Positions 1-64,000 of a DNA stretch of 64,000 bases are shown here, piece by piece. The DNA comes from Leptolyngbya sp. FACHB-261 (GTDB taxonomy: Bacteria > Cyanobacteriota > Cyanobacteriia > FACHB-261). Position 1 is the stretch's first letter, and every line of letters starts with the position of its first letter. The position numbers and the translations under genes are program-made. The notes beneath the pieces were generated by a model, which saw only the letters and a program-made list of their open reading frames with translations, ran no database searches and was not told the origin of the DNA. The stretch lies in contig NZ_JACJPL010000001.1 of the NCBI RefSeq assembly GCF_014696065.1, forward strand, positions 186,001 to 250,000, written 5' to 3'.

Positions 1-1339
1 CGCTGGGGCGGCCTTCTTCCACACTGCGGCGCAAGAAAGAGTTATTGGCCGTGTTCTCCAGCAAGCGGCGGATTAGATAGCCCATACCGGGGATGAGCTC
101 ACCGTAGGGGCAGTAGATGCGCACCCGCTGACCCATATCCACACAGGCTTTAGCGAACTTGTCGCCCATGCCGTAGAGCATTTGCAGCTCGTAGCGACGC
201 TTGGGAATTTGCAGTTCTTGAGCTGTGGCAATAGCGACGGCCAAAGAACGCACGTTGTGGCTACCAATTGCGGCCCACAGATACTCATGGTTTTCCAATA
301 AACGGCGGGTTAGCGCTTCGTAATTGGCATCGGTGGACGACTTCTGGTTGAACACCGGCTGCCACCAGCCGTTTTGATAGGCCTTGATCGTTTCCTGGTC
401 CCAATAAGCGCCTTTGACCAAACGCACTGTGACCGGGTGCCCCCGTTCCTTAGCCCAGGTGATCAGGCCTTCTAAATCCTGCTGCGAGTCGCGCAGATAG
501 CCCTGCAAGGTTAGGCCGACATCAGTGCGCGTACGAAACTCGTCTTCAAGCAGGACTGACTTGAGCGTGCTCAGGGTCAGGTCCTTGTGGGCGTACTGCT
601 CCATATCGAAGTGGACAGCTGTGCCCAATTCTCTGGCCCGCCGCAACAAGATGCGGATCTTTTCACTGACTTTAGCGGCACTGCTGGCAGCGTCTAGCGC
701 GTCAAACTGCGAATAGAAGGCGCTCAGCTTGACCGAAACTTGCACCAGAGGCAACGGCTCCCCATCCGCCTCGTCAATTTGCGGCACTCGCGACCAGGAT
801 TTAGACGCTTGAGCGAGTTGCGCCATCAGATCGAGATAGCGATTGAGGTAGGACTCGGCCTCGACTTCGCTAATGACTGCTTCGCCCAGCAGATCCAGCG
901 TGAAGGCCATGCGTTCTTTGCGCAACCGCTCAATGCTCTTGATTGCCTGTTGGATGTTGTCACCCGCAATATAGCGACGCGCCAGGGTTTCCACTGCAGT
1001 TGCCACAGTGGTCGCGGCGATTTGCCCGGTGGGCGAGTCGGGTTTGCTGAAATTGAGTAGGCCCTTGAGCCCTGGCACCTCCGCCTCACCCAGGTACTCC
1101 TGGAGATGACGGGCAATTTCTGCCTTACTGCGTAATGAGGGCAGGCCATCGACAAAGCGGAACAACTGTACCCGCAAACTATCGTTGCCCATCGCCCAGT
1201 TCATGAGCTTGTCATCCAAACGCATCTGGTCGCGGAGTGCTCCTAAGAAAGAACGCTCCCCCCGGGCCCCCTGCACCAAGATCGCCTGTGCGATCTCACG
1301 AGTTTTCAACTCGTAAGCACTGCCAACTTGCACAACCAC
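1..1339 (-). CDS. putA: Bifunctional proline dehydrogenase / P5C dehydrogenase PutA, N-terminal part
   Basis: I translated the minus strand directly and found one open frame of 446 codons running off the window start, so the C-terminal aldehyde dehydrogenase half is not seen. The visible part is the FAD-dependent proline dehydrogenase domain, with recognisable PutA motifs: QVSVKLSAF, DMEQYAHKDLTL, RLVKGAYWD, GSHNVRSLA, YELQMLYGMGD and YCPYGELIPGMGYLIRRLLEN. The enzyme oxidises proline to pyrroline-5-carboxylate and then glutamate. The likely start is a GTG at 1337-1339, preceded by a GAGGAG ribosome-binding site; an in-frame TGA lies just upstream and no ATG fits. In this window it neighbours the cyanophycin genes, whose product releases arginine that can feed proline/glutamate metabolism; that link is inference. 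Confidence 0.9.
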   Translation of the reverse strand, partial: MVVQVGSAYELKTREIAQAILVQGARGERSFLGALRDQMRLDDKLMNWAMGNDSLRVQLFRFVDGLPSLRSKAEIARHLQEYLGEAEVPGLKGLLNFSKPDSPTGQIAATTVATAVETLARRYIAGDNIQQAIKSIERLRKERMAFTLDLLGEAVISEVEAESYLNRYLDLMAQLAQASKSWSRVPQIDEADGEPLPLVQVSVKLSAFYSQFDALDAASSAAKVSEKIRILLRRARELGTAVHFDMEQYAHKDLTLSTLKSVLLEDEFRTRTDVGLTLQGYLRDSQQDLEGLITWAKERGHPVTVRLVKGAYWDQETIKAYQNGWWQPVFNQKSSTDANYEALTRRLLENHEYLWAAIGSHNVRSLAVAIATAQELQIPKRRYELQMLYGMGDKFAKACVDMGQRVRIYCPYGELIPGMGYLIRRLLENTANNSFLRRSVEEGRPS

Positions 1340-1876
1340 TTCAGGATGCTCCTCGTATCAAGCTTTAGGAACGGCTAATCGACCAGCAATCAAACTGGTT
1401 CAACTGCGGACCAGCTACGCATAACGCAGGGGACTAGCACGCCGCAGATAATTCCATTATCCTCCCTGTCTCCTGACTCGTTAGCACCCTGGAAACATTA
1501 AGTAAACCTTAAGAAGACGAGATTATCCGGGCGCTTTGTCTAAGCCAAAACTATGATTTCTCTAAGTAGCAGAGCTATTTAAGCGCTGGGATACTGGTAG
1601 TTTCAGCCTCCTTCTCTAGGTAGATCTATCTATATTTTAACAAAACTTAATGTTCGTCCGATAGGGTAGGCGTGAAAATGAGTGAGGTTTAGTAGTCTTG
1701 AATACAGTAAGTTTTAATGAGTGCTTTTGCTTAGACAACTTGAAACCTCAGTAAGGAATTCAGGGTTGAAGCTCAGCAAGCTCTCTTAGAGGCAGTGTGA
1801 GGTTAGAGGCCAACCTTAGGCCTTAAGTTCAGAATTCTCTGGCCAGGATTATCGAGATCGCGAGGGTTATCCAGAT
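1340..1876. other. Intergenic region between putA and the DUF4327 gene
   Basis: This 537-bp AT-richer stretch separates divergent genes, so it must hold promoters for both. I see no open frame, RNA gene or convincing operator in it. Confidence 0.5.
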
Positions 1877-2098
1877 ATGGTGCAGTCTTTCCAGTTCTCT
1901 CTGGCGACAATACAAGATGAGGCTCGGCATTTAGTGGATGCCGGTGTCCTCAATCCTCGGCAGCCGATTCACGTGCTGTGCCAGTATTTCCCGGCTCGAG
2001 AGTGGCAATGGGTCGAGCGGGAATTAGAGTTGCATGACTATCTGCTACGGGACCGCCTCAGTGACTTGATGAGTCACGAGGAATGGGGGAGCGACTAG
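1877..2098 (+). CDS. DUF4327 family small protein
   Basis: A 73-residue soluble protein. Its layout (MVQS start, IQDEARHLV, QPIHVLCQYFPAREW, DYLLRDRLSDL) matches what I recall of the cyanobacterial DUF4327 family, whose members are about 70 residues long. No function is known. The ATG is preceded at a slightly long spacing by GAGGG. It stands alone between putA (divergent) and the cyanophycin genes (same strand, 330 bp to the proposed cphB start). The family assignment is from memory of the motif order; the gene call itself is firm. Confidence 0.8.
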   Translation: MVQSFQFSLATIQDEARHLVDAGVLNPRQPIHVLCQYFPAREWQWVERELELHDYLLRDRLSDLMSHEEWGSD

Positions 2099-2424
2099 CT
2101 GTTAACTATCGCTAAACTGTCAGGGAATGCTCACTGTCAGGAAACGCTCAAGCGGTAGCTGCTTCGAGGTGGCTATGAATGGGTTATGAATAGATCAAAA
2201 GTCTGTTGGTACCCAATGAGTTGCGTGAGCCGCGTAGCCCGAGCGCTGAATAGGGTATTTTTTATAACTAAGACAACTGCGACGGCACATTGAAACAGCC
2301 TGGCTCACCAGACCGAGATCCTAGCTTGCCCGCTCAGGCTTGGAACAGGGGTATCCAGTCTGGAGGCCCACCTCTGCGCGAACGCCTAGAGCGGTTGATT
2401 AGACTCGCGTCCCAGCTCCCCAGC

Positions 2425-3279
2425 ATGCCGCATTTAGAGGAACACAACACCTTGGAATCGCCCCTGAGCCCATCGCTCAAAGCTGCTGTCATGGCCATCG
2501 GCGGCGCGGAGGATAAGGTCGGCGAACGTAGCATCCTAAAGACCTTTTTTAATCGGGCAGGGGCAGCTGACGCTCGGGTCGCCATCATTCCTTCCGCGTC
2601 GCGAGAGCCGGAAATTATCGGTCAGATTTACCACCAGATCTTTGAGGAAATGGGGGCGAAATCCATCGATATTTTGGACATTCGCAATCGGCGCGAAAGC
2701 GAAGATCCGCGCATGCAGGAGCGCCTAGAAGACTGCACAGGAGCCTTCATGACTGGAGGCGACCAGCTGCGGCTGTGTGCTCTAATTGCGGAGACACCGC
2801 TGGCATTACAGATTCAGAAGCGAGTCCGCTCCGGTCAGTTAGTGCTGGCAGGTACGAGTGCTGGAGCCGCGGTTATGGGCTACAACATGATTTCAGGGGG
2901 AGCGAGTGGAGAACCACCGAATCGAGGGCTTGTCGATCTGGGAACTGGGCTCGGCATCATTCCAGAGGTGATCGTTGACCAGCACTTCCATAACCGCAAC
3001 CGCATGGCGCGCTTGATGAGTGCGGTTGCTGCGTTCCCTGAACGCATTGGCATTGGCATTGATGAAGATACCTGTGCAGTCTTCGAAGGCGATGGCACGC
3101 TACAGGTTGTTGGCAAAGGAACCGTGACCGTTGTAGATCCGGGTGAAGTGTCTTACAACAGCCGTGCGCAGGTTGGCGAGCAAGACCCCCTAAGCATTTG
3201 CAACTTGAAGGTCCATATTCTCAGCCAGGGCGGTCGCTATAGCCTTTATAAGCGAGCCGTACTTCAGCAAATTATTTAG
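2425..3279 (+). CDS. cphB: Cyanophycinase
   Basis: Serine-type exopeptidase of the peptidase S51 family that cuts cyanophycin (multi-L-arginyl-poly-L-aspartate) to beta-Asp-Arg dipeptides in the cytoplasm. The nucleophile elbow GTSAGAAV is clear (Ser codon at 2857-2859). Family motifs VMAIGGAEDKV, IPSASREP, FMTGGDQLRL, VDQHFHNRNRMARL and GIGIDEDTCAVFE are all present. The frame is open back to a TTG at 2290, which would add 45 residues with no family resemblance. I prefer the ATG at 2425 because homologues have only about 20 residues before the AVMAIGG strand; an ATG at 2491 is also possible. cphA follows on the same strand after 278 bp, the usual cphB-cphA order. Confidence 0.94.
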   Translation: MPHLEEHNTLESPLSPSLKAAVMAIGGAEDKVGERSILKTFFNRAGAADARVAIIPSASREPEIIGQIYHQIFEEMGAKSIDILDIRNRRESEDPRMQERLEDCTGAFMTGGDQLRLCALIAETPLALQIQKRVRSGQLVLAGTSAGAAVMGYNMISGGASGEPPNRGLVDLGTGLGIIPEVIVDQHFHNRNRMARLMSAVAAFPERIGIGIDEDTCAVFEGDGTLQVVGKGTVTVVDPGEVSYNSRAQVGEQDPLSICNLKVHILSQGGRYSLYKRAVLQQII

Positions 3280-3495
3280 ATCGAGAGCTAAATTTCTAGT
3301 TCAAACGGGAAATTCAGCTCCGTCATTTCGGTATTGCATTTTAGAGAAGATCAAACATGACAAACATATCCATGCCGCTTTTATGACCTAGGCATAGACA
3401 TTTTGTGATCAGCAATTCAACACTTTAAAGCTGGTCCAATTAGGATCTACTTTTGTTCCCGGATTTCGTTACTTTCGTCACCATTTGAGCACTCT

Positions 3496-3515
3496 ATGTC
3501 AGGTCATTATGACAT
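3496..3515. promoter_or_regulatory. 20-bp interrupted palindrome upstream of cphA
   Basis: ATGTCA-N8-TGACAT is a perfect 6+6 inverted repeat ending 42 bp before the cphA start codon, inside the 278-bp cphB-cphA gap. It does not match the NtcA consensus GTA-N8-TAC. It could be an operator for a dimeric regulator; that is inference from position and symmetry only. Confidence 0.35.
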
Positions 3516-3557
3516 GAAAGCACGAATGGCCCTGACCCTCCCCACCAGTAGGCTTAC

Positions 3558-6329
3558 ATGAAGATCCTCAAGATACAGACGCTGCGCGGTCCCAATTACT
3601 GGAGCGTCCGACGACATCAGATTGTGGTGATGCGTCTGGACCTGGAAGAGTTGGCAGAGAAGCCCTCCAATCTGATCCCCGGCTTCTATGATGGTCTGGT
3701 CGCAGTGCTGCCCAGCCTGATCGAGCATCATTGCTCGCCAGGTTGCCGAGGCGGTTTTTTGAGCCGGGTTGCGGAAGGCACGATGATGGGGCACATCGTT
3801 GAGCATGTTGCCCTGGAACTGCAAAGTTTGGCAGGTATGTCGGTGGGCTTTGGGCGGACTCGCGAAACCAGCACGCCGGGGACCTATCAAGTTGCCATCG
3901 AATACAAAGACGAAAAGGCAGGCCGTTATGCCGCCCGAGCCGCAGTGCGGCTGTGCCAGTCAATTATTGAGACGGGCTCCTATGAGCGCCAGGAGCTAGA
4001 GCAGGATACTAAAGACCTCCAGGAGATTTACAACGAGTCTCGCTTGGGGCCCAGTACTGAATCGATTGTGGCTGAAGCAGAAGCGCGGGACATTCCCTGG
4101 TTGGCCCTAAACAGCCGCGCCATGATCCAGTTGGGCTGGGGCGTCTATCAGCGTCGCATTCAAGCAACCCTATCCGACTGCAGCAGCATCCTAGCCGTGG
4201 AACTGGCTTGCGACAAGGAGGGCACCAAACGCATTTTGGGCGATGCTGGGGTGCCAGTGCCTCGGGGCACGGTGATTAACTATTTAGATGAGTTAGAGGA
4301 GGCTATCGCCGATGTCGGCGGCTTCCCAATTGTGATCAAACCCCTGAGCGGCAACCATGGGCGTGGGATCACGCTGGACGTGCAGACCAAGGCAGCGGCA
4401 AAAGCAGCCTTCGATGCAGCGCGCGATGTCTCAACTTCTGTAATTGTCGAGCGCTACTACACAGGGCGAGATCACCGGGTTTTGGTGATTAATGACCAGG
4501 TGGTAGCCGTTGCGGAGCGAGTGCCCGCTTTAGTTACAGGCGATGGCAAATCGACCCTAGAGGAATTGATCGAGCAAACCAACCAGGATCCACGGCGCGG
4601 CAACGGTCACGACAATGTTCTAACTCGCATTGAAGTCGACCGCCAAACTTGGGAACTGCTCGACAAGTACGGCTACGACCTGAGCACAGTTCTGCCTAAG
4701 GGCGAAGTCTGTTATCTCAAAGCCACCGCTAACTTGAGCACAGGCGGCGTTGCCATCGACCGTACTGACGTTGTTCACCCCGAGAACCTCTGGCTGATGC
4801 GTCGGGTTGCCAAGATCATCGGTCTCGATATTGCTGGCATTGACGTTGTCACCTCCGATATCTCTAAGCCCTTGCGCGAGACAGGCGGCGTGATTGTCGA
4901 GGTGAATGCAGCGCCCGGCTTCCGTATGCACGTCTGCCCCAGCGAAGGGATTCCGCGCAACGTAGCAGAGCCAGTGGTGAACATGCTGTTTCCACCAGGC
5001 GCGCCGAGCCGGGTGCCGATTGTGGCAGTGACAGGGACTAACGGCAAAACCACGACCACCCGACTGATCGCCCATATCTTTAAACAGACTGGCAAAGTGG
5101 TTGGCTACACCACCACTGATGGTATTTACATTGGCGATTATTTGATTGAGAAGGGCGACACCACTGGTCCCCAAAGTGCTCAGGTCATTTTGCAAGACCC
5201 CACGGTCGAAGTCGCAATATTAGAGACGGCCCGGGGTGGCATTTTGCGTTCTGGTTTGGGCTTTGACCACTGCAATGTTGGTGTGGTGCTCAACGTGCAA
5301 GCCGACCACTTAGGCATTGGCGACATCAACACGGTAGAAGACCTGGCTTACCTCAAGAGCGTTGTCGTTGAAAGCGCTCAACCTGATGGCCATGCCGTGC
5401 TCAATGCTGACGACCCGCTGGTGGTCGATATGGCAAACCGCGTCAAGGCTCGGATTGCCTACTTCAGCATGGATCCCAACAATCCAGTAGTTCGAGATCA
5501 TGCGCGACGGGGCGGCCTGGCAGCGATCTATGAAAATGGCTATCTCTCGATCCTCAAGGGCGATTGGACCCTACGTATTGAGCAGGCTGTGAACATTCCC
5601 CTAACTATGGGTGGTCGCGCGCCTTTCATGATTCAGAACGCCCTGGCAGCTAGCTTAGCCGCCTTCGCGCAAGGGGCTCGCATGGAGGATATTCGAGCGG
5701 CTCTAGCGACCTTCAACGCCTCCGCTAGCCAAACTCCCGGTCGCATGAACCTGTTTGACATGGGAAGATTCAGCGCGCTGATCGACTATGCTCACAATCC
5801 CGCTGGCTACACGGCGCTGGGCAGCTTTGTCAAAAATTGGTCTGGTGAGCGCATCGGTGTCGTGGGTGGCCCTGGCGATCGACGCGACGAAGACTTAGAA
5901 ACGCTGGGCAGGCTTTCGGCAGATATATTTGACCGAATCATTATCAAAGAAGCTGAATCCGATCAGCGCGAGCGCCCGACGGGTGATGCGGCTCGCTGGA
6001 TCACCCAAGGCATCGAGACAGTGCTAGCCCAGGGCAAGCAGCCAGATTGCCGCTATGAGGTGATCTTGAACGAAACCCAGGCGATTGAAACAGCCCTAGA
6101 CACGGCTCCAGACGGAGCTTTGGTCGTGCTGCTAGCGGCAGATATTGCTGGGGCCGTCAGCCTGATCGAAGCCCGTCAGCCAGTTCGGGGAGCAACCCCG
6201 TCGTTGTCCCCTGTAGCGCCTGCCCCCACGACTACCCCAGATAATGGCCAGCAGAACGGCTCAGAAAACGGCCAGCCAGCTTATAGCGAAGCGGTGGATC
6301 CTGAGGTAATCAGCTACTCACATCCCTAA
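3558..6329 (+). CDS. cphA: Cyanophycin synthetase
   Basis: A 923-residue, full-length enzyme that adds aspartate and arginine alternately, with ATP, to build the nitrogen reserve polymer cyanophycin. Domains in order: the N-terminal family-specific domain (1 to about 210, opening MKILKIQTLRGPNYWS); an ATP-grasp domain (about 215-480, with VIKPLSGNHGRGI and VEVNAAPGF) that adds Arg or Asp by acyl-phosphate chemistry; and a Mur-ligase-like domain (from about 485) with P-loop GTNGKTTT, lysine at 497. The last 50 or so residues are a Pro/Thr/Asn-rich tail that looks disordered. The start is the usual family start. gltX follows 63 bp downstream and may be co-transcribed. Confidence 0.97.
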   Translation: MKILKIQTLRGPNYWSVRRHQIVVMRLDLEELAEKPSNLIPGFYDGLVAVLPSLIEHHCSPGCRGGFLSRVAEGTMMGHIVEHVALELQSLAGMSVGFGRTRETSTPGTYQVAIEYKDEKAGRYAARAAVRLCQSIIETGSYERQELEQDTKDLQEIYNESRLGPSTESIVAEAEARDIPWLALNSRAMIQLGWGVYQRRIQATLSDCSSILAVELACDKEGTKRILGDAGVPVPRGTVINYLDELEEAIADVGGFPIVIKPLSGNHGRGITLDVQTKAAAKAAFDAARDVSTSVIVERYYTGRDHRVLVINDQVVAVAERVPALVTGDGKSTLEELIEQTNQDPRRGNGHDNVLTRIEVDRQTWELLDKYGYDLSTVLPKGEVCYLKATANLSTGGVAIDRTDVVHPENLWLMRRVAKIIGLDIAGIDVVTSDISKPLRETGGVIVEVNAAPGFRMHVCPSEGIPRNVAEPVVNMLFPPGAPSRVPIVAVTGTNGKTTTTRLIAHIFKQTGKVVGYTTTDGIYIGDYLIEKGDTTGPQSAQVILQDPTVEVAILETARGGILRSGLGFDHCNVGVVLNVQADHLGIGDINTVEDLAYLKSVVVESAQPDGHAVLNADDPLVVDMANRVKARIAYFSMDPNNPVVRDHARRGGLAAIYENGYLSILKGDWTLRIEQAVNIPLTMGGRAPFMIQNALAASLAAFAQGARMEDIRAALATFNASASQTPGRMNLFDMGRFSALIDYAHNPAGYTALGSFVKNWSGERIGVVGGPGDRRDEDLETLGRLSADIFDRIIIKEAESDQRERPTGDAARWITQGIETVLAQGKQPDCRYEVILNETQAIETALDTAPDGALVVLLAADIAGAVSLIEARQPVRGATPSLSPVAPAPTTTPDNGQQNGSENGQPAYSEAVDPEVISYSHP

Positions 6330-6392
6330 GGCAAACGCGGTTAGGGGTTGGACGGGTAAAATCAGCAGGGTAAGCCCTCTCATTGAAGTGTT

Positions 6393-7841
6393 GTGACTGT
6401 TCGAGTCCGTATCGCTCCCAGCCCCACCGGCAACCTACACATTGGTACTGCCCGCACCGCCGTGTTCAATTGGCTTTATGCCCATCGGCACGGCGGCAAG
6501 TTTATTCTGCGCGTTGAAGACACCGACCGAGAGCGTTCTAAGCCTGAGTACACGCAGAACATCCTAGACGGCCTCCAGTGGTTGGGGTTGAACTATGACG
6601 AGGGGCCCTTCTTCCAAACGGAGCGGATGGAGCGTTATCAGGCTGCCATTCAGCAGCTGCTTGAACGGGGTCAGGCTTACTACTGCTACACCTCTGAGGC
6701 CGAGCTAGACGAGATGCGCGAAGCCCAGAAAGCTAGGGGCGAAGCACCTCGCTACGACAACCGCCACCGCCACCTCACCCCTGAACAACGGGCTGAGTTT
6801 GAAGCGCAGGGGCGCAAGCCAGTCATTCGCTTCAAAATTGAGGAGCCCCAGGAAATCAGCTGGAATGACTTGGTGCGGGGACCGGTTACCTGGAACAGCC
6901 GTGACCTTGGCGGCGACATGGTGGTTGCCCGGTCCTCAGACGATGGTTCACCCGGTCAGCCGCTCTACAACCTGGCCGTAGTGGTTGATGACATCGACAT
7001 GGGCATCACGCAAATCATTCGTGGTGAAGACCACATTGGCAATACGCCTAAGCAAATCCTGCTCTATCAGGCGCTGGGCGCGTCGGTGCCGGAGTTTGCC
7101 CATACGCCGCTAATTCTCAACGCGGAGGGCAAAAAGCTCTCTAAGCGGGACGGTGTCACCTCGATCTTCGACTTCCGCGCGATGGGCTTTCTACCAGAAG
7201 CCCTGATCAACTACATGGTGCTACTGGGTTGGTCACCCCCCGATGCCCAAGAGCTATTCACGCTCTCTGAGGCTGCTACCAAATTTGATCTTGACCGGGT
7301 GAACAGCGCTGGGGCGCGGTTTGACTGGACGCGGTTGGATTGGATTAACAGCCAATACATTCACGCCCTTAGCCCAGAAGCTTTGGTAGAACATCTCATC
7401 CCCGTGTGGCAGCAAGCCGGTTATGTCTTCGATCCAGCGGCAGACCGATCCTGGTTGGAGCAGGTAGCCGCTTTGGTTGGCCCCAGCCTGACCCGCCTGC
7501 CGGACGCCGTAGAGATGACCCGCTATCTGTTCGTGCCGGAGCTGAGCTTGGATGCTGAGGCAACGGCGCAATGCCAGCAACCTGGTGTTGCTGGCGTCCT
7601 GGAAGCAGCTCAGGCAGAACTGAAGAATATAGAGGCGCTGACACCCGAGCTCGCCACCGAACTACTCAACCGCGTCACCAAAGATCAGGGCGTGAAAAAA
7701 GGACTGGTGATGCGCTCCATGCGCGCGGTCTTGACTAGATCGATGAAGGGACCAGACCTGTTGCAGTCGTTTATATTGCTGCATCAGCACGGCTTAGCTC
7801 TGCCCCGGTTGCAAGAGCAGATCTCATCCAGCGCCGCCTAG
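6393..7841 (+). CDS. gltX: Glutamyl-tRNA synthetase
   Basis: Class I aminoacyl-tRNA synthetase of 482 residues, the normal length for the discriminating or non-discriminating bacterial enzyme. It charges tRNA(Glu), needed for translation and, in cyanobacteria, for tetrapyrrole synthesis. The HIGH-class signature is HIGT (residues 16-19) after [10 protein letters not shown], and the KMSKS-class loop is KLSKR (248-252). ATP- and tRNA-binding motifs such as VEDTDRERS and [13 protein letters not shown] are present. The start is a GTG at 6393, the first in-frame start before the conserved [11 protein letters not shown] strand. A strong hairpin follows the gene, so it probably ends the cph-gltX transcript. 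Confidence 0.97.
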
Positions 7842-7884
7842 ATATTAGGCGGTAATCAGGCGTAGAAGATATCTCGAAATATCA

Positions 7885-7911
7885 GGCGCAGGTCTGTCTA
7901 ACACCTGCGCC
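7885..7911 (+). terminator. Hairpin downstream of gltX
   Basis: GGCGCAGGT and ACCTGCGCC form a perfect 9-bp stem around a 9-nt loop, 43 bp after the gltX stop. A weaker 7-bp stem (7834-7852) overlaps the gltX stop itself. There is no T-run, so if it terminates it does so in the T-less manner common in cyanobacteria. Confidence 0.5.
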
Positions 7912-7944
7912 AAGCGTCAAGAAAAGAGTCCTAGAGGTGAGGAG

Positions 7945-8511
7945 ATGAATTTGGCTGGTCAATTTAGCCTAGTGAATTCAGTGCCCTGGTTGCTTGGCCT
8001 GGGGCTTTTGGGGCTGCTCAATAGTAGCGATCTGGGGAGCAGTGCTCTGGCGCAATCCTCAGCTCAGGAAAATGAGCCCAATGTTCTATTTCGGAATGTC
8101 TCGCTTAGCCCTGGCTTTCGGCCTGATCCGAGCAAGCTGCATGGCTTGAGTGGAGGTGCGATCACGGCTAGCACCAAAGCAGGCAAAGCCACGACAGAGA
8201 CTGGTCCCTGCAATGGCTTTGTCGATGACCGGCCTGACCATGAGCTAACGTTGTCCAGCGCCTTTAATTACTTGAACCTGCGGGTGCGCAGTACCGGCGA
8301 TACCATGTTACTGGTAAAGGGACCAGGAGGAAGTTGGTGCAACGATAATGCGGCAGCCACACCTACAGCCACGACTACAAATATCAATCCGGCGATTAGT
8401 GGCCGCTGGTTACCTGGAACCTACCAGGTTTGGATTGGCTCTAAGCAGCAAGGCGAATATTTGCCCTACGTTTTAGAAATTACTCAGTCGCCGGTACCTA
8501 TCCAGCCGTAA
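7945..8511 (+). CDS. Secreted hypothetical protein of a cyanobacterial family
   Basis: A 188-residue protein with a hydrophobic signal segment (about 12-37, ending SSALAQ, a plausible signal peptidase I site). The mature part has a pattern I associate with cyanobacterial exported proteins: a CNGFVDDRPDHEL stretch, GDTMLLVKGPGGSWCND, then ISGRWLPGTYQVWIGS and YVLEIT. This suggests a beta-rich fold with one disulfide. No enzymatic motif is seen. The ATG is preceded by GAGGTGAGGAG, a good ribosome-binding site. The 3' end overlaps the convergent lipase gene by 28 bp. Confidence 0.8.
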   Translation: MNLAGQFSLVNSVPWLLGLGLLGLLNSSDLGSSALAQSSAQENEPNVLFRNVSLSPGFRPDPSKLHGLSGGAITASTKAGKATTETGPCNGFVDDRPDHELTLSSAFNYLNLRVRSTGDTMLLVKGPGGSWCNDNAAATPTATTTNINPAISGRWLPGTYQVWIGSKQQGEYLPYVLEITQSPVPIQP

Positions 8512-9347
8512 CGAACAACAGCAACCTCTGGTGTTTTACCCAGGTTATTTTCCAGGTGCTTGGCGTACTTGGCAATATCGTGGTCTTTGAATCCATCCGT
8601 TCCCGGCTTTAGGAAGTCGGACATACGGCCCTGGACATTGGCCAAGAAGTTATTCCAAAAGCGAATGTCCTGGTGAATTCTGCCCTTGGGGTCGATATAG
8701 AGAAAGGTGCCGACGTGGCTATAGCCAAAGGAGCGGGGTGGCACTCGGGTCACTACATCATTGTTGTGAACTAGGCGAAAAGTTTGCGCTTTGAAGTCAT
8801 GGTTAAATGTGTCAGCGAAGGCTTCATCGACAGCTCGCGGCGAACCAAAAGTGTAGAGCCCTGCAACGGGCCGTTTGAGGCCAAACCGCAGTCTGGCTGT
8901 GGCCAAAGTTGCCAGAGCACCACCTAAGCTGTGGCCTGTAATCCACAGCGATTGGTTTTTATCCTGAAACGCATCTAGGGTCGTCATCACCCTTGGCCAA
9001 ACACAATCCAGGGCTTCTAAAAAGCCTTCATGGACTTTGCCAATCTTGGTTTCTTCTTTGAAAGCAACGCCAATATTCGTCGCCCAATCATTGCGGTCGG
9101 TCGTGCCACGAAACGACAGAACAACAATTTGATCATTAGCCGCAACAAACGCTTGAGTATCTTGGTCTTCGCAGAATCGAACCCGCTCTTTGGTGAAGCC
9201 CCAAAGCTTGGTTTGGGCATCAATTGCTGGCGAGTCGCTATAGGCTAGTTGGGCCGCTTTAGCTAAACAAAACGCATTAATGGGGCTGTAATCAACTGCC
9301 TGAGCCTCAAACTGCGAATAAAGCATTGAGGTAGGAGAATAGGTCAT
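8484..9347 (-). CDS. Class 3 (alpha/beta hydrolase) lipase family protein
   Basis: A 287-residue lipase_3-type hydrolase. It has the oxyanion strand VVLSFRGTTD, the nucleophile elbow GHSLGGALA (Ser at residue 140), FGSPRAVDEAF likely carrying the acid residue, and a HVGTF segment that could supply histidine. The substrate is probably an acylglycerol or membrane lipid ester. No signal peptide is visible, so it would act in the cytoplasm or at membranes. The frame is open back to 9446, but the ATG at 9347 (MTYSPTSMLYSQF) precedes the region that looks like homologues. Convergent 28-bp overlap with the upstream secreted-protein gene leaves no room for separate terminators. Confidence 0.88.
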   Translation of the reverse strand: MTYSPTSMLYSQFEAQAVDYSPINAFCLAKAAQLAYSDSPAIDAQTKLWGFTKERVRFCEDQDTQAFVAANDQIVVLSFRGTTDRNDWATNIGVAFKEETKIGKVHEGFLEALDCVWPRVMTTLDAFQDKNQSLWITGHSLGGALATLATARLRFGLKRPVAGLYTFGSPRAVDEAFADTFNHDFKAQTFRLVHNNDVVTRVPPRSFGYSHVGTFLYIDPKGRIHQDIRFWNNFLANVQGRMSDFLKPGTDGFKDHDIAKYAKHLENNLGKTPEVAVVRYGWIGTGD

Positions 9348-9534
9348 CGTTTTACCCAGAATGAGAGGTGAGGTAGCGTCAGGCAGAACAACAAACAGGA
9401 TGCCCCAGCGTACGCGCTCCGATTCCAGGCTGCTGAGCCTCGTCACGAAATTTAAGATGAGCTGAGAAATGGGTTGTTCTAGCTACAGCCAATATAAACT
9501 GCGAACTAAAACCTGTGGACAAACTCGCCTAAGC

Positions 9535-10311
9535 CTAGGGCAAGATCAGCTGTTGGGCTTGATTGAAATACTGGCGGTACAGCCCCTGGGTCAGCAGCAG
9601 TGTGGTAATTAGGGTTGCCAAGGCCAGTATGAACATAATCAGCATTTGATAACCCACAGCGAAAACCGGGCGCACTCCGCCTAACAACTCACCTGCAAGA
9701 AATCCTGGCAGGGTCACTACACCGATCACCATCATGGCGTTGAGCGTAGGAATCAGCGCCATGCGAATTGCCTCGCGTCGATATTGCGCCACGGCCTGTT
9801 CTGGGGTTGCGCCTAGAGAAAGATGAGTCTCAACTTCGACGCGGTTACGGCTAATTGCCTGAGTTAAATGCTCGCCTGCAATGGCTGCGCCATTGAGGGC
9901 ATTGCCCAGAACCACAGCGGCAAGCGGAATCACCCACTGAGGTTCGGCCAAAGAGCCAGGCTGGATCACTAGCAATAGGGTGTAGAGCAGCGGGAGCAGC
10001 GTCCCTAGAAAAATCGAACTCCAGACCAGCGGCAGCACCATTGGCACCTCTTTGCCAATCCGGTTACGCGCTTCTAGAGCCGCAACAGTGAGCAGCACCA
10101 ACAGCACCAAACCCACAGCCCAGGGTTGATTCAAGGCAAACACGAACTCCAGCACATAACCTACGACTAACAGTTGCAGGATGGTTCGCCCCGTAGCCAC
10201 AGCCAGGCTCCACTCCAGGCCCAAACGCTGCCAGAACGACAGCCCCAAAGCGATGACCATCAGCCCCAGCGCTAGCACTAAGCGCCCCAAATCCAGCTCG
10301 ACTGTATTCAC
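9535..10311 (-). CDS. UPF0014 / FetB-like ABC transporter permease
   Basis: A polytopic membrane protein with about six or seven hydrophobic helices and the UPF0014 hallmarks GRTILQLLVVGYVL, ALNGAAIAGE, SLGATPEQAV and LIPTLNAMMVIGVVTLPG. E. coli FetB, the family's known member, pairs with the ATPase FetA in iron export. No ATPase gene lies next to it here, so the partner must be elsewhere. The frame is open to 10455, but the extra residues are hydrophilic. A GTG at 10311 has GGAG six bases upstream and gives 258 residues, the usual family length, so I chose it. Confidence 0.88.
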   Translation of the reverse strand: MNTVELDLGRLVLALGLMVIALGLSFWQRLGLEWSLAVATGRTILQLLVVGYVLEFVFALNQPWAVGLVLLVLLTVAALEARNRIGKEVPMVLPLVWSSIFLGTLLPLLYTLLLVIQPGSLAEPQWVIPLAAVVLGNALNGAAIAGEHLTQAISRNRVEVETHLSLGATPEQAVAQYRREAIRMALIPTLNAMMVIGVVTLPGFLAGELLGGVRPVFAVGYQMLIMFILALATLITTLLLTQGLYRQYFNQAQQLILP

Positions 10312-10740
10312 TGTGGCTCCTGACTGCTCAACCTGTCTACCATTTTCTAATACCCCTGTTTCTCTACATACCCCTGTCTCTTTGCCAGAGTGGTGAAGAG
10401 GGCTGTGATTGGCTTGCCGCTGTTGAGACAAATAAAATCGTGCTGAGTAAAGCAACCAAACTCCAGATTTCGAGCTTCTTCATAAGGTGAGGTATGGGCC
10501 TATACGAAGGGTGCTCCCAGAGTAGTCTCCCTGCCTTTGGCAAGTTGTAGCACTCTAATCTTGACTTTTGGCGAAGTTAAGCAGTTATGTAGCTTAAATT
10601 ACTAGCCCTAAGGAGCTAGGCCCAAACCTGCCAGAACTTGGGAAGGAACCCCAGAGTCATTTGTCCCCAACCTGAAACTTGAGAGCCCGACCAACAGTCA
10701 AGTTGTTAGCGTTGTAAAGTGCCCTTAAAGGAGATGGCTC
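10312..10740. other. Intergenic region, FetB-like gene to secreted protein gene
   Basis: Divergent promoter region of 429 bp. The open frame extending the permease N-terminus to 10455 lies here but has no family features. I see no operator or RNA. Confidence 0.4.
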
Positions 10741-11235
10741 ATGTTTTCACTCAAACCACTGGCAACAGCGCTACTTTCAACCGGCTTACTGGTGCTGCCA
10801 GTTGGGGCGGTTCCCCTTAAGACGGCACCGAGCCCTCAGACTCAATTAGCGCAGACTCCATCAACTCCGGCCCCAGCTCGACCAGCCCCTCGCAGCACCA
10901 CACCACAAGCAGCAATCGAACGCTTGTTTCGGACGCCGGATCTACAGTCCACCTGGTTCGACCCTAGCTTTCTACAGCGGGTACCAGTGGCACAGTTTCA
11001 ACGGTTTATTACCGGCTTTAAGTCCTGGTTGGGCAATTACCAATCTGTTCGGGCTGATGGCAACAATTTCCTCGTTGTGTTCGAGCGTGGCTCGATTCCG
11101 GCAGCTGTACGCCTGAATCCCAGAGGGCAAATTGTGGGGCTAGGGTTTGAGTGCCCTCGGTCTACATCTGTGCCTTTGAATCAAGCTCCGCCAGAACTCC
11201 GGCAGATTCTATCAAGCTGTTCCGAATTACGTTAG
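10741..11235 (+). CDS. Secreted protein resembling the N-terminal domain of beta-lactamase-family hydrolases
   Basis: A 164-residue exported protein with a signal peptide (hydrophobic 5-23, VGA cleavage region), then a Pro/Thr-rich linker (about 28-55). The remaining 110 residues carry a TPDLQSTWFDPSFLQRVP segment and FLVVFERGSIPAAVRLNPRGQIVGLGFECP. These resemble the small alpha/beta domain (DUF3887/ORF_12-like) found before serine beta-lactamase domains. The beta-lactamase domain is absent, so this is the stand-alone domain or a reduced form. A clear AAGGAG site lies seven bases before the ATG. Confidence 0.75.
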   Translation: MFSLKPLATALLSTGLLVLPVGAVPLKTAPSPQTQLAQTPSTPAPARPAPRSTTPQAAIERLFRTPDLQSTWFDPSFLQRVPVAQFQRFITGFKSWLGNYQSVRADGNNFLVVFERGSIPAAVRLNPRGQIVGLGFECPRSTSVPLNQAPPELRQILSSCSELR

Positions 11236-11324
11236 AGCCTAGGTTGAGTCAGCCGGAGATGAGCGAATTGCAACACTCGTCTCTGGCGACTCTGCTTTTT
11301 TCGAGTTTTTTCAGCTCAAGCTCA

Positions 11325-11642
11325 CTAAAGCTTGTCAACAAGTTTCTCAGCGGCAGTCCGTGCTCCCTGCTTGAGTTTTTGGACTCCAGCCTGCAATTCT
11401 TGCTTCGCTTTCTTGGCTGCCTTCTTGGCTTGCTTCGCTTTCTTGCCTTTTTTGTCTTTGTTCTTCTTGTCTTTGTTCTTCTTTTTCTTATCTTTTTTCT
11501 TCTTATCCCCTGAAGCTGCGCCCACCAAACCATCAGGTAATAGGTGAGCAGCTACGCCTTGAGCGACAGTTTCAGTGAGACCTTCAGCGATGCCAGAAGC
11601 CATTATTCTGGCAACAGCTTTTGTTTCATCACTTAGTTGCAT
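11325..11642 (-). CDS. Small protein with an extremely lysine-rich middle and tail
   Basis: A 105-residue protein I do not recognise. Residues 1-45 look like a folded or helical head (MQLSDETKAVARIMASG, TVAQGVAAHLLPDG). Residues 46-80 are almost only Lys and Asp (KKKKDKKKK and similar), and the last 25 residues form an amphipathic Lys/Ala/Gln helix. AGGCAGGGG precedes the ATG. The tail could bind nucleic acid or membrane phosphate; that is inference from charge. The purine/pyrimidine-biased repeat coding for the lysines gives open frames on the other strand, which are shadows. Confidence 0.65.
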   Translation of the reverse strand: MQLSDETKAVARIMASGIAEGLTETVAQGVAAHLLPDGLVGAASGDKKKKDKKKKNKDKKNKDKKGKKAKQAKKAAKKAKQELQAGVQKLKQGARTAAEKLVDKL

Positions 11643-11943
11643 AAACCCCTGCCTTTAATCTGTTATTAACGGTGTTTTGGCTTGAAATCTTAGCAACCAA
11701 AATAGATCCCAGCGTCTGCTTAAAGAGGTAGTCAAAAGGCTAGAGCATTCGCACCCCCTGCACAGCTTCTGGGTCCAGAAGATTAAGTTAATAAAACTCT
11801 AGATTAGCTCACCATCATGAGCATAAATACACGCTGAGAAGCTTTTTTAACGAGTTTTTCAGACCTTTTTAAATCCCCCTTGAGAGGCTTTTTGAGGTTT
11901 TGCTTGCTTTGTAAAGTTACCTGATAACAACAGCACAGGGCCA
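11643..11943. other. Intergenic region before the 114-residue gene
   Basis: About 300 bp between divergent small genes. AT-rich with several T-runs around 11840-11890. No gene or clear hairpin seen. Confidence 0.4.
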
Positions 11944-12288
11944 ATGACTCTTAGTCCCTTACAAGTCGCTACTCTGTTTGAGTTCCTGAATCGCTTTGCT
12001 AGCTACGAGAACCTTCAGCCTGGTGGAGGACCACCTGGTACTTTAAGCTTTGTGTTGGCGTTAGCAGATCTTGATGTCGAATTAGTCGTTTATGTTGGGG
12101 ATGACTTTCGCTATCAGCTCTTTCGAGATGAAGCAGAAATTTTTGAGCCGCAACCGATTGAGTCGCTAGATCATTTATTCGACCTTTATCAAAAATTGGC
12201 GGCCCTGGCGGTGGATGAGGGTGCAGATATTGGTCAGGTAGATGCTCTGCTGGCAGAGGAGCGCGAGCGCTCTAAAACACCGGCGTGA
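11944..12288 (+). CDS. Hypothetical acidic protein
   Basis: A 114-residue acidic, soluble protein. It begins MTLSPLQVATLFEFLNRFASYENL, then a Gly/Pro turn, two beta-rich strands (TLSFVLALADLDVELVVYVG) and a C-terminal helix rich in Glu. No family recognised and no catalytic pattern. The ribosome-binding site is weak (AGGG close to the ATG). It is convergent with the keto-acid decarboxylase gene. Codon use resembles that of neighbouring genes, which supports its being real. Confidence 0.6.
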   Translation: MTLSPLQVATLFEFLNRFASYENLQPGGGPPGTLSFVLALADLDVELVVYVGDDFRYQLFRDEAEIFEPQPIESLDHLFDLYQKLAALAVDEGADIGQVDALLAEERERSKTPA

Positions 12289-12413
12289 GCAAGGCGAAGT
12301 GAAATTTAAGCCTGTAACCTACAAGAGCCTGTAGCCAGCCAGAAAGGGTTGAGTTGAAGGTACGAGTTGAGAGCACGAGTGGAGAATTTCAGCTCAACCC
12401 AAACGGCAGATCA

Positions 12414-14087
12414 CTACTGGGCAGCTGAGGACTGGGTTACTGAGGATTGGGTACCCACTAGTTGTCCCAACGCTTGGGTGAGACGTTGCAGAGCCGCTGA
12501 GGTGTCTTGTTGATCGAGATGGACATCAAGGATGCAGAAACTCTCGGTATGCGCTTGGCTTTCGAGGAGTGCGGTTTCTAGCTCATCTTCGGTCCAAACA
12601 TCGAAGCCTCGGCCTGCCCCTAGTACCTCTGAAAGGCTGCTGTAGCGCCAGAGCAACAGGTCGTTGAAAGCGCCATCGAGCATCGGGCGTTCTGTGCCAT
12701 AACCGCCGTTGTTCAGCACAATCACGATGGGATTGAGCCGATAGCGAGCAATGGTTGATAGTTCCATGCCGGTCATTTGGAAGGCACCATCACCGACTAG
12801 CACCAGTGGACGAGTGTTGGTGTTGGCAAACTGCGCGCCAATGCTAGCAGGAACGGCAAAACCCAGAGAAGCGTAATAGGCAGGTGAAAGGAATCGGGTT
12901 TTGTCATGGACAAATAGATCGGCTCCAGCAAATAGCGCATCGCCGACGTCAGCAATCACAATCATGTCGCTGCTTAAGAACAGGTTCAGCCGCTTAAAAA
13001 GTCTTGCAACGGTGACTGCCTGTCCGGAAACTGGAGCGAAGGCGATTGGTGGCTTGGAGTAGTTGGTAATTTTCAGGTCTCGACGCTGGATATCAGCCTG
13101 GATTAGACCCTGTACAAAATCTTGTAAGCGAATATCTTCGTAGTTGTGGAACTGAATTGAGGTTTTCTCGCTGGTTACATAAATTGAGTGTTTAGGATCT
13201 AGCTGGGCGGTAAAGACGCCGAGATTGAGGTCGGAGAGAAAGGCCCCCAGCATGATCAGGCAATCGCTAGATTCTACATATTGTCGGGTGAATTCGTTGC
13301 CCATTGCCCCCTCGTAGAGGCCGATATAGCTGGGGTGTAATTCGCTAATGACGGACTTGCCCAGAATGGTTTCGGCAACGGGAATATTAGTTTTTTCAGC
13401 TAGTTGGAGCAGGGCTTCCTGTAGGCCAAAGCGATGCAGCTCAACGTCAGCTAGAATTACGGGCTTTTCAGCAGCATTAATCAAGTTAACTGCTTCTTTG
13501 AGAGCTTCGGCTAGGGTGTTTGGGTCACTGCTTTCGGGTTTTTCAACTCTTTGATAATCGGGATTGCCAGGGATGTTGACCATGTCGCGGGGCAGTTCGA
13601 GATAGCCGGGGCGTTTGTAGCGGAGAACGGCGGCTATCACGCGATCAATTTCAGCAAAAGCGGTGTTGGCATTGTCCAACACCGCAGAGGCAATCGTGAG
13701 TTCTTGAAAGACTTTGTATTGGGTATCAAACTCGCGTACTTTATGATGCAGCAGTGGGTTTTTGATACGCTCGTTGGTGCCCGGTGCACCGCTAATCACG
13801 ATCACGGGGGATTTTTCAGCGAAGGCTTCGGCTGTGGCGTTAACTACTTTTAAGCCGCCAACACAATAGGTGACACAAACGGCACCCAGGCCGCGCAAGC
13901 GAGCATAGGCGTCTGCGGCAAGTCCTGCGCCTTGTTCGTCGCAGGTGTTGATGAATTGGATGGCGCTGTCTTCTAAAAGTTTGTCGAAACCGAGCACGAA
14001 GTCGCCAGGTACGCCAAAAACATGGTGAACGTTGTGTTCGTAGAGTCTTTGGATTAAATAGTTGCCAACGGAAACTGCGGTTTTCAT
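12414..14087 (-). CDS. Thiamine-diphosphate 2-oxo-acid decarboxylase (pyruvate/indolepyruvate decarboxylase type)
   Basis: A 557-residue ThDP enzyme of the PDC/IPDC group. The N-terminal PYR domain has HVFGVPGDF and NTCDEQGAGLAADAYARLRG with the activating glutamate. A central domain follows (about 190-330). The C-terminal PP domain has the ThDP/Mg motif starting GDGAFQMTGME and closing with LNNGGYGTER. These enzymes decarboxylate pyruvate, phenylpyruvate or indolepyruvate to the aldehyde. The substrate cannot be read here, and no alcohol dehydrogenase is adjacent (one lies 38 kb away). The start ATG has an AGGA-containing site just upstream. It appears monocistronic. Confidence 0.9.
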   Translation of the reverse strand: MKTAVSVGNYLIQRLYEHNVHHVFGVPGDFVLGFDKLLEDSAIQFINTCDEQGAGLAADAYARLRGLGAVCVTYCVGGLKVVNATAEAFAEKSPVIVISGAPGTNERIKNPLLHHKVREFDTQYKVFQELTIASAVLDNANTAFAEIDRVIAAVLRYKRPGYLELPRDMVNIPGNPDYQRVEKPESSDPNTLAEALKEAVNLINAAEKPVILADVELHRFGLQEALLQLAEKTNIPVAETILGKSVISELHPSYIGLYEGAMGNEFTRQYVESSDCLIMLGAFLSDLNLGVFTAQLDPKHSIYVTSEKTSIQFHNYEDIRLQDFVQGLIQADIQRRDLKITNYSKPPIAFAPVSGQAVTVARLFKRLNLFLSSDMIVIADVGDALFAGADLFVHDKTRFLSPAYYASLGFAVPASIGAQFANTNTRPLVLVGDGAFQMTGMELSTIARYRLNPIVIVLNNGGYGTERPMLDGAFNDLLLWRYSSLSEVLGAGRGFDVWTEDELETALLESQAHTESFCILDVHLDQQDTSAALQRLTQALGQLVGTQSSVTQSSAAQ

Positions 14088-14512
14088 GCAGTCCTTCCTC
14101 CTGTCAAGCAGTGAGTGTGTAGGCTGAATGCAGATGAATATTGAAGGGCGCAGGACGTATTCGGCCCTTCTTATAGAGGCGTAGCGCTTCTGTGGAGTAG
14201 CGAGTTTGGAAGCGATGATCTCAGTATACTTCTAACCTACTGACTGACTAGGTCTAAAGAAGCTGTCCCACTGAAAATCATTAAGAAGCTTAACAGTGCA
14301 GTCAAGCTCCCTAGTTTTTTAGATTTTTAGATTTTTGAGCGAATTTCAATCAAGGCTCGGCAGGTGAGCCTTGATAAGACGTGATCAGGTTTATAACTTT
14401 GATAAAAGTTAACTGCACTGATTGAAGAAGGTGGCAGTACAAATAGGCGAAGCTTTTACTGCATGCAAACTGCTAGTTCTTACACCGGCTTTGGGCTTGA
14501 TCTAGGTGGCGT
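14088..14512. other. Intergenic region downstream of the PNPOx-like gene
   Basis: A 425-bp AT-rich gap between two minus-strand genes, so it contains the decarboxylase promoter. Two tandem copies of TTTTTAGAT occur near 14320-14335. No gene, tRNA or strong hairpin seen. Confidence 0.4.
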
Positions 14513-15016
14513 TTATGAGGATAGATCTTCGTCCTCAATCAGGTCATAGGGATCCTCGTCAGATATGACTGCGAGTAGTTCGATGAGGCCAGCAATCTGC
14601 CCGGTTGGGACATCTCGGTATTCTGCTTTTTCTACGCTGAGTTTAAGTAAGGCGAGGTTGGGTTCGTCTAATTCTGCGGGAAACCAGGCCTTGTGGTCTG
14701 GTTGCCAAAAGTCTTGGAGTTGGCGACGATCCTGGAAGAGTTGGGCCGCGCCTGAGACTGAGACGTAGTGCTGTTGGGTTGAGGCGGGGAAGCTAATGGT
14801 GACTTCATGGTTGTCTTCGATTTCTGCCAGTTTGTCTGAGCTGGCATGGATGAAGAAGTAGAGGTCGCCGTCGAACTGGACTTGCCTGCTGATGCACATG
14901 CGGCAACTGTGGACGCTGCCGTTGCCATCAACTGTGACTAACATGCAGAAGTCGATGCATTTCACGATGTCGTGAAGGTGCTCGATTTGTTCTTGACGGT
15001 CTAGCTCAGTGCTCAT
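14513..15016 (-). CDS. Pyridoxamine 5'-phosphate oxidase-like general stress protein
   Basis: A 167-residue split-barrel flavin-binding protein of the general-stress-protein-26 type. The core carries CMLVTVDGNGSVHSCRM, LYFFIHASSDKLAEIEDN and VSVSGAAQLFQDR, ending in a KAWFPAEL segment typical of these proteins. The family binds FMN or F420 and is linked to stress responses, but the reaction is not established. The last 15 residues are acidic. A weak GGGAAAGC site precedes the ATG. It stands alone, followed by a long gene-poor stretch. Confidence 0.85.
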   Translation of the reverse strand: MSTELDRQEQIEHLHDIVKCIDFCMLVTVDGNGSVHSCRMCISRQVQFDGDLYFFIHASSDKLAEIEDNHEVTISFPASTQQHYVSVSGAAQLFQDRRQLQDFWQPDHKAWFPAELDEPNLALLKLSVEKAEYRDVPTGQIAGLIELLAVISDEDPYDLIEDEDLSS

Positions 15017-16135
15017 TAGTGATGCTTTCCCTGATCCTTTGTTAACTCAAATCAAATTCAGGCAAGTCCTATGGTTTGGAGTTAGAACCTTGCTGAAGTT
15101 TATGATTTGATCAATATTTGCTAGGCGATGCTCACCGAGCTAGTTGGATCTTAGTGAACTTTCAGCAATGGCTTATCTGTCGAAAGGTTGAGAGGCTATT
15201 GTTGACTTGTGTGTACTGACTTAAGTTCAGAGATTACCTAACAAAGATATACACAAACATGCAGAGATGTTGTTATGTAGTTCTGCTAGCGAAAGAGCAC
15301 AAAATCAAGGCTTTATAAGTCTAAATAAATAACGTTGTCCTGTTGTTGCTAAAGCAAGAGGTTATAAGCAGAAGTAAAGACTTGCACCTTGAGAAAGATC
15401 ATTAATTGGTCGAGTTGCTCATATAAGCCGAGTTCTGCGGTTTGAGACTCGTTGAGGGTTGTCTCACAGTTCCTAGCTAGTAATTCGCGCAGGCGACCTT
15501 GAGCTTTGTCTGAGACTTTAAAGTCTAGAATCCGCTGTGGCCTTGGTTGAGTGAGCTAGCAGACTACTACAGGGCTAAGCAGACTATTTTGCCCTGATAT
15601 TTAGGTGTGGGGCGAAGACACAACTCTCTTAAGAGATAGTAGCCGCAACAAGACCACTTAAGCGGTGAACAGAAGTGACCAGAAGTGTATTGCTGCTTTG
15701 TATCTGGCTTGGGAGCACTCACGGGAGAGACGCCAAATGCATAGGGGAGGCTTGCATCTCATGATATTTCTTCAAGGATTAACCCTAATAGCGGATTAGA
15801 AGGTCTCTCTTGGGGAGAAGAGATATTTAGAAGCTTTAGGCGTTAGCTTCTAATTCAACAAACCAGAGGGTTTTGCTCAAATAACAAAGACAATCGAAAG
15901 ACTTACCCAACGTTTTATGACAGTATCAGCCTTCTAATTAGCTTAAAAGATATCTCATATCACCAATGGCTTCAGGATCTCTGCCTTAAGGGAGGAGCTT
16001 CAAGTAGGGGATATTGCCTACTGTATATGAGCGATATCAGCATGCGCTAACTTCGGTTCAATCAGCGTTGCTATAACCGCTTAGCTTCAAGTTAGCTTCA
16101 AAGTAATCTGGGTGAAAACAACTGGAGGAAAGGGC
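15017..16135. other. Gene-poor region upstream of the coiled-coil gene
   Basis: 1.1 kb with no intact gene. It contains the remnant at 15349-15555. The sequence from 15556 to 16100 is AT-rich with scattered stops in all frames, plus a short repeat (TAGCTTCAAG) at about 16081-16100. Confidence 0.5.
15349..15555 (-). pseudogene. Remnant of a small cyanobacterial conserved protein
   Basis: Translating the minus strand gives 68 codons between two stops with no ATG, GTG or TTG start upstream of the conserved part. The peptide contains QRILDFKVSDKAQGRLRELL, then NCETTLNESQTAELGLYEQ and LDQLMIFLKVQ. I recognise this as the ILDFKVS..RL.ELL.KNREGTLTEAE..EL..YE.L.HLM.LLKA pattern of a small protein common in cyanobacteria and often encoded beside PIN or restriction genes. 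The N-terminal beta segment with the start codon is missing (in-frame TAG at 15556-15558), so it is probably dead. No partner is next to it. Confidence 0.6.
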
Positions 16136-16414
16136 ATGCAACCGGAATCGTACGAGCAGAATAGCCTTAACAGCAACCATGACCTCAAGTCGCCTCAAAA
16201 TGAATATAGCGAGGTAAGGCAAGATATTGAAGACATGCAGCAGGAGCTTCAGGAAACACGAAGTGAACTTGGTGATATGCGTTCTGGCCTACAGCAAACC
16301 CGGAAAGATCTACAGACATCTCGACAAGAACTCAGAAAAAGGCTGGACAAATTAAACGGCTTAAAGGATGGTTCTTCCACCAACCCTGTAAAAGATGAAT
16401 GTGAACAGAAATAG
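16136..16414 (+). CDS. Small coiled-coil protein
   Basis: A 92-residue, Gln/Glu/Arg-rich protein. Residues 28-75 form a near-continuous coiled coil with repeated heptads (EDMQQELQETRSELGDMRS, then LQQTRKDLQTSRQELRKRL). No membrane segment or family recognised. The frame opens at a GTG (16112), but the ATG at 16136 has a perfect GGAGG eight bases upstream, so I use that. The flanks are long and gene-poor. Coiled-coil proteins of this size can oligomerise or act as scaffolds; no function is claimed. Confidence 0.7.
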   Translation: MQPESYEQNSLNSNHDLKSPQNEYSEVRQDIEDMQQELQETRSELGDMRSGLQQTRKDLQTSRQELRKRLDKLNGLKDGSSTNPVKDECEQK

Positions 16415-16633
16415 AGCTAACTAATCTTGCATCTTAAAGTTGAGCTTTAGAAATCTGACATAAGTGAATACCCCCTGTTCCAATAAGGATTGGGGTGCTT
16501 TAAAACGATTAAGAATAGTGCTCTTGCCAACATTTTTAGTAAATGACAGCAGATTTGCCCTCCCAAAGGAGAAACTTAGACTCAAACTTCGGCTAAAAAA
16601 ACTGCCAGCCACAACTTCTGCTTCAAACACAAA

Positions 16634-17083
16634 CTACAATAAGCTCCCAACATCGTAGATTGGCGATGTAACTGGCTTTGCTAACTTGAGATGCTGCCGA
16701 ACAATAGCTTCAAGTTCCCCAATCATGTAGGGCTTGCGGAGATAGTCATCACAGCCTGCTGCGATGGCTTGCTCTCTGTGCCCAAGCATTGCCTGCGCTG
16801 TCACTGCTATCACCGCAATTGCAGCAGTACTTGGGTCTCGTCTTAGTTGACGAACCACTTTGAGTCCATCATCACCTGACAATTTTAGATCTAACAGAAC
16901 TAGGGCTGGTTTTAGACGCTGAACGAGATCGATGGCTGTCTGAACGTTATTTGTGCAAGCACAAGCACAGCCTAAACAGCTCAAGATTTGCGTTGCTAAA
17001 AACAGGTTGTCCTCATTATCTTCAACCACAAGCACTAGCGGTTGTTTCCCAACATTGCTTTGTTTAGGGTCAATGTCTGACAT
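16634..17083 (-). CDS. Single-domain response regulator (CheY-like)
   Basis: A stand-alone receiver domain of 149 residues. Acidic pocket VVEDNEDN near residue 20, phospho-acceptor Asp65 in LVLLDLKLSG, Thr in VIAVTAQAM and Lys in YLRKPY are all present, so it should be phosphorylatable. There is no output domain, as in CheY or the receivers used by hybrid phosphorelays. The frame is open to 17293, but the extra 70 residues look non-native and the ATG at 17083 starts right before the receiver fold. A possible input is the orphan kinase at 19.1 kb, 2 kb away on the other strand; that is a guess from proximity. Confidence 0.85.
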   Translation of the reverse strand: MSDIDPKQSNVGKQPLVLVVEDNEDNLFLATQILSCLGCACACTNNVQTAIDLVQRLKPALVLLDLKLSGDDGLKVVRQLRRDPSTAAIAVIAVTAQAMLGHREQAIAAGCDDYLRKPYMIGELEAIVRQHLKLAKPVTSPIYDVGSLL

Positions 17084-17409
17084 ATCGACTCTTGTCCCTC
17101 GTTCAATGCCGCAATCATAACAGCATTTTAAAATAACCAGTCTTTTGAAATAAATCTCGTAACCCATGGCCGATTTAACATAAAGTGTACATTGTTCACA
17201 ATCGCCGAAAGCTAAGCTGTGAGCAGATCCCGGCAAGTCCATGCTGTGAAACTTCAAATAAAATACTGATACAAGTGGTGCCTGCAAGATCAAGATAGTT
17301 CAGAGCTACGTGTCTAAATCTTTAATGAGCACCAGTAAGATTAGAGAGTTTCATAAATTTCTTTTTACTGCTTCCGATTTTTGCGCTTTAGAACAAACAG
17401 AATAAACTG

Positions 17410-17609
17410 ATGATTTTCAAGCTCCATTGGTTCTTCTAGTGGTTCTGACTTCTAGCACAGAAAAGGCTCAAGCCGTTATGCTCAATACCCAAGTTGTGAC
17501 TATTACTAACGCATCTTTTTGTAGTACAGACGGAGTATCTTACGAATTCAATGGACTGAGCGATGTTTTGGAACCGCTCAAACACAGACAGTACAGTTCA
17601 GATATTTAA
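17410..17609 (+). pseudogene. Possible frameshifted small secreted protein
   Basis: An ATG at 17410 reads MIFKLH and then meets a stop. In a neighbouring frame the sequence continues LVLLVVLTSSTEKAQA, which together would make a tidy signal peptide, followed by about 45 residues to a TAA at 17607-17609. A TTG at 17427 could instead start the second frame directly. I know no family for it; the signal-peptide-like composition is the only evidence. It may be a short real gene with a TTG start or a broken one. Confidence 0.3.
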
Positions 17610-17872
17610 CTTCCTACCTCGAAGCAAGCCAGGTAATAGTCTAGAGAACCTAGTTTCAACAATGGCTGAGGTCAGGTGTGACGAGCTCATGAGGGTAATG
17701 ACGCTATCCCAAAACTCAACTCTGTGGTCTGGGCAGAGCTGCTGAAGCTTTTCCGCATCGCCAACTGTCATCCCCATCTCTGACCCCCAATGCTGAGAGT
17801 CATTGCGGCTATCCTCAGTCTATTGCCAGCTGCTCGGCGTCTCCTGGTCGTTGGGAGGAAATACCTATTGAT

Positions 17873-18039
17873 GTGGCGAATATTGTTGCGCTGCTGGCAA
17901 ATGTCATTGCATTACTGGCAAACGCTACGACATTACTGGCAAATTTATTTTTTTACTGGCAAATGTTACGACATTAGTGGCAAACCTCGTAGCGTTACTG
18001 GCAAACGCTACGGCAATGGTGGCAAATTTTTATCTGAAG
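17873..18039 (+). repeat. 21-bp tandem array encoding a heptad (LANxxxL) repeat, with one frameshift
   Basis: Eight imperfect units (first 17873-17893, last 18019-18039). Units are 21 bp except the fourth, which has 20 because its T-run is one base short. Units start with CTGGCAAA or GTGGCAAA. Read in one frame with that base restored, they encode VANIVAL, LANVIAL, LANATTL, then further LAN/VAN heptads, ending VANFYLK immediately before a TAA. The upstream frame is open from about 17702 but has no ATG. The seven-residue period, aligned codon frame and stop at the array end suggest decayed coding sequence. Confidence 0.75.
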
Positions 18040-18097
18040 TAACCTCTGAAACCAATTTTCTAAATGAGAGTTACAAATCAAAGCTCACCGGCCCCGG

Positions 18098-18138
18098 CGC
18101 CTTCCCTTAGCAAGGGGAGGTTAGGAGGGGTTAATGGG
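18098..18138. repeat. Dispersed intergenic repeat, copy 1
   Basis: A CTTCCCTTAGCAAGGGGAGG core followed by TTAGGAGGGGTTAATGGG. Similar short palindromic GC-rich elements are scattered in cyanobacterial intergenic DNA. A related copy is at 56873-56902, in the opposite orientation. Confidence 0.5.
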
Positions 18139-18191
18139 TGTCAATTAGAAAGTAAGTGGGTTGGTATAAAACCCCAGCAGCCAGCCCGTGA

Positions 18192-18428
18192 TCAATCCTC
18201 CTCCTGGCTTTCAGGCGGTCCGAAGTCATCAGGAAGCTCATCAATTGTGCATTCCAACACTTTGAGCAAAATCCTGACTTGACGGATGGTGAGCCTCGGT
18301 ATGGCTCTCCCCTTCTCCCAGTTGGCGACCGTATCGTCTGTGACTCCTAACGCCTGAGCTAACTCTCTCTGGGTGAGCTGCTGAATAGCTCTCAGTCTCG
18401 CGAGCGGTGATTTAGATTTTCTAGCCAT
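18192..18428 (-). CDS. XRE-family helix-turn-helix regulator
   Basis: A 78-residue protein that is almost only a Cro/C1-type HTH: LARLRAIQQLTQRELAQALGVTDDTVANWEKGRAIPRLT, then LLKVLECTIDELPDDF. The acidic tail (PPESQEED) ends the protein. This size and form are typical of small autoregulators, antitoxin-like proteins and phage-type repressors. A perfect palindrome lies 20-35 bp upstream of the start codon, which fits autorepression. No toxin gene is adjacent; the flanking sequence is gene remnants, so any partner may have been lost. Confidence 0.85.
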   Translation of the reverse strand: MARKSKSPLARLRAIQQLTQRELAQALGVTDDTVANWEKGRAIPRLTIRQVRILLKVLECTIDELPDDFGPPESQEED

Positions 18429-18447
18429 CCAGCCCTAAGAGATTTTC

Positions 18448-18463
18448 CCTAAAGTGGTTTAGG
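18448..18463. promoter_or_regulatory. Palindromic operator candidate for the XRE gene
   Basis: CCTAAA-GTGG-TTTAGG, a perfect 6+6 inverted repeat, begins 20 bp upstream of the XRE start codon. Further TTTAGGA/AGGAATCCT-like half-sites lie between 18460 and 18500. Position and symmetry suggest binding by the adjacent repressor; that is inference. Confidence 0.5.
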
Positions 18464-18657
18464 ATTTTCTTGCAGGAATCCTGAATTGATTTAGGAAACC
18501 AATACACGATGGAAGGCAGGCACCTATAGGCCCAAACAAGGTGTCTAAGGTGAATCTGTCCTTTCCTCAGTAGTTTCTCATTCGCGGCGCTTCACTGCCA
18601 CCCATTACAAGCATGGGGGGTCAGCTTAGCGCGTCTTGAAATCAGCAAGGACATCTA

Positions 18658-18857
18658 ATGAACGACTCTGACTACTCCCGATTGAACCCTTGGGCCATCG
18701 TGAAGCGTTCGCCCAACCTCATTCGCAGCACCGTTATGCCCGTTTTTGACACCGCGCCGATGCCGATGGACACCTCAAAGCCCTCCAGCGCACCATGCCC
18801 GAAGTTCAGTTTGAAGTTGTCTGGGATGCCATCGAAGACCGCAGCGAACGATCATGA
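18658..18857 (+). pseudogene. Frameshifted small cyanobacterial conserved protein
   Basis: The frame from the ATG at 18658 reads MNDSDYSRLNPWAIVKR and on to about 18735. The family-like continuation RYARF-stop-HRADADGHLKALQRTMPEVQFEVVWD is in another frame, ending at a TGA at 18855-18857. Joined, they match a small protein I recall from many cyanobacteria (..YSRLNPWAVV..L....VARFR.R.DADGHL..LR.L.PEA.F.VVFD). So there is one frameshift near 18731-18738 and one TGA (18747-18749) where the family has Arg. The ATG-initiated frame alone would give a 76-residue peptide with the wrong C-terminus. Confidence 0.65.
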
Positions 18858-19127
18858 ACCCAGTCCTGGAAATTCCCTAGTTTTATGAAAGTTAAAACGG
18901 GGGCCAAAAAACGCGCCAAGCCGCGATATTCACTAGCTCATAGTCAGCTCATACGTTTTCCTTAAGCCAAGTCAAGAATGACCTACAGAAACCAGTCTCA
19001 GAACACAGGCACCCCATACGTGCCTAGCAGATCCCGTCTCTAAGCATTCGTGCCAAGCTAACGGAAGCTGCCGCTCAAAAAGCTGGCGTTCAATTTGCCT
19101 TGCTCATGAGCACAGTTTGAGACTGCC

Positions 19128-22100
19128 ATGAACCTGAAAACCTGCCTTCGGAACCTTAGCGCTGCGCTCAATCGTCTAGACGAGCCAGACACTCTTTTCC
19201 AGCAACTAGTTGACCAATTGGCTCAGGCGCTCTCAGCAGACTGCTGTACTCTGTGGCGTTTGGAAACCGAACAGTTCGTGTTGCAGTACCAAGCTCAACT
19301 GAACGGAGCAGTTCTAGAACCCTGGCCAGAGCCATCCTTCTCACTCTCAAGCTGGAACGAGGGCTATCAACACCTGCGCCAGCAGCAAATCCTACGAGTG
19401 AGCATCAACAATCGCCGCAGGCAGAATGTCCAGCTTTTGCCCCCCAAGCTTCAGTGTCAGGGCTTTCTGGGCATTCCCATCTTTGCCAAAAACCAATTAG
19501 TCGGCTTTCTAGGACTTTGCAAACTCCACCAACCGCTAGCCTGCAAACCCGCTCAGATCTCTTGCCTACGAGAACTGGCCGAATTAACCGGCGTTGCCTT
19601 GAGTCTGACCGACCTATTGCGGCAAGCCCAGACTGCAACCCCAAAACCAGAACCAGAGTCAGAGCCAAAACCAGCAGCTTGTGATGGACTTAGCGGTTGT
19701 CTGTCAATGGAGCAAGCGCTACGGCTCAGTGAAGCCCGTTACCGCAACATCATCGAAGGCCAGACGGAATTAATTTGTCGGCTGGGACCAGACCTTAGAG
19801 TAACCTTCGGCAATGAGGCTTACTGTCGCCAGCACCGTAAGTCAACAGCAGAGATTATTGGTCAACACCTGTTGACTGAGGTTCCAGAAGAAGAGCATCA
19901 GTATTTGCTAGATCACTTTGCGTCTCTGGGCAGGGATAAGCCAATTGATATTTCGATCAATCGCGTCATTAGTGCCCAGGGCAAAACTCGCTGGTATGAG
20001 TGGACGGACCAAGCCATTCTCGATGAGCAAGGCAACTTAATTGAATTTCAATGCGTTGGTCGAGACATCACAGAGCAGAGACAGGCAGAAGAGAAACTAC
20101 GCATTAGTGAAGCCCGTTACCGCGCTATTGTCGAAGACCAAACAGAACTGGTCTGTCGCTTTACACCCGATGGCAACCTCACGTTTGTCAACGATGCCTA
20201 CTGTCACTATTTCAATAAAAGCCTTGAGGAACTTATTGGTATTTATTTTGCTTCCTTCGATCCACCGGCACAGCTTCAAGAAGTAAAAGAGAACATTCGC
20301 AATTTGACACCAGAGAAGCCAACATCAATTATCGAAGAGTATTTTGTAACCAGCACTGGCGAAGTTCGTTGGCAGGAATGGACGGACAGAGCGCTTTTCA
20401 ACGAGCAAGGCCATTTAGTCGAGATTCAGTCGGTCGGACGAGACATCACCAAGCGCAAACAGGCCGAGCAACAACTGCATCAGCTCAACGCCGAGCTAGA
20501 GCAACGGGTGGCTGAACGGACCGCTGCATTGCAAGCGAGTGAACAGCAGTACCGTCGCATGATCGAAACCACAATCGAAGGGGTTTGGATTATTGATGCC
20601 CAAAATCACACCAGCTTTGTGAATCCTCAAATGGCCGAAATGCTGGGCTACAGCGTAGACGAAATGCTGGGCAGATCTCTATTCGACTTCATGGACGAAG
20701 CAGGCCAAGCTATTGCTGTTGTTAACCTGGAGCATCACCGTCAAGGCATTGGAGAACGGTACGATTTCAAGTTGCAACGTAAAGACGGCTCTGAGTTGTG
20801 GACGATTGTTGCTGCCAACGCAATTTTTGACCCGGCAGGGCAATACGCTGGCGCTTTGGGCATGATCACAGATATCACTGACCGCAAAGCAGCCGAAGCC
20901 GCGATTGCCAAGCTCAATCAGGAATTGCAGCATCGAGTCACTGAATTGCAAGCTTTATTCGACGTAATTCCAGTTGGCATTGGCATTGCCGAAGATCCCA
21001 AATGTCAACAGGTTCGAGTCAATGTTACAGGTGCAGAGCTATTAGAAATTTCTCTAGAAATCAACTCCTCCTGCACTCCCCCACTTGAGACACCGCCCTC
21101 CTTCAGGTTTTTTAAGCAAGGGCGGGAACTCCAGGGAGAAGAAGGCGTGTTGCAACAAGCCATCACTTGGGGACGCAAGATCCGGGACGAAGAAGTTGAC
21201 CTAATCAAGGCAGATGGCAGCGTTGCTAACCTCCTGTTCCATGCGGCTCCCTTATTGGATGAACAAGGTCAAATCCGGGGAGCAGTCAACGCCTTTATAG
21301 ACATCACCGAGCGCAAGCGAGCTGAAGAGGTGCTCAGAACCCAGGCTCTGGTGCTGGAGCATATGGCCGAAGGTGTCGCGATTATCGACCACATCGAAAA
21401 CACCATCTACTTTACCAACCCAGCCTTTGATGCCATGTTCGGCTACGAACGCGGCGAACTACTCGGCAAAAAAGCACCAGTTCTCAACCCCTACCCTCTC
21501 GACGAAGACCCTGAGTTCATGAGGGAACTGATCGAGAATTTGAACACCTTTGGCTTTTGGACGGGGGAGTTCAGTAACTGCAAAAAGGACGGCGCTCTGT
21601 TTACTACTCAGTCCCGCATGAGCCTGTTGGAGATTTCGGGCAAGCAGTACCGCATCTCAGTTGAAGAGGATATTACTGAGCGCAAACAGATCGAGGAAGC
21701 ACTCCGGCAGAGCGAGCAGAGATTCCGTCAGCTAGCCGAAAACAGCTCGGAGCTGTTTTGGTTATCAGGCATAGAACCTGGGTCCTTGTTGTATGTCAGC
21801 CCTGCCTACGAGAAAATCTGGGGCCGTTCTCTCGAGAGCGTCTATGAGCAGCCCCGGTCTTGGTTAGAGGCTATTCACCCTGACGACCGCGAGCATGTGG
21901 TTTCTAAATTTCAGCAACGGGCCAACGGCGAAGCAACTGATGTCGAGTATCGCGTTGTGCGTCCTGATGGTTCTGCTTGCTGGATTTGGCACCAGAGTTT
22001 CCCTATCTACGACGAAACAGGGCAGTTGTACCGTTTCGGAGGCATTGGTGTCGATATCACCGAGCGCAAGCGAGCCCAGGCTCTAGAGCAAGCCAACCGG

Positions 22101-22835
22101 GAATTGCAACAGGCCAATGCCAGTCTCAGCCGTTTAGAAAAAATTAAGACCGAGCTGGTTGCCACGGTCAGCCACGAAATTCGGATGCCGATCACGAATA
22201 TCTACACCGGCATCTCTGTCCTCAAAGATCTGCTGCCGCCGATTAGCCCTGAGGCCAGAAAAATGCTGAATCTAATCGAAAGTGAAGCTCGGCGTCAGGT
22301 GCAGCTCGTCAATAGCCTGCTTGATTTTTCTAAGCTTGACTCCGGCACTTATCGCTGGCGAGAAGATCCAGTTGACCTCAAAACAGTCCTCTTGCAAGCA
22401 GTTCAATCAACTGCTGTTCTCTACGAAAGCCGCCACGTCCAACTGCACTGCTCCTTGCCTGAGACTATTCAGGTTCTAGGCGACGCCGAGCGTTTGGTGC
22501 AACTAGTGGTTAACTTGCTCGACAATGCAGCCAAGTTCAGCTCTGAAAATAGGGGAGTCTGGCTCAGCCTCAGACGCGAGGGTAAGCACGGTGTGGTCTC
22601 GGTTCGGGACCAAGGGCCTGGTATCCCTGCCCAGCAGCAGGTTGCCGTATTTGACCTGTTTAGCCAGGTTTACCATATCAGCGGCAAGCGCCCCCAAGGT
22701 ATTGGCTTAGGCTTGCACTTGTGTCGTCAGATTGCTCAACATCACGGGGGTAATCTCAGTGTCGAATCTCGTCCAGGCAAGGGCAGCACCTTCAAACTCA
22801 CCCTGCCTCTACTAAGTGAGAAGCCAGATACGTGA
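19128..22835 (+). CDS. Multi-PAS sensor histidine kinase
   Basis: A 1235-residue cytoplasmic sensor kinase without transmembrane helices. Order: a GAF domain (about 10-165); a linker rich in Pro and Glu; six PAS domains opening near residues 202, 327, 471, 607, 738 and 862, several followed by the DITERK PAC signature; a short coiled linker; HisKA with VSHEIRMPITN, phospho-accepting His1016; and HATPase_c with the N box NLLDNAAKFS (about 1129), DQGPGIP and GIGLGLHLC. It therefore should autophosphorylate. There is no receiver domain and no adjacent regulator; the nearest receiver is at 16.6 kb. The kinase core closely resembles that of the kinase at 38.6 kb, so the two are probably paralogous. 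The ligand is unknown. Confidence 0.93.
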   Translation: MNLKTCLRNLSAALNRLDEPDTLFQQLVDQLAQALSADCCTLWRLETEQFVLQYQAQLNGAVLEPWPEPSFSLSSWNEGYQHLRQQQILRVSINNRRRQNVQLLPPKLQCQGFLGIPIFAKNQLVGFLGLCKLHQPLACKPAQISCLRELAELTGVALSLTDLLRQAQTATPKPEPESEPKPAACDGLSGCLSMEQALRLSEARYRNIIEGQTELICRLGPDLRVTFGNEAYCRQHRKSTAEIIGQHLLTEVPEEEHQYLLDHFASLGRDKPIDISINRVISAQGKTRWYEWTDQAILDEQGNLIEFQCVGRDITEQRQAEEKLRISEARYRAIVEDQTELVCRFTPDGNLTFVNDAYCHYFNKSLEELIGIYFASFDPPAQLQEVKENIRNLTPEKPTSIIEEYFVTSTGEVRWQEWTDRALFNEQGHLVEIQSVGRDITKRKQAEQQLHQLNAELEQRVAERTAALQASEQQYRRMIETTIEGVWIIDAQNHTSFVNPQMAEMLGYSVDEMLGRSLFDFMDEAGQAIAVVNLEHHRQGIGERYDFKLQRKDGSELWTIVAANAIFDPAGQYAGALGMITDITDRKAAEAAIAKLNQELQHRVTELQALFDVIPVGIGIAEDPKCQQVRVNVTGAELLEISLEINSSCTPPLETPPSFRFFKQGRELQGEEGVLQQAITWGRKIRDEEVDLIKADGSVANLLFHAAPLLDEQGQIRGAVNAFIDITERKRAEEVLRTQALVLEHMAEGVAIIDHIENTIYFTNPAFDAMFGYERGELLGKKAPVLNPYPLDEDPEFMRELIENLNTFGFWTGEFSNCKKDGALFTTQSRMSLLEISGKQYRISVEEDITERKQIEEALRQSEQRFRQLAENSSELFWLSGIEPGSLLYVSPAYEKIWGRSLESVYEQPRSWLEAIHPDDREHVVSKFQQRANGEATDVEYRVVRPDGSACWIWHQSFPIYDETGQLYRFGGIGVDITERKRAQALEQANRELQQANASLSRLEKIKTELVATVSHEIRMPITNIYTGISVLKDLLPPISPEARKMLNLIESEARRQVQLVNSLLDFSKLDSGTYRWREDPVDLKTVLLQAVQSTAVLYESRHVQLHCSLPETIQVLGDAERLVQLVVNLLDNAAKFSSENRGVWLSLRREGKHGVVSVRDQGPGIPAQQQVAVFDLFSQVYHISGKRPQGIGLGLHLCRQIAQHHGGNLSVESRPGKGSTFKLTLPLLSEKPDT

Positions 22836-22913
22836 GGAGAGCCCAAGGCGTGAGGAGCCTTAAGCGCCTGACCTATCTACATGCAAATAAACCTAGCTCT
22901 ATACAAATAAAAG

Positions 22914-22942
22914 CTAGAGGCTTGGCATTGCCAAGCCTCTAG
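22914..22942. terminator. Perfect 14-bp palindrome between convergent genes
   Basis: CTAGAGGCTTGGCA and its exact complement face each other around one T. It sits 79 bp after the kinase stop and before the convergent stress-protein gene. It could serve as a bidirectional terminator or be a copy of a dispersed palindrome (see 22955 and 25489). Confidence 0.5.
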
Positions 22943-22954
22943 ACTGTCGATGTG

Positions 22955-22981
22955 TCAGGGTTTGGCAATGCCAAACCCTGA
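22955..22981. terminator. Second perfect 13-bp palindrome between the same genes
   Basis: TCAGGGTTTGGCA and TGCCAAACCCTGA around a single A, 12 bp after the first palindrome and 17 bp from the stop of the minus-strand gene. Its TTGGCA/TGCCAA core is shared with the other two palindromes, while the outer arms differ but stay complementary, which points to selected structure. Confidence 0.5.
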
Positions 22982-22998
22982 CCTAATTGCTCTAACCT

Positions 22999-24111
22999 TT
23001 AACGACGCTTGTCGGGGGTTCCATCCACGCGGGGGTTACCGTCAGTCGTGATGTCTAGACGTTCGCGGCGGATCTGCTCTTGAGCCTCAACGGTTTCGTG
23101 CTCAACTTCCTTCTTGATCCTGACTTCTTCACGCAGGATTGTTTCCTTGTGGATGTCAGGTGTCTCTTCGTAGACTTCTACGCGAGCCACTTCGCCTTCG
23201 CGGAAGTTTGCTTCGCCGGGGGTTACAGCCCTCGTGTCTGTGGGCGTTACCCGCTCAATCACGACCCGCTCCTTCTCGACGGGTACTGAGACTCGGGTTG
23301 TTTCAGTCTCAACGTGCTTACCAATTGCGACTTCGCCAGTCTTCACCCGAGTTTTGTCAGCAACCAGGCGCTCTTCGTACAGAGTGACGTCTGCATTTGA
23401 GCCGACTGGGGTATTAATCTGGGGTTGGGGCGGGATTGGCGGCTGAATGACGGTTGCCCGGTCGGTCGTTACCCGGTCTGTAGTTGTCGCTGTCAAAGGC
23501 GTAACTACATCTGCACGGCGGTTGCGCACTTGGTAGCTGCCTTCAGGCGCGTCGTATACACCCAAATCTTGGACGCCAGCGTTACGTAGAATTGTCGCTG
23601 CTTGCTCTACTTCGGCGCGGTTACCTTCGACCATCACTAGATAGTCACCACGCTCGACTCGGTCTTGGTAGGCACGAGCTTCTTTTTCAGGAATACCCAG
23701 TCCAACCAAAGCTCCTACCAGGCCACCGGCAACCGCACCAATACCTGCACCCGCAGCAGTGGTTGCCAATGCCGTACCTAGAGCCCCTGCGGTCATGACT
23801 GGACCAATACCTGGGATTGCCAGAGCACCAATGCCCACCAACAAACCAGTTAGACCACCCAGGACACCACCCGTCGTAGCGCCGGTTGTAGCACCCTTGT
23901 CAGCCTTATTGCCTTTTTTGCCCTTGCCACCGACATCGCGGATATCGGTTACTTCAGCGCCCGCAATCTGCTGACCCTGAGCTGAGTCGCGGGCAACGAT
24001 GGAAATATCGTCCATGGCGAAGCCAGCAGCCCGAAGATCATGCACAGCCCGCTCTGCTTGGTTGTAGCTGGGGAAAATACCAACCGCTCGTTTGTAATCA
24101 CCAAGAGCCAT
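22999..24111 (-). CDS. General stress protein with DUF2382 (YsnF/AvaK) domain
   Basis: A 370-residue protein in three parts. Residues 1-60 form a GSP17M-like ferredoxin-fold (KRAVGIFPSYNQAERAVHDLRAAG). Residues 75-145 are a Gly/Ala-rich hydrophobic stretch that could insert in or pack on membranes. The C-terminal 120 residues are DUF2382, with charged repeats (ERLVADKTRVKTGEVAIGKHV, then VPVEKERVVIERV). Proteins of this make-up are linked to desiccation, salt and general stress in bacteria, but no reaction is known. The start has AGGAG nine bases upstream. The PfpI gene 300 bp away is on the same strand and also stress-type. Confidence 0.85.
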   Translation of the reverse strand: MALGDYKRAVGIFPSYNQAERAVHDLRAAGFAMDDISIVARDSAQGQQIAGAEVTDIRDVGGKGKKGNKADKGATTGATTGGVLGGLTGLLVGIGALAIPGIGPVMTAGALGTALATTAAGAGIGAVAGGLVGALVGLGIPEKEARAYQDRVERGDYLVMVEGNRAEVEQAATILRNAGVQDLGVYDAPEGSYQVRNRRADVVTPLTATTTDRVTTDRATVIQPPIPPQPQINTPVGSNADVTLYEERLVADKTRVKTGEVAIGKHVETETTRVSVPVEKERVVIERVTPTDTRAVTPGEANFREGEVARVEVYEETPDIHKETILREEVRIKKEVEHETVEAQEQIRRERLDITTDGNPRVDGTPDKRR

Positions 24112-24417
24112 TATTTTTTCTCCTATTTATATCCAACACTGCACCCATTCATGGTGGGCATTCAAGTAGTAATCTTCATCGCTCTTTTGGTAGTTCATAC
24201 CCTAATCCAAAGAGGTAGAAAGCTGAAATTTAGAGAACGCGAAATGCTAGTTTCTAGAAATAGGAACCTGCAACAAAAATCCGCAATACCTTTAGGAGTC
24301 TGCAGTTGTGTGCCCCTAAAGGTATAGACTCAGAAAATCCTGTCAAATTTAGGCTCTAATGCTGGTCTTACAACTCCCTGAAATCCAAAGCGAATCCAAA
24401 GAGAAAAAGAAACCAAA
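24112..24417. other. Intergenic region, PfpI gene to DUF2382 gene
   Basis: A 306-bp gap. It holds CTTTAGGAG and CCCCTAAAGG that are partly complementary near 24290-24320 (TACCTTTAGG/CCTAAAGGTA), which could form a hairpin after the PfpI gene's neighbour. No gene seen. Confidence 0.4.
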
Positions 24418-24987
24418 TTACGCTGAGCGACGCTGCTCTTCGTGCACACCTTCAGCAAATTCTTCAACGATTTTGCGATTGAAAGCTGGGATATCTTGAG
24501 GATTACGGCTAGTGATCAGCCCTTTATCAACTACCACCTCTTGATCTACCCAATTTGCCCCTGCGTTTCTGAGGTCCGTCTGCAAGGAAGGCCAAGAGGT
24601 CACTGTCCGACCCTTGACTACACCCGCTTCAATCAGCGTCCAAGGACCATGGCAGATCGCAGCAACCGGCTTACCTGCCTCGAAGAAGGAGCGGACGAAT
24701 TGCACAGCTTTGTCCTGAATTCGCAATTGGTCAGGGTTAGCGACACCGCCGGGCAGCAGCAGCGCATCATAATCATTTGGGTTAACGCTGTCTAGAGGCA
24801 CATCGACCGGAAATTGGTCACCTTTGTCAAAATGATTCCAGCCCTCGACTGTATCGCTCTTGGGCGAAATGATTTGGGTTTGAGCCCCAGCTGCTTCGAG
24901 TGCCTGCTTTGGTTTGGTGAGCTCTACTTGCTCGAAGCCATCTGTCACCAGAATGGCAACTTTTTTGTTGGTAAGTTCCCGTGGCAT
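24418..24987 (-). CDS. PfpI/DJ-1 family protease-like / deglycase-like protein
   Basis: A 189-residue class I glutamine-amidotransferase-fold protein. The nucleophile elbow is AAICHGPWTL with Cys112 and His113, and the family glutamate lies in TDGFEQVEL. LLLPGGVANPDQLR and the C-terminal VTSRNPQDIPAFN are also typical of the PfpI/YhbO group. Members have been described as proteases, chaperones or glyoxal/deglycase enzymes; the physiological role is debated. A strong AGGAG precedes the ATG. It lies 306 bp downstream of the DUF2382 stress gene on the same strand and could share its regulation. Confidence 0.92.
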   Translation of the reverse strand: MPRELTNKKVAILVTDGFEQVELTKPKQALEAAGAQTQIISPKSDTVEGWNHFDKGDQFPVDVPLDSVNPNDYDALLLPGGVANPDQLRIQDKAVQFVRSFFEAGKPVAAICHGPWTLIEAGVVKGRTVTSWPSLQTDLRNAGANWVDQEVVVDKGLITSRNPQDIPAFNRKIVEEFAEGVHEEQRRSA

Positions 24988-25762
24988 TTTTAACTCCTCT
25001 TTAGCTCTTGTTCAGCGCTCGTGAGCTTTTTTTGAAACTAGGTTTTCAGCTTTTCTCACGCAGCTTTTCCTGCACGACTTTTATCACTGGGCTGGAATCT
25101 AAATTGATGACCGTCTTGCTCTATCAGCTCTACTCTCTAGAGACTCACAATGCTCAGGATTGCGATTCTATGTGACCCCATACCCTGCTTCTAGCAAGTT
25201 CTTAGTCATGCCTCTCTCCATCCGTTTCCGAGCTTAGACAGATAATCTTTATTCATACCTAGAAACGCTATATAAGGCCGTATTCTTAGGTAGTTCACTA
25301 GATAAAAAAAGTCTGAGAGCGAAAGTCCGAAATCAGAAAGCCTCAGATATCAACGCGAGATATCTGCTCCCTTGGCTTCTCACCGTGATAACCCTAGCTA
25401 ACAACGATTGTTACCACCCTCTCTCTAAGGGCGTAGACTCCCGTCAGTTGCCCTGGAGCACCACACTAGTTGATGCGCTAATGAAACAAGGGACTTGGCA
25501 ATGCCGAGCCCCTATTTTGCTTATTAGACCCATTGTGCTTATTACGCCAATTGATAGGTTGATGCTGATAAAATGTTAATGATGTAGATTCCGGCTCTAC
25601 TTGCAGAGCTATACGCCCTTTTATAGCTTGTTGCCTATGTTTTCCTAGATCAGTCTATGGCAAGAGATTCTATATCTGTATCTGAATTTTGGTCATTATC
25701 TGAAAGTTTCCAGATAGTTTCTAGATAGTGATAACTGTTGAGCTGTTGCGCAGAGCAGGTCG
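24988..25762. other. Intergenic region of 775 bp
   Basis: AT-rich and gene-free as far as I can see. It must hold the PfpI promoter (minus strand). The only structured element is the palindrome at 25489-25513. A short open frame at 25385-25579 lacks coding character. Confidence 0.5.
25489..25513. repeat. Imperfect 12-bp palindrome of the TTGGCA type
   Basis: AGGGACTTGGCA and TGCCGAGCCCCT around a single A, with two non-Watson-Crick positions. It shares the core with the two palindromes at 22914 and 22955 and sits in a long gap 250 bp downstream of the aldehyde dehydrogenase-like gene, so it may be its terminator or a dispersed element. Confidence 0.4.
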
Positions 25763-27502
25763 CTATCCTCTCAAACCTGCGGCTAAAACACTCATGATTT
25801 CAGGCAACAGGGATAATCCCTTCTTACTGACTCGGGCCACTTCCAAAGCCAGCAAACGTTTTCCTAACTGCCGCAGATTTTTATGATTAGCAAACCAGGC
25901 GGGGGTCGGTTGAATGCGGAATGGTGCCCAGAGTATTGACTTCTGCGGATGGTCAAATAAGAGCGTATTGTGAACAGTGCCACGACCCGACTGAATCTCG
26001 GTTAGAGGCTGGCCTGGAAACGCACCCCAACTGGTCACCATCAGGCCATACAGAACCCCAGACCAGACATTAATGCCAATGCCGCCGTAGCGTAGGTTTG
26101 CAATGGCCCGGTCCAGTCGTCCTGCATGTTTTTTGGCAGTAGTCGGATCGATCAGAATTGTGCAAGATAGCGTGCCCCAGATGCTGGAATTAGCGAAGGC
26201 TACAGCCTGGTCTAGAAAAGCCTCCGCCTCAGCAACTGGCAAAGGCACTTCAGTCAGCACCCCACAAAATGCCTCTTCGTTCAGTGCGTATTCGCTAGCT
26301 TGAGGTGGCACATTTGGGATCAAGGTCCAAGGCACCACTTCCTCACTGCCAGGGCTTAAAGCCTCGGCTTGCGGGTAGCGTGCCAAAAATGCCTGATACC
26401 GCTGGTGGGCACCGGGGTAATAAGCCTTGCGCGGCGCAATTGCCGCCAGCTCTCGCCGGAGTTGAGCTAAGAATGCTTCACGCTGCGGCCAGCCCTCAGC
26501 CGTGACCAGAACCTTGGCTGCGGCACAGTTAAAACTGGCATTATGTACAACCATGCTGGCAACTTGGCGCGCTTGAAAGGCAAGGTCAGCCTCAGACCAC
26601 TGCCCTGGCACCACCAAAACTGGCGTCACACAGCCCAGCTCAGAAGTAATAGGCTTATCAAGCTGGGGCGTCTGAGTTGATTTACGTGCCTGCTGTTCTT
26701 GGCCAGTACTGCCCCAGACAATGGCATCATGGGTTCGCTGCGAGCCAGTAATGTGAATGCTCTCAATTTGACGATGGCTACACAGATAGCTGCCCAACTC
26801 CGCGCCGCCGTAGGCGATGCCTAAAAAACCCGCTTCAATCAAAGGCGCAAAACTAGCCTCCAGCCACGGCCCCAGATACTCATTCACCGGGTTCAGTTTG
26901 AGAAGGACCACCTCGTCCTCCACAAACAACTTGTGCAAAGCATCGAGAGGGCCAATCGAAGAGATGTTGCCCGCGCCCAACACTAGCGCCAGTTTTCCCG
27001 AAGTTCTTTTCTGGCGGTAAATCGCCCCCTGGCTACTGGGTTGGCCCGGCTCCAGCCAAATCTGCGCTTCAAAACCCAGCCAGACCAAGCGGTCAAGCCA
27101 ATCCTGAGGGAATACACGCACCACGGCTTGGCCATCAGGGCGATGAGTCAGCTGCCCATCAACTTGTCCCGTTGGTTGCCCCTCAGATTGCTTCTCGGAT
27201 TGCCCTTTTGATTTCAAGCTGGCTTGGAGCAGCCGTAGATACATAACTGTGCTGACCGGACCCGTCAGCCACTCTTCGCCAGCCAGAGGCGCTTGGGAGT
27301 CCAGACCTTTAGCTTGACAGCAGGCATCCACCCAGGGCTCAGCCACCGCCTCAACTCGCTTCAAGCAAGCTTCTAGGTACGCTAGCCGCTCCGGAATCGG
27401 CACTTGCAGCCAGGCGTCTTTACGACGGCTCAACTGGCTGAGCATTGCCTCTAGCCGCTCTGAGGAAGTCGCAACTACCGCAGCTGTTTGAGAAGCGCTC
27501 AT
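25763..27502 (-). CDS. Aldehyde dehydrogenase family protein
   Basis: A 579-residue protein of the NAD(P)-dependent aldehyde dehydrogenase superfamily. The catalytic cysteine is Cys326 in HNASFNCAAAKVL and the general-base glutamate is Glu288 in SELG. IHITGSQRTHDAIVWG resembles the TGS coenzyme loop and SSIGPLDALHKLF precedes the Rossmann region. The second glycine of the usual ELGG is Cys here. Residues 95-125 hold a Gln/Gly-rich insertion (KSKGQSEKQSEGQPTGQ) that looks like linker. The family oxidises aldehydes to acids; the substrate is unknown. The length, over the usual 480, reflects N-terminal and linker extension. Confidence 0.85.
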   Translation of the reverse strand: MSASQTAAVVATSSERLEAMLSQLSRRKDAWLQVPIPERLAYLEACLKRVEAVAEPWVDACCQAKGLDSQAPLAGEEWLTGPVSTVMYLRLLQASLKSKGQSEKQSEGQPTGQVDGQLTHRPDGQAVVRVFPQDWLDRLVWLGFEAQIWLEPGQPSSQGAIYRQKRTSGKLALVLGAGNISSIGPLDALHKLFVEDEVVLLKLNPVNEYLGPWLEASFAPLIEAGFLGIAYGGAELGSYLCSHRQIESIHITGSQRTHDAIVWGSTGQEQQARKSTQTPQLDKPITSELGCVTPVLVVPGQWSEADLAFQARQVASMVVHNASFNCAAAKVLVTAEGWPQREAFLAQLRRELAAIAPRKAYYPGAHQRYQAFLARYPQAEALSPGSEEVVPWTLIPNVPPQASEYALNEEAFCGVLTEVPLPVAEAEAFLDQAVAFANSSIWGTLSCTILIDPTTAKKHAGRLDRAIANLRYGGIGINVWSGVLYGLMVTSWGAFPGQPLTEIQSGRGTVHNTLLFDHPQKSILWAPFRIQPTPAWFANHKNLRQLGKRLLALEVARVSKKGLSLLPEIMSVLAAGLRG

Positions 27503-27810
27503 CGTAACCTCACTGAGTCAGCATTAGCGCCGCACATGATTAGCGTCGCACGTGGACTTTAGCATTCGTCTTTGCAGGCAGCAGGCGTGTCTCTCAAAGG
27601 TGCTCTTCTTAAAGGTGGCCTATGGAGCGCTCTCCAGTTTATGAGCCTCTGACTCAAGCGAGGGCTAAGAGGGCTAAATTGATGACCTGATAATGCCTGA
27701 CGCATCATGGTCTGCATTGCATGGCCTGCATTCTCCTGGGTTTATTCTGGTTTCTACGCAGTCCGGGACGAAAAACGCAATACTTGGGGCAATAACCTTG
27801 GGGAAACAAC
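27503..27810. other. Divergent promoter region, aldehyde dehydrogenase to zinc-ribbon gene
   Basis: 308 bp with no gene, RNA or clear operator recognised. Confidence 0.35.
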
Positions 27811-28080
27811 TTGCCTGCGCCTATGGATGCCTTCAGTGCTCAGCCCCCCACCTGGACTGAGAAAGCAACCCACGCTCGCGGTTTTCAATGTCCAACTTGC
27901 ACAGCTGAGTCAGTTGAAGCTGTTGCCGTCTGGCTAAACCGTCGTTCTCCAGTGCTTACCGAGTTGGGGCGGCGCAAGTGGCAGGAGTTCTATCAGTGCC
28001 GTTGTGGTTGCGTGTGGTGGGGCTGGAGCGATGAGCGACCGCCTAAAGAGCCCTTGCGTCGTCCCAATGCACCGGAATGA
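27811..28080 (+). CDS. Small CxxC zinc-ribbon-like protein
   Basis: An 89-residue protein with one CPTC knuckle (RGFQCPTCTAESVEAVAVW) and a CRCGC cluster (FYQCRCGCVWWGWSD), so a rubredoxin-like or zinc-ribbon fold with up to five cysteines is plausible. Tryptophans follow the second knuckle. I do not recognise a named family. The TTG at 27811 has GGGGA seven bases upstream; the ATG at 27823 is the alternative start and would drop four residues. It precedes mutS2 by 84 bp on the same strand and could be co-transcribed with it. Confidence 0.65.
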   Translation: MPAPMDAFSAQPPTWTEKATHARGFQCPTCTAESVEAVAVWLNRRSPVLTELGRRKWQEFYQCRCGCVWWGWSDERPPKEPLRRPNAPE

Positions 28081-28164
28081 TCCGGTCAGAATGATTAAGA
28101 TGAAATAAGCGCTCTGCCTAAGATTATTTCTCTGCCTCCCATCCAGTTCGAAGCCCTAGAGCTG

Positions 28165-30525
28165 TTGGAGTGGCCCCGCCTGTGCCAGCACCTCTCAACC
28201 TTTGCTGCAACTAAACTAGGCTCTGCTGCTGCCCGAGGACTGCCCCTACCGGCAACTCAGGCCGACAGTGAGGCCCTCCTCGCTCAAACCCGTGAAGCAA
28301 CCACCTTAGAGAACCGTCTGGCCAGTGGCTTGCCGTTGGAAGGCATCCACGATATTGGTGCAGCCGTCGCCCGTGCTGGCATTGGTGGCACCTTGGGCGG
28401 TGAAGAACTAGCTCAGATCGCCGAAACCCTCGGCGGTGTGCGCAATCTGCGCCGTGCCCTAGACGACCAGGAAGACATGCCAGTGCTGCAAGAGTTGGTG
28501 TCCCACGTGCGCACCTACCCAGAACTCGAGCAGGAAATCCACCGCTGCATCGACGAGCAGGGGCGGGTGTCAGACCGAGCCAGTGACAAGCTAGCGGGTC
28601 TGCGCGAGCGGCTGCGGCAGGTGCGCGACCAGATTTATCAGACGCTCCAGAATCTGATCCAGCGCAAGGCCAATGCCATTCAGGAGAATCTGATCGCCCA
28701 GCGCAGTGAGCGCTTTGTGATTCCGGTGAAAGCGCCTCAGAAGGATGCAGTTCCCGGTATTGTGCATGACGCTTCAGGTAGCGGCGCCACGCTCTACATT
28801 GAGCCTCATGCCGTCGTGCCCCTCAACAACCAACTGCGCACCCTAGCCCGGCAGGAGCAAGCCGAAGAAGAGGCTATCCGAGCTCGGCTCTCAGGCCAGG
28901 TCGGGGAGGTGCAGGAAGACCTTGAGCATTTGCTGTTTGTGGTTACGGCAGTTGATTTAGCTATTGCTCGCGCCCGCTATGGCCTGTGGCTGGGAGCCAA
29001 TTCACCTCGCTTTATTGCCAGCGACGAGTCGATTGTGCTGCGCCAGTTGCGCCATCCCTTACTGGTCTGGCAACAGCAGCACGAACGGGGCAACGCCGTC
29101 GTACCCGTTGATCTGCTGATTCGACCGCAGATTCGCACCGTGGTGATCACAGGCCCGAATACAGGCGGCAAAACAGTCACCCTCAAGACTTTGGGTTTGG
29201 CGGCTTTGATGGCCCGCGCTGGTCTGTTTGTGCCAGCCCGAGAGCCCGTCGAATTGCCCTGGTTTGAGTTTGTGCTGGCTGACATCGGCGACGAGCAATC
29301 GCTGGAACAAAGCCTCTCGACCTTCTCCGGGCACATCCGCCGGATTAGTCGCATCCTGGAGACGATGACCGACCAATCACTGGTGCTGCTAGATGAGGTG
29401 GGCGCGGGAACCGACCCCAGTGAGGGCAGTGCGCTAGCCACCGCCTTGCTGCAAGAACTAGCCGAGCGCAGCCGTCTCAGCATCGCCACCACACACTTTG
29501 GCGAACTCAAAGCCCTGAAATATCAGGATGAGCGCTTTGAGAATGCTTCTGTCGAGTTTGATGATGTCAGCCTGGCTCCAACCTACCGGCTGCTGTGGGG
29601 CATTCCCGGTCGCTCCAATGCGCTCACGATTGCGGGCCGGCTGGGCATGGGCAGCACGATTCTGGAACGGGCTCGCGGTTATGTGGGCAGCAGTTCCGAA
29701 GCCGTGAATGACGTGATCGCGGGTCTGGAAGCACAACGACGTACCCAAGAAGAGCGGGCTCACGAAGCCGCGGACCTACTCGCCAACACCGAGCGTCTCC
29801 ATCGAGAAGTTGCCAATCGAGCAACCGCTCTGCGCGAACGCGAACGCCAGCTTCAGCAACAACAAGAGCAGGCGATCGCTCAGGCGATTGCCGAAGCCAA
29901 ATCAGAAATTGCCAAGGTGATTCGGCGGTTGCAAAAGGGTACCCCCACCGCCCAAGATGCTTCGGCGGCAACCGAGGCGCTCAATCAAGCTGCAGCCAAG
30001 TTTCTGCCTTCCCAGCAAGCGCCACCCAAGCGCAAGCCCAGCTACCAGCCGCAAGTGGGTGAGCGAGTGCGTATTCCTCGCCTGGGGCAGGTTGCCGAGG
30101 TTCTCAGTTCTCCAGATGATGACAACGAGCTGACCGTGCGCTTTGGCCTGATGAAGATGACAGTTTCTTTGTCAGACATTGAATCGCTAGACGGCCAGAA
30201 GCCCGAACCCACTGCCAAAAAAGAAAAAGCACCGCCTCCGCCCAAAGCCACCGAGCTACCACCTGCGGCAGCAGAACCAATCATCCGCACCTCGCACAAT
30301 ACCCTCGACTTGCGTGGCAGCCGTGTATCTGACGCGGAACTGATGCTTGACCGAGCCCTGGCAGAAGCGAGTGGCGCGCTGTGGATTATCCACGGTCACG
30401 GCACGGGTCGGCTGCGGCAAGCTGTCCAGGATTTTCTCAAGCAATACCGCCGCGTTGAGCGCTATGAGTTTGCCGAACGGACTGACGGCGGCACTGGCGT
30501 CACAGTTGCTTACCTAAAACCATGA
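28165..30525 (+). CDS. mutS2: Endonuclease MutS2
   Basis: A 786-residue MutS2. The N-terminal core and clamp run to about 310. The ABC-type ATPase has Walker A GPNTGGKT from residue 330, then Walker B LVLLDEVGAGTDPSEG and the TTHFGELK switch. A coiled coil (about 520-600) and a C-terminal Smr nuclease domain (LDLRGSRVSDAE from 714, then IIHGHGTGRLR) follow. The family suppresses recombination or acts in ribosome rescue, depending on species. The first usable start is TTG at 28165, but the conserved ELLEWPRLCQHL strand is normally preceded by about ten residues. Here the frame is open upstream (IQFEALELLEW) back to a TAA at 28096, with no ATG, GTG or TTG, so an ATT or CTG start is possible. 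Confidence 0.93.
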   Translation: MEWPRLCQHLSTFAATKLGSAAARGLPLPATQADSEALLAQTREATTLENRLASGLPLEGIHDIGAAVARAGIGGTLGGEELAQIAETLGGVRNLRRALDDQEDMPVLQELVSHVRTYPELEQEIHRCIDEQGRVSDRASDKLAGLRERLRQVRDQIYQTLQNLIQRKANAIQENLIAQRSERFVIPVKAPQKDAVPGIVHDASGSGATLYIEPHAVVPLNNQLRTLARQEQAEEEAIRARLSGQVGEVQEDLEHLLFVVTAVDLAIARARYGLWLGANSPRFIASDESIVLRQLRHPLLVWQQQHERGNAVVPVDLLIRPQIRTVVITGPNTGGKTVTLKTLGLAALMARAGLFVPAREPVELPWFEFVLADIGDEQSLEQSLSTFSGHIRRISRILETMTDQSLVLLDEVGAGTDPSEGSALATALLQELAERSRLSIATTHFGELKALKYQDERFENASVEFDDVSLAPTYRLLWGIPGRSNALTIAGRLGMGSTILERARGYVGSSSEAVNDVIAGLEAQRRTQEERAHEAADLLANTERLHREVANRATALRERERQLQQQQEQAIAQAIAEAKSEIAKVIRRLQKGTPTAQDASAATEALNQAAAKFLPSQQAPPKRKPSYQPQVGERVRIPRLGQVAEVLSSPDDDNELTVRFGLMKMTVSLSDIESLDGQKPEPTAKKEKAPPPPKATELPPAAAEPIIRTSHNTLDLRGSRVSDAELMLDRALAEASGALWIIHGHGTGRLRQAVQDFLKQYRRVERYEFAERTDGGTGVTVAYLKP

Positions 30526-30585
30526 ATTGGGCTCCGTGCATAGTCCCTAATCCCTAATCCCTTGGCTTCAGCGCAAGCACTGGTA

Positions 30586-31152
30586 CTACCGGCGATAGCG
30601 ACGGCTGGAATCGTCGTCATCAAAGTCGTCGAAGTCATCGAAGTCGTCAAACTCTTCGTCCGGCGGCACTCGTTCAACTTTGACGTCTTTGACTTCCCGG
30701 TAGCCGTCGTCTTCCTGACGAGCGGTACGGGGGCCAGAGCGGTAGGTGCCATCCGAAGCGCGGTAGACCTCGGTATAGTTTTCGCGCGTAGGTTCAGGTT
30801 CGGGGGCAGCGTAGCTGGGATTGGGAGCCTGCTGAGTTTGCGCCCACTGCCAAGTATTGCTGCTCTTCCCCTTGCCGCCTTCTAGCTCCTGCACTCGGGC
30901 GCGCAACTCGTCGATTACTTTGGCCTGTCGGCGGTCCTGGCCGCGTCCACCACCCATCGACCACAGCAGCCCCAATAGCAGCGCCACCAATACGCCCAAG
31001 GCTAAGGCACCCAGCACCGCTACCGACAACGGCACCGGCAGCAAACGACTGCCCAAAAACACCAGCGACACCGCAGGCGAACGGTTCTGGTACATAAACA
31101 GCCCCAGGCTCACAACGAGCAGCAAGAGCGGAATCAGGCGAACGGCAGGCAT
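30586..31152 (-). CDS. LapA-domain-like membrane protein with acidic tail
   Basis: A 188-residue protein with two N-terminal transmembrane helices (about 5-22 and 42-66) separated by a QNRSPAVSLVFLG loop, the pattern of LapA/YciM-type proteins. A short coiled coil (IDELRARVQELEGG) and a long disordered Pro/Glu/Tyr-rich tail follow. The extreme C-terminus is an Asp/Phe repeat (DDFDDFDDFDDDD) before Arg residues. LapA proteins act in envelope assembly in proteobacteria; the role in cyanobacteria is not established. ubiX lies 101 bp upstream on the same strand. Confidence 0.75.
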   Translation of the reverse strand: MPAVRLIPLLLLVVSLGLFMYQNRSPAVSLVFLGSRLLPVPLSVAVLGALALGVLVALLLGLLWSMGGGRGQDRRQAKVIDELRARVQELEGGKGKSSNTWQWAQTQQAPNPSYAAPEPEPTRENYTEVYRASDGTYRSGPRTARQEDDGYREVKDVKVERVPPDEEFDDFDDFDDFDDDDSSRRYRR

Positions 31153-31253
31153 AGGCTAACGCGGCAACAGGGCACAGCCCGCAATCAGGTCTCACCCTCA
31201 TTATCCTCCGCCCGTACGCCCCACATCTGGTTCTGCCTCTGGCCTCAGTTAGC

Positions 31254-31880
31254 CTAAAGCTCGGAGCGGCCCTGCCAACGCTGGATCAGCGCATTGTCAA
31301 TGTCAAACTGGTCCAGAGCCCGGGCTACCACAAAATCCACCAGGTCTTCGATGGTTTTGGGTTGGTGATACCAGGCGGGGATAGCTGGTACAATCCGCGC
31401 CCCTGCCTCTGCTAGAGCTGTGAGGTTGCGCAGGTGGATCAGGCTGAACGGCGTCTCGCGGGGCACGACGACTAGCTTGCGTCCCTCTTTGAGTTGCACG
31501 TCGGCAGCTCGTTCTAACAAATCTGAACTCAGTCCCCCAGCCAGCTTGCCAATGGTGCTCATGCTACAGGGAATCACCAACATACCCAGCGTGCGGAACG
31601 AACCACTGGCAATCGTTGCGCCAACATCACCCCAGGGGTGACAGGTGAGCTTACCGCCCTGCTCTTGGGCTTGGTCGCGCCAGAACTGAGCCTGTTGCTC
31701 CGGCTCGATGGGCATGCGGGTGTTGTACTCAGCCTGCCAGACCATTGCCGCGGCGCGGGAGGCGACCACCTCGACTGGATAGTCAATGCTCAGTAAAAAC
31801 TTTAGAGTGCGGACAGCGTAGATTAAGCCAGAGGCTCCGGTGACGCCAAGAATCAGCGGGTAGCGAACAGCGCGAGTCAA
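31254..31880 (-). CDS. ubiX: Flavin prenyltransferase UbiX
   Basis: A 208-residue UbiX/Pad1 flavoprotein that prenylates FMN to make the cofactor of UbiD-type decarboxylases, acting in quinone synthesis (plastoquinone or related aromatic decarboxylation in cyanobacteria). Motifs: LILGVTGASGLIYAV at the N-terminus for FMN binding, GSFRTLGMLVIPCSMSTIGKLAGGLS, LVVVPRETPFSLIHLRN, and the C-terminal PAIPAWYHQPKTIEDLVDFVVARALD. No ubiD is next to it in this window. The start is the first ATG before the conserved strand. Confidence 0.94.
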   Translation of the reverse strand: MTRAVRYPLILGVTGASGLIYAVRTLKFLLSIDYPVEVVASRAAAMVWQAEYNTRMPIEPEQQAQFWRDQAQEQGGKLTCHPWGDVGATIASGSFRTLGMLVIPCSMSTIGKLAGGLSSDLLERAADVQLKEGRKLVVVPRETPFSLIHLRNLTALAEAGARIVPAIPAWYHQPKTIEDLVDFVVARALDQFDIDNALIQRWQGRSEL

Positions 31881-31993
31881 CAGAACCTTCTCAGTGATTG
31901 CCTATCCGCATCCTAGCCTGATGCTAGCGGAGTCTGGGCGGAGCCTGGCCGCATTGCCTTGCCCTAAAGACCGCTAAGCTGAGCATTAGGCTG

Positions 31994-32791
31994 TTGCGCA
32001 TGATGTTAGTGCGCATGAAGGGCGTCGCGCATGAATTCTGTGGTGCACGGGTGGAACTAGACCGAACGGCCTGCTTACTGAACCTTATGCAACAAGCTGA
32101 GATCCCTAGCTTGAGGGATCTCAGCCGTCGAGCTGGCGTGTCGCGCCGCAGCCTAGATCTGCTGCGTCAGGGCCAGATAACGCGACTGCGGGTCGAGCAA
32201 GTGCTGAGCTTGAGCCAGGTGCTGAAGCTGTCGGTACAGGAGTTTTTGCAGCAGTTCAGCCCAGATGCCTTGCCCCAAGACGAGGCAGCCACTCAAACAG
32301 CAGGTGTCAAATCCGAGCCCGTCAAACCTGAGCTAGCCAAGTCCGAGCCAATCAAACCTGAGCCAATCAAACCGGATCCGGCCAAACCCGATACTGAGCT
32401 GTCTATTGAGCTGGCAAGCTTGCGCAGCGAGTATGAACGCCTTCAGGCACAACTGCAAAGCCAGCAGCAGGACTTGGAGCAGCAGTTCCGCACTCAAACT
32501 CTACAAGCGCTGGAATCCCTACTGCTGCAATGGCCAACTGCCGCCTACGCAGCGACTAAAAACCCTCAAGCTCCTGCTAAAAACCTGCTGCCAATTCTGC
32601 GTCCGCTGGAGCAACTGTTGTCAGATTGGGGCATTGAGCCGATCGGTGAGGTGGGTAGCGAAACGGCCTTTGACCCGCAACTGCATCAGCTTGAAGGGGC
32701 GGCTCAGCCAGGGGACTCGGTACGCGTGCGCTATGTGGGCTATCGCCAAGGTGACACCCTGCTCTACCGGGCGCGAGTGAGCCCTGTATGA
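31994..32791 (+). CDS. HTH domain fused to a GrpE-like C-terminal domain
   Basis: A 265-residue protein with two recognisable ends. Residues 25-95 are an XRE-type HTH (IPSLRDLSRRAGVSRRSLDLLRQG, then LSLSQVLKLSVQEFLQ). A Pro/Lys/Glu linker with repeated KPEPIKPDPAKP follows, then a coiled coil (about 140-175). The last 70 residues (LLPILRPLEQLLSDWGIEPIGEVG, FDPQLHQLEG, VRVRYVGYRQGDTLLYRARV) resemble the beta domain of GrpE, the DnaK nucleotide-exchange factor. So it may recognise DNA and DnaK, but it lacks the long GrpE helices in full form. It overlaps the next gene by ATGA, so the two are translated together. Confidence 0.75.
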   Translation: MRMMLVRMKGVAHEFCGARVELDRTACLLNLMQQAEIPSLRDLSRRAGVSRRSLDLLRQGQITRLRVEQVLSLSQVLKLSVQEFLQQFSPDALPQDEAATQTAGVKSEPVKPELAKSEPIKPEPIKPDPAKPDTELSIELASLRSEYERLQAQLQSQQQDLEQQFRTQTLQALESLLLQWPTAAYAATKNPQAPAKNLLPILRPLEQLLSDWGIEPIGEVGSETAFDPQLHQLEGAAQPGDSVRVRYVGYRQGDTLLYRARVSPV

Positions 32792-34104
32792 GTTCCCCAG
32801 TCGATATTTTGATTCTCAGTAACGGTCCGGGCGAGTTGGCGACTTGGGTGCAGCCAGTGGTGCGCGAGTTGCGGCAACAACTAGGCCAGGACCGGCAGCA
32901 GGTACGCGTTTCCGTGGTGCTCTCGCCCTGTCCCCACGCCAGCGGTCAGGAAGCCAAAATCGCTTTGGGCTACGCCGAAGTGGATCGGGTGCAGGGGCCA
33001 GAGCATTTTGTCTCGTTTCTGCTGCTGGGTCGAACCCGAGATTGCCTAACCGGCAAGCCCTGGTCCTGGCGCAAGCAGGGCGTAGTGCTGTTTCTGGGTG
33101 GCGACCAGTTTTTCACCCTCGTAGTTGCACGACGACTGGGCTACCGCAGTGTGGTCTATGCCGAGTGGGAAGCGCGCTGGCAAGGCTGGATTGATGCCTT
33201 TGGGGTGATGAGCGCCAAGGTATTGCGCAAAGCTCAGTATCCAGAACGGCTGACCGTAGTGGGAGATCTGATTGCTGAAGCCGCTAACCTGAACCCGGAG
33301 CTAGAGGCAGACGTGCAAAACGGTCTGGCTCTCCAGCCCGATGCTGAACTCATCGGTTTACTGCCCGGTTCCAAACCAGCCAAGCTGGCCCAAGGCGTGC
33401 CCCTGATGCTGGCGGTTGCAGACCAGATCGTCCAAACTCATCCCAAGGCTCGCTTTGTTATCCCTGTGGCTCCCAGTTTGCAGCCGGAAAGCCTGGCGCA
33501 CTTTGCCCATGCCAAACGCAACCCGGCGATGGCTTTGATAGGCGGTACATCGGGCAAGCTCATTGCTCAAGGCTCAGGGCTAGCCTTTGAAACCGCAGCT
33601 GGTAACCGCGTGGACCTCTGGACTGGTTCACCGGCCTATGCCCTACTGTCCCAATGCCGTCTGTGCATCACCACAGTAGGAGCCAACACAGCAGAGCTAG
33701 GGGCATTAGCGGTACCCATGCTGGTAGTGGTGCCTACCAATCAACTAGATGCCATGCGAGCTTGGGATGGCTTACCCGGTCTGCTAGCCAATCTACCTGT
33801 AATTGGCACTTGGTTCGCCAAACTGATCAACCGGCTGATGCTGCGGGCCTTGCGTCGTCGTCAGGGTTTGCTGGCTTGGCCTAATATCTGGGCAGGCGAG
33901 CCGATTGTGCCCGAACTGCTGGGCCACTTAACCCCCGAACTGGTCAGTCAGCACGCCCTGCAACTCCTAAATGACCCTACACAGCTCAGCCAGATCCGCG
34001 AACGCTTGCGTCAGGTGCGCGGGGAACCCGGGGCCGCTCACAAGCTGGTAAACCTGGTAGTGGCTCAGCTTCCAGGTGCCCGAGCCAGTAATCGCTTGAG
34101 CTAA
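32788..34104 (+). CDS. Lipid-A-disaccharide synthase-related protein (LpxB-like glycosyltransferase)
   Basis: A 438-residue GT-B-fold protein of the lipid-A-disaccharide-synthase-related group found in cyanobacteria. Signature pieces: DILILSNGPGELATWVQP at the N-terminus, VVLFLGGDQFFTL, VVGDLIAEA, LIGLLPGSKPAKL (sugar-nucleotide region) and CRLCITTVGANTAELGALAVPMLVVVP. LpxB joins lipid X to UDP-diacylglucosamine. Many cyanobacteria lack lipid A of that type, so the acceptor here is unclear. The start codon overlaps the stop of the HTH-GrpE-like gene (ATGA). Confidence 0.88.
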   Translation: MSSPVDILILSNGPGELATWVQPVVRELRQQLGQDRQQVRVSVVLSPCPHASGQEAKIALGYAEVDRVQGPEHFVSFLLLGRTRDCLTGKPWSWRKQGVVLFLGGDQFFTLVVARRLGYRSVVYAEWEARWQGWIDAFGVMSAKVLRKAQYPERLTVVGDLIAEAANLNPELEADVQNGLALQPDAELIGLLPGSKPAKLAQGVPLMLAVADQIVQTHPKARFVIPVAPSLQPESLAHFAHAKRNPAMALIGGTSGKLIAQGSGLAFETAAGNRVDLWTGSPAYALLSQCRLCITTVGANTAELGALAVPMLVVVPTNQLDAMRAWDGLPGLLANLPVIGTWFAKLINRLMLRALRRRQGLLAWPNIWAGEPIVPELLGHLTPELVSQHALQLLNDPTQLSQIRERLRQVRGEPGAAHKLVNLVVAQLPGARASNRLS

Positions 34105-34184
34105 CTTGGCAGACTGTTAAGGGTATGGGAGGCTGGTTGGCAGCAGCCAGGTCATCAGGTTTCGTTCGGAGCAAGCTCGTCCGC

Positions 34185-35657
34185 ATGATTACGATCCAGA
34201 ACGCACTCATTGCTGTTGGCGTTGGTGAAGATGGCGCCATTGACTACCAGACCGCCACAGTTCAAATTCAAGAAGACCGCATCGTCGCCATCCAACTCGA
34301 CAGCGCCAATGGCAACAATCAGAACGGGCTAGAGTCCAGCTCAGAGTCTGGTGGCGAAGTGGTAGATGGCCGCGACAAGCTGCTGCTGCCGGGTTTTGTC
34401 AACGCGCACACCCATTCGTCTGAACTCTGGCAACGGGGCTTAGTCCCCCCGCTGCCCCTGGAACTGTGGATTGCCGACCTCTACGATTTCACGCCCCTAG
34501 ACCCTGAGCAGGTCTACCTGAGCGCTATCGGCACCGCAGTCGAAACTTTGCTGTCTGGTGGCACCAGCGTGGTCGATCACCTGGTCCTGATTCCTGGCCA
34601 AGAGCGGGAAACCGTAGCTGCGGCAGTGCGGGGCTACCGCGAGGTCGGTATTCGCGCCTTCATTGGCCCGCTGATTCAAGATCAGTCCCTACCAGCAGGC
34701 ATTCCCACTAAGGGCACTGAGGTGCAGGTTGCAGATTACCTGCGGGCGACCCAGGCCACTCTGGAACTGATGGCAGATGTGGTCAGTGCTCACCATCGAC
34801 CGGAAGAGGGCATCAGCGTTCTGGTGGCACCCACTGGCATTCAGTTGTGCTCGGATGAGTTATTTCAGGGCTGCATTGAACTCAGCAACCAACACAACCT
34901 CTGCCGTCATGCCCACCTGCTAGAAACCCGCGCCCAACAGTTGCTGGCTCAAGAGAAATATGGTTGCTCCGCAGTCGAGCACCTGGAGCGGATCGGCTAT
35001 CTAGGCGAACGCACCTCGCTGGCGCACTGTGTCTGGCTGTCTGAGGCCGATCTAGAGATTATGGCCCGGACACGCAGCACGGTTGTGCACAACCCCTTAA
35101 GCAATCTGCGCCTGGGCAGTGGTATTGCCCCCGTGCTCAAATACCGGGCTCTGGGGGTCAACGTTTCTTTTGGCTGCGATGGTGCCGCCAGCAACGACGG
35201 GCAAGACATGCTGGAAGCAATCAAGATCGGTTCGATCCTGCATAACATTACTGACCCCGACTACCACAACTGGATTACCCCGTTCGAGGCGATCCAGATG
35301 GCTTCGGCGGGAGGGGCCAAGGGCTTGGGGCTCGCTGACCAGATGGGCTCACTGAGCGTTGGTCAGAAGGCTGACCTTGTGCTCTATGACCTCAATAACC
35401 TATCTCTACTGCCACGTACTGATCCGGTGGGCTTGCTGGTGCTGGGTCGTCCCACCAATGTGGTTCACAGTGCCTGGGTGGATGGCAAACAGATTGTTAC
35501 TGCTGGCAGCGTGCAAACCAGCAGCGTGGAACGTCTGCGCGAAGAATTAATTCGCTATAGCGGCTACCACAAAGATCGGACGGTTCAGGGCCGCCCGTTA
35601 GTTGAGGCTCGCTACCGCGAGGTGATGGGCTTACCGCTCGTGCACGGTTATTCCTAG
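34185..35657 (+). CDS. Amidohydrolase / deaminase of the chlorohydrolase (MtaD-like) family
   Basis: A metal-dependent amidohydrolase of about 490 residues. Metal and catalytic motifs are NAHTHSSEL (HxH), CRHAHLLET, LAHCVWLSEAD and SFGCDGAASND (Asp). The C-terminal strand LSVGQKADLVLYDLNNLS closes the beta domain. Related enzymes deaminate S-adenosylhomocysteine or methylthioadenosine, guanine or atrazine-type substrates; the substrate cannot be read here. The frame opens at 34125, but MITIQNALIAV from the ATG at 34185 is the usual N-terminus. It is followed by a strong hairpin. It lies 80 bp after the LpxB-like gene. Confidence 0.9.
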   Translation: MITIQNALIAVGVGEDGAIDYQTATVQIQEDRIVAIQLDSANGNNQNGLESSSESGGEVVDGRDKLLLPGFVNAHTHSSELWQRGLVPPLPLELWIADLYDFTPLDPEQVYLSAIGTAVETLLSGGTSVVDHLVLIPGQERETVAAAVRGYREVGIRAFIGPLIQDQSLPAGIPTKGTEVQVADYLRATQATLELMADVVSAHHRPEEGISVLVAPTGIQLCSDELFQGCIELSNQHNLCRHAHLLETRAQQLLAQEKYGCSAVEHLERIGYLGERTSLAHCVWLSEADLEIMARTRSTVVHNPLSNLRLGSGIAPVLKYRALGVNVSFGCDGAASNDGQDMLEAIKIGSILHNITDPDYHNWITPFEAIQMASAGGAKGLGLADQMGSLSVGQKADLVLYDLNNLSLLPRTDPVGLLVLGRPTNVVHSAWVDGKQIVTAGSVQTSSVERLREELIRYSGYHKDRTVQGRPLVEARYREVMGLPLVHGYS

Positions 35658-35660
35658 CAG

Positions 35661-35695
35661 GTTAGTCCACCAGTTGGGCTAGCTGGTGGACTGAC
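35661..35695 (+). terminator. 13-bp stem hairpin after the amidohydrolase gene
   Basis: GTTAGTCCACCAG and CTGGTGGACTGAC form a 13-bp stem with one G-U pair around a 9-nt loop, three bases after the stop codon. It is the best terminator-like structure in the window, though without a T-run. The next gene is convergent, so it may act for both. Confidence 0.65.
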
Positions 35696-35779
35696 TCACT
35701 AAATTAGGCCGCTAAATTAGCCCGTTAGATGGGCTCACTCATTGGCTTGCGATCTAGCTGCCTGCCTAGATCAGGACCT

Positions 35780-36052
35780 CTAACCTACGGGGCAAGGAGC
35801 AAAATCAACCGCCAGCTCAGCCTCAGCCTGGCTGACGCCATTGGGCTGGAGAATCACTGAGCAACCATCTTGAACACCCAAGGCAAACTCTCGGGATAAG
35901 GCCATGCCAGCCACCAAGTTGGGGTAGTCGAAGCTAATGACTTCCTCCGGCTCACTGTCAGTGCGACAGAGCCCTCTAGCGTAGTGGTAGCCGATGGTAA
36001 ACCCCTGCTCGTACAGAGCAATTTGCACAGGCGAGAACTTCAGCTTATCCAT
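35780..36052 (-). CDS. Hypothetical small protein
   Basis: About 90 residues from the ATG at 36052 (MDKLKFSPVQIALYEQGFTIGYHYARG), 110 if the frame is taken from 36112. I prefer 36052 because the extra N-terminal stretch is Pro/Arg-rich and unlike a fold, and GGAG lies nine bases before it. The protein is soluble, mixed alpha/beta, with three cysteines (LCRTD, GCSV, APCPVG). No family recognised. It is convergent with the amidohydrolase. Confidence 0.6.
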   Translation of the reverse strand: MDKLKFSPVQIALYEQGFTIGYHYARGLCRTDSEPEEVISFDYPNLVAGMALSREFALGVQDGCSVILQPNGVSQAEAELAVDFAPCPVG

Positions 36053-36112
36053 GACGAAGGCTCCATAGGGGCTCGGGCGCAGTCTCGGGGCACAGAAGTG
36101 AGCTGAGCTCAA

Positions 36113-36467
36113 GATTCCAATTACTGAATAAGAATAATGAGTGGCTTACCTGCGAATTCTCCAGATATCAAGCAGGAGCTTCAGTGTCCAGAATCACCAG
36201 ATAACTCCGGTCTGATCACACTGCACCGGGTTCAACTGGGGATTCAACCGGAGATTCAACTGGGGGTACAGCTGAGGTGGCTGCCCGCTCAACGAACTAT
36301 TCAGCAAACAATTAACTGACAGCGAGAAGCCTAACAAAGAACTCTAGGCTGAGAATTTAGCAGCTGCCAGCGTTCAAGGTCTAACTGCGGGCGGTAGCTG
36401 TATTCAATTGCGTCACTATCTGCCCCCAGTATTCGCTATTCGTATTGGCGATTAGAGGACAACAAGC
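36113..36467. other. Intergenic region with a 12-bp tandem repeat
   Basis: 355 bp (415 with the shorter start of the previous gene). Three units of TTCAACTGGGGA-type sequence run from 36231 to 36266. A 60-residue open frame at 36137-36319 owes its openness to this repeat and is not called. Confidence 0.5.
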
Positions 36468-36953
36468 ATGAACACGATGAAGCGCAGGTTGATGACTAGC
36501 GTATCGGTTTTGGCCTTGGCGGTTGGCATCGGTGGTGTTGAGTGGCGAGCGACTTCGCCTGCACAAGCTCAAGCTTGCACAGCGTTGGCTGTGGTTGGCG
36601 GCCGCGGGACTCAGGTACGCAAGACAGTTTCTCCAGCGGGCACGTTAGTCACTGGCAATAACTGGAATACAGATTTTGCCGTGCCTAACGGGAATCGCTT
36701 TCGACGGTATACAGTCACGATTTTGCCGGAGAATGATGGCCAGTACAACATTCAGATGTACTTGAAGTACAGCAACGATACGAGCGATCAGTTTTACAAC
36801 CAGAACAACGTGCGACTAACTCGCGGCAGACGCTTCTACGTTTCCGGTCAGCCCCGCGATAACAGCAACCAACCGTATCAAGTCAACGTTTATGTCGGCG
36901 GCACTGTAGCCCTAGGGAATACCTATACGGCTTCGGTAGTTGGCTGCCGTTAA
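36468..36953 (+). CDS. Secreted hypothetical protein
   Basis: A 161-residue exported protein. The signal peptide (basic KRRL, hydrophobic VSVLALAVGIGG, then SPAQAQA before Cys) may be cut by signal peptidase I at AQA, leaving a mature protein with two cysteines that could form a disulfide. The mature part is Asn/Tyr/Arg-rich and beta-prone (RFRRYTVTILPENDGQYNIQMYLKYSND). No family recognised. A weak AGAGGACAA site lies before the ATG. An ATG at 36477 is possible. It is probably periplasmic or cell-surface. Confidence 0.75.
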   Translation: MNTMKRRLMTSVSVLALAVGIGGVEWRATSPAQAQACTALAVVGGRGTQVRKTVSPAGTLVTGNNWNTDFAVPNGNRFRRYTVTILPENDGQYNIQMYLKYSNDTSDQFYNQNNVRLTRGRRFYVSGQPRDNSNQPYQVNVYVGGTVALGNTYTASVVGCR

Positions 36954-37176
36954 GTAGGTTGCCGGTGACAACTCCCTAACTGCTGACTATTGACTATTGA
37001 CTACTGAACCGCTGGCAGAGAGCCGTTGCAAGCGCTTAGCTTGACTAGAGCTGAGCCGGTAATTGAATGGGTCATCCAGGCTAATATTTCAGTTCGCTTA
37101 GGAGCCTCTCAACCGACTCAAGCGGTTCTAAAGTTGTTATGCCTACTTGTTATGCCCAATTGCCATACCTAATTTT

Positions 37177-38196
37177 CTAGCGTAGGCCCCGCTGAGCCAG
37201 AATTTCCAGCAGCACGTCGGGAAAATCGGTGATGATGCCATCGGCACCCAAGTCGATCAGCCGGTTCATAATCGTCGCTTTGTTCACAGTCCAGGGCACA
37301 ACTGGAAAACCAGCCTGCTGAATCTCGTGAACCGGCTGAATGAAATCCCGCGACTCTGGCAACAGGGTTTCAAAGTTGGGCGAATAGCGGTCAATAAAGC
37401 CTGCTGCCCGTAGCAAGCCAGCAATATCCGGCTGATGCCGTCGGAAATCCAGACCTGCCAGAAATGGGGAGGCAATGCCCATGCGGGAGAGCAGGGTTCC
37501 CGGTCTGCCACGACGCTGGCGTACCAGAGCTGCCGTTTGAATCTTGGCATTCAGCTGTTTGACCGCCAGGAGCACTCGCCAGTCGAAAGACTGCACCGTG
37601 ACTCGTTCCAGCAGCCCATACTCTTGCACCAGATTCACTATTTTTTGGGCGAAGAATATTGGCCCAAACGTGTCGCGTGGACGCAACGGATTAATCTTGC
37701 ACTCGATCGTGTAACGGGCCTGAGTTTTGGGGAAATAACGAGTCTGATACTCAAAAACCTCGGCAAGCGTCGGAATATGCTCACCAGGGGACAGTAGCTG
37801 CATCGGAAACTGCACTGGGTCGGGGTTGCGCGAACCGCAATCAAAGGCTTGCACCTGCTCCAGGGTCAGCTTACGAATCAACAAGCGGGGCCGACGACGG
37901 ACGGGTGTGCCATCGGGGTGAAGGCAGAGCTTGGCGGGAATTTCTGGGTTGTGGCAGACCACCAAGACGCCATCAGCGGTCAAACCCGTATCTAGTTCCA
38001 GGGCATCGACCCCTAAGCTCAAAGCCAGGTGAAAGGCAGCCAGGGTGTTTTCTGGGCGCAGGCCCCTGGCACCGCGATGCCCTTGAACTTCGAAGTAGCG
38101 TAGATCAGCCTTGCTCTGCTGCGTCCTGCTCAATTCAGATTTACGCAATCGAGAACGTTTTAAACGTCTCGTCAAAAAGCTAATCGGGCGAGCCAT
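37177..38196 (-). CDS. Glycerophosphodiester phosphodiesterase
   Basis: A 339-residue TIM-barrel GDPD that hydrolyses glycerophosphodiesters to glycerol-3-phosphate and an alcohol, scavenging phosphate and lipid headgroups. Active-site motifs: QGHRGARGLRPENT (catalytic His and Arg), VDALELDTGLTADGVLVVCHNP (Glu/Asp metal ligands and second His), YTIECK, VTVQSFDW and VVPWTVN near the end, with GADGIITDFPD closing the barrel. The first 35 residues are very basic (RRLKRSRLRKSE) with no signal peptide, so it is probably cytoplasmic or membrane-associated. Confidence 0.93.
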   Translation of the reverse strand: MARPISFLTRRLKRSRLRKSELSRTQQSKADLRYFEVQGHRGARGLRPENTLAAFHLALSLGVDALELDTGLTADGVLVVCHNPEIPAKLCLHPDGTPVRRRPRLLIRKLTLEQVQAFDCGSRNPDPVQFPMQLLSPGEHIPTLAEVFEYQTRYFPKTQARYTIECKINPLRPRDTFGPIFFAQKIVNLVQEYGLLERVTVQSFDWRVLLAVKQLNAKIQTAALVRQRRGRPGTLLSRMGIASPFLAGLDFRRHQPDIAGLLRAAGFIDRYSPNFETLLPESRDFIQPVHEIQQAGFPVVPWTVNKATIMNRLIDLGADGIITDFPDVLLEILAQRGLR

Positions 38197-38650
38197 TCCT
38201 CATTTCTCCACCACACCTCCTCCAGCCTAATGAACGAAGGTGAACTGGATGTTAAGTCTGAGGTTAAGCGAAAGATTCTGAGCCCTGTAGGGAATAAAAA
38301 GAGCAGAGGGGAAAACTATCCCACCTCTGCAGCTCTACTATCGCAAGGAAACGCTACCCTGATGGTTCAGAAGCGCTAGGTTGTGGCCCTGGCGTTTCTT
38401 GGAAGCCTGGGCCTAGCAACTGCATTGCCCCGACTGCCATAGGTTCATGCTATGCCAGCTCTCTCTATCTTGGGGAAGATGCTCAGCAGATTTACGCAAT
38501 CTTTAACGCAGGGTTTACTCCCGCTTCAAGGCTTTAGTGATTGGGATCAAGCGTGCCCGCAATCTACAGCTATTTCTTCTCAAGTTCTCTCTGAAAGTTA
38601 AGCCCCTGCTGAGGCATTCCTCCCAAATAGTTCTGCCTTAGGGATTGGGA
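38197..38650. other. Intergenic region downstream of the AhpD-type kinase gene
   Basis: 454 bp between two minus-strand genes. GCAGAGG/CCTCTGC (38313-38338) could form a 7-bp stem with a long loop. No gene recognised. Confidence 0.4.
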
Positions 38651-41302
38651 TTAAGGTTTTGTGCTGAGCAACGGCAACCTCACTTTGAATGTACTGCCTT
38701 GCTCTAGCTCTGTCTCGACTGTAATTCTGCCACCGTGATGGTAGACAATTTTGCGGCACAGGTAGAGCCCCAAGCCCACTCCCTGAGGGCGATTGCCGCT
38801 GGCTTGGGGAAGCTGGCTGAATAGCTCGAAGATAAGTTCCTGATGCTCGGCAGCGATGCCTGGTCCTTGGTCGCGCACAGCGACAACCGCTTCCTGAGCT
38901 TCAATTTCCTTACCTTCAATGCTCAGCTCTAGACAGACCTGGCTCTGGCTAGGACTGAATTTTGCTGCATTATCCAGCAGGTTGATCACCACCTGAGCCA
39001 AACGGTCCGCGTCCCCCCAGACTTGCACCTGGGGTTCTGCTAAGGGGCGTTGCAAGCTAAGCGCACGGCTCTCATAGAGAGCACGCGTGGCCTGAATGGC
39101 TTGACAGAGAACGCGATTTAGATCGACAGCTTCCTCGTGCCAGCGGTAGGTACCCGAGTCAAGCTTAGAGAAATTGAGCAACTCATCAACCAGTCGGGTC
39201 AGACGGAGCGATTCGCTATTGGCAATCTCCAGAATCTCTCGGTTCCGAGGCTCCAAGGACACCGAAGATCTGAGAACGGAGACTGCTGTGGCGATAGTCG
39301 TGATCGGCATCCGGATTTCGTGACTGACCGCAGCCACCATCTCAGATTTCAGTTTTTCTAAACGAGTGAGGTTAGTATTCGCCTGTTGCAGTTCCCGATT
39401 GGCTTGTTTGAGGGCTTCTGTGCGATTACGCTCGGTGGTATCGCGCCAAGCCACGGCAAAGCCGTCTCCTAACTTGGTGGCATTGACATCAAAGGAGCGA
39501 GTGAGGCATGGATTGCCATAAACATCGCGATAAACTAAAGCCTCTTTGACCAGGGATTGACCTGTTTCAACCACCTGGCAATAGTCATCAAAAAGCCCCA
39601 TTTCCCGATGACTGGGGAACAGTTGCAGCAACCTCATGCCCACTTGCTGCTCTCGGCTCAAGCCATTGTGAACACAGGCAGCAGCGTTGACATACTCAAC
39701 TCGGAAATCCACAATCTGCCCTGACGGGTCGCGAATCGCTGCATAGATGCCGAAACAATCTAGTAAATTCTCAACTGAAATTCGGAAGCGCTCTTCACTG
39801 CTTCTGAGTTCTGCTTCTGCCCGTTTGCGCTCAGTGATGTCCTCGGCAATGCCGGCAATTCGCTCGAGCTGACCCGTCTCGTTGCGAATGGCAAATGAGT
39901 GAGCACCAATCCAGCGAACGTCTCCATCTGGACGCACAATTCGATACTCAAGGTTGAGTTTGCCTTTGGCTCCCAACTCACTTTTAAATGTAGACAAGAC
40001 GCCCTGACGGTCATCAGGATGAATGGTCTCGAGCCAGGAGTCAGGTTGCTCGTACAAACTTTTGCAGGTGCGGCCCCATACCTCTTCATAGGCTGGGCTG
40101 ACATAGAGTTGCGTGCCGTCTACAGACTTCAAGAAAAAAACTTGACGAATGTTTTCGGCTAACTGGCGAAACTTCTCCTCACTGGCCGCAAGGGCCGCAG
40201 TTCGTTCGCAAACCCGCTGCTCCAATTCAGTGTGCAATAAACGGGTTTGTACCTCGGCTTGCTTGCGGTCATCAATGTTGCGGATAATCGCTAGAACTTC
40301 GTCCTCGCCGCTCACCACGATGCGAGCTTCTTCATAGCGAATAGTGCCACTGAGCAAAATTTCATACTCAAAAATCTGGGTTTCACCCGTCAAGAGGGCC
40401 TGCTCAACGTAGTGCATCCGCGTACGGGCCAGCTCATGCGGCAATACATCGTACTCGTTGCTGCTCACAACCTGGTCATCCGGCAGGAGCATATCGAACT
40501 CCTTAGACCGCTTGAATTCCAGGTAGGTACCATCTCGGCTAAGTCGCAGCATGAGATCGGGAATTGCGTTGAGAATGGCTCTATTTTTCGCTTCGCTTTT
40601 GCGTAGAGCTTCGTTCAGCTCTGCCAGTTGTTCGGTTCGGTTCAGCTGTTCGCGCTTGACCCAATCCCTGTAGGTGCGAAAAAAATCAGCCAAACTAGGC
40701 TCCATTGCGAAGAGAGGACCAAGGTGTTTCTGGGCCCGTTGATCCGCTTCATAGGTGATTTCAGGATGGGCTTCCATCCAGCCGTGACAAGTTTTGATAT
40801 AGGCAATAAAAATGGCTAAATGCTGATAGTTGACAGGTCCTAAAAGGTCACGTAACCGATTGCGGCAATGGTCAGCTTCAGTAGACTCCATCGCAACAAA
40901 AATAGAGCAAGCCAATAAGCTTTCTTCCAGCACCGAATCAGTCTCCGGCCACCTGCTTAGAGCACCTGGTATCTCAGCCAGTAGCGCGAGGTGTTGTTCA
41001 ATCTCTACAGGCAGCGGAGGGGGTGCCTGTAACAAGGCCAACACAGCCTGCGCACTCATACCGAGGGGACGCAGGCTGCAACTGTGGCAAATCAGGCAAT
41101 AGGGAACAGTGCAGTAGCGCGAGAGATAAGCAGACAGCTTTTCTTTAAACAGAGTTGGTAGCGGACTCTGTAAATAAGCCAAGAGTGTCTGTTGCCATAG
41201 ATTTTCTAATACTTGAGGATTTTGCTGTGCTGGCTCAAAAAAGGGAGGAACAAAGCCGAGATAAGCTTCGATTTCTAGCCAAATTTGTTCGCTAGTTCGC
41301 AT
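38651..41302 (-). CDS. Sensor histidine kinase with N-terminal AhpD-like domain
   Basis: An 883-residue kinase without membrane helices. Residues 1 to about 200 resemble the alkylhydroperoxidase/carboxymuconolactone-decarboxylase fold. They carry a cysteine-rich CxxCH motif (Cys69, Cys72, His73, in YCLICHSC) with Glu54 upstream, as in AhpD active sites, plus Cys64 and Cys75. Three PAS domains follow (about 240-350, 375-500, 500-620), the first two ending in PAC-type sequence. HisKA has VSHEIRMPITT with His661; HATPase_c has NLLDNAAKFS, RDQGPGIA and GVGLGLYLC. The AhpD-like head may sense thiol redox state or peroxide; that is inference. A LuxR-type regulator lies upstream on the same strand, 141 bp away. 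Confidence 0.92.
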   Translation of the reverse strand: MRTSEQIWLEIEAYLGFVPPFFEPAQQNPQVLENLWQQTLLAYLQSPLPTLFKEKLSAYLSRYCTVPYCLICHSCSLRPLGMSAQAVLALLQAPPPLPVEIEQHLALLAEIPGALSRWPETDSVLEESLLACSIFVAMESTEADHCRNRLRDLLGPVNYQHLAIFIAYIKTCHGWMEAHPEITYEADQRAQKHLGPLFAMEPSLADFFRTYRDWVKREQLNRTEQLAELNEALRKSEAKNRAILNAIPDLMLRLSRDGTYLEFKRSKEFDMLLPDDQVVSSNEYDVLPHELARTRMHYVEQALLTGETQIFEYEILLSGTIRYEEARIVVSGEDEVLAIIRNIDDRKQAEVQTRLLHTELEQRVCERTAALAASEEKFRQLAENIRQVFFLKSVDGTQLYVSPAYEEVWGRTCKSLYEQPDSWLETIHPDDRQGVLSTFKSELGAKGKLNLEYRIVRPDGDVRWIGAHSFAIRNETGQLERIAGIAEDITERKRAEAELRSSEERFRISVENLLDCFGIYAAIRDPSGQIVDFRVEYVNAAACVHNGLSREQQVGMRLLQLFPSHREMGLFDDYCQVVETGQSLVKEALVYRDVYGNPCLTRSFDVNATKLGDGFAVAWRDTTERNRTEALKQANRELQQANTNLTRLEKLKSEMVAAVSHEIRMPITTIATAVSVLRSSVSLEPRNREILEIANSESLRLTRLVDELLNFSKLDSGTYRWHEEAVDLNRVLCQAIQATRALYESRALSLQRPLAEPQVQVWGDADRLAQVVINLLDNAAKFSPSQSQVCLELSIEGKEIEAQEAVVAVRDQGPGIAAEHQELIFELFSQLPQASGNRPQGVGLGLYLCRKIVYHHGGRITVETELEQGSTFKVRLPLLSTKP

Positions 41303-41443
41303 CTGATCAGGTCCTCTAATAAGCCAAAGCTAATTTGTTTTAGGCAGTGCTTTCGGTTGAGACAGCGAGGACACCCTGTTGAGATTTGAGATTAGAAACT
41401 CAAGATTCGAGACTAGAAATTCAAGACCAAAGACAAAACAAGC

Positions 41444-42127
41444 TCAAATCAAACTATGCTCATGGGCGAACTGAATAATCGATTCTCGACGAGGCAAGTC
41501 CAGCTTGGCGCGGATGCTGGCCACATGTCCCTGCACGGTGCGCCTGGAGATGTACATCTGGTCTGCAACTTCCTGATTGGTCAGGCCACGAGCGACCCAC
41601 TGGAAAACCTCTTGCTCCGTCGGACTCAAGTTCGCAATTGGGGAGCCTGCCGCTAGGGAGTCTGGTAACAGGCCGCCTGCACGGAAAAGCGACTGGGCGC
41701 TTGCTCGCTGACGAGTGGCCCGGATAATTTCTGACTGCATCCGTCGGACTCGCTCAATCGCGTTCTCAATACGGACGATTAACTCTTCAGTCACGAAGGG
41801 TTTAGTCAAGTAGTCATCTGCACCGAGGCGCAGGCCAGCCACTCGCTCTTGAGGCTGGGTACGGGCAGACAGAAAGATAAAGGGCAGCAGGTCAAGGCCC
41901 AGATCCTGTCGAACCCGACGACAAAGCTCTAGGCCGTCACAGCGCGGCATAGCAACATCGGCAACAACAATATCAGGCAACTGCTCTGACTGTTGCTTTA
42001 GAAGTTCGAGGGCTTCTAGTCCGTCCTGCGCTGTCTGAACCCTATAACCGCGTCCCTCCAGTAACGCTCTTAAAACGGCAATAAAGTTAGGGTCATCATC
42101 TACAATCAACACACGTTTCATAGGCAC
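41444..42127 (-). CDS. Response regulator with LuxR-type HTH (NarL family)
   Basis: A 227-residue regulator. The receiver domain (about 1-125) has the acidic pocket VDDDPNF, phospho-acceptor Asp57 in VVADVAMP, SART and Lys in YLTKPF. A helical linker follows, then a GerE/LuxR DNA-binding domain (about 163-227; LSPTEQEVFQWVARGLTNQEVADQMYISRRTVQGHV). It is transcribed ahead of the AhpD-type kinase and is its likely partner. The intergenic 141 bp contains a 20-bp imperfect direct repeat (about 41380-41425), so the pair could be an operon or have an internal promoter. Confidence 0.93.
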   Translation of the reverse strand: MPMKRVLIVDDDPNFIAVLRALLEGRGYRVQTAQDGLEALELLKQQSEQLPDIVVADVAMPRCDGLELCRRVRQDLGLDLLPFIFLSARTQPQERVAGLRLGADDYLTKPFVTEELIVRIENAIERVRRMQSEIIRATRQRASAQSLFRAGGLLPDSLAAGSPIANLSPTEQEVFQWVARGLTNQEVADQMYISRRTVQGHVASIRAKLDLPRRESIIQFAHEHSLI

Positions 42128-42862
42128 CCTTGCGGATTAGACAAGTGCCCAGCAAGATCAGCAGAAGTGGAGTCACAGTGCGCTGGACGGCAACCCTTAT
42201 CTCTAAAGGCTAGCCTCCGGCGAAGACAAAAAAACACTTCTCGATGTTAGCAATGCTACAGGCTGAGTACTGCAACTGCTGTCATGAAGTCCTTGAATCT
42301 TTTAAGGCATACGTAATATTCACCCTGATCTTTAAGACTATACAAACCACAGGAGGTAAATACTCAGGTGCTCATACCTAAAAATTAGGTACGGCGCGCA
42401 GTAAGGTGCCCCAGAATGTGCAAGTAGGCTAGATCGATTCTTAATCTTGATCAATTAATGCACCAGTTTGCGCTAAAAGCTTTGCAGATATGCCCCATCC
42501 TCTCTAGAGTCGCCGAAAGGGAGCTGGCAAAAGGAGACTCTAAAAAGATGGCTCTAGTACCAGTGCTCTAGTACCAGTGCTCTAGTACCAGCGCTTCAAT
42601 ACTGGGTAGCTTACCCTCTGTTACCCACCAGACTAAGCACTACCTGCCTTACAAGGCTATGTATGAGATACGTGAAAAATAGGTTTAAGAAACGTTTTTC
42701 CTCAGCAGGTTGGCGGCAGGTCAGCTCAAGACGGAGTAAAGATTGAAAGAGGCGAGAAACAGTAGGCAAAACAGTAAGTTGGGTAGAGCTTCTTCTTGTA
42801 TTCTTCGCCAAGACTAGATTAATGAACGAGCTACTAGCCAGCAGTAGAAGGAAACTCAACTC
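42128..42862. other. Intergenic region between the regulator and the small coiled-coil gene
   Basis: 735 bp with divergent promoters and no gene I recognise. The one clear element is the 14-bp triple repeat at 42551-42592. An open frame on the minus strand (42611-42868) has no coding features. Confidence 0.5.
42551..42592. repeat. 14-bp tandem repeat, three units
   Basis: GCTCTAGTACCAGT three times; the last unit differs only at its final base. CTAG and GTAC palindromes lie inside each unit. Located in a long gap, 270 bp before the next gene. Confidence 0.8.
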
Positions 42863-43138
42863 ATGCAAGAGATCGAATTGCTAGAGGCAGAAATTACAGC
42901 TCTGTGGCAGAGATTAGAGGAACTTTGCTTGGAGCAACAGCAACTTTTTCAAGAAGCTGAATTGCCGTTGGGCCATGCACAAAATGGAACCATGACCTGG
43001 CAGGAGCGTGCTGTGCATGTCTTCACCCGATTGCCTCAGTTTGTGGCTCTTCGAGAGGTATTAGAGTCCTGCTTGCAACAAAAGCTAGTAGATCTGGCTC
43101 ATGCTCAAATCAGGCAAAGGCACAATTCTGGAAGCTAG
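42863..43138 (+). CDS. Small helical hypothetical protein
   Basis: A 91-residue Gln/Glu/Leu-rich protein, probably a two- or three-helix coiled coil (LLEAEITALWQRLEELCLEQQQL, then FVALREVLESCLQQKLVDLAHAQ). No family recognised. AAGGAAA precedes the ATG at acceptable spacing. It is isolated, with about 700 bp on one side and a convergent MmyB-type regulator on the other. Confidence 0.6.
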   Translation: MQEIELLEAEITALWQRLEELCLEQQQLFQEAELPLGHAQNGTMTWQERAVHVFTRLPQFVALREVLESCLQQKLVDLAHAQIRQRHNSGS

Positions 43139-43274
43139 CAATCAACTCATCTGGGGCAGACTGGTTGGGCAGAAAATTTCTTGCTCAGAAATTTCTATAT
43201 AACTTCCGAGCACTCTCAATTTGTGTCTCTATCTCTAGCCAGCAGGATAACCAGGCTGAACCACAGAGGCTCAA

Positions 43275-44129
43275 TCAGAGCACTAAATGCATTTTTTGAT
43301 GCAACTGCTTGAGCTGCTGAAATTTCTCGGCAGTGCCTGAATTGAGTTGGGGCGTGTGGATGACAAATCTCAAGTCTGGAGTTCCCTCCACCAGAAAAGT
43401 GGTGTACTCGAACATCAGCCGTCCCACAATTGGATGCTCATACTCTTTCAGTCCTTCACATCTACCTTTAATATCGTGACGAGGCCACCACTGCTGAAAC
43501 TCTGGGCTGGTCTTTTGCAAGTCTTCAATGAGTTCTACGAACGCTTCATCGCCAATGTAGCGACTACAGGCGCAGCGAAATTTTGCCAACATGAACTGTG
43601 CATGTTCCTCCCAGTTCACTAGGCTACGACGCAGCTCCAAATTGGTGAAGAAGAGCCAAATGATATTGCGCTCCCGCACAGGCATGGCATCGAGGTTGCC
43701 CAACAGAATCGGCGCAGCCGCGTTCCAGGCCAAAACATCCCACCTGCGCCCAGTAATGTAAGCAGGACCCGTATCAAAACTAGCCAACAAACGCTGAAGG
43801 GCCGGACTAACAATTTCTGGCTGTTGCGTTAAATGAGGTGGGGATTGCTGGAGCGCCAGGAGAAACAAATGAGCTCTTTCAGCGGGCGTTAGTTGCAGTG
43901 CGCGAACCAGGCTTTCCAAAACTTGAGCAGACACCCGAATATCGCGGCCCTGCTCTAGAAATGTGTACCAGGTTGTACTGACATTGGCAAGTTGGGCCAC
44001 CTCTTCTCGCCGTAGGCCAGGTGTACGGCGACGGTTGCCGTTGGGTAGCCCCATAGCTTCAGGCGAAAGGCGAGCCCGGCGCGTTCGCAAAAAGTCAGTT
44101 AACTCCCGACGTCGCTGCCCATCATCCAT
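43275..44129 (-). CDS. XRE-family regulator with MmyB-like ligand domain
   Basis: A 284-residue transcription factor. The N-terminal HTH (about 1-85) includes the family signature RRRTPGLRREEVAQLANVSTTWYTFLEQGRD-like sequence. The MmyB_like_sensor domain (about 105-275) has SFDTGPAYITGRRWDVLAWNAAA and ends VIHTPQLNSGTAEKFQQL. These regulators often control adjacent divergent oxidoreductase genes in response to lipophilic ligands. Here the divergent SDR gene is 140 bp away, with a palindrome between, so regulation of the SDR-MBL pair is a good guess. Confidence 0.92.
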   Translation of the reverse strand: MDDGQRRRELTDFLRTRRARLSPEAMGLPNGNRRRTPGLRREEVAQLANVSTTWYTFLEQGRDIRVSAQVLESLVRALQLTPAERAHLFLLALQQSPPHLTQQPEIVSPALQRLLASFDTGPAYITGRRWDVLAWNAAAPILLGNLDAMPVRERNIIWLFFTNLELRRSLVNWEEHAQFMLAKFRCACSRYIGDEAFVELIEDLQKTSPEFQQWWPRHDIKGRCEGLKEYEHPIVGRLMFEYTTFLVEGTPDLRFVIHTPQLNSGTAEKFQQLKQLHQKMHLVL

Positions 44130-44174
44130 CTAAATCTATCCAGAGCTTTTAGAGCCGCAAGCTAGCAGAATTTA

Positions 44175-44198
44175 TACCAGCATAAACGCTCTCTGGTA
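44175..44198. promoter_or_regulatory. Palindromic operator candidate between the MmyB-type regulator and SDR genes
   Basis: TACCAG-N12-CTGGTA, an exact inverted repeat in the 140-bp divergent gap, 46 bp upstream of the regulator start. CAGCAT/GGCAT direct half-repeats lie in it. Suggests a dimer-binding site of the adjacent regulator; inferred from position and symmetry. Confidence 0.5.
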
Positions 44199-44269
44199 CC
44201 GGCATGAACAGGCCGCTAATTTGAAAAGACAAGCCGCCGCTCTGTTCGGATCTTCTAGGAGAACGAGAA

Positions 44270-45208
44270 ATGAAAGTGTTTCTGACCGGAGCCACAGGTT
44301 ACGTTGGCACAGTCGTTGCTGAAAAATTGCGGGCAGCAGGGCACAGGGTTGTTGGACTTGCTAGAAACGATGCGGCAGAAGCTGTTCTACGCGAGCGCAA
44401 TATTGAACCCTACCGGGGAGATTTGCAGGAGCCAGAAGGTCTTATATCTGCCGCAAAAGCAGCTGATGGGGTCATCCATACTGCCTTCATTCATGACTTT
44501 AACAACTTCGACAGTGCTGTTGACATTGAGCGTAAAGTCATTGCCGCTTTTGTTCAGGCATTAGTTAACTCTGACAAGCCACTGATTGCTACTTCTGGTA
44601 CGGGGCTTTTAGGAGATACAGGTAGTGAACTAGTTGATGAGACTGCTGCCATCGATCCAACTTTCGTTCTAGCAGCACGAGCCCAAGCGGAACAAGATAT
44701 TCTACGCGCAGCAGAACAGGGCATTCGCAGCCTCGTTATCCGCCTGCCACTTTTTGTTTACGGACGAGGTGGCAGTGTTTTCATTCCCATGCAAATGCAG
44801 GCAGGCAAGCAAACTGGGGTAGTTCACTATATCGAAACTGGGACGAATCAAGCGTCTGCCGTACATGTGGACGATGCCGCACAGCTTTATGTTTTGGCAC
44901 TTGAGGCTTTAGCACTCCAAAAAGTGGCTGCTGGTTCAATCTTTCATGCGACGACCCGGTCTGGGATTACCGCCAAAGCTATGGCCGAAGCGATCAGTCG
45001 GGCAGTGGGTTGCCGAACTGAAAGCCTTGCCCTAGAAGACGCACAAGTGACTTTAGGACCAGTCGTAACCGCATTTATGTCGATGAACAATCAAGTTTCC
45101 GCAACCAAAGCGATGACGGAGTTGGCTTGGCAACCTGGCGGCTACCCTGACCTACTCGATGATATTGAACACGGTTCCTATCGTCAAATGCTCAACTCAA
45201 CTCTTTAA
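44270..45208 (+). CDS. NAD-dependent epimerase/dehydratase (extended SDR)
   Basis: A 312-residue Rossmann-fold protein. The nucleotide-binding motif is FLTGATGYVGTVVAEKLRAAGH at the start. The extended-SDR features DGVIHTAF, SGTGLLGDTGSE and IRLPLFVYG follow, and a substrate domain fills the C-terminal half. The expected Tyr-x-x-x-Lys is not obvious (the corresponding region has ARAQAEQD), so it may be an atypical or NmrA-like SDR, acting as reductase or regulator. AGGAG seven bases before the ATG. First gene of an SDR-MBL pair divergent from an MmyB-type regulator. Confidence 0.88.
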   Translation: MKVFLTGATGYVGTVVAEKLRAAGHRVVGLARNDAAEAVLRERNIEPYRGDLQEPEGLISAAKAADGVIHTAFIHDFNNFDSAVDIERKVIAAFVQALVNSDKPLIATSGTGLLGDTGSELVDETAAIDPTFVLAARAQAEQDILRAAEQGIRSLVIRLPLFVYGRGGSVFIPMQMQAGKQTGVVHYIETGTNQASAVHVDDAAQLYVLALEALALQKVAAGSIFHATTRSGITAKAMAEAISRAVGCRTESLALEDAQVTLGPVVTAFMSMNNQVSATKAMTELAWQPGGYPDLLDDIEHGSYRQMLNSTL

Positions 45209-45254
45209 TTCAAGGATTCAAGTCAAGGAGTTGATAAAGAATTGCAAGAAATTG

Positions 45255-46337
45255 ATGATGAATTTTTCTAAGCCATTCAAGCAGGTGATCGTGCTGATCC
45301 TAGTTGCCTGTGCTGTTATTGCTTCTAGTATTGGGGTCACGCTTAGCAGTACCGAAGCCCAAACCTCAGGACTTAGTACGACCAATAGTACGCCTCATAG
45401 CGCAACCAATAGTGCAATCAACAGCACAAACAATAGTGCAACTGGCAGCACAACTAACGCAGCAGTTTACCGCTTCAAGGTAGGGGCAATCGATGCCTTA
45501 GTCGTGAGTGACGGCAGCTTAACCACACCACCGCTACCCAATTACGCGCCAACCGCTGAGCCAGCCGAGGTCGAGCAAGCTCTGCGTGAGCGCTTTCTGC
45601 CAGCCGACCAACTCACGCTGTACTTCAACGCGCTCTACCTTGACACTGGCCGCAACAAAATTCTGATCGATACTGGCTCGGGCCGGGAACTGGGCCCCAC
45701 ACTCGGACGGCTAGCCGCTAACTTGCGAGCGGCGGGTGTGCCACCGGAGACGATTGATACAGTGATCCTGACCCACGCTCATCCCGACCACATTGGCGGG
45801 ATTCTGACCGCATACGGCAGGCTGGCTTACCCGAACGCTCGATACTACATCTCCAAGGCTGAGTGGGCTTTTTGGACTGCGGCCAATGTCAGTCTGGCAA
45901 GTCTCAAAATTAGTGAGGGCTTCAAGCAGGCAATGGTTGCTGCTGCCCACCGGCACCTGAGCGCCATTCGTGAGCGGGTAACGCTGTTCCAACCGGGCCA
46001 GGAGATTGTTCCAGGCATCCAGGCGGTTGACGCTGCCGGTCACACTCCAGGGCAAACGGCGCTGCTGATCAGCTCAGGCCAGTCCCGGCTCATTCATGCT
46101 GCCGATGTTTTCTTCAACGAAGCCTTCGACCTGGAACATCCCGATTGGCAAACAGGATTTGATTTAGACCCGGCGCAGGCCGCAGCCACACGCCGTCAAC
46201 TGCTTAACCAAGTCGCCCTGAACCCCATGTTGGTGCTTGCCTACCACATGCCTTTCCCAGCTTTAGGCCACATTCGTGCCCGGGGCGAGCGCTACGAATG
46301 GGAGCCAACCTTGTGGCAGTTTGAGGTTGCAGACTGA
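45255..46337 (+). CDS. Secreted MBL-fold metallo-hydrolase
   Basis: A 360-residue metallo-beta-lactamase-fold protein. From the ATG at 45255 there is a signal peptide or membrane anchor (KQVIVLILVACAVIASSIGV), then a Thr/Asn/Ser-rich linker with repeated NS (about 35-75). The MBL fold follows: ILIDTGSG, the metal site THAHPDHIGG, DAAGHTPGQTALLI and AADVFFNEAF, with YHMPFPALGH near the end. Such proteins hydrolyse lactones or other esters; the substrate is unknown. A longer frame from 45159 would overlap the SDR gene by 50 bp and lacks the signal, so I use 45255. Confidence 0.87.
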   Translation: MMNFSKPFKQVIVLILVACAVIASSIGVTLSSTEAQTSGLSTTNSTPHSATNSAINSTNNSATGSTTNAAVYRFKVGAIDALVVSDGSLTTPPLPNYAPTAEPAEVEQALRERFLPADQLTLYFNALYLDTGRNKILIDTGSGRELGPTLGRLAANLRAAGVPPETIDTVILTHAHPDHIGGILTAYGRLAYPNARYYISKAEWAFWTAANVSLASLKISEGFKQAMVAAAHRHLSAIRERVTLFQPGQEIVPGIQAVDAAGHTPGQTALLISSGQSRLIHAADVFFNEAFDLEHPDWQTGFDLDPAQAAATRRQLLNQVALNPMLVLAYHMPFPALGHIRARGERYEWEPTLWQFEVAD

Positions 46338-46420
46338 TTTAGGGGTAGGGGTGGTCTCTCGTCGCCCTTACCTCGTCACTTACCTCTGACCAGTCGCGCT
46401 GGATAAAGCTCAAGTAGAAC

Positions 46421-46846
46421 TCAAGCGTTCGACATTGGATGTTCGTGCAGCCAATTTTCCAAGTCTGCTGAGTTAGAAAAGTCAAGCAGAGCTTCTGCCA
46501 AATCTTCCAACTGAGCCACGGACAATTGCTGAATGCTCTGCTGCTGCTCTGAACTAATTGAGCCTAGACGACGGTTGAGTAAACGCAGAATCAGAGCCAC
46601 CCCTTCTTCTTGCTTACCTTGCTGTACGCCCTGCTGTAGCCCCTGCTGTACGCCCTGCTGCAAGCCCTGTTGCAGGATGTCCTGGTAGATTACAGACTCT
46701 CGCATAGTGTCCTCACGGAATACAACACGGATTAGGTCTTTATCAAAACGCAAGACTGCCAAAACCTGCACCGCAGCAGAAACGCTCTGTCGCTGGCTGG
46801 TTGGCTTCATCTCTATAAGTTCTATCAGGCCCTCTACAAAAAGCAC
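46421..46846 (-). pseudogene. C-terminal remnant of an Rpn/DUF4351 nuclease gene
   Basis: A 141-codon frame from a GTG. It contains the central MRESVIYQDILQ motif, a Gln/Gly tract (QQGLQQGVQQG twice) and the DUF4351 tail (RRLGSISSEQQQ, QLEDLAEALLDFSNSADLENW). The N-terminal PD-(D/E)XK nuclease half seen in the copy at 63.1 kb is absent, and an in-frame TAG lies 12 codons upstream of the GTG. It is therefore probably a dead fragment, or a reduced derivative without the catalytic domain. It sits right after cydB on the same strand, 36 bp from its stop. Confidence 0.65.
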
Positions 46847-46882
46847 TCGGCAGAAGAAACTGATAGGTACTACTAGGCACAG

Positions 46883-47896
46883 CTATTCACCATAGGCTTT
46901 ACCTGATACCTTGCCCCGGAAAACTACGTACTGATAAAGGTTGTAGAACAGCATCACGGGGATGAGAAAGCCAATAAAGATAATCATGATCACCAGCGAG
47001 CTCGGATCTGCTGCCGCTTCGTAGATGGTGATTCGAGTTGGAATAATGTAGGGAAACACCACTAGCGCCAGTCCAAGAAACGTGAGCACGAAAATTAGAA
47101 TTGTCCAGATAAAAGGGGCACGTTCTTCTCTCCGCTCAAGACTGGACAGTAGCCGCGAAACCAGTAAAATTCCCAACACCGGAATGGCGGCAAAGACAAA
47201 AACTAGCGGCGGCTCAAAGAGTTTTGATCTCGCACTTTCATAAAAGATTGGGGTTGTAATCGTGATAAAAATTGCACCTAACATGGTTGTCCAGGCCGCA
47301 ATTTTGGCGGTTTTGTAATGGGTTTCCTGTAATTCTCCCTCCGTCTTCCAAACTAGGTAGGCTGAGCCAATCAAAACGTAGCCCTGAATCAGGGTCAACG
47401 CCACCAGGACTGACTGCCAAGTTAACCAATCCCAGGTGCCGCCAATAAAGTGGCCCGACGAATCGACGTTAATGCCCTTCAGCACTGCACCTAGCGCAAA
47501 GCCTTGGCCCAGAGCCGCCGTAAAACTGCCCGCTCCGAAGGCGAAATTCCAGAAGAACTTACGGTTTGCCTGTTCTCGAAACTCGAAGGCTACGGCTCGA
47601 AAAATCAAGCCAAACACCATCACCAGAATTGGGATGTAGAGGGCTGTCAAAATCGTGCCGTAGGCAAGCGGAAAGGCACCAAACAAACCACCGCCCATGA
47701 GCACCAGCCAGGTTTCGTTGGCATCCCAAATGTTACTCAGGCTAGTCATCAGCAGGCCGCGACGCTCTTCATCATCAGAGGTCAGCGACAAAATGCCGAC
47801 CCCCAAGTCAAAGCCATCTAGCATGACGTAGAGAAAGAGAAAAAGACCTAGAATGCCAAACCAAACCTGCGGTAGGAAATACTCTAGAGTTTCCAT
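46883..47896 (-). CDS. cydB: Cytochrome bd-type quinol oxidase subunit II
   Basis: A 337-residue polytopic membrane protein of the CydB family, with eight or nine hydrophobic helices and an N-terminus of the EYFLPQVWFGILGLFLFLYVMLDGFDLGVGIL type. Other family sequence includes SNIWDANETWLVLMGGGLFGAFP and RITIYEAAADPSSL. It binds no heme by itself but completes the oxidase that transfers electrons from plastoquinol to oxygen. TAGGAG six bases before the ATG is a strong site, and it is supplied by the end of the 14-bp tandem repeat. cydA lies 50 bp upstream, so the two form an operon. Confidence 0.95.
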   Translation of the reverse strand: METLEYFLPQVWFGILGLFLFLYVMLDGFDLGVGILSLTSDDEERRGLLMTSLSNIWDANETWLVLMGGGLFGAFPLAYGTILTALYIPILVMVFGLIFRAVAFEFREQANRKFFWNFAFGAGSFTAALGQGFALGAVLKGINVDSSGHFIGGTWDWLTWQSVLVALTLIQGYVLIGSAYLVWKTEGELQETHYKTAKIAAWTTMLGAIFITITTPIFYESARSKLFEPPLVFVFAAIPVLGILLVSRLLSSLERREERAPFIWTILIFVLTFLGLALVVFPYIIPTRITIYEAAADPSSLVIMIIFIGFLIPVMLFYNLYQYVVFRGKVSGKAYGE

Positions 47897-47900
47897 GCGG

Positions 47901-47970
47901 TCTCCTACTGTTGGGCTCCTGATATTGGGCTTCTACTGCTGGGCTTCTACTGTTGAGCTTCTACGGGACG
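47901..47970. repeat. 14-bp tandem repeat at the cydA-cydB junction
   Basis: On the plus strand, about five imperfect units of GGGCTTCTACTGTT run from inside the 3' end of cydA to just before cydB. On the coding strand the same repeat supplies the cydA stop codon and the TAGGAG ribosome-binding site of cydB. Confidence 0.75.
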
Positions 47971-49392
47971 CTCATCTGGCACAAATTCTCCAGGAGCCGT
48001 ATCGACCGCAGGCCGGTCGATTTCAATACCGGGCACGGGCAGATCAAAGTCCGGACCCCGGCGTACAATCCGGCTACCAAAATACAAACTGGCAACTAGC
48101 AACAGAGGGTAAACAAGGGCAAAGCCGGTGAGTGAGGTAAGCACATTGCTAGCCGGAATATGTGAGGCGGAATCTACCGTGCGAATTTGGTTATAAAGCG
48201 TCCAAGGCTGTCGGCCCACACAACGCACAATCCAACCCGTATCAATGGCAATAAAACCCAGGGGAGCTGCGAACATCCAAGCTCGCATCAGCCAACGTTG
48301 CTCACTGATCTTCTCAGCGGAAAATTTGCCGAGCAACCAGCAGAGAATACTGAAGCCCATCACGGCGGCTAGGAAAAAGCCAATCCCAACCATTATGCGG
48401 AAACAGTAATAAATGAGCCCCACTAAATGCGGTCGGTCTTCTGGTTGCCATTCTTTCAAGCCACGCACAGGAGCAGACAGATCTTTCTTAAATTCCAGGA
48501 TGTAGCCCAAAGCGTTGGGGATAGAGATCTCCCAATCATTTTTTTGGGTCTTTTCGTTAGGCAGGGACACTAGGCTCCAGTTGGCAGGCTGGCCCGCTGG
48601 CAGCGTCTCCCACTGGGCTTCCATGGCAGCCAGTTTGGCAGGCTGGTAGAGATAAACTTGTTCTGCGCTCAGGTGTCCCATGTAGAGCTGCAAAGGCGCA
48701 ACCACAATCGCGGCAGCCAGGGCAATCTTAAATGACTTAGCAAAGAAGTTGGCATGGCGCTGGTTAAGGATGTACCAGGCACTGATGCCGCCCACAACAA
48801 ATAACGAAGTCTCCAAAGTAGCGAAAAACATGTGGAGAACGCTGGTCGCGGCGAATGGATTGAGAATGGCTTGAAAGTAATCGTGGACGATAAATTTACC
48901 ATTGACCATCTCACCGCCAGTTGGCGTTTGCATCCAGGAACTGGCCGTTAAAATCCAAACCGTAGATAAATTCGCGCCGACTGCAACCAGGATCGTTGAG
49001 AGGTAATGAATCGCAGGATTAACGCGTTCCCAACCGAACAACATAATGCCTAGAAAGGCAGCTTCTAGCATGAAGGCCCAAGAGGCTTCGAAGCCAATCA
49101 CGCTGCCAAAGAAATTGCCCACCGCCTCAGAGAAAGGAGCCCAATTGGTACCAAATTGAAATTCCATGGGGATGCCGGTTGCCACGCCGATCCCAAAGTT
49201 GAGGGCATACAGTTTTGACCAGAACCGAGCGTGATGATAATAGTCAGGGTTACGAGTTTTAAGCCATATCCCTTCGACCATGACCAGATAAATTCCCACG
49301 CCAGTGGTCAGAGTAGGCCAGAGCATGTGAATGATTGCTGTCAAGGCGAACTGCATGCGCGACAGCACCACGGTATCGGATAAAAATTCCAT
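47947..49392 (-). CDS. cydA: Cytochrome bd-type quinol oxidase subunit I
   Basis: A 481-residue CydA homologue with heme ligand His22 (FALTAIIHMLWPTLT), a second His in VLHMFFATLETSLF and a Met in YYCFRIMVGIGF. The GRQPW segment (WIVRCVGRQPWTLY) is the mark of the short Q-loop, cyanide-insensitive type. The terminal oxidase reduces oxygen with quinol in the thylakoid or cytoplasmic membrane and is not proton-pumping. The start ATG has GGAGAG upstream. An inverted repeat (49569-49590) lies in its promoter region. Expression could be tied to low oxygen or light stress; this is not shown by the sequence. Confidence 0.95.
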   Translation of the reverse strand: MEFLSDTVVLSRMQFALTAIIHMLWPTLTTGVGIYLVMVEGIWLKTRNPDYYHHARFWSKLYALNFGIGVATGIPMEFQFGTNWAPFSEAVGNFFGSVIGFEASWAFMLEAAFLGIMLFGWERVNPAIHYLSTILVAVGANLSTVWILTASSWMQTPTGGEMVNGKFIVHDYFQAILNPFAATSVLHMFFATLETSLFVVGGISAWYILNQRHANFFAKSFKIALAAAIVVAPLQLYMGHLSAEQVYLYQPAKLAAMEAQWETLPAGQPANWSLVSLPNEKTQKNDWEISIPNALGYILEFKKDLSAPVRGLKEWQPEDRPHLVGLIYYCFRIMVGIGFFLAAVMGFSILCWLLGKFSAEKISEQRWLMRAWMFAAPLGFIAIDTGWIVRCVGRQPWTLYNQIRTVDSASHIPASNVLTSLTGFALVYPLLLVASLYFGSRIVRRGPDFDLPVPGIEIDRPAVDTAPGEFVPDERPVEAQQ

Positions 49393-49568
49393 AAATAATT
49401 GGTCTCTCCGGCTGATTAAGGGCTGATTGAAGAGCTGGGCTGTTCTGAAAACTTGCCCTCTAAACTATTCAGGAGCAGTTCTTTACCGTCAATTCTCCCT
49501 AAAAGTTTTAATGTTTCGCCCGAAGTGTTTTGGCTGAGATTTTAAACTCAATCATAAGTTGACCTCAT

Positions 49569-49590
49569 GATTGTATTAACTATCACAATC
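49569..49590. promoter_or_regulatory. Inverted repeat upstream of cydA
   Basis: GATTGT-N10-ACAATC, a perfect 6+6 palindrome, 177 bp upstream of the cydA start. It is roughly where an operator for a far-upstream promoter could sit; no regulator is assigned. Confidence 0.35.
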
Positions 49591-49756
49591 CAAGCCCTTT
49601 CACTCGGTGAATAGGTGAGCTAAGTTATCTCTTTAATTTGTGCTTCTAATTGTGCTCCTAAAAACAAGTTCATCAAAAGTCAGTTTGGTGGAGTCAGGCT
49701 AGATTGGAATTTCTCAAATTCAGGCAGCGTTGTAGCTTTTAAAACGCAATCTTTTT

Positions 49757-49785
49757 ACACACACACACACACACTCTCTCTCTCT
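49757..49785. repeat. Dinucleotide microsatellite (AC)9 followed by a CT run
   Basis: Nine AC units (49757-49774) run straight into TC units to 49785, 50-78 bp before a small plus-strand gene. Such tracts are uncommon in bacteria and could vary in length. Confidence 0.8.
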
Positions 49786-49834
49786 AGACGTTTTTTACCG
49801 TGCCTATCGGACTAAGCTTATTCTGGTTGTAGGC

Positions 49835-50098
49835 TTGCTTGATAGTAGGGTGGCAGTCGTGGAACGGGACGAGGATCGGCACATAGACGACCTGCTGGCA
49901 AGGCAGGCGGAAACTCTAAAGCAAATTAGAGGACTGCTTGAGCAGATTCGCCGATTGTTAGCGCCCATCTCAGAATTGGCGCACCAAGAGGTTGAGCAAC
50001 AGGAACTTGAGCCACCGCCAGCTGAACCCGAGCAGGCGATGTGCCGTTGCTGCGGTCCCAAAAAGCTGTGGTCGGAATTAGAGGATCGCGAACCCTGA
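49835..50098 (+). CDS. Small hypothetical protein with helical N-terminus and CxCC motif
   Basis: An 87-residue protein from TTG at 49835, or 82 from the GTG at 49850. Residues 15-50 form an amphipathic Leu/Gln/Arg helix (LLARQAETLKQIRGLLEQIRRLL). A Pro/Glu-rich stretch and a CRCCGPKKLW motif follow, which could bind metal. No family recognised. Neither start has a strong ribosome-binding site. It lies just downstream of the AC/TC microsatellite, in a place where slippage could alter transcription. Confidence 0.5.
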   Translation: MLDSRVAVVERDEDRHIDDLLARQAETLKQIRGLLEQIRRLLAPISELAHQEVEQQELEPPPAEPEQAMCRCCGPKKLWSELEDREP

Positions 50099-50289
50099 GA
50101 TTCTGTTGCTGGCTGCTTGCTACTAAGTGAGCTGAAACCTCAGGCTCAAGGCAACCGCTGCTGAGCACCTGAGGCTCAAGGCAATCGCTGACGGTATCAG
50201 ATTCTGAAACGCACTCGGGGCAGAGCGGGCGGCCAGGTTAGCCTCGTCTCACAAAACACTTCTTGCCCCAACAGGTTTTCGTAAGGTCT

Positions 50290-50718
50290 ATGCTAATTCG
50301 CGGTCTCGGTTTCGCAGTCGGCTTCTTCTCGTTGGTTGCCAGTGCCTCAGCTCAGGTTCTAACCCTGCCTGCACAAACAAGTGGCCTAACCCCAATCCAG
50401 GGAAGGATTACCAATGTCACCCAGAGTCGCGTCCCTGTCAGTGATACAGCGACAGGCTCTGCAACGCGGGTCACGCTTGAGTTCCAATTACAAGGTTGCC
50501 TCGACTCTTTGCTACCAGTCATTTCGCATCCTGAAATACAGGGTTCTCGCGTGACCTTCTATGTCACTGCCCTCAATGCTCACAACGAACAATCTATTGC
50601 TGCCACCTGTATGGTGGGCACGCCTAAGGCGACAGCCCAAGTGAGCGTACCTGGCATATTTCAACGCAATCAGGTTCGAGTTGTGTTTATGGGCCAACAG
50701 CCTCAGCAGGCTAGATAG
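50290..50718 (+). CDS. Secreted hypothetical protein
   Basis: A 142-residue exported protein from the ATG at 50290, which has AAGG upstream; the frame opens at a TTG (50263) with nine extra residues. The signal peptide is LIRGLGFAVGFFSLVASASAQ with a typical A-x-A site. The mature part is beta-rich and holds two cysteines (LQGCLDSLLP, TCMVGTPK), probably a disulfide. No family recognised. It is convergent with the aldo/keto reductase. Confidence 0.7.
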   Translation: MLIRGLGFAVGFFSLVASASAQVLTLPAQTSGLTPIQGRITNVTQSRVPVSDTATGSATRVTLEFQLQGCLDSLLPVISHPEIQGSRVTFYVTALNAHNEQSIAATCMVGTPKATAQVSVPGIFQRNQVRVVFMGQQPQQAR

Positions 50719-50834
50719 AACCCAAGAGGCTATCGTGGGATTCAGTTCTAAGCTGCTGCAACAGGCCAGTAGCCTTTTCAATCAGGCCATTGAATCAGGG
50801 CCAGCCAATTAGCCCGGCCAATTAGCCCAGCCAA

Positions 50835-51794
50835 TCAAGCTGACATCAACTGCTGAAGGCGTTGGGGTTCTTCGCCGAGCCAGTCTGGATTCTGAGCCGT
50901 GCTATCGAAGATGGATGAGGTTTTGAAGGGCTCAAATTCACCGCGTGATCCTGCTTCTACCGTTTTGGCTAACAGCGCTTGCACTTGCTCTTCTGTCATC
51001 GGTTGGAAGGTACGCACGGCTTCGAATGCTTGATCGAGAATCTCCAGACTATCTATTCCTGTAATCACAACAGATGTGGGCAGATTCAGAGCATAGTGAA
51101 GACACTCAATCGGTGTCACCGTATTTGACTGCAACAGAATGCCGTTGGCCATGCTTTTCATTCCCAGAACGCCAATATTTCGTTTGACCAGTTCTGGTAA
51201 AACCAGCTTCGCGAAGCTTCGGTAATGGGCATCCATCACATTCAGGGGCAGTTGAGCCGTGGCAAATTGAAACCCGTAATTGTCTGCAACTTCCAGCATG
51301 TGCAGATGAATAGCAGGATCTTTATGCCCAGTGAAGCCAATATAACGAAGCTTGCCCGCTTGCTGTGCCTCTATTAAGGCGGCATGGGATCCTTCTGGAT
51401 CGAAGATGCGATGGGGGTCCTCAAACCGTAGGATCTCGTGATATTGCACCAGATCAATATGATCCACTTGCAGGCGTTGCAGGGCTTCATCTAGCTGTTT
51501 GGTGGCTTCCTGGTTAGAGCGACCGTCAATCTTCGTCATCAGGAATACTTTGTCCCGGTAGCCATCACGCAGCGCTTTTCCCATACGAGTCTCGCTGACT
51601 CCACCGTTGTAATCCCAAGAGTTATCCATGAAGGTGATGCCACGATCGATGGCACTGTGCACAATTCGGAGCGCCAGTTGTTCATCAACGTGCTTCAAAC
51701 CGAGGTGCCAGCCGCCCAGCCCAATTGCTGAAACTCTCTCGCCAGTATTGCCAAGAGTTCGATATTGCATTTCTGTTGATGAACTTTCTGACAT
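50835..51794 (-). CDS. Aldo/keto reductase
   Basis: A 319-residue AKR-superfamily oxidoreductase (TIM barrel, NADPH). The catalytic tetrad residues are visible: Asp in FMDNSWDYNGG, Tyr in the same motif, Lys in VFLMTKIDGRS and His in LVQYHEI. RYIGFTGHKDP and the C-terminal region fit the family. The substrate is unknown. AAGGAG lies five bases before the ATG. The zinc alcohol dehydrogenase gene is 231 bp upstream on the same strand, so it may belong to the same stress regulon but probably has its own promoter. Confidence 0.93.
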   Translation of the reverse strand: MSESSSTEMQYRTLGNTGERVSAIGLGGWHLGLKHVDEQLALRIVHSAIDRGITFMDNSWDYNGGVSETRMGKALRDGYRDKVFLMTKIDGRSNQEATKQLDEALQRLQVDHIDLVQYHEILRFEDPHRIFDPEGSHAALIEAQQAGKLRYIGFTGHKDPAIHLHMLEVADNYGFQFATAQLPLNVMDAHYRSFAKLVLPELVKRNIGVLGMKSMANGILLQSNTVTPIECLHYALNLPTSVVITGIDSLEILDQAFEAVRTFQPMTEEQVQALLAKTVEAGSRGEFEPFKTSSIFDSTAQNPDWLGEEPQRLQQLMSA

Positions 51795-52025
51795 TGGTTC
51801 TCCTTAAGTGGGTCAGTAATAGGTCAGCGGGGCATATCCTGCTCTTGGCATTGACATTAATAATTTTCTTGCTGTACAGCTGGCCCCATACATTTTAAAA
51901 CTTGGCTAGTTAAAACCTGGCAAGAAAACATCCTGAATAAACGCAATTAGAGAAAACCATGACTTTGGCAGTCATGGCTATTTCTTCTCAACAAAGTGCC
52001 TCAGCTAAACTTCAAAGCGTTGATT

Positions 52026-53210
52026 TCAGGCAGTTTGACCAGGCCTGAGCACGATCTTGATGCAGTTATCTTTCTTGTGCTTGAAGATTTCGTAACCTTG
52101 GGGGGCTTGCTCTATCGGTAGCTGGTGAGTAATCACAAACGATGGATCGATATCACCGTTTTGAACGTGATCGAGTAACGTCTGCAAATAGCGGTGCACA
52201 TGGGTTTGTCCTGTTTTCATGGTCAAACCTTTATTCATGAAAGCACCCATCGGGATCTTATCGACAAAGCCCGTATAAACGCCGGGAACCGATACCGTGC
52301 CGCCCTTGCGACAAGCCACAATTGCCTGACGCAACACATTCGGTCGATCGGTTTCTAAACGCACCGCCTGCTTGGCTTTGTCATAGAAACCTTCCAAGCC
52401 CAGCCCGTGAGCTTCCATGCCCACTGCATCCATTACGGAGTCAGGACCGATCCCGCCAGTCATTTCTTTGAGAGCTTCACCCACCTCGATTTCTTCATAG
52501 TTCAGGACTTCTGCTCCACCGTCTTTCGCCATCTGGAGACGTTCAGGAACGCGGTCGATTGCAATTACGCGTCCAGCGCCCAACATGAAAGCACTTCTAA
52601 TTGCAAACTGCCCAACCGGACCACAACCCCAAATCGCAACCGTGTCTCCGGGTTTGATATCACAGTTTTCTGCCGCCATGTAGCCAGTTGGGAAAATGTC
52701 GGTGAAAAACAGAACTTGTTCGTCTGCTAGCCCATTAGGAATTTTGAACAAGCCAACATCAGCAAAGGGAACACGGGCATATTCTGCTTGGCCCCCTGCA
52801 TACCCTCCAGTCAAATGAGAGTAGCCAAATAGACCCGATGGCGAATAACCCATCATTTGCTCCGCCATCCAAGCATTGGGATTGGAGTTATCGCACAGTG
52901 ACCATAAATCGCGATTGCAGAAGAAGCAGCTCCCGCAGGAAATCGTGAAGGGGACAACCACACGATCGCCCACTTTCAAATGCTTATTCTGAATCCCACT
53001 ACCCAATTCGACAATTTCGCCCATAAATTCATGACCCAGGATGTCGCCCGGTTTCATGGTGGGGTTGTAGCCGTCATAGAGGTGCAAATCAGAGCCGCAG
53101 ATCGCAGTTGAGGTAATTTTGACGATCGCGTCACGCGGATTGATAATTTTAGGATCGGGTACGGTTTCAACCTGTACCTTATTAGTCCCTTGCCAGCAAA
53201 CTGCTTTCAT
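52026..53210 (-). CDS. Zinc-dependent alcohol dehydrogenase (formaldehyde dehydrogenase-like)
   Basis: A 394-residue medium-chain dehydrogenase. The catalytic zinc site is [11 protein letters not shown] with [12 protein letters not shown]. The structural zinc knot is [16 protein letters not shown]. The NAD(P)-binding GCGPVG ([17 protein letters not shown]) is intact. Sequence around the zinc knot resembles glutathione-independent formaldehyde dehydrogenase and related stress ADHs. A strong TAGGAG precedes the ATG. Upstream on the same strand are an SRPBCC gene (54 bp) and a royal-jelly-like gene, forming a probable operon. Confidence 0.93.
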
Positions 53211-53264
53211 GATTTCTCCTATTTGAATAAGTTCTAATGGCTGATTTGTAATTAGCCGTGGTAA

Positions 53265-53753
53265 TTAGTCATGCCCTTTCGGTTGACCTTCAGTTGTGGC
53301 GATCTCACCGGTTTCCATCAGCATCTTGAATCGACGTAAATCATCGCCAAGCTGCTGCTTTGGTGATTCTCCAAAAAGTTTGGCAATGGCATCGCCAATG
53401 GCGCCACCTGGTGGGTTGTATTCTGTGACCACTTTGACTTCAGTCCCACGGTCATTTGAGGTGGGTTGGAAGCGGATAAAACCAGAGTTAGCGATCTCTG
53501 CGTTTTCCACCGATTTCCAAGCGATTAGTTGGTTTTCTTGGTCTTCGGTGATCTCTGCATCCCACTCGACCGTTTGATCTAAAGGTCCACTCGTTACCCA
53601 GTGAGACCGTTTAGCATCGTAGACTTTTACGCTTTTGAGATGCTTCATAAAGTGAGGCAAGTTCTCAAAGTTATGCCAAAAGCGATAAAGATCGGCTGCG
53701 GGTTTATTAATCGTCAGGGTTTTTTCAACTTTGATTGGTTGGCTCATCTTCAT
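53265..53753 (-). CDS. SRPBCC family protein (polyketide cyclase/START-like)
   Basis: A 162-residue Bet v1/START-fold protein with a deep hydrophobic cavity expected. Family-type sequence includes KTLTINKPAADLYRFWHNFENLPHFMKHLKSV, ITEDQENQLIAWKSVEN and GTEVKVVTEYNPPGG. The ligand is unknown. AGAGG lies just before the first ATG; the ATG at 53747 is better spaced from it and may be the true start. It sits between the royal-jelly-like gene (48 bp) and the alcohol dehydrogenase gene (54 bp), pointing to one transcript. Confidence 0.88.
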   Translation of the reverse strand: MKMSQPIKVEKTLTINKPAADLYRFWHNFENLPHFMKHLKSVKVYDAKRSHWVTSGPLDQTVEWDAEITEDQENQLIAWKSVENAEIANSGFIRFQPTSNDRGTEVKVVTEYNPPGGAIGDAIAKLFGESPKQQLGDDLRRFKMLMETGEIATTEGQPKGHD

Positions 53754-53801
53754 TACCTCTTAGTCTTGCGGGTTGATGCTGTTCGGATCCACCGCTCAAA
53801 T

Positions 53802-54914
53802 TCACCGCAGCAGAACGGGTTCAGCGTCAATGCGAACGCGGAAAAGCGTGTAGGGCTTTTGGCGCAGATCTTTGCCGTTTTGGTATTTCGCCTGACGGTG
53901 CAATTGATTGGCAGTGACGTAAAGGTAGCCATCTGTCGCGACTGACATCGTGTCGGGCCACAGGAGGTGAGGGTCATGTACGACCGTCTCCCACTCTCCA
54001 TCAGGGTTGCGCCTCAGGATGGCATTGTGTTCGTAGCTTGTAGCGTAGATGCAGCCTGCTGCGTCTGATTCGAGTCCATCTGCACCGCCGCCTCTGTCCC
54101 CTTCATCAACCACGGTTGCGGCAACGGCAGGTTCATCAAGTGAGCGATCGCAAAGCGCATCAATTGCAACGCTGTAGAGCTTGCGGCTGGCCAGTGGGCA
54201 GTAGTATAGGCGTGCCCCATCCGCACTGATCGCAATCCCGTCTGCTCCCATTTTGAGCGACTTGGTTTTTCCGTCCGGGTGACGCTCCATAAACGGACGA
54301 CCCTCAACGATCGGCAGAAAGCTCGACGGTTCCTCAGCCTTAGTTGAGGGATGCTCATGCAGCCTGCGCCAGCTTTCGCCCGAGGCCAGGTCCACCACAA
54401 TAATGCCGTTCGGCCCCTGGTCAGAGGAATCCGTGATGAACGCTATTCCCTCAGCCCCGCGCCTGAGATCGAAGCGGACATCGTTGAGGTAAGTAGTCGC
54501 TAAGGCGACAGTTTGCGGAAAGAGAATCGTCTTGATGACTTGGTTGCTTGTTAGATCCACACAGACCAGCTTGGGTCCGCCGTACTGGGTCGACTTAAAC
54601 ATCGGACTGCCAGTGTCGAGAATCCATAGGCGATCGCTTGGATCCACCACAACACTCTGCACAGACACCAGCGTCGCGGCGAGGTCATCAGGATTGGTTT
54701 GGTTGATCGCCTCATTAGGGTAAGCGATAGGACGGCCTTCCCGGATCTCTGCCACTGTGAACGTGACCTCATCACCCCACTTCGGGAAATTGACGAAGAT
54801 GCGCCCTTGATGGGACACAGTCACGCCTGTCAGCATGGCGCCATCGAAGTGGGCAACTGGCTCTAGGGTGCCTAATGACTCATCCGTGGGCAATTTCTGC
54901 AACTGACTGACCAT
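53802..54914 (-). CDS. Major royal jelly protein / yellow-like beta-propeller protein
   Basis: A 370-residue six-bladed-propeller protein of the MRJP/yellow family (also annotated L-dopachrome tautomerase-related). Pieces include HFDGAMLTGVTVSHQGRIFVNFPKWGDEV, VDPSDRLWILDTGSP, FITDSSDQGPNGIIVVDL and GADGIAISADGARLYYCPL. There is no signal peptide. The frame opens at 54923, but the ATG at 54914 has AGGAG at good spacing. It probably heads an operon with the SRPBCC and alcohol dehydrogenase genes. Bacterial members are linked to sugar-lactone or quinone chemistry; the substrate is not known. Confidence 0.88.
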   Translation of the reverse strand: MVSQLQKLPTDESLGTLEPVAHFDGAMLTGVTVSHQGRIFVNFPKWGDEVTFTVAEIREGRPIAYPNEAINQTNPDDLAATLVSVQSVVVDPSDRLWILDTGSPMFKSTQYGGPKLVCVDLTSNQVIKTILFPQTVALATTYLNDVRFDLRRGAEGIAFITDSSDQGPNGIIVVDLASGESWRRLHEHPSTKAEEPSSFLPIVEGRPFMERHPDGKTKSLKMGADGIAISADGARLYYCPLASRKLYSVAIDALCDRSLDEPAVAATVVDEGDRGGGADGLESDAAGCIYATSYEHNAILRRNPDGEWETVVHDPHLLWPDTMSVATDGYLYVTANQLHRQAKYQNGKDLRQKPYTLFRVRIDAEPVLLR

Positions 54915-54923
54915 GAGCAACAT

Positions 54924-55614
54924 CTCCTAAAGCAGGCCTAAAGAAAGCAGGTAAGCAGCAAGGGTTTTCTAGTAGGCGGAGTTTTGAAAGTTTTTGCAGA
55001 GTTTTTTAGGTTTTCTTTAGAGGTCAGGCTGCTCTTGGCTTGAGGACGATTTCAGTTCAGTCATCTTCGTGGGCATCTTCATGGGCATCAAATTGCTGCT
55101 AGATGTCTGGCGCATCGTGGAGCGACAGTCGGTGCGAGATCAGGTTTAGGCCAGATCTTTTCAAAGGTCCAATGCCTTGAATAACGCCTTGAATACAGTT
55201 ACCCGCATTCACAGAAAAGATGCACACCCCTTGGTTGAGGGTTGGGCGATTAATACTTCCAAGTTCCAGCAACCCTTGGAAATTCTAGAGATGCGGAATC
55301 ACCCTTGCATCTACCTCATGGAGTAGGTGATAGGCTACCTAAAACCATCTATTTCTACTTGTAGAAAGCAGAAAAGTTAGTAAGCTGAATCAGAAGAGTT
55401 TGGAACCTTTGACAAGGCTGTTGAGCAATTACGAGCGCTAGAAGCAGCAAAAGAATCAATCCAAAACCTAACATTTTTTACAGCAAATCAGTAAAGGGGA
55501 ACAACGATTTAGCCATAACACCTCTGGTCTTTTGGACTAAAGGCACGACAACTAAATTGTTATTCCCCGAAGGAAACAATCTGATTTGGGAGTTAGCTTA
55601 ACTGGCACTAGAAA
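54924..55614. other. Intergenic region upstream of the MRJP-like operon
   Basis: 691 bp. No intact gene seen. On the minus strand a 60-codon frame (ending at a TAG at 55099-55101) is open without a good start and may be a decayed fragment of unknown kind. Confidence 0.45.
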
Positions 55615-55938
55615 CTACTTTAGCTTCACCGATTCGCCTGCCTGGATGAGCAGTTGTCCGAGTTGTTGTAATTTAGAAGCAACATCGGCAGGGGCATCGG
55701 TAGCAGCAACCGAAGTGTCTTCACCCAGGTCAATCAGAATCTTAGAGATTTCGGACTTATTGCCGCTTCTTAGAGCTGCCTTGAGTTCACCCAGGTCTTC
55801 ACCAATATCTTGACCTTGAAGCTCTTGCTGCCAGCTGTCGATGAGCGCAATTGCATCATTGACAGAGACAGAAGCCAGCCCTTGTTGCAGAGCAGTAATG
55901 GTGAAGTTGAGGTCAGCAGATTGACTTACATCAGCCAT
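55615..55938 (-). CDS. Small helical hypothetical protein
   Basis: A 107-residue acidic, Ser/Leu-rich protein with helical content (FTITALQQGLASVSVNDAIALIDSWQQEL; KSEISKILIDLG; VASKLQQLGQLLIQAGESVKLK). AAAGGA nine bases before the ATG is a strong site. No family recognised and no cysteine. It is isolated between long gaps and transcribed on the minus strand; its promoter lies in the gap to the DUF2721 gene. Confidence 0.7.
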   Translation of the reverse strand: MADVSQSADLNFTITALQQGLASVSVNDAIALIDSWQQELQGQDIGEDLGELKAALRSGNKSEISKILIDLGEDTSVAATDAPADVASKLQQLGQLLIQAGESVKLK

Positions 55939-56289
55939 GACAAATTTCCTTTTATTACTAGGAATAGTTACTCAGACGGTGAGACTAAAACTTCTCTACA
56001 CCCATCTTTATTGTTCTTAACAATCTCTCTCAGGGCTTCACCCCCAAGAAATACACCTTAAGGCATAGAATTTGACCCGCTTTCGGTCAAATCCTGGTCG
56101 AAAGCAGGGTTAAGGCAGCCGCTTTCTGAGAAGTCTTAACTTGTCTTAAGAAGTTGCCCTAATCTAAAAGCGGCAACGGACGTAGTCTTGGAGCGTCGCT
56201 GATGTCTGGTTGCCAGTAAACAAGCAAGAAAACTAGGCAAGTAACTCTTCAGTTCAGACTGAAGGGCAGCTTGTCAGGTTCTACAAAAC
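55939..56289. other. Intergenic region with a hairpin
   Basis: 351 bp. GCTTTCG and CGAAAGC (56079-56105) can pair around a 13-nt loop, and may end the DUF2721 transcript. No gene seen. Confidence 0.4.
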
Positions 56290-56772
56290 TTACTGCATCA
56301 AGCCACAATTCTTTTTTACTTCGTACTGAACGCTGCAGTGTGCGGTACGGAAATCGACTGCCGCCAGTACGATAGCCGATAGGAGCACGGCAGTTCCAAA
56401 CAGAAAAAACACCAAGGCTCCTGTTGCTAGCTGGGCTGAGCCTGTTGCAGCAGCAGAGGCAATGAAGAACATACTTACAATAAAGATAATAATGGCGTAG
56501 TAGATTGCTTGCAGAGTATCGTGAACCCGTTTGTGATGGGCTAGCAGCTCAGGCAGTTGAAAATTTATCTGCAACAAACGCTCGCTTGTAAACTCAGGAG
56601 ACTTATTGCCGCCGTGCAGCAATTCTAAATGCTCACGAGTCATTGCTCGCAAACGGTTACTGATAGAAGAATAGCGCGCGTGCAGTCCGCCCAAGAGAAT
56701 GGCGCAGGCAGTCACCATCACAACTGGGGCAATAATGATTTGAATGATCTCTGCAATTGATTTGGCACTCAT
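56290..56772 (-). CDS. DUF2721 family membrane protein
   Basis: A 160-residue protein with three hydrophobic helices (about 13-33, 90-112, 118-140) and a charged cytoplasmic loop (ISNRLRAMTREHLELLHGG). The pattern MVTACAILLGGL and SISNRLRAMTREHLELL fits DUF2721, found in many bacteria without known function. The frame is open to 56895, but the ATG at 56772 has CAGGAG upstream and starts MSAKSIAEII, so I use it. Confidence 0.85.
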   Translation of the reverse strand: MSAKSIAEIIQIIIAPVVMVTACAILLGGLHARYSSISNRLRAMTREHLELLHGGNKSPEFTSERLLQINFQLPELLAHHKRVHDTLQAIYYAIIIFIVSMFFIASAAATGSAQLATGALVFFLFGTAVLLSAIVLAAVDFRTAHCSVQYEVKKNCGLMQ

Positions 56773-57149
56773 ACAACTCCTGAGCCGCGTACACTTGAGC
56801 CCTCTAGCAGAGTAGCGTCTCAATGCAGCAACTGTAGTGGCCAAGGAACTTTTTGAGCGCTCCCCATTCGACGCCTCCCAACCTCCCCCTAGCAAGGGAA
56901 GCTGCCGTAGGCAATGGGGTCTTGTTTGTAGCTCTCATTGACTCACCTGCTTAGCCCTTTGCTTTGGCCGGTATTGAAATGGTGAGGTTGAACTAGGGAT
57001 GTTGGGCGAAATAGACAGATAGGCAAATAAGGGCAAACAAGCTTGTAAGGTGCGTCTGCCTTCAAGATTGCAGCGGCTTTCGGTTAAGAGCAGAGGGCAA
57101 GTCCCTAAACAACGAAAGCCACTACAGGATTATGGGATGCAATTAGGCT
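56773..57149. other. Intergenic region with a dispersed repeat
   Basis: 377 bp between two minus-strand genes; contains the repeat copy at 56873-56902. Nothing else recognised. Confidence 0.4.
56873..56902. repeat. Dispersed intergenic repeat, copy 2
   Basis: GCCTCCCAACCTCCCCCTAG followed by CAAGGGAAGC, related to the reverse complement of the element at 18098-18138. Only two copies are seen in the window. Confidence 0.5.
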
Positions 57150-57701
57150 CTACTGAGCGCTGGCGGCGCTGGCAGGGCGAAGCGGAGCATAGCCGAAGGT
57201 GGCGTTAGCCATGCGGCACCAGACAACTACAGACTTGAAGTTTGCCAGGTTGACACTATCGGGGATGGGGTAGCGCTGAGCCCCGTTGGAGCTATGCAAT
57301 TTGCCGAGGTTCACAAAGCTGCCCTGGGTTTGATAAGACTGCGGTGGTCGGTTAGCAGACTCTAGAAGAACGTGCAAATCGGGCCCCATATTACTGGTGC
57401 TGAAAGCCCGGTCAACTTCTAGATATCGATGGCCGCCCTGTCTTACAATCCGAGCGGTGCCAGTCGTAGGAGCCTCTCCAGCAACAAAGGTGCCAGTCAT
57501 GAGGGCAACTGTCTGGGTTTGGGGCTGGGTTTGGGGCTGGGTTTGGGTTTGCGCAACTGTCGCATCAGACTGAGTCAGGAGCGCAGAAGGACTAGCCACC
57601 CGAGCGGAAGTTTCCTGCACGCTTGCTGCATAACTTGACACCGAAAAAACTGAGGTTGAAATAGCAGCAACACCGAGCAGGATCAAGTGGTTTAACTTCA
57701 T
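57150..57701 (-). CDS. Secreted DM13-domain protein
   Basis: A 183-residue exported protein. Signal peptide (LILLGVAAISTSVFSVSSYAA), then a disordered linker with QTQPQTQPQTQT repeats (about 50-65), then a DM13 domain (MTGTFVAGEAPTTGTARIVRQGG, DRAFSTSNMGPDLHVLLES, KSVVVWCRMANATFGYAPL). DM13 domains are proposed to bind redox cofactors or act in electron transfer in animals and bacteria. The single conserved cysteine is in VVWC. It is probably periplasmic. Confidence 0.87.
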   Translation of the reverse strand: MKLNHLILLGVAAISTSVFSVSSYAASVQETSARVASPSALLTQSDATVAQTQTQPQTQPQTQTVALMTGTFVAGEAPTTGTARIVRQGGHRYLEVDRAFSTSNMGPDLHVLLESANRPPQSYQTQGSFVNLGKLHSSNGAQRYPIPDSVNLANFKSVVVWCRMANATFGYAPLRPASAASAQ

Positions 57702-58041
57702 TAACTTCGACTCCTTAGCAGAATTTGCTGGTGGAGCTTGGACTCGGTTGTCCTTGTCGGCTCCTAGCTATAGCAAACAACCTGAAAATGAGGGCTTCCT
57801 TAGAACCGCGTTAAAGATGCAAGCGTCTTAAGCCCTGCAACCTGAGAAGCAAATTGAGCAGTAATCTGAGAAGCAACTTGAAGAGCAACCGGACTTTGCA
57901 TCTGAATTAGCTTCAAACTTAATAAACAGCCAAATGGCTGCAAATAGCTGAAATGATCAAAGGCACGGCAGCAAATAACTGGCTAGTCAGCAAGCCATGT
58001 GTTAGCTTGCCTAAAAATCGCGTGTTCTGGATTGGTGCAGG
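57702..58041. other. Divergent promoter region, DM13 gene to coiled-coil membrane gene
   Basis: 340 bp. Two direct repeats of CTGAGAAGCAA (57842-57880) are visible. No gene or RNA recognised. Confidence 0.4.
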
Positions 58042-59373
58042 ATGGCCGGCTGGAAGTTCCCATTTTTCAACTTTGCTGGGAGAAAAGCGCAGAACAGCCC
58101 TGGCAGTAATACTCCTCCCCAGAGCCCACCACCAGCCACACCACCCCAAGCAGCGCCATTGTCACCGCCCGTTATGTCGGTGACTGCTCTGCAAAGAAAG
58201 ATGGAGGAGGAAGAGAGGCAGCTTTATAGCTATCCCCTCAACCGGAGTGCCAAGCCTCCAGGCATACGCAAAGCCTTCAACAAAGTTGTCTGGATCGCGG
58301 TCCTGCTCGGTATTCCGGTTGGGCTAGTGTGGCTGGCAAACTTGCCTTACCCAATGGTTCGTCGCCCCGTGGCTGCAAGCGCTCCGATCCTGCTGCTGCC
58401 TAGCTACATGAGCATGGAAGACAACTACAAGCAGGCAATTGCCTCAGTTGAGCAGGCAGACCAACTGATTAGCAACGCAACCAGTCCAGCCGACCTAGAT
58501 TTAGGACAACAAAAAGTTGAGCAGGCGCAAGAACATCTGGATGCGCTTCCCCTTGATTTTTTAAATGCTTGGCCTGAATACAGCTACTGGTGGTATGGTT
58601 GGCGGTTTAGCAACAGTCGGTTTAATTGGACTCGGGCCAGGGTTGCTCAACTCAAAGCTCAGGTCTTTCAAGAGAAGAATGCTCAGAATTTGCTCCTGAC
58701 AAGCGACCAAGCCGTTAAGTCGGCCAAGCAACAGTATGAGCAAGCAGCAACCCCTACAGACAAGCGTTTGGCTGTTGGGGCTTGGCGTTCAGCGCTTGAG
58801 CAGTTAGAGGAAGTTCCCGGCCAAACTCTGGCTGGAAAAACTGCACAACAAAAACTCGACGCCTACCAGCGCGACTTTCAAGAGGTGGTCGGTCTGGCAG
58901 CAGGCAGTGAGCGCGTTGGCACTTTGATCTCAGCAGCACAGGAGTTTTCCTGGCAAGCGGCGAAAGCCGGTCAGAATCCACCGCATACTGTCGCTGAGTG
59001 GGAACAGGTTAGAGGTTTGTGGCAGCAAGCTATCGAGTCTCTGGACCAGATCTCTTCAGATGATTTGGCAGGCTACGCAGAAGCGCAGAGATTAATCGCA
59101 CGGTACAAAACTGACTTAGGGCAAGTGGAAGTCCGGCTTCAGGAAGAACAAGAGTCAGTACAAGCTCTGGACCGAGCGAACGACCGAATTGAGCAATTAC
59201 TAGCCAAGACTCCGACAGATCCTAATTCTGTGGATAGCAATCTTGTTATCAGCCAGTTGCAGGGGATTATCAACGACCTGGATAAAGTATCGAGCGGTAC
59301 GACCTCCTATCTAAAGGCGCAGGAGCTTTTGCTATCGGCCAAGAATAAGCTGAAGCAATTGCAATCTCAGTAA
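58042..59373 (+). CDS. Membrane-anchored coiled-coil protein of unknown function
   Basis: A 443-residue protein. Residues 1-45 are Pro-rich and disordered. A single transmembrane helix (about 83-105, WIAVLLGIPVGLVWLANL) follows a basic segment, giving a long extracytoplasmic or cytoplasmic C-terminal part. Residues 140-440 are almost all helix with repeated Gln/Lys/Glu coiled-coil segments and several QLxxIxxLDK patterns. No family recognised. The last 90 residues are duplicated downstream (60468-60812). Together with the HNH gene this looks like an old two-gene unit, now split by a 1.1-kb segment. Confidence 0.7.
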   Translation: MAGWKFPFFNFAGRKAQNSPGSNTPPQSPPPATPPQAAPLSPPVMSVTALQRKMEEEERQLYSYPLNRSAKPPGIRKAFNKVVWIAVLLGIPVGLVWLANLPYPMVRRPVAASAPILLLPSYMSMEDNYKQAIASVEQADQLISNATSPADLDLGQQKVEQAQEHLDALPLDFLNAWPEYSYWWYGWRFSNSRFNWTRARVAQLKAQVFQEKNAQNLLLTSDQAVKSAKQQYEQAATPTDKRLAVGAWRSALEQLEEVPGQTLAGKTAQQKLDAYQRDFQEVVGLAAGSERVGTLISAAQEFSWQAAKAGQNPPHTVAEWEQVRGLWQQAIESLDQISSDDLAGYAEAQRLIARYKTDLGQVEVRLQEEQESVQALDRANDRIEQLLAKTPTDPNSVDSNLVISQLQGIINDLDKVSSGTTSYLKAQELLLSAKNKLKQLQSQ

Positions 59374-59411
59374 TGAGCAGAGAGCTTCATTACTCTGAGG
59401 ACAAGCTTTTG
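59090..59411 (+). repeat. 320-bp direct repeat, copy 1
   Basis: Aligns with 60524-60845 at roughly 80 percent by eye. It covers the last 95 codons of the coiled-coil gene and the first 13 codons of an HNH gene copy. The aligned stretch ends at GACAAGCTTTT in this copy, against GACAAGTTTT in the other. Confidence 0.85.
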
Positions 59412-59441
59412 CATTGCAACCAGATCTTGCGTCCAAATTAG
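59373..59441 (+). pseudogene. Truncated 5' end of an HNH endonuclease gene
   Basis: ATG at 59373 overlaps the TAA of the coiled-coil gene (TAATG) and reads MSRELHYSEDKL, then diverges and stops at 59441. It matches the start of the intact HNH gene at 60809 (MSKDLHYYEDKF), which overlaps its own upstream frame by ATGA. This is strong evidence that the intact arrangement was once coiled-coil gene followed by the HNH gene. Confidence 0.75.
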
Positions 59442-59482
59442 CTTCAGGCTTACCAATGGCTGGAGTTGAAGAGGTGCGATTG

Positions 59483-59776
59483 GTGCTCTGAACTGTGACA
59501 TCGGTGTTCTGAACTCCAGCATCGGTGCTCTGAACTGCGACATCAGTGCTCTGAACTCCGGCATCAGTGCTCTGAACTGCGACATCAGTGCTCTGAACTG
59601 CGACATCGGTGCTTCGAACTCCGGCATCAGTGCTCTGAACTCCGGCATCGATGCTTTGAACTCCGGCATCGGTGCTCTGAACTGCGGCATCGGTGCTTTG
59701 GGCTCCGACGTCGGTGCCCTATACCTCCGGCATAGATGTTCTGAATTGCGGCATAGATGTTTTGAACTGCGACATC
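59483..59776. repeat. 21-bp minisatellite, 14 units
   Basis: GTGCTCTGAACTGCGACATCA-like units in exact 21-bp register from 59483 to 59776, with variation mostly at the bases coding for the second half. The minus-strand frame reads as MPEFRAL/MSQFRAP heptads and is open from 59690 to 59367; the plus-strand frame reads GALNCDI/SALNSGI. No ATG with a site starts either frame convincingly. It lies in the segment between the two direct-repeat copies. Confidence 0.9.
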
Positions 59777-59964
59777 ACTGCTTAACTATCTAACTCTTCG
59801 GTATTAAGAGGCAACACTCCTAGAATTTGCGGAGAAATTGCTAGTGGTATAAGCAAAGTTCGGTAAAAGTACAGGTTAGCTCAGCCAGCTTGGGGGGCAT
59901 ACAAGATCTGACGGAGCAAGTTAATCCCGTCAAGCTCTCTTAATTAATTCAGGGACTGTGAGTT

Positions 59965-60441
59965 ATGGCAATTGGGCCAATTGATAGCACCCTTTCAGCT
60001 GAAGAACTGAAAGCAGTAATGACAGGTTTGGAGCTTGTAGAACAGAATCTCTCGTGCCTAATCGGACTAACGCCTGCTGAGCGACAAAAGCTGACTAAGA
60101 TGGGACGTAAGTCGCAGACCTTTGTAGGGCAGGCGTTGGCAATGGCAGCTAACTATCCAAAACTTATGCCGGGTTGTCTGGATGTGGAAGCAGCGCAGCG
60201 AGACCTGGCTCTGTTTGAGGCGCTCACACCAATCTTGCAAAGGCTTACTCAACTACAGGAGCTGGTTGGAGATACACAGATGCTGGCTGGCAGCGAGGCA
60301 TATGCCTCAGCGAGACTGGCCTACCGCTCGGCCCAGTCCACAGCCAAAAGTATGGGCATGGATGGGGTGGTCAGTGAGCTATCCCTGCAATACCGCAAGG
60401 CAACCCGTAAGAGCTCGACCGAGGACAAGACTGAGAAATAG
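59965..60441 (+). CDS. Conserved hypothetical protein
   Basis: A 158-residue helical, soluble protein. It has the stretches LSAEELKAVMTGLELVEQNLSCLIGLTPAERQKLTKMGRKSQTFV, FEALTPILQRLTQLQELVGDTQMLAGSEAYASARLAYRSAQ and MGMDGVVSELSLQYRKATRK, a pattern I associate with a widespread, uncharacterised bacterial family (GLTPAER..L.KMG.KS). No catalytic motif is seen. AGGGA is nine bases or more before the ATG. It is the only intact gene between the two direct-repeat copies and may be the cargo of the insertion. Confidence 0.75.
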   Translation: MAIGPIDSTLSAEELKAVMTGLELVEQNLSCLIGLTPAERQKLTKMGRKSQTFVGQALAMAANYPKLMPGCLDVEAAQRDLALFEALTPILQRLTQLQELVGDTQMLAGSEAYASARLAYRSAQSTAKSMGMDGVVSELSLQYRKATRKSSTEDKTEK

Positions 60442-60467
60442 ACCTCAAGCTGCACTTGTAGGCAAGA

Positions 60468-60812
60468 GTGGGCAAAGCAATGGATTTTGGAGTCTGCAAA
60501 GCAGTTCCACGATCCGTTGCTTTTTTATTGATTGCACAGTACAGAGCTAACTTAGGGCAGGTGGAAGTTCGTCTTCAAGCTGAACAGGACTCGGTACAAG
60601 CTCTGGATCAGGCGAAGGATCAAGTCGAGCAATTAGTGGCAAATACTCAAGCAGATCTGAATTCTGCAAATCGCAAGCTTGTTATTGGCCAATTGCAGGG
60701 AATCATCAATAGACTGGAGAAAGTATCGAGCGATGCGACCTCATATCTGGAGGCACAACAGCTTTTGCCATCAGTCAAGAATAAACTGAATCAATTTCAG
60801 CCTCAGCAATGA
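60468..60812 (+). pseudogene. Duplicated C-terminal fragment of the coiled-coil gene
   Basis: A 114-codon frame from a GTG. From about residue 20 (LLIAQYRANLGQVEVRLQAEQDSVQALDQ) it parallels the end of the 58042 gene (LIARYKTDLGQVEVRLQEEQESVQALDR). The first 20 residues have no counterpart, so it is a fragment that happens to stay open. The transmembrane helix is missing. It overlaps the HNH start by ATGA and may still provide translational coupling. Confidence 0.7.
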
Positions 60813-60845
60813 GCAAAGATCTTCATTACTACGAAGACAAGTTTT
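60524..60845 (+). repeat. 320-bp direct repeat, copy 2
   Basis: The partner of 59090-59411. It covers the fragment of the coiled-coil gene and the first codons of the intact HNH gene. The two copies flank about 1.1 kb containing the minisatellite and the conserved hypothetical gene. Confidence 0.85.
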
Positions 60846-61780
60846 CTCGCTTGAATGTGAATCGCCATCGCAAGCGGGGAGTAGCTCCATACAAACCGGC
60901 TCTACTCTTGGCGGTCATCGAGTTGATCGAACAGGGATTGCTCACTCAAAATCGAGTCTTTATCTCTGCTGATTTAATCGCAACCTTCATCAAATACCGA
61001 GATCTGTTAGGACCAGAGTCTTATCAAGCAGATCTGGCCCAACCGTTCTTTTACATGAGGAGCGATGGTTTTTGGCATCTCAAAGCGCAACCTGGTTTGG
61101 AAGCAGTTGTCTCTAAAGGTGTGCTGACAACGCTCAAAAAGTTGCGAGACACAGTTCAATATGCCTATTTTGATGATGAACTTTTTAGCTTACTGAATGA
61201 TTCAACGTCCAGGCATCGATTGATTCGAATTCTGGTCGTGACCTGGTTTCCTGATAGGAATCAGGAGATTGCACAACTTCTAAAAATCAACTCGTTTCAA
61301 GATTTTCAAGACCGTCTACGCGAGAAAGGTGGGGCAGTTTACGCAGTAGAAGAATTGAAGGATGAGAATAAAACCTTCGTAAGGGATGCAGCATTCCGCA
61401 AAATAGTACTACGAGCATATCAATACCAGTGTGCATTTTGCGGGTTGAAAGTAGATACCTCCCTCAACCAGAACATTGTAGACGGAGCACACATCAAGCC
61501 TTTCTCAGAATTCCGAGATGACCGAATCAATAATGGTTTATCTCTTTGCAAAAACCATCACTGGGCTTTTGATCGCGGTTGGTTCAGCATAGAGGATGAC
61601 TACACGATCCTGGTTTCTAATGACTTGAGAGAAGAGTCACCCCACGCAAAGCCCATGCAAGAATTTCAGGGCGAACGAATTCTCTTACCTAACCAGGAAA
61701 ACTACTTCCCCAGATCTGAAGCACTGCGTTGGCATCGAGAGAATAGATTTAATCGTGGTGAGCAGTTGTTAACGTACTAA
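60809..61780 (+). CDS. HNH endonuclease, possible modification-dependent restriction enzyme
   Basis: A 323-residue nuclease. The C-terminal HNH fold (about 195-275) has QCAFCGLKVD, the catalytic DGAHIKPFSEFRDDRINNGLSLC and KNHHWAFDRGWFSI. The N-terminal 150 residues, with RGVAPYKPALLLAVIELIEQGLL, resemble the sulfur-binding (phosphorothioate DNA) domain of ScoMcrA/SprMcrA-type enzymes, where this domain precedes HNH. So a type IV restriction enzyme that cuts phosphorothioated or otherwise modified DNA is the best guess, not proof. No dnd genes are seen. The start overlaps the upstream fragment by ATGA. Confidence 0.8.
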   Translation: MSKDLHYYEDKFSRLNVNRHRKRGVAPYKPALLLAVIELIEQGLLTQNRVFISADLIATFIKYRDLLGPESYQADLAQPFFYMRSDGFWHLKAQPGLEAVVSKGVLTTLKKLRDTVQYAYFDDELFSLLNDSTSRHRLIRILVVTWFPDRNQEIAQLLKINSFQDFQDRLREKGGAVYAVEELKDENKTFVRDAAFRKIVLRAYQYQCAFCGLKVDTSLNQNIVDGAHIKPFSEFRDDRINNGLSLCKNHHWAFDRGWFSIEDDYTILVSNDLREESPHAKPMQEFQGERILLPNQENYFPRSEALRWHRENRFNRGEQLLTY

Positions 61781-61910
61781 GCAAGAGCGCCCTCAGGCTT
61801 CAACCTGAGGCTACACAAATAAAACCTGCCTATGCACAGGTAACCAGACTCTTCCTAGTCTGCGAAGGCAGACTTCGCCTGTGTAGCCGCGAATTTATTC
61901 GCCAGGTCTC
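61781..61910. repeat. Hairpin-rich dispersed intergenic element
   Basis: CCTCAGG-CTTCAA-CCTGAGG (61791-61810), a CCTG-based second stem, AGTCTGC-GAAG-GCAGACT (61857-61874), and a GTGTAGCCGCGAATTTATTCGCC stretch. I recognise this arrangement as a repetitive element found between genes in cyanobacteria; it probably ends transcripts of both neighbours. Confidence 0.55.
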
Positions 61911-61919
61911 TATCGGTTT

Positions 61920-62171
61920 CTATTCGCCAGGGTCTTCTTCGCCCTGAAGTGAGCCACCGAGATAGAGCTTAATAAACTCCTCAGCCGCCTCTGCATTAAT
62001 TTTGCGCAGCGCTTCCACAATTTCTACGACATTCTCAGCAGAGGGATCTCGGTCTTCATGAACCCAGCGACCAATGTTCGAGCGGGGAAGGTTCATTGCA
62101 ACTGCTAACTTGTTCTGGCTGATGCCATGCGCCTCCAGCACCTGCTTGAGGGACCTGCCTGCTTTTCCCAT
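61920..62171 (-). CDS. XRE-family HTH regulator
   Basis: An 83-residue protein. The HTH is LKQVLEAHGISQNKLAVAMNLPRSNIGRWVHEDRDPSAENVVEIVEAL; the tail is acidic with EEDPGE. A strong AGGGG site precedes the ATG. The small size, autonomous HTH and the divergent gene separated by palindromes mark it as a likely repressor of itself and of the 62296 gene. The C-terminus abuts the hairpin element at 61781-61910. Confidence 0.85.
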   Translation of the reverse strand: MGKAGRSLKQVLEAHGISQNKLAVAMNLPRSNIGRWVHEDRDPSAENVVEIVEALRKINAEAAEEFIKLYLGGSLQGEEDPGE

Positions 62172-62244
62172 GCCCCTGATCGTGTCAGAGGATCATGATC
62201 GAGTAAATGTCACCGTGTCTGATGACGTTAGTGTAGAATCCTTC

Positions 62245-62266
62245 ATGTCACCAGATGCGGTGACAT
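62245..62266. promoter_or_regulatory. Palindromic operator in the divergent XRE promoter
   Basis: ATGTCACC-N6-GGTGACAT, a perfect 8+8 inverted repeat, 30 bp upstream of the plus-strand gene. A second imperfect TGTCACC half-site lies at 62208-62214 near a GATCATGATC palindrome (62191-62200). Two sites between divergent genes suggest cooperative repression by the adjacent XRE protein. Confidence 0.6.
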
Positions 62267-62295
62267 CACTTCTAATAGGATAAGGCTCGATCCAG

Positions 62296-62787
62296 ATGCA
62301 TAAAAGCTTCCTGCCGGGTGCGATTGCCGCACCCCAAGTTCCCGCGTGCTCAAATAGCCCCGCCGATCCAACCCCCAGTCGAGAACCCTTAAGAATTCTG
62401 CTCATCGGTTCTCGTCAAGGCATCAAACAGACCATTCAACGGCTGCATCTTCTGCGTTTTACTGAAATTGGAGCCTGGAGCCCCGCATTACCCACCGCCA
62501 TCCCAGGCGAATTAATTAGTATCTTGGTCCGTCATGTTCTCGGCGAGTGCCAAACCAGCGCTAGCAGAACCCCCTGGGTCCCCTCCTTCCTGGACATGGC
62601 CCCAACCTCAACTTCAACCGGCGAAACCATCAAGCTTTTTCTAATTGGCTCACCCAAAGCCGTCATCGAAACCATCGCCCGACTGCACCACCTAAACTTT
62701 GCTGATGCCGAAACTTGGAGCCCGCTATCTGCAACCGGCAATCCAGGCGAAGTAATGACCGTTTTAACTCGCTTATTGCAAGCCTGA
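62296..62787 (+). CDS. Protein with two tandem copies of a small cyanobacterial domain
   Basis: A 163-residue protein. Two repeats align: LRILLIGSRQGIKQTIQRLHLLRFTEIGAWSP...PGELISILVRHVL (about 32-82) and IKLFLIGSPKAVIETIARLHHLNFADAETWSP...PGEVMTVLTRLL (about 112-162). Related single-domain proteins of about 60-75 residues are common in cyanobacteria in my recollection; function unknown. The linker is Ser/Thr-rich. It is divergent from the XRE gene with operators between, so it is likely under its control. The start codon lacks a strong site. Confidence 0.7.
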   Translation: MHKSFLPGAIAAPQVPACSNSPADPTPSREPLRILLIGSRQGIKQTIQRLHLLRFTEIGAWSPALPTAIPGELISILVRHVLGECQTSASRTPWVPSFLDMAPTSTSTGETIKLFLIGSPKAVIETIARLHHLNFADAETWSPLSATGNPGEVMTVLTRLLQA

Positions 62788-62806
62788 GAACTTCAAAGTA
62801 ACGGCA

Positions 62807-63121
62807 CTAATCTTCAGCCAAAAGTGGATTTGACTCCAGCCAAGTCACCAAATCCTCAGCAGTTGAAAAGTCCAACAAAGCCTCAGCCAAATCCTCTAAC
62901 TGGTCGAAAGACAACTGGCAAATTCGAGCTTGCAACTCATGAGATAGCGACCCCAGGAGACGAGGGAGGAGGCGCAAGATAATGTACGATGCGCCTTCCC
63001 GCTTGCCCTGTTCGAAGGCTTCCTGAAAAGCCTCCTGAAAGCTTTCCTGAAATGCCTCTTGAAAACCTTCCTGAAAGGCCTTCTGTAAGATGTCCTGGAA
63101 AATCACCGACTCTTGCAGCAT
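62807..63121 (-). pseudogene. Truncated Rpn/DUF4351 gene
   Basis: A 104-codon frame starting at the Met of the conserved M.ESVIFQDIL motif, followed by an unusual FQEAFQE repeat tract and the DUF4351 tail (LLGSLSHELQARICQLSFDQLEDLAEALLDFSTAEDLVTWL). The whole nuclease half is missing. It lies 22 bp downstream of the full copy on the same strand, so it looks like a tandem partial duplicate or remnant. AAGGA lies too close to the ATG to be sure of translation. Confidence 0.65.
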
Positions 63122-63143
63122 TCCTTTCTGAGCCAGAAAAAAA

Positions 63144-63968
63144 CTAGGATTGCGCTCTCAGCCAGGAACTCAAATCCTCCAACGTAGAGAAATCTAGTAG
63201 CGCCTCACCCAGAGCTTCTAACCGAGCTAGAGAGAGCTGCTGAATTTGCGCTTGTAGATCAGGGGGAAGTGAGCCCAATTGGCGAGCAAGGAGGGACAGG
63301 ATAATCTTCAACTCACCTTTCTGCATACCCTGCTGCAAGCCCTTTTGCAGGATGTCCTGGTAAATCACTGACTCTTGCATAAGCTCCTCTCGAAAAACAG
63401 TACGAATCAGCTCTTTCTCAAAGCGAAGTCCCGCCAAAACCTGCGTGCAAGTCGAGATACTCTTGCGCTCAGCCGGTGCCTCGATCATAGCCACCTGAGC
63501 TGCCACTTGCTCCAGCAGAGCTTCTGGTGAATTAGTTTGCGCCAGCACAGCAAAAGGAAGCAGAGCCGGATCAGCCAGCAAAGGAGCCGGGTCTTGTTCC
63601 CACAGACGAATGACTCGATAGCCATGCCAGGTCTGCTCAACTCGGAACTCCTCCACAAAAACCAGCTCAGAGGTTGTGGGTTTGAGGAAAATCACGACCT
63701 GCTCGATTGAGCAACGATACTGGCGATACAACCTCACCCAGTAATCCAGCATGCGCAAAGGCATGTCGGCGTCAGGGCGAGTTTGGAATTCCAAATGCAG
63801 AAGTTGATTGCTAGTTTGCAGAAAGGTGAGCGCATCAGCTCGGATCGGCTCGTTGCCCAATTCAGTTTTGAGCACCCGAATGTCAGCCGCTTCAGTGGTT
63901 AGAAGCCAGCGGATAAACTGGGCAGGATACTGCTCAGCCAGATACTTACAAAGATTGTCGTAGTACAA
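63144..63968 (-). CDS. Rpn-family recombination-promoting nuclease with DUF4351 tail
   Basis: A 274-residue protein, the most complete of three related genes here. The N-terminal PD-(D/E)XK half starts YYDNLCKYLAEQYPAQF and includes ELGNEPIRADALTFL and the acidic LHLEFQTRPD strand (E-x-Q type). The middle LMQESVIYQDIL motif follows and the C-terminal DUF4351 (RQLGSLPPDLQAQIQQLSLARLEALGEALLDFSTLEDL) closes it. Rpn proteins are linked to DNA cleavage, recombination and defence. The assigned start is TTG at 63966-63968. The frame stays open to the window end (64000), so the true start may lie outside. Confidence 0.85.
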   Translation of the reverse strand: MYYDNLCKYLAEQYPAQFIRWLLTTEAADIRVLKTELGNEPIRADALTFLQTSNQLLHLEFQTRPDADMPLRMLDYWVRLYRQYRCSIEQVVIFLKPTTSELVFVEEFRVEQTWHGYRVIRLWEQDPAPLLADPALLPFAVLAQTNSPEALLEQVAAQVAMIEAPAERKSISTCTQVLAGLRFEKELIRTVFREELMQESVIYQDILQKGLQQGMQKGELKIILSLLARQLGSLPPDLQAQIQQLSLARLEALGEALLDFSTLEDLSSWLRAQS

Positions 63969-64000
63969 AGGCGGCGACAGAAAACAGTTTGAGGCAACAG

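What the first reader, a model, noticed from the sequence alone, without database searches (positions are those of the whole stretch)
59090..60845. Direct duplication of a gene junction around a 1.1-kb segment
The last 95 or so codons of the coiled-coil gene plus the first 13 codons of the HNH gene occur twice, 59090-59411 and 60524-60845, at about 80 percent identity. Copy 1 has the intact coiled-coil gene and a truncated HNH start (59373-59441). Copy 2 has a truncated coiled-coil fragment and the intact HNH gene. The segment between them carries a 21-bp minisatellite and one conserved hypothetical gene. The divergence shows the event is old. Duplicative insertion, or tandem duplication with later loss, could explain it; the cargo gene may have arrived with it.
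Basis: partly seen in the sequence, partly recalled or inferred. Interest (0 to 1): 0.75.

Follow-up and report, generated by a model that had tools for sequence, protein, structure and literature searches.

The report
Old tandem duplication, second copy decayed
In a filamentous cyanobacterium a membrane coiled-coil gene and the start of the defence nuclease gene behind it were copied in tandem long ago, and the second copy has since lost its front part to a repeat array and an unrelated small gene; it is a well-preserved but ordinary case of gene duplication and decay.

Summary
The repeat is real: 59091-59410 and 60527-60846, 320 bp, about 78% identical, far above chance. Copy 1 ends in 13 genuine HNH codons; copy 2 is a ~95-codon 3' remnant of the coiled-coil gene abutting the intact HNH gene. 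Where HNH homology stops in copy 1 (59410), a match begins (59416-59452, 78% over 37 bp) to the stretch upstream of the coiled-coil gene (57885-57921). Best reading: tandem duplication of a ~1.53-kb unit (upstream region, whole coiled-coil gene, HNH codons 1-13), then replacement of the front of the second copy by ~1.07 kb holding a 21-bp minisatellite and a small gene with its own terminator. The copies are sisters (98/66 support), dS 0.72, so the event is old. No relative examined has the two genes side by side, so no uninterrupted form polarises the event. The HNH gene is a sulfur-binding-domain + HNH (type IV restriction-like) enzyme in a conserved module; the 'cargo' belongs to a family with 11 matches in this genome, often next to NACHT/TIR/STAND genes elsewhere, and nothing shows it carried the duplication. 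Ordinary mechanism; low-moderate interest.

The parts
57878..57921 (+). P: stretch upstream of the coiled-coil gene, matching the sequence right after the HNH stub; likely left end of the duplicated unit
   Evidence: 44 nt 75% / 37 nt 78% match to 59409-59452
58042..59373 (+). intact coiled-coil membrane gene (443 aa), first copy
   Evidence: conserved gene in many cyanobacteria, mostly 42-60% identity
59091..59410 (+). direct repeat copy 1 (last 93-95 codons of coiled-coil gene + HNH codons 1-13)
59373..59441 (+). HNH stub ORF; HNH-homologous to about 59411; start codon overlaps the coiled-coil stop (TAATG)
59409..59452 (+). P': second copy of the upstream stretch, starting where HNH homology stops
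59482..59776 (.). 21-bp minisatellite, about 14 units; similar arrays at two other genome sites
59965..60441 (+). 158-aa 'cargo' gene, member of a family with 11 matches in this genome
60474..60526 (+). hairpin followed by T-run, probable intrinsic terminator of the cargo gene; ends at the left edge of copy 2
   Evidence: MFE -38.2 kcal/mol, z -4.37 over 60438-60540; several cargo paralogs also have hairpins downstream; the simple consensus scan did not list it
60527..60846 (+). direct repeat copy 2 (coiled-coil 3' remnant + start of the intact HNH gene)
60468..60812 (+). ORF (114 aa) holding the coiled-coil remnant; stop overlaps the HNH start (ATGA)
60809..61780 (+). intact SBD-HNH nuclease gene (type IV restriction-like)
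   Evidence: Pfam HNH_2, NCBIfam PT-DNA_restrict 148.6 bits (cut-off 180), PDB 8h0l SBDHga E 1.7e-20

Best explanation
Tandem duplication followed by decay. (1) A low-GC SBD-HNH restriction module (HNH, convergent HTH gene, ORF163) came to lie directly behind the coiled-coil gene, its ATG overlapping that gene's stop (inferred). (2) A ~1.53-kb unit from about 57878 to 59410 (upstream stretch P, whole coiled-coil gene cc, HNH codons 1-13) was duplicated in tandem, leaving P-cc-stub followed by P'-cc'-HNH (supported by the P/P' match at the junction). (3) The front ~75% of cc' was deleted or replaced; the gap now holds a minisatellite and a small gene with its own terminator, acquired separately (inferred). 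The remnant of cc' survives as the 5' leader of HNH; its TAA became CAA, so it now ends four bases into HNH. The order of steps 2 and 3 is inferred from the equal divergence of P/P' and of the two 3' copies.
For: Copies 78% identical and sisters in a 73-row tree, 98/66, end branches 0.17 and 0.22. The P/P' match begins where HNH homology ends; 0 of 1071 own-genome tiles and 1 of 20000 shuffled pairs reach its score, Gumbel p about 1e-4, and it is as diverged (78%) as the copies. P is not a dispersed repeat: other genome hits are at chance level. Pair dS 0.72, dN 0.17, omega 0.24 (0.12-0.48): much of the divergence accrued in coding DNA; copy 2 departs at 3 of 15 columns conserved in at least 90% of relatives, copy 1 at none. 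Okeania has two intact coiled-coil genes in tandem, 70-72% identical: such duplication happens in this family.
Against: The P/P' match is short (37-44 bp), was found by looking, and is not significant in a whole-genome search (E 0.6-3.3; expectation 0.085 in a 7-kb self comparison). No trace of the 5' part of cc' remains in 59453-60526. No close relative is held, so no intermediate stage can be shown. Tree support comes from only 91 columns.
Confidence: 0.66

Rival explanations
1. Duplicative insertion: a ~1.1-kb segment (minisatellite, cargo, terminator) was inserted at the junction and the repair or recombination that brought it in copied 320 bp of the junction to the other side.
For: The segment sits exactly between the two copies, and its right edge coincides with the end of a terminator-like hairpin.
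Against: Does not explain P' after the stub; no transposase gene and no inverted repeats joining the ends of the segment; 320 bp is far longer than target-site duplications of transposons; minisatellite and cargo are not linked as a unit elsewhere in the genome; low omega suggests copy 2 was not a dead fragment from the start.
Confidence: 0.17
2. Xenologous integration: DNA from a related strain carrying its own diverged coiled-coil/HNH junction was integrated by single crossover, so the 22% divergence predates the event.
For: Would give two diverged copies at once, both shaped by coding constraint (omega 0.24).
Against: No other genome examined has the two genes adjacent; the copies are each other's closest relatives.
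Confidence: 0.12
3. Chance or shared low-complexity coiled-coil sequence.
For: Coiled-coil regions align easily (many weak hits).
Against: Nucleotide score 291 against a shuffled maximum of 32, and homology continues across the gene boundary into HNH.
Confidence: 0.01

Closest known systems
Tandem gene duplication with partial decay of one copy (general knowledge)
   Same: direct orientation, sharp end point inside the neighbouring gene, equal divergence along the unit, relaxed second copy
   Different: the front of the second copy is replaced by unrelated sequence, so the unit is readable only from its two ends
Tandem coiled-coil gene pairs in Okeania (L149, L167)
   Same: same gene family duplicated head to tail
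   Different: both copies intact there; no HNH gene nearby
SBD-HNH phosphorothioate-dependent restriction enzymes (SBDHga 8h0l; screen in PMC7461809; ScoMcrA SBD in PMC6224610)
   Same: N-terminal sulfur-binding-like domain and C-terminal HNH in the window's gene
   Different: below the NCBIfam cut-off; activity untested

Membership tests
Tandem duplication | two copies in direct orientation, homologous by descent | tested here: met
Tandem duplication | sequence after the right end of copy 1 equals the left end of the unit | tested here: met
   P/P' match at the junction, local p about 1e-4 but short; moderate strength
Tandem duplication | whole unit present in both copies (fresh duplication) | tested here: not met
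   the middle of the second copy shows no residual similarity, hence later loss is required
Transposon / IS insertion | transposase gene, terminal inverted repeats, short identical target duplication | tested here: not met
   no such ORF between the copies, no inverted pair joining the ends among the pairs listed, flanking repeat is 320 bp and 78%
SBD-HNH type IV restriction enzyme | sulfur-binding domain | tested here: met
   residues 5-139 match SBDHga 8h0l, E 1.7e-20; pocket residues not checked one by one
SBD-HNH type IV restriction enzyme | HNH nuclease domain | tested here: met
   HNH_2 E 1.9e-13; AHIKP...NGLSLCKNHHWAFD present
SBD-HNH type IV restriction enzyme | NCBIfam NF045808 curated cut-off | tested here: not met
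   148.6 bits, cut-off 180
SBD-HNH type IV restriction enzyme | host lacks phosphorothioation genes | tested here: inconclusive
   no DndC match in the genome, 97.7% complete; Ssp and other Dnd genes not searched
SBD-HNH type IV restriction enzyme | cleaves phosphorothioated DNA | not testable with these tools
   needs an assay

The most novel reading that the evidence does not exclude
The 'cargo' family is an undescribed small helical protein of filamentous cyanobacteria that works with NLR-like (NACHT, NB-ARC, TIR, KAP) immune ATPases, and its landing here beside an SBD-HNH nuclease is the assembly of a new defence pair that uses a duplicated gene end as landing and expression site.
Probability: 0.1. 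Interest if true: 0.55.

Novelty: new member of a known kind. Interest (0 to 1): 0.27.

Why it matters
It documents how a restriction gene that looks horizontally acquired keeps an old host-gene end as its leader while the duplicated host gene decays. On its own this is routine genome evolution. The side finding, a multi-copy small-protein family repeatedly encoded next to STAND/NACHT/TIR genes, is the more useful lead.

Tried and rejected
Looked for an uninterrupted coiled-coil/HNH pair: none in the HNH and coiled-coil loci fetched from sampled class genomes, nor in 80 named coiled-coil loci with up to 10 kb flanks. Looked for cargo flanked by the repeats or by HNH: only one divergent HNH/cargo pair in G072 (L084). 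Looked for residual cc' sequence in the gap: none. Looked for P as a dispersed repeat: no. Cargo in viral contigs and plasmids: none. Solved structures for cargo: only chance-level globin matches. The simple promoter/terminator scan of the gap gave nothing above its shuffles.

Full report
Observation. The two segments align over 320 bp (59091-59410 and 60527-60846) with score 291 against at most 32 for shuffles and 78% identity without gaps over 300 nt. Homology runs through the end of the coiled-coil gene and 13 codons into HNH. That these codons belong to HNH is shown by relatives, whose proteins start MSKDLxYYxxKF. In copy 1 the HNH start overlaps the coiled-coil stop as TAATG; in copy 2 the TAA has become CAA and the remnant ORF now ends four bases into HNH, ATGA.

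What was duplicated. Straight after the last HNH-like base of copy 1 (59410) the sequence matches 57885-57921, upstream of the coiled-coil gene, at 78% over 37 bp (44 bp at 75% from 59409). No 340-nt tile among 1071 from the same genome reaches that score (best 27 against 34); 1 of 20000 shuffled pairs does, fitted p about 1e-4, and 0.085 such matches are expected anywhere in a 7-kb self comparison. The match is too short for genome-wide significance, but its place, abutting the break and taken from the 5' flank of the very gene that is duplicated, is what a tandem duplication of P - coiled coil - HNH codon 13 predicts. Under this model the second unit kept its left end (P') and its right end (about 95 codons plus HNH) and lost the middle, of which no trace is left.

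Age and constraint. In a tree of 73 C-terminal regions the two copies are sisters (98/66; 91 columns, so moderate evidence) with similar branch lengths. dS is 0.72, dN 0.17, omega 0.24 with bootstrap range 0.12-0.48; changes fall 13/12/38 by codon position. Polarised with outgroups, copy 1 has the coding pattern (2/3/11), copy 2 a flatter one (9/8/14), and copy 2 alone departs at three columns that are at least 90% conserved. A stop-free remnant is not by itself telling (19-27% by chance). This fits a period of shared constraint followed by decay of copy 2; it does not prove it.

Relatives. The search tools held no other member of the genome's family. The coiled-coil gene occurs across filamentous cyanobacteria. 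HNH matches occur in 86 of 242 sampled class genomes, many of them to the HNH domain alone, but no locus examined has the two genes together. HNH instead often lies beside the HTH gene and sometimes ORF163, the same neighbours as in the window, and occurs on cyanobacterial plasmids. Its GC (about 43%) is lower than that of the coiled-coil gene (about 52%). So the adjacency looks special to this lineage and must predate the duplication. Okeania species carry two intact coiled-coil genes in tandem.

The gap. The 21-bp minisatellite occurs at two other genome sites, each between the same two small genes. The cargo gene has no Pfam, NCBIfam, PADLOC or solved-structure match; it has 11 matches in this genome and relatives in 47 of 242 sampled class genomes, own included. 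It carries its own terminator-like hairpin, whose T-run ends where copy 2 starts. The three features were not found as a unit elsewhere, so they probably came separately from the duplication (inference).

HNH gene. Residues 5-139 match a solved sulfur-binding domain and the C terminus an HNH domain. With no DndC in the genome it is best read as a type IV, phosphorothioate-targeting restriction enzyme (family knowledge: PMC6224610, PMC7461809, seen as titles and abstracts only), though it is below the curated cut-off.

Judgement. Real, old, lineage-specific as far as the data go, and mechanistically ordinary.

Noticed in passing
59965-60441; L042, L044, L050, L051, L053, L058, L104, L108: The cargo family often sits just upstream, same strand, of STAND-type or AAA/KAP ATPase genes (NB-ARC, SMEK-NACHT, NNH1-NACHT, KAP, TIR-NACHT-NCH2) and once of MmeI (L054), in about 9 of 38 loci; no described family matches it. 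Enrichment was not tested against random gene pairs.
   Followed up: partly
62807-63968: An Rpn/DUF4351 gene is followed 22 bp downstream by a C-terminus-only copy with an expanded FQEx repeat: the same geometry (full gene, then 3' remnant) as the finding, 3 kb away.
   Followed up: partly
60809-62787; L072, L078, L079, L083: Conserved module HNH - convergent HTH - divergent ORF163; in several relatives a gene holding only the sulfur-binding domain precedes the full SBD-HNH gene.
   Followed up: partly
62207-62266: 20-nt inverted repeat (ATGTCACC...GGTGACAT, 85%) between the divergent HTH and ORF163 genes, a possible operator.
   Followed up: no
L022:1455-1884, L023:1470-1750: The same 21-bp minisatellite lies between two small genes (about 126-147 and 105 aa) at two other sites of this genome.
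   Followed up: partly
L149, L167: Two intact, 70-72% identical coiled-coil genes in tandem in Okeania.
   Followed up: partly
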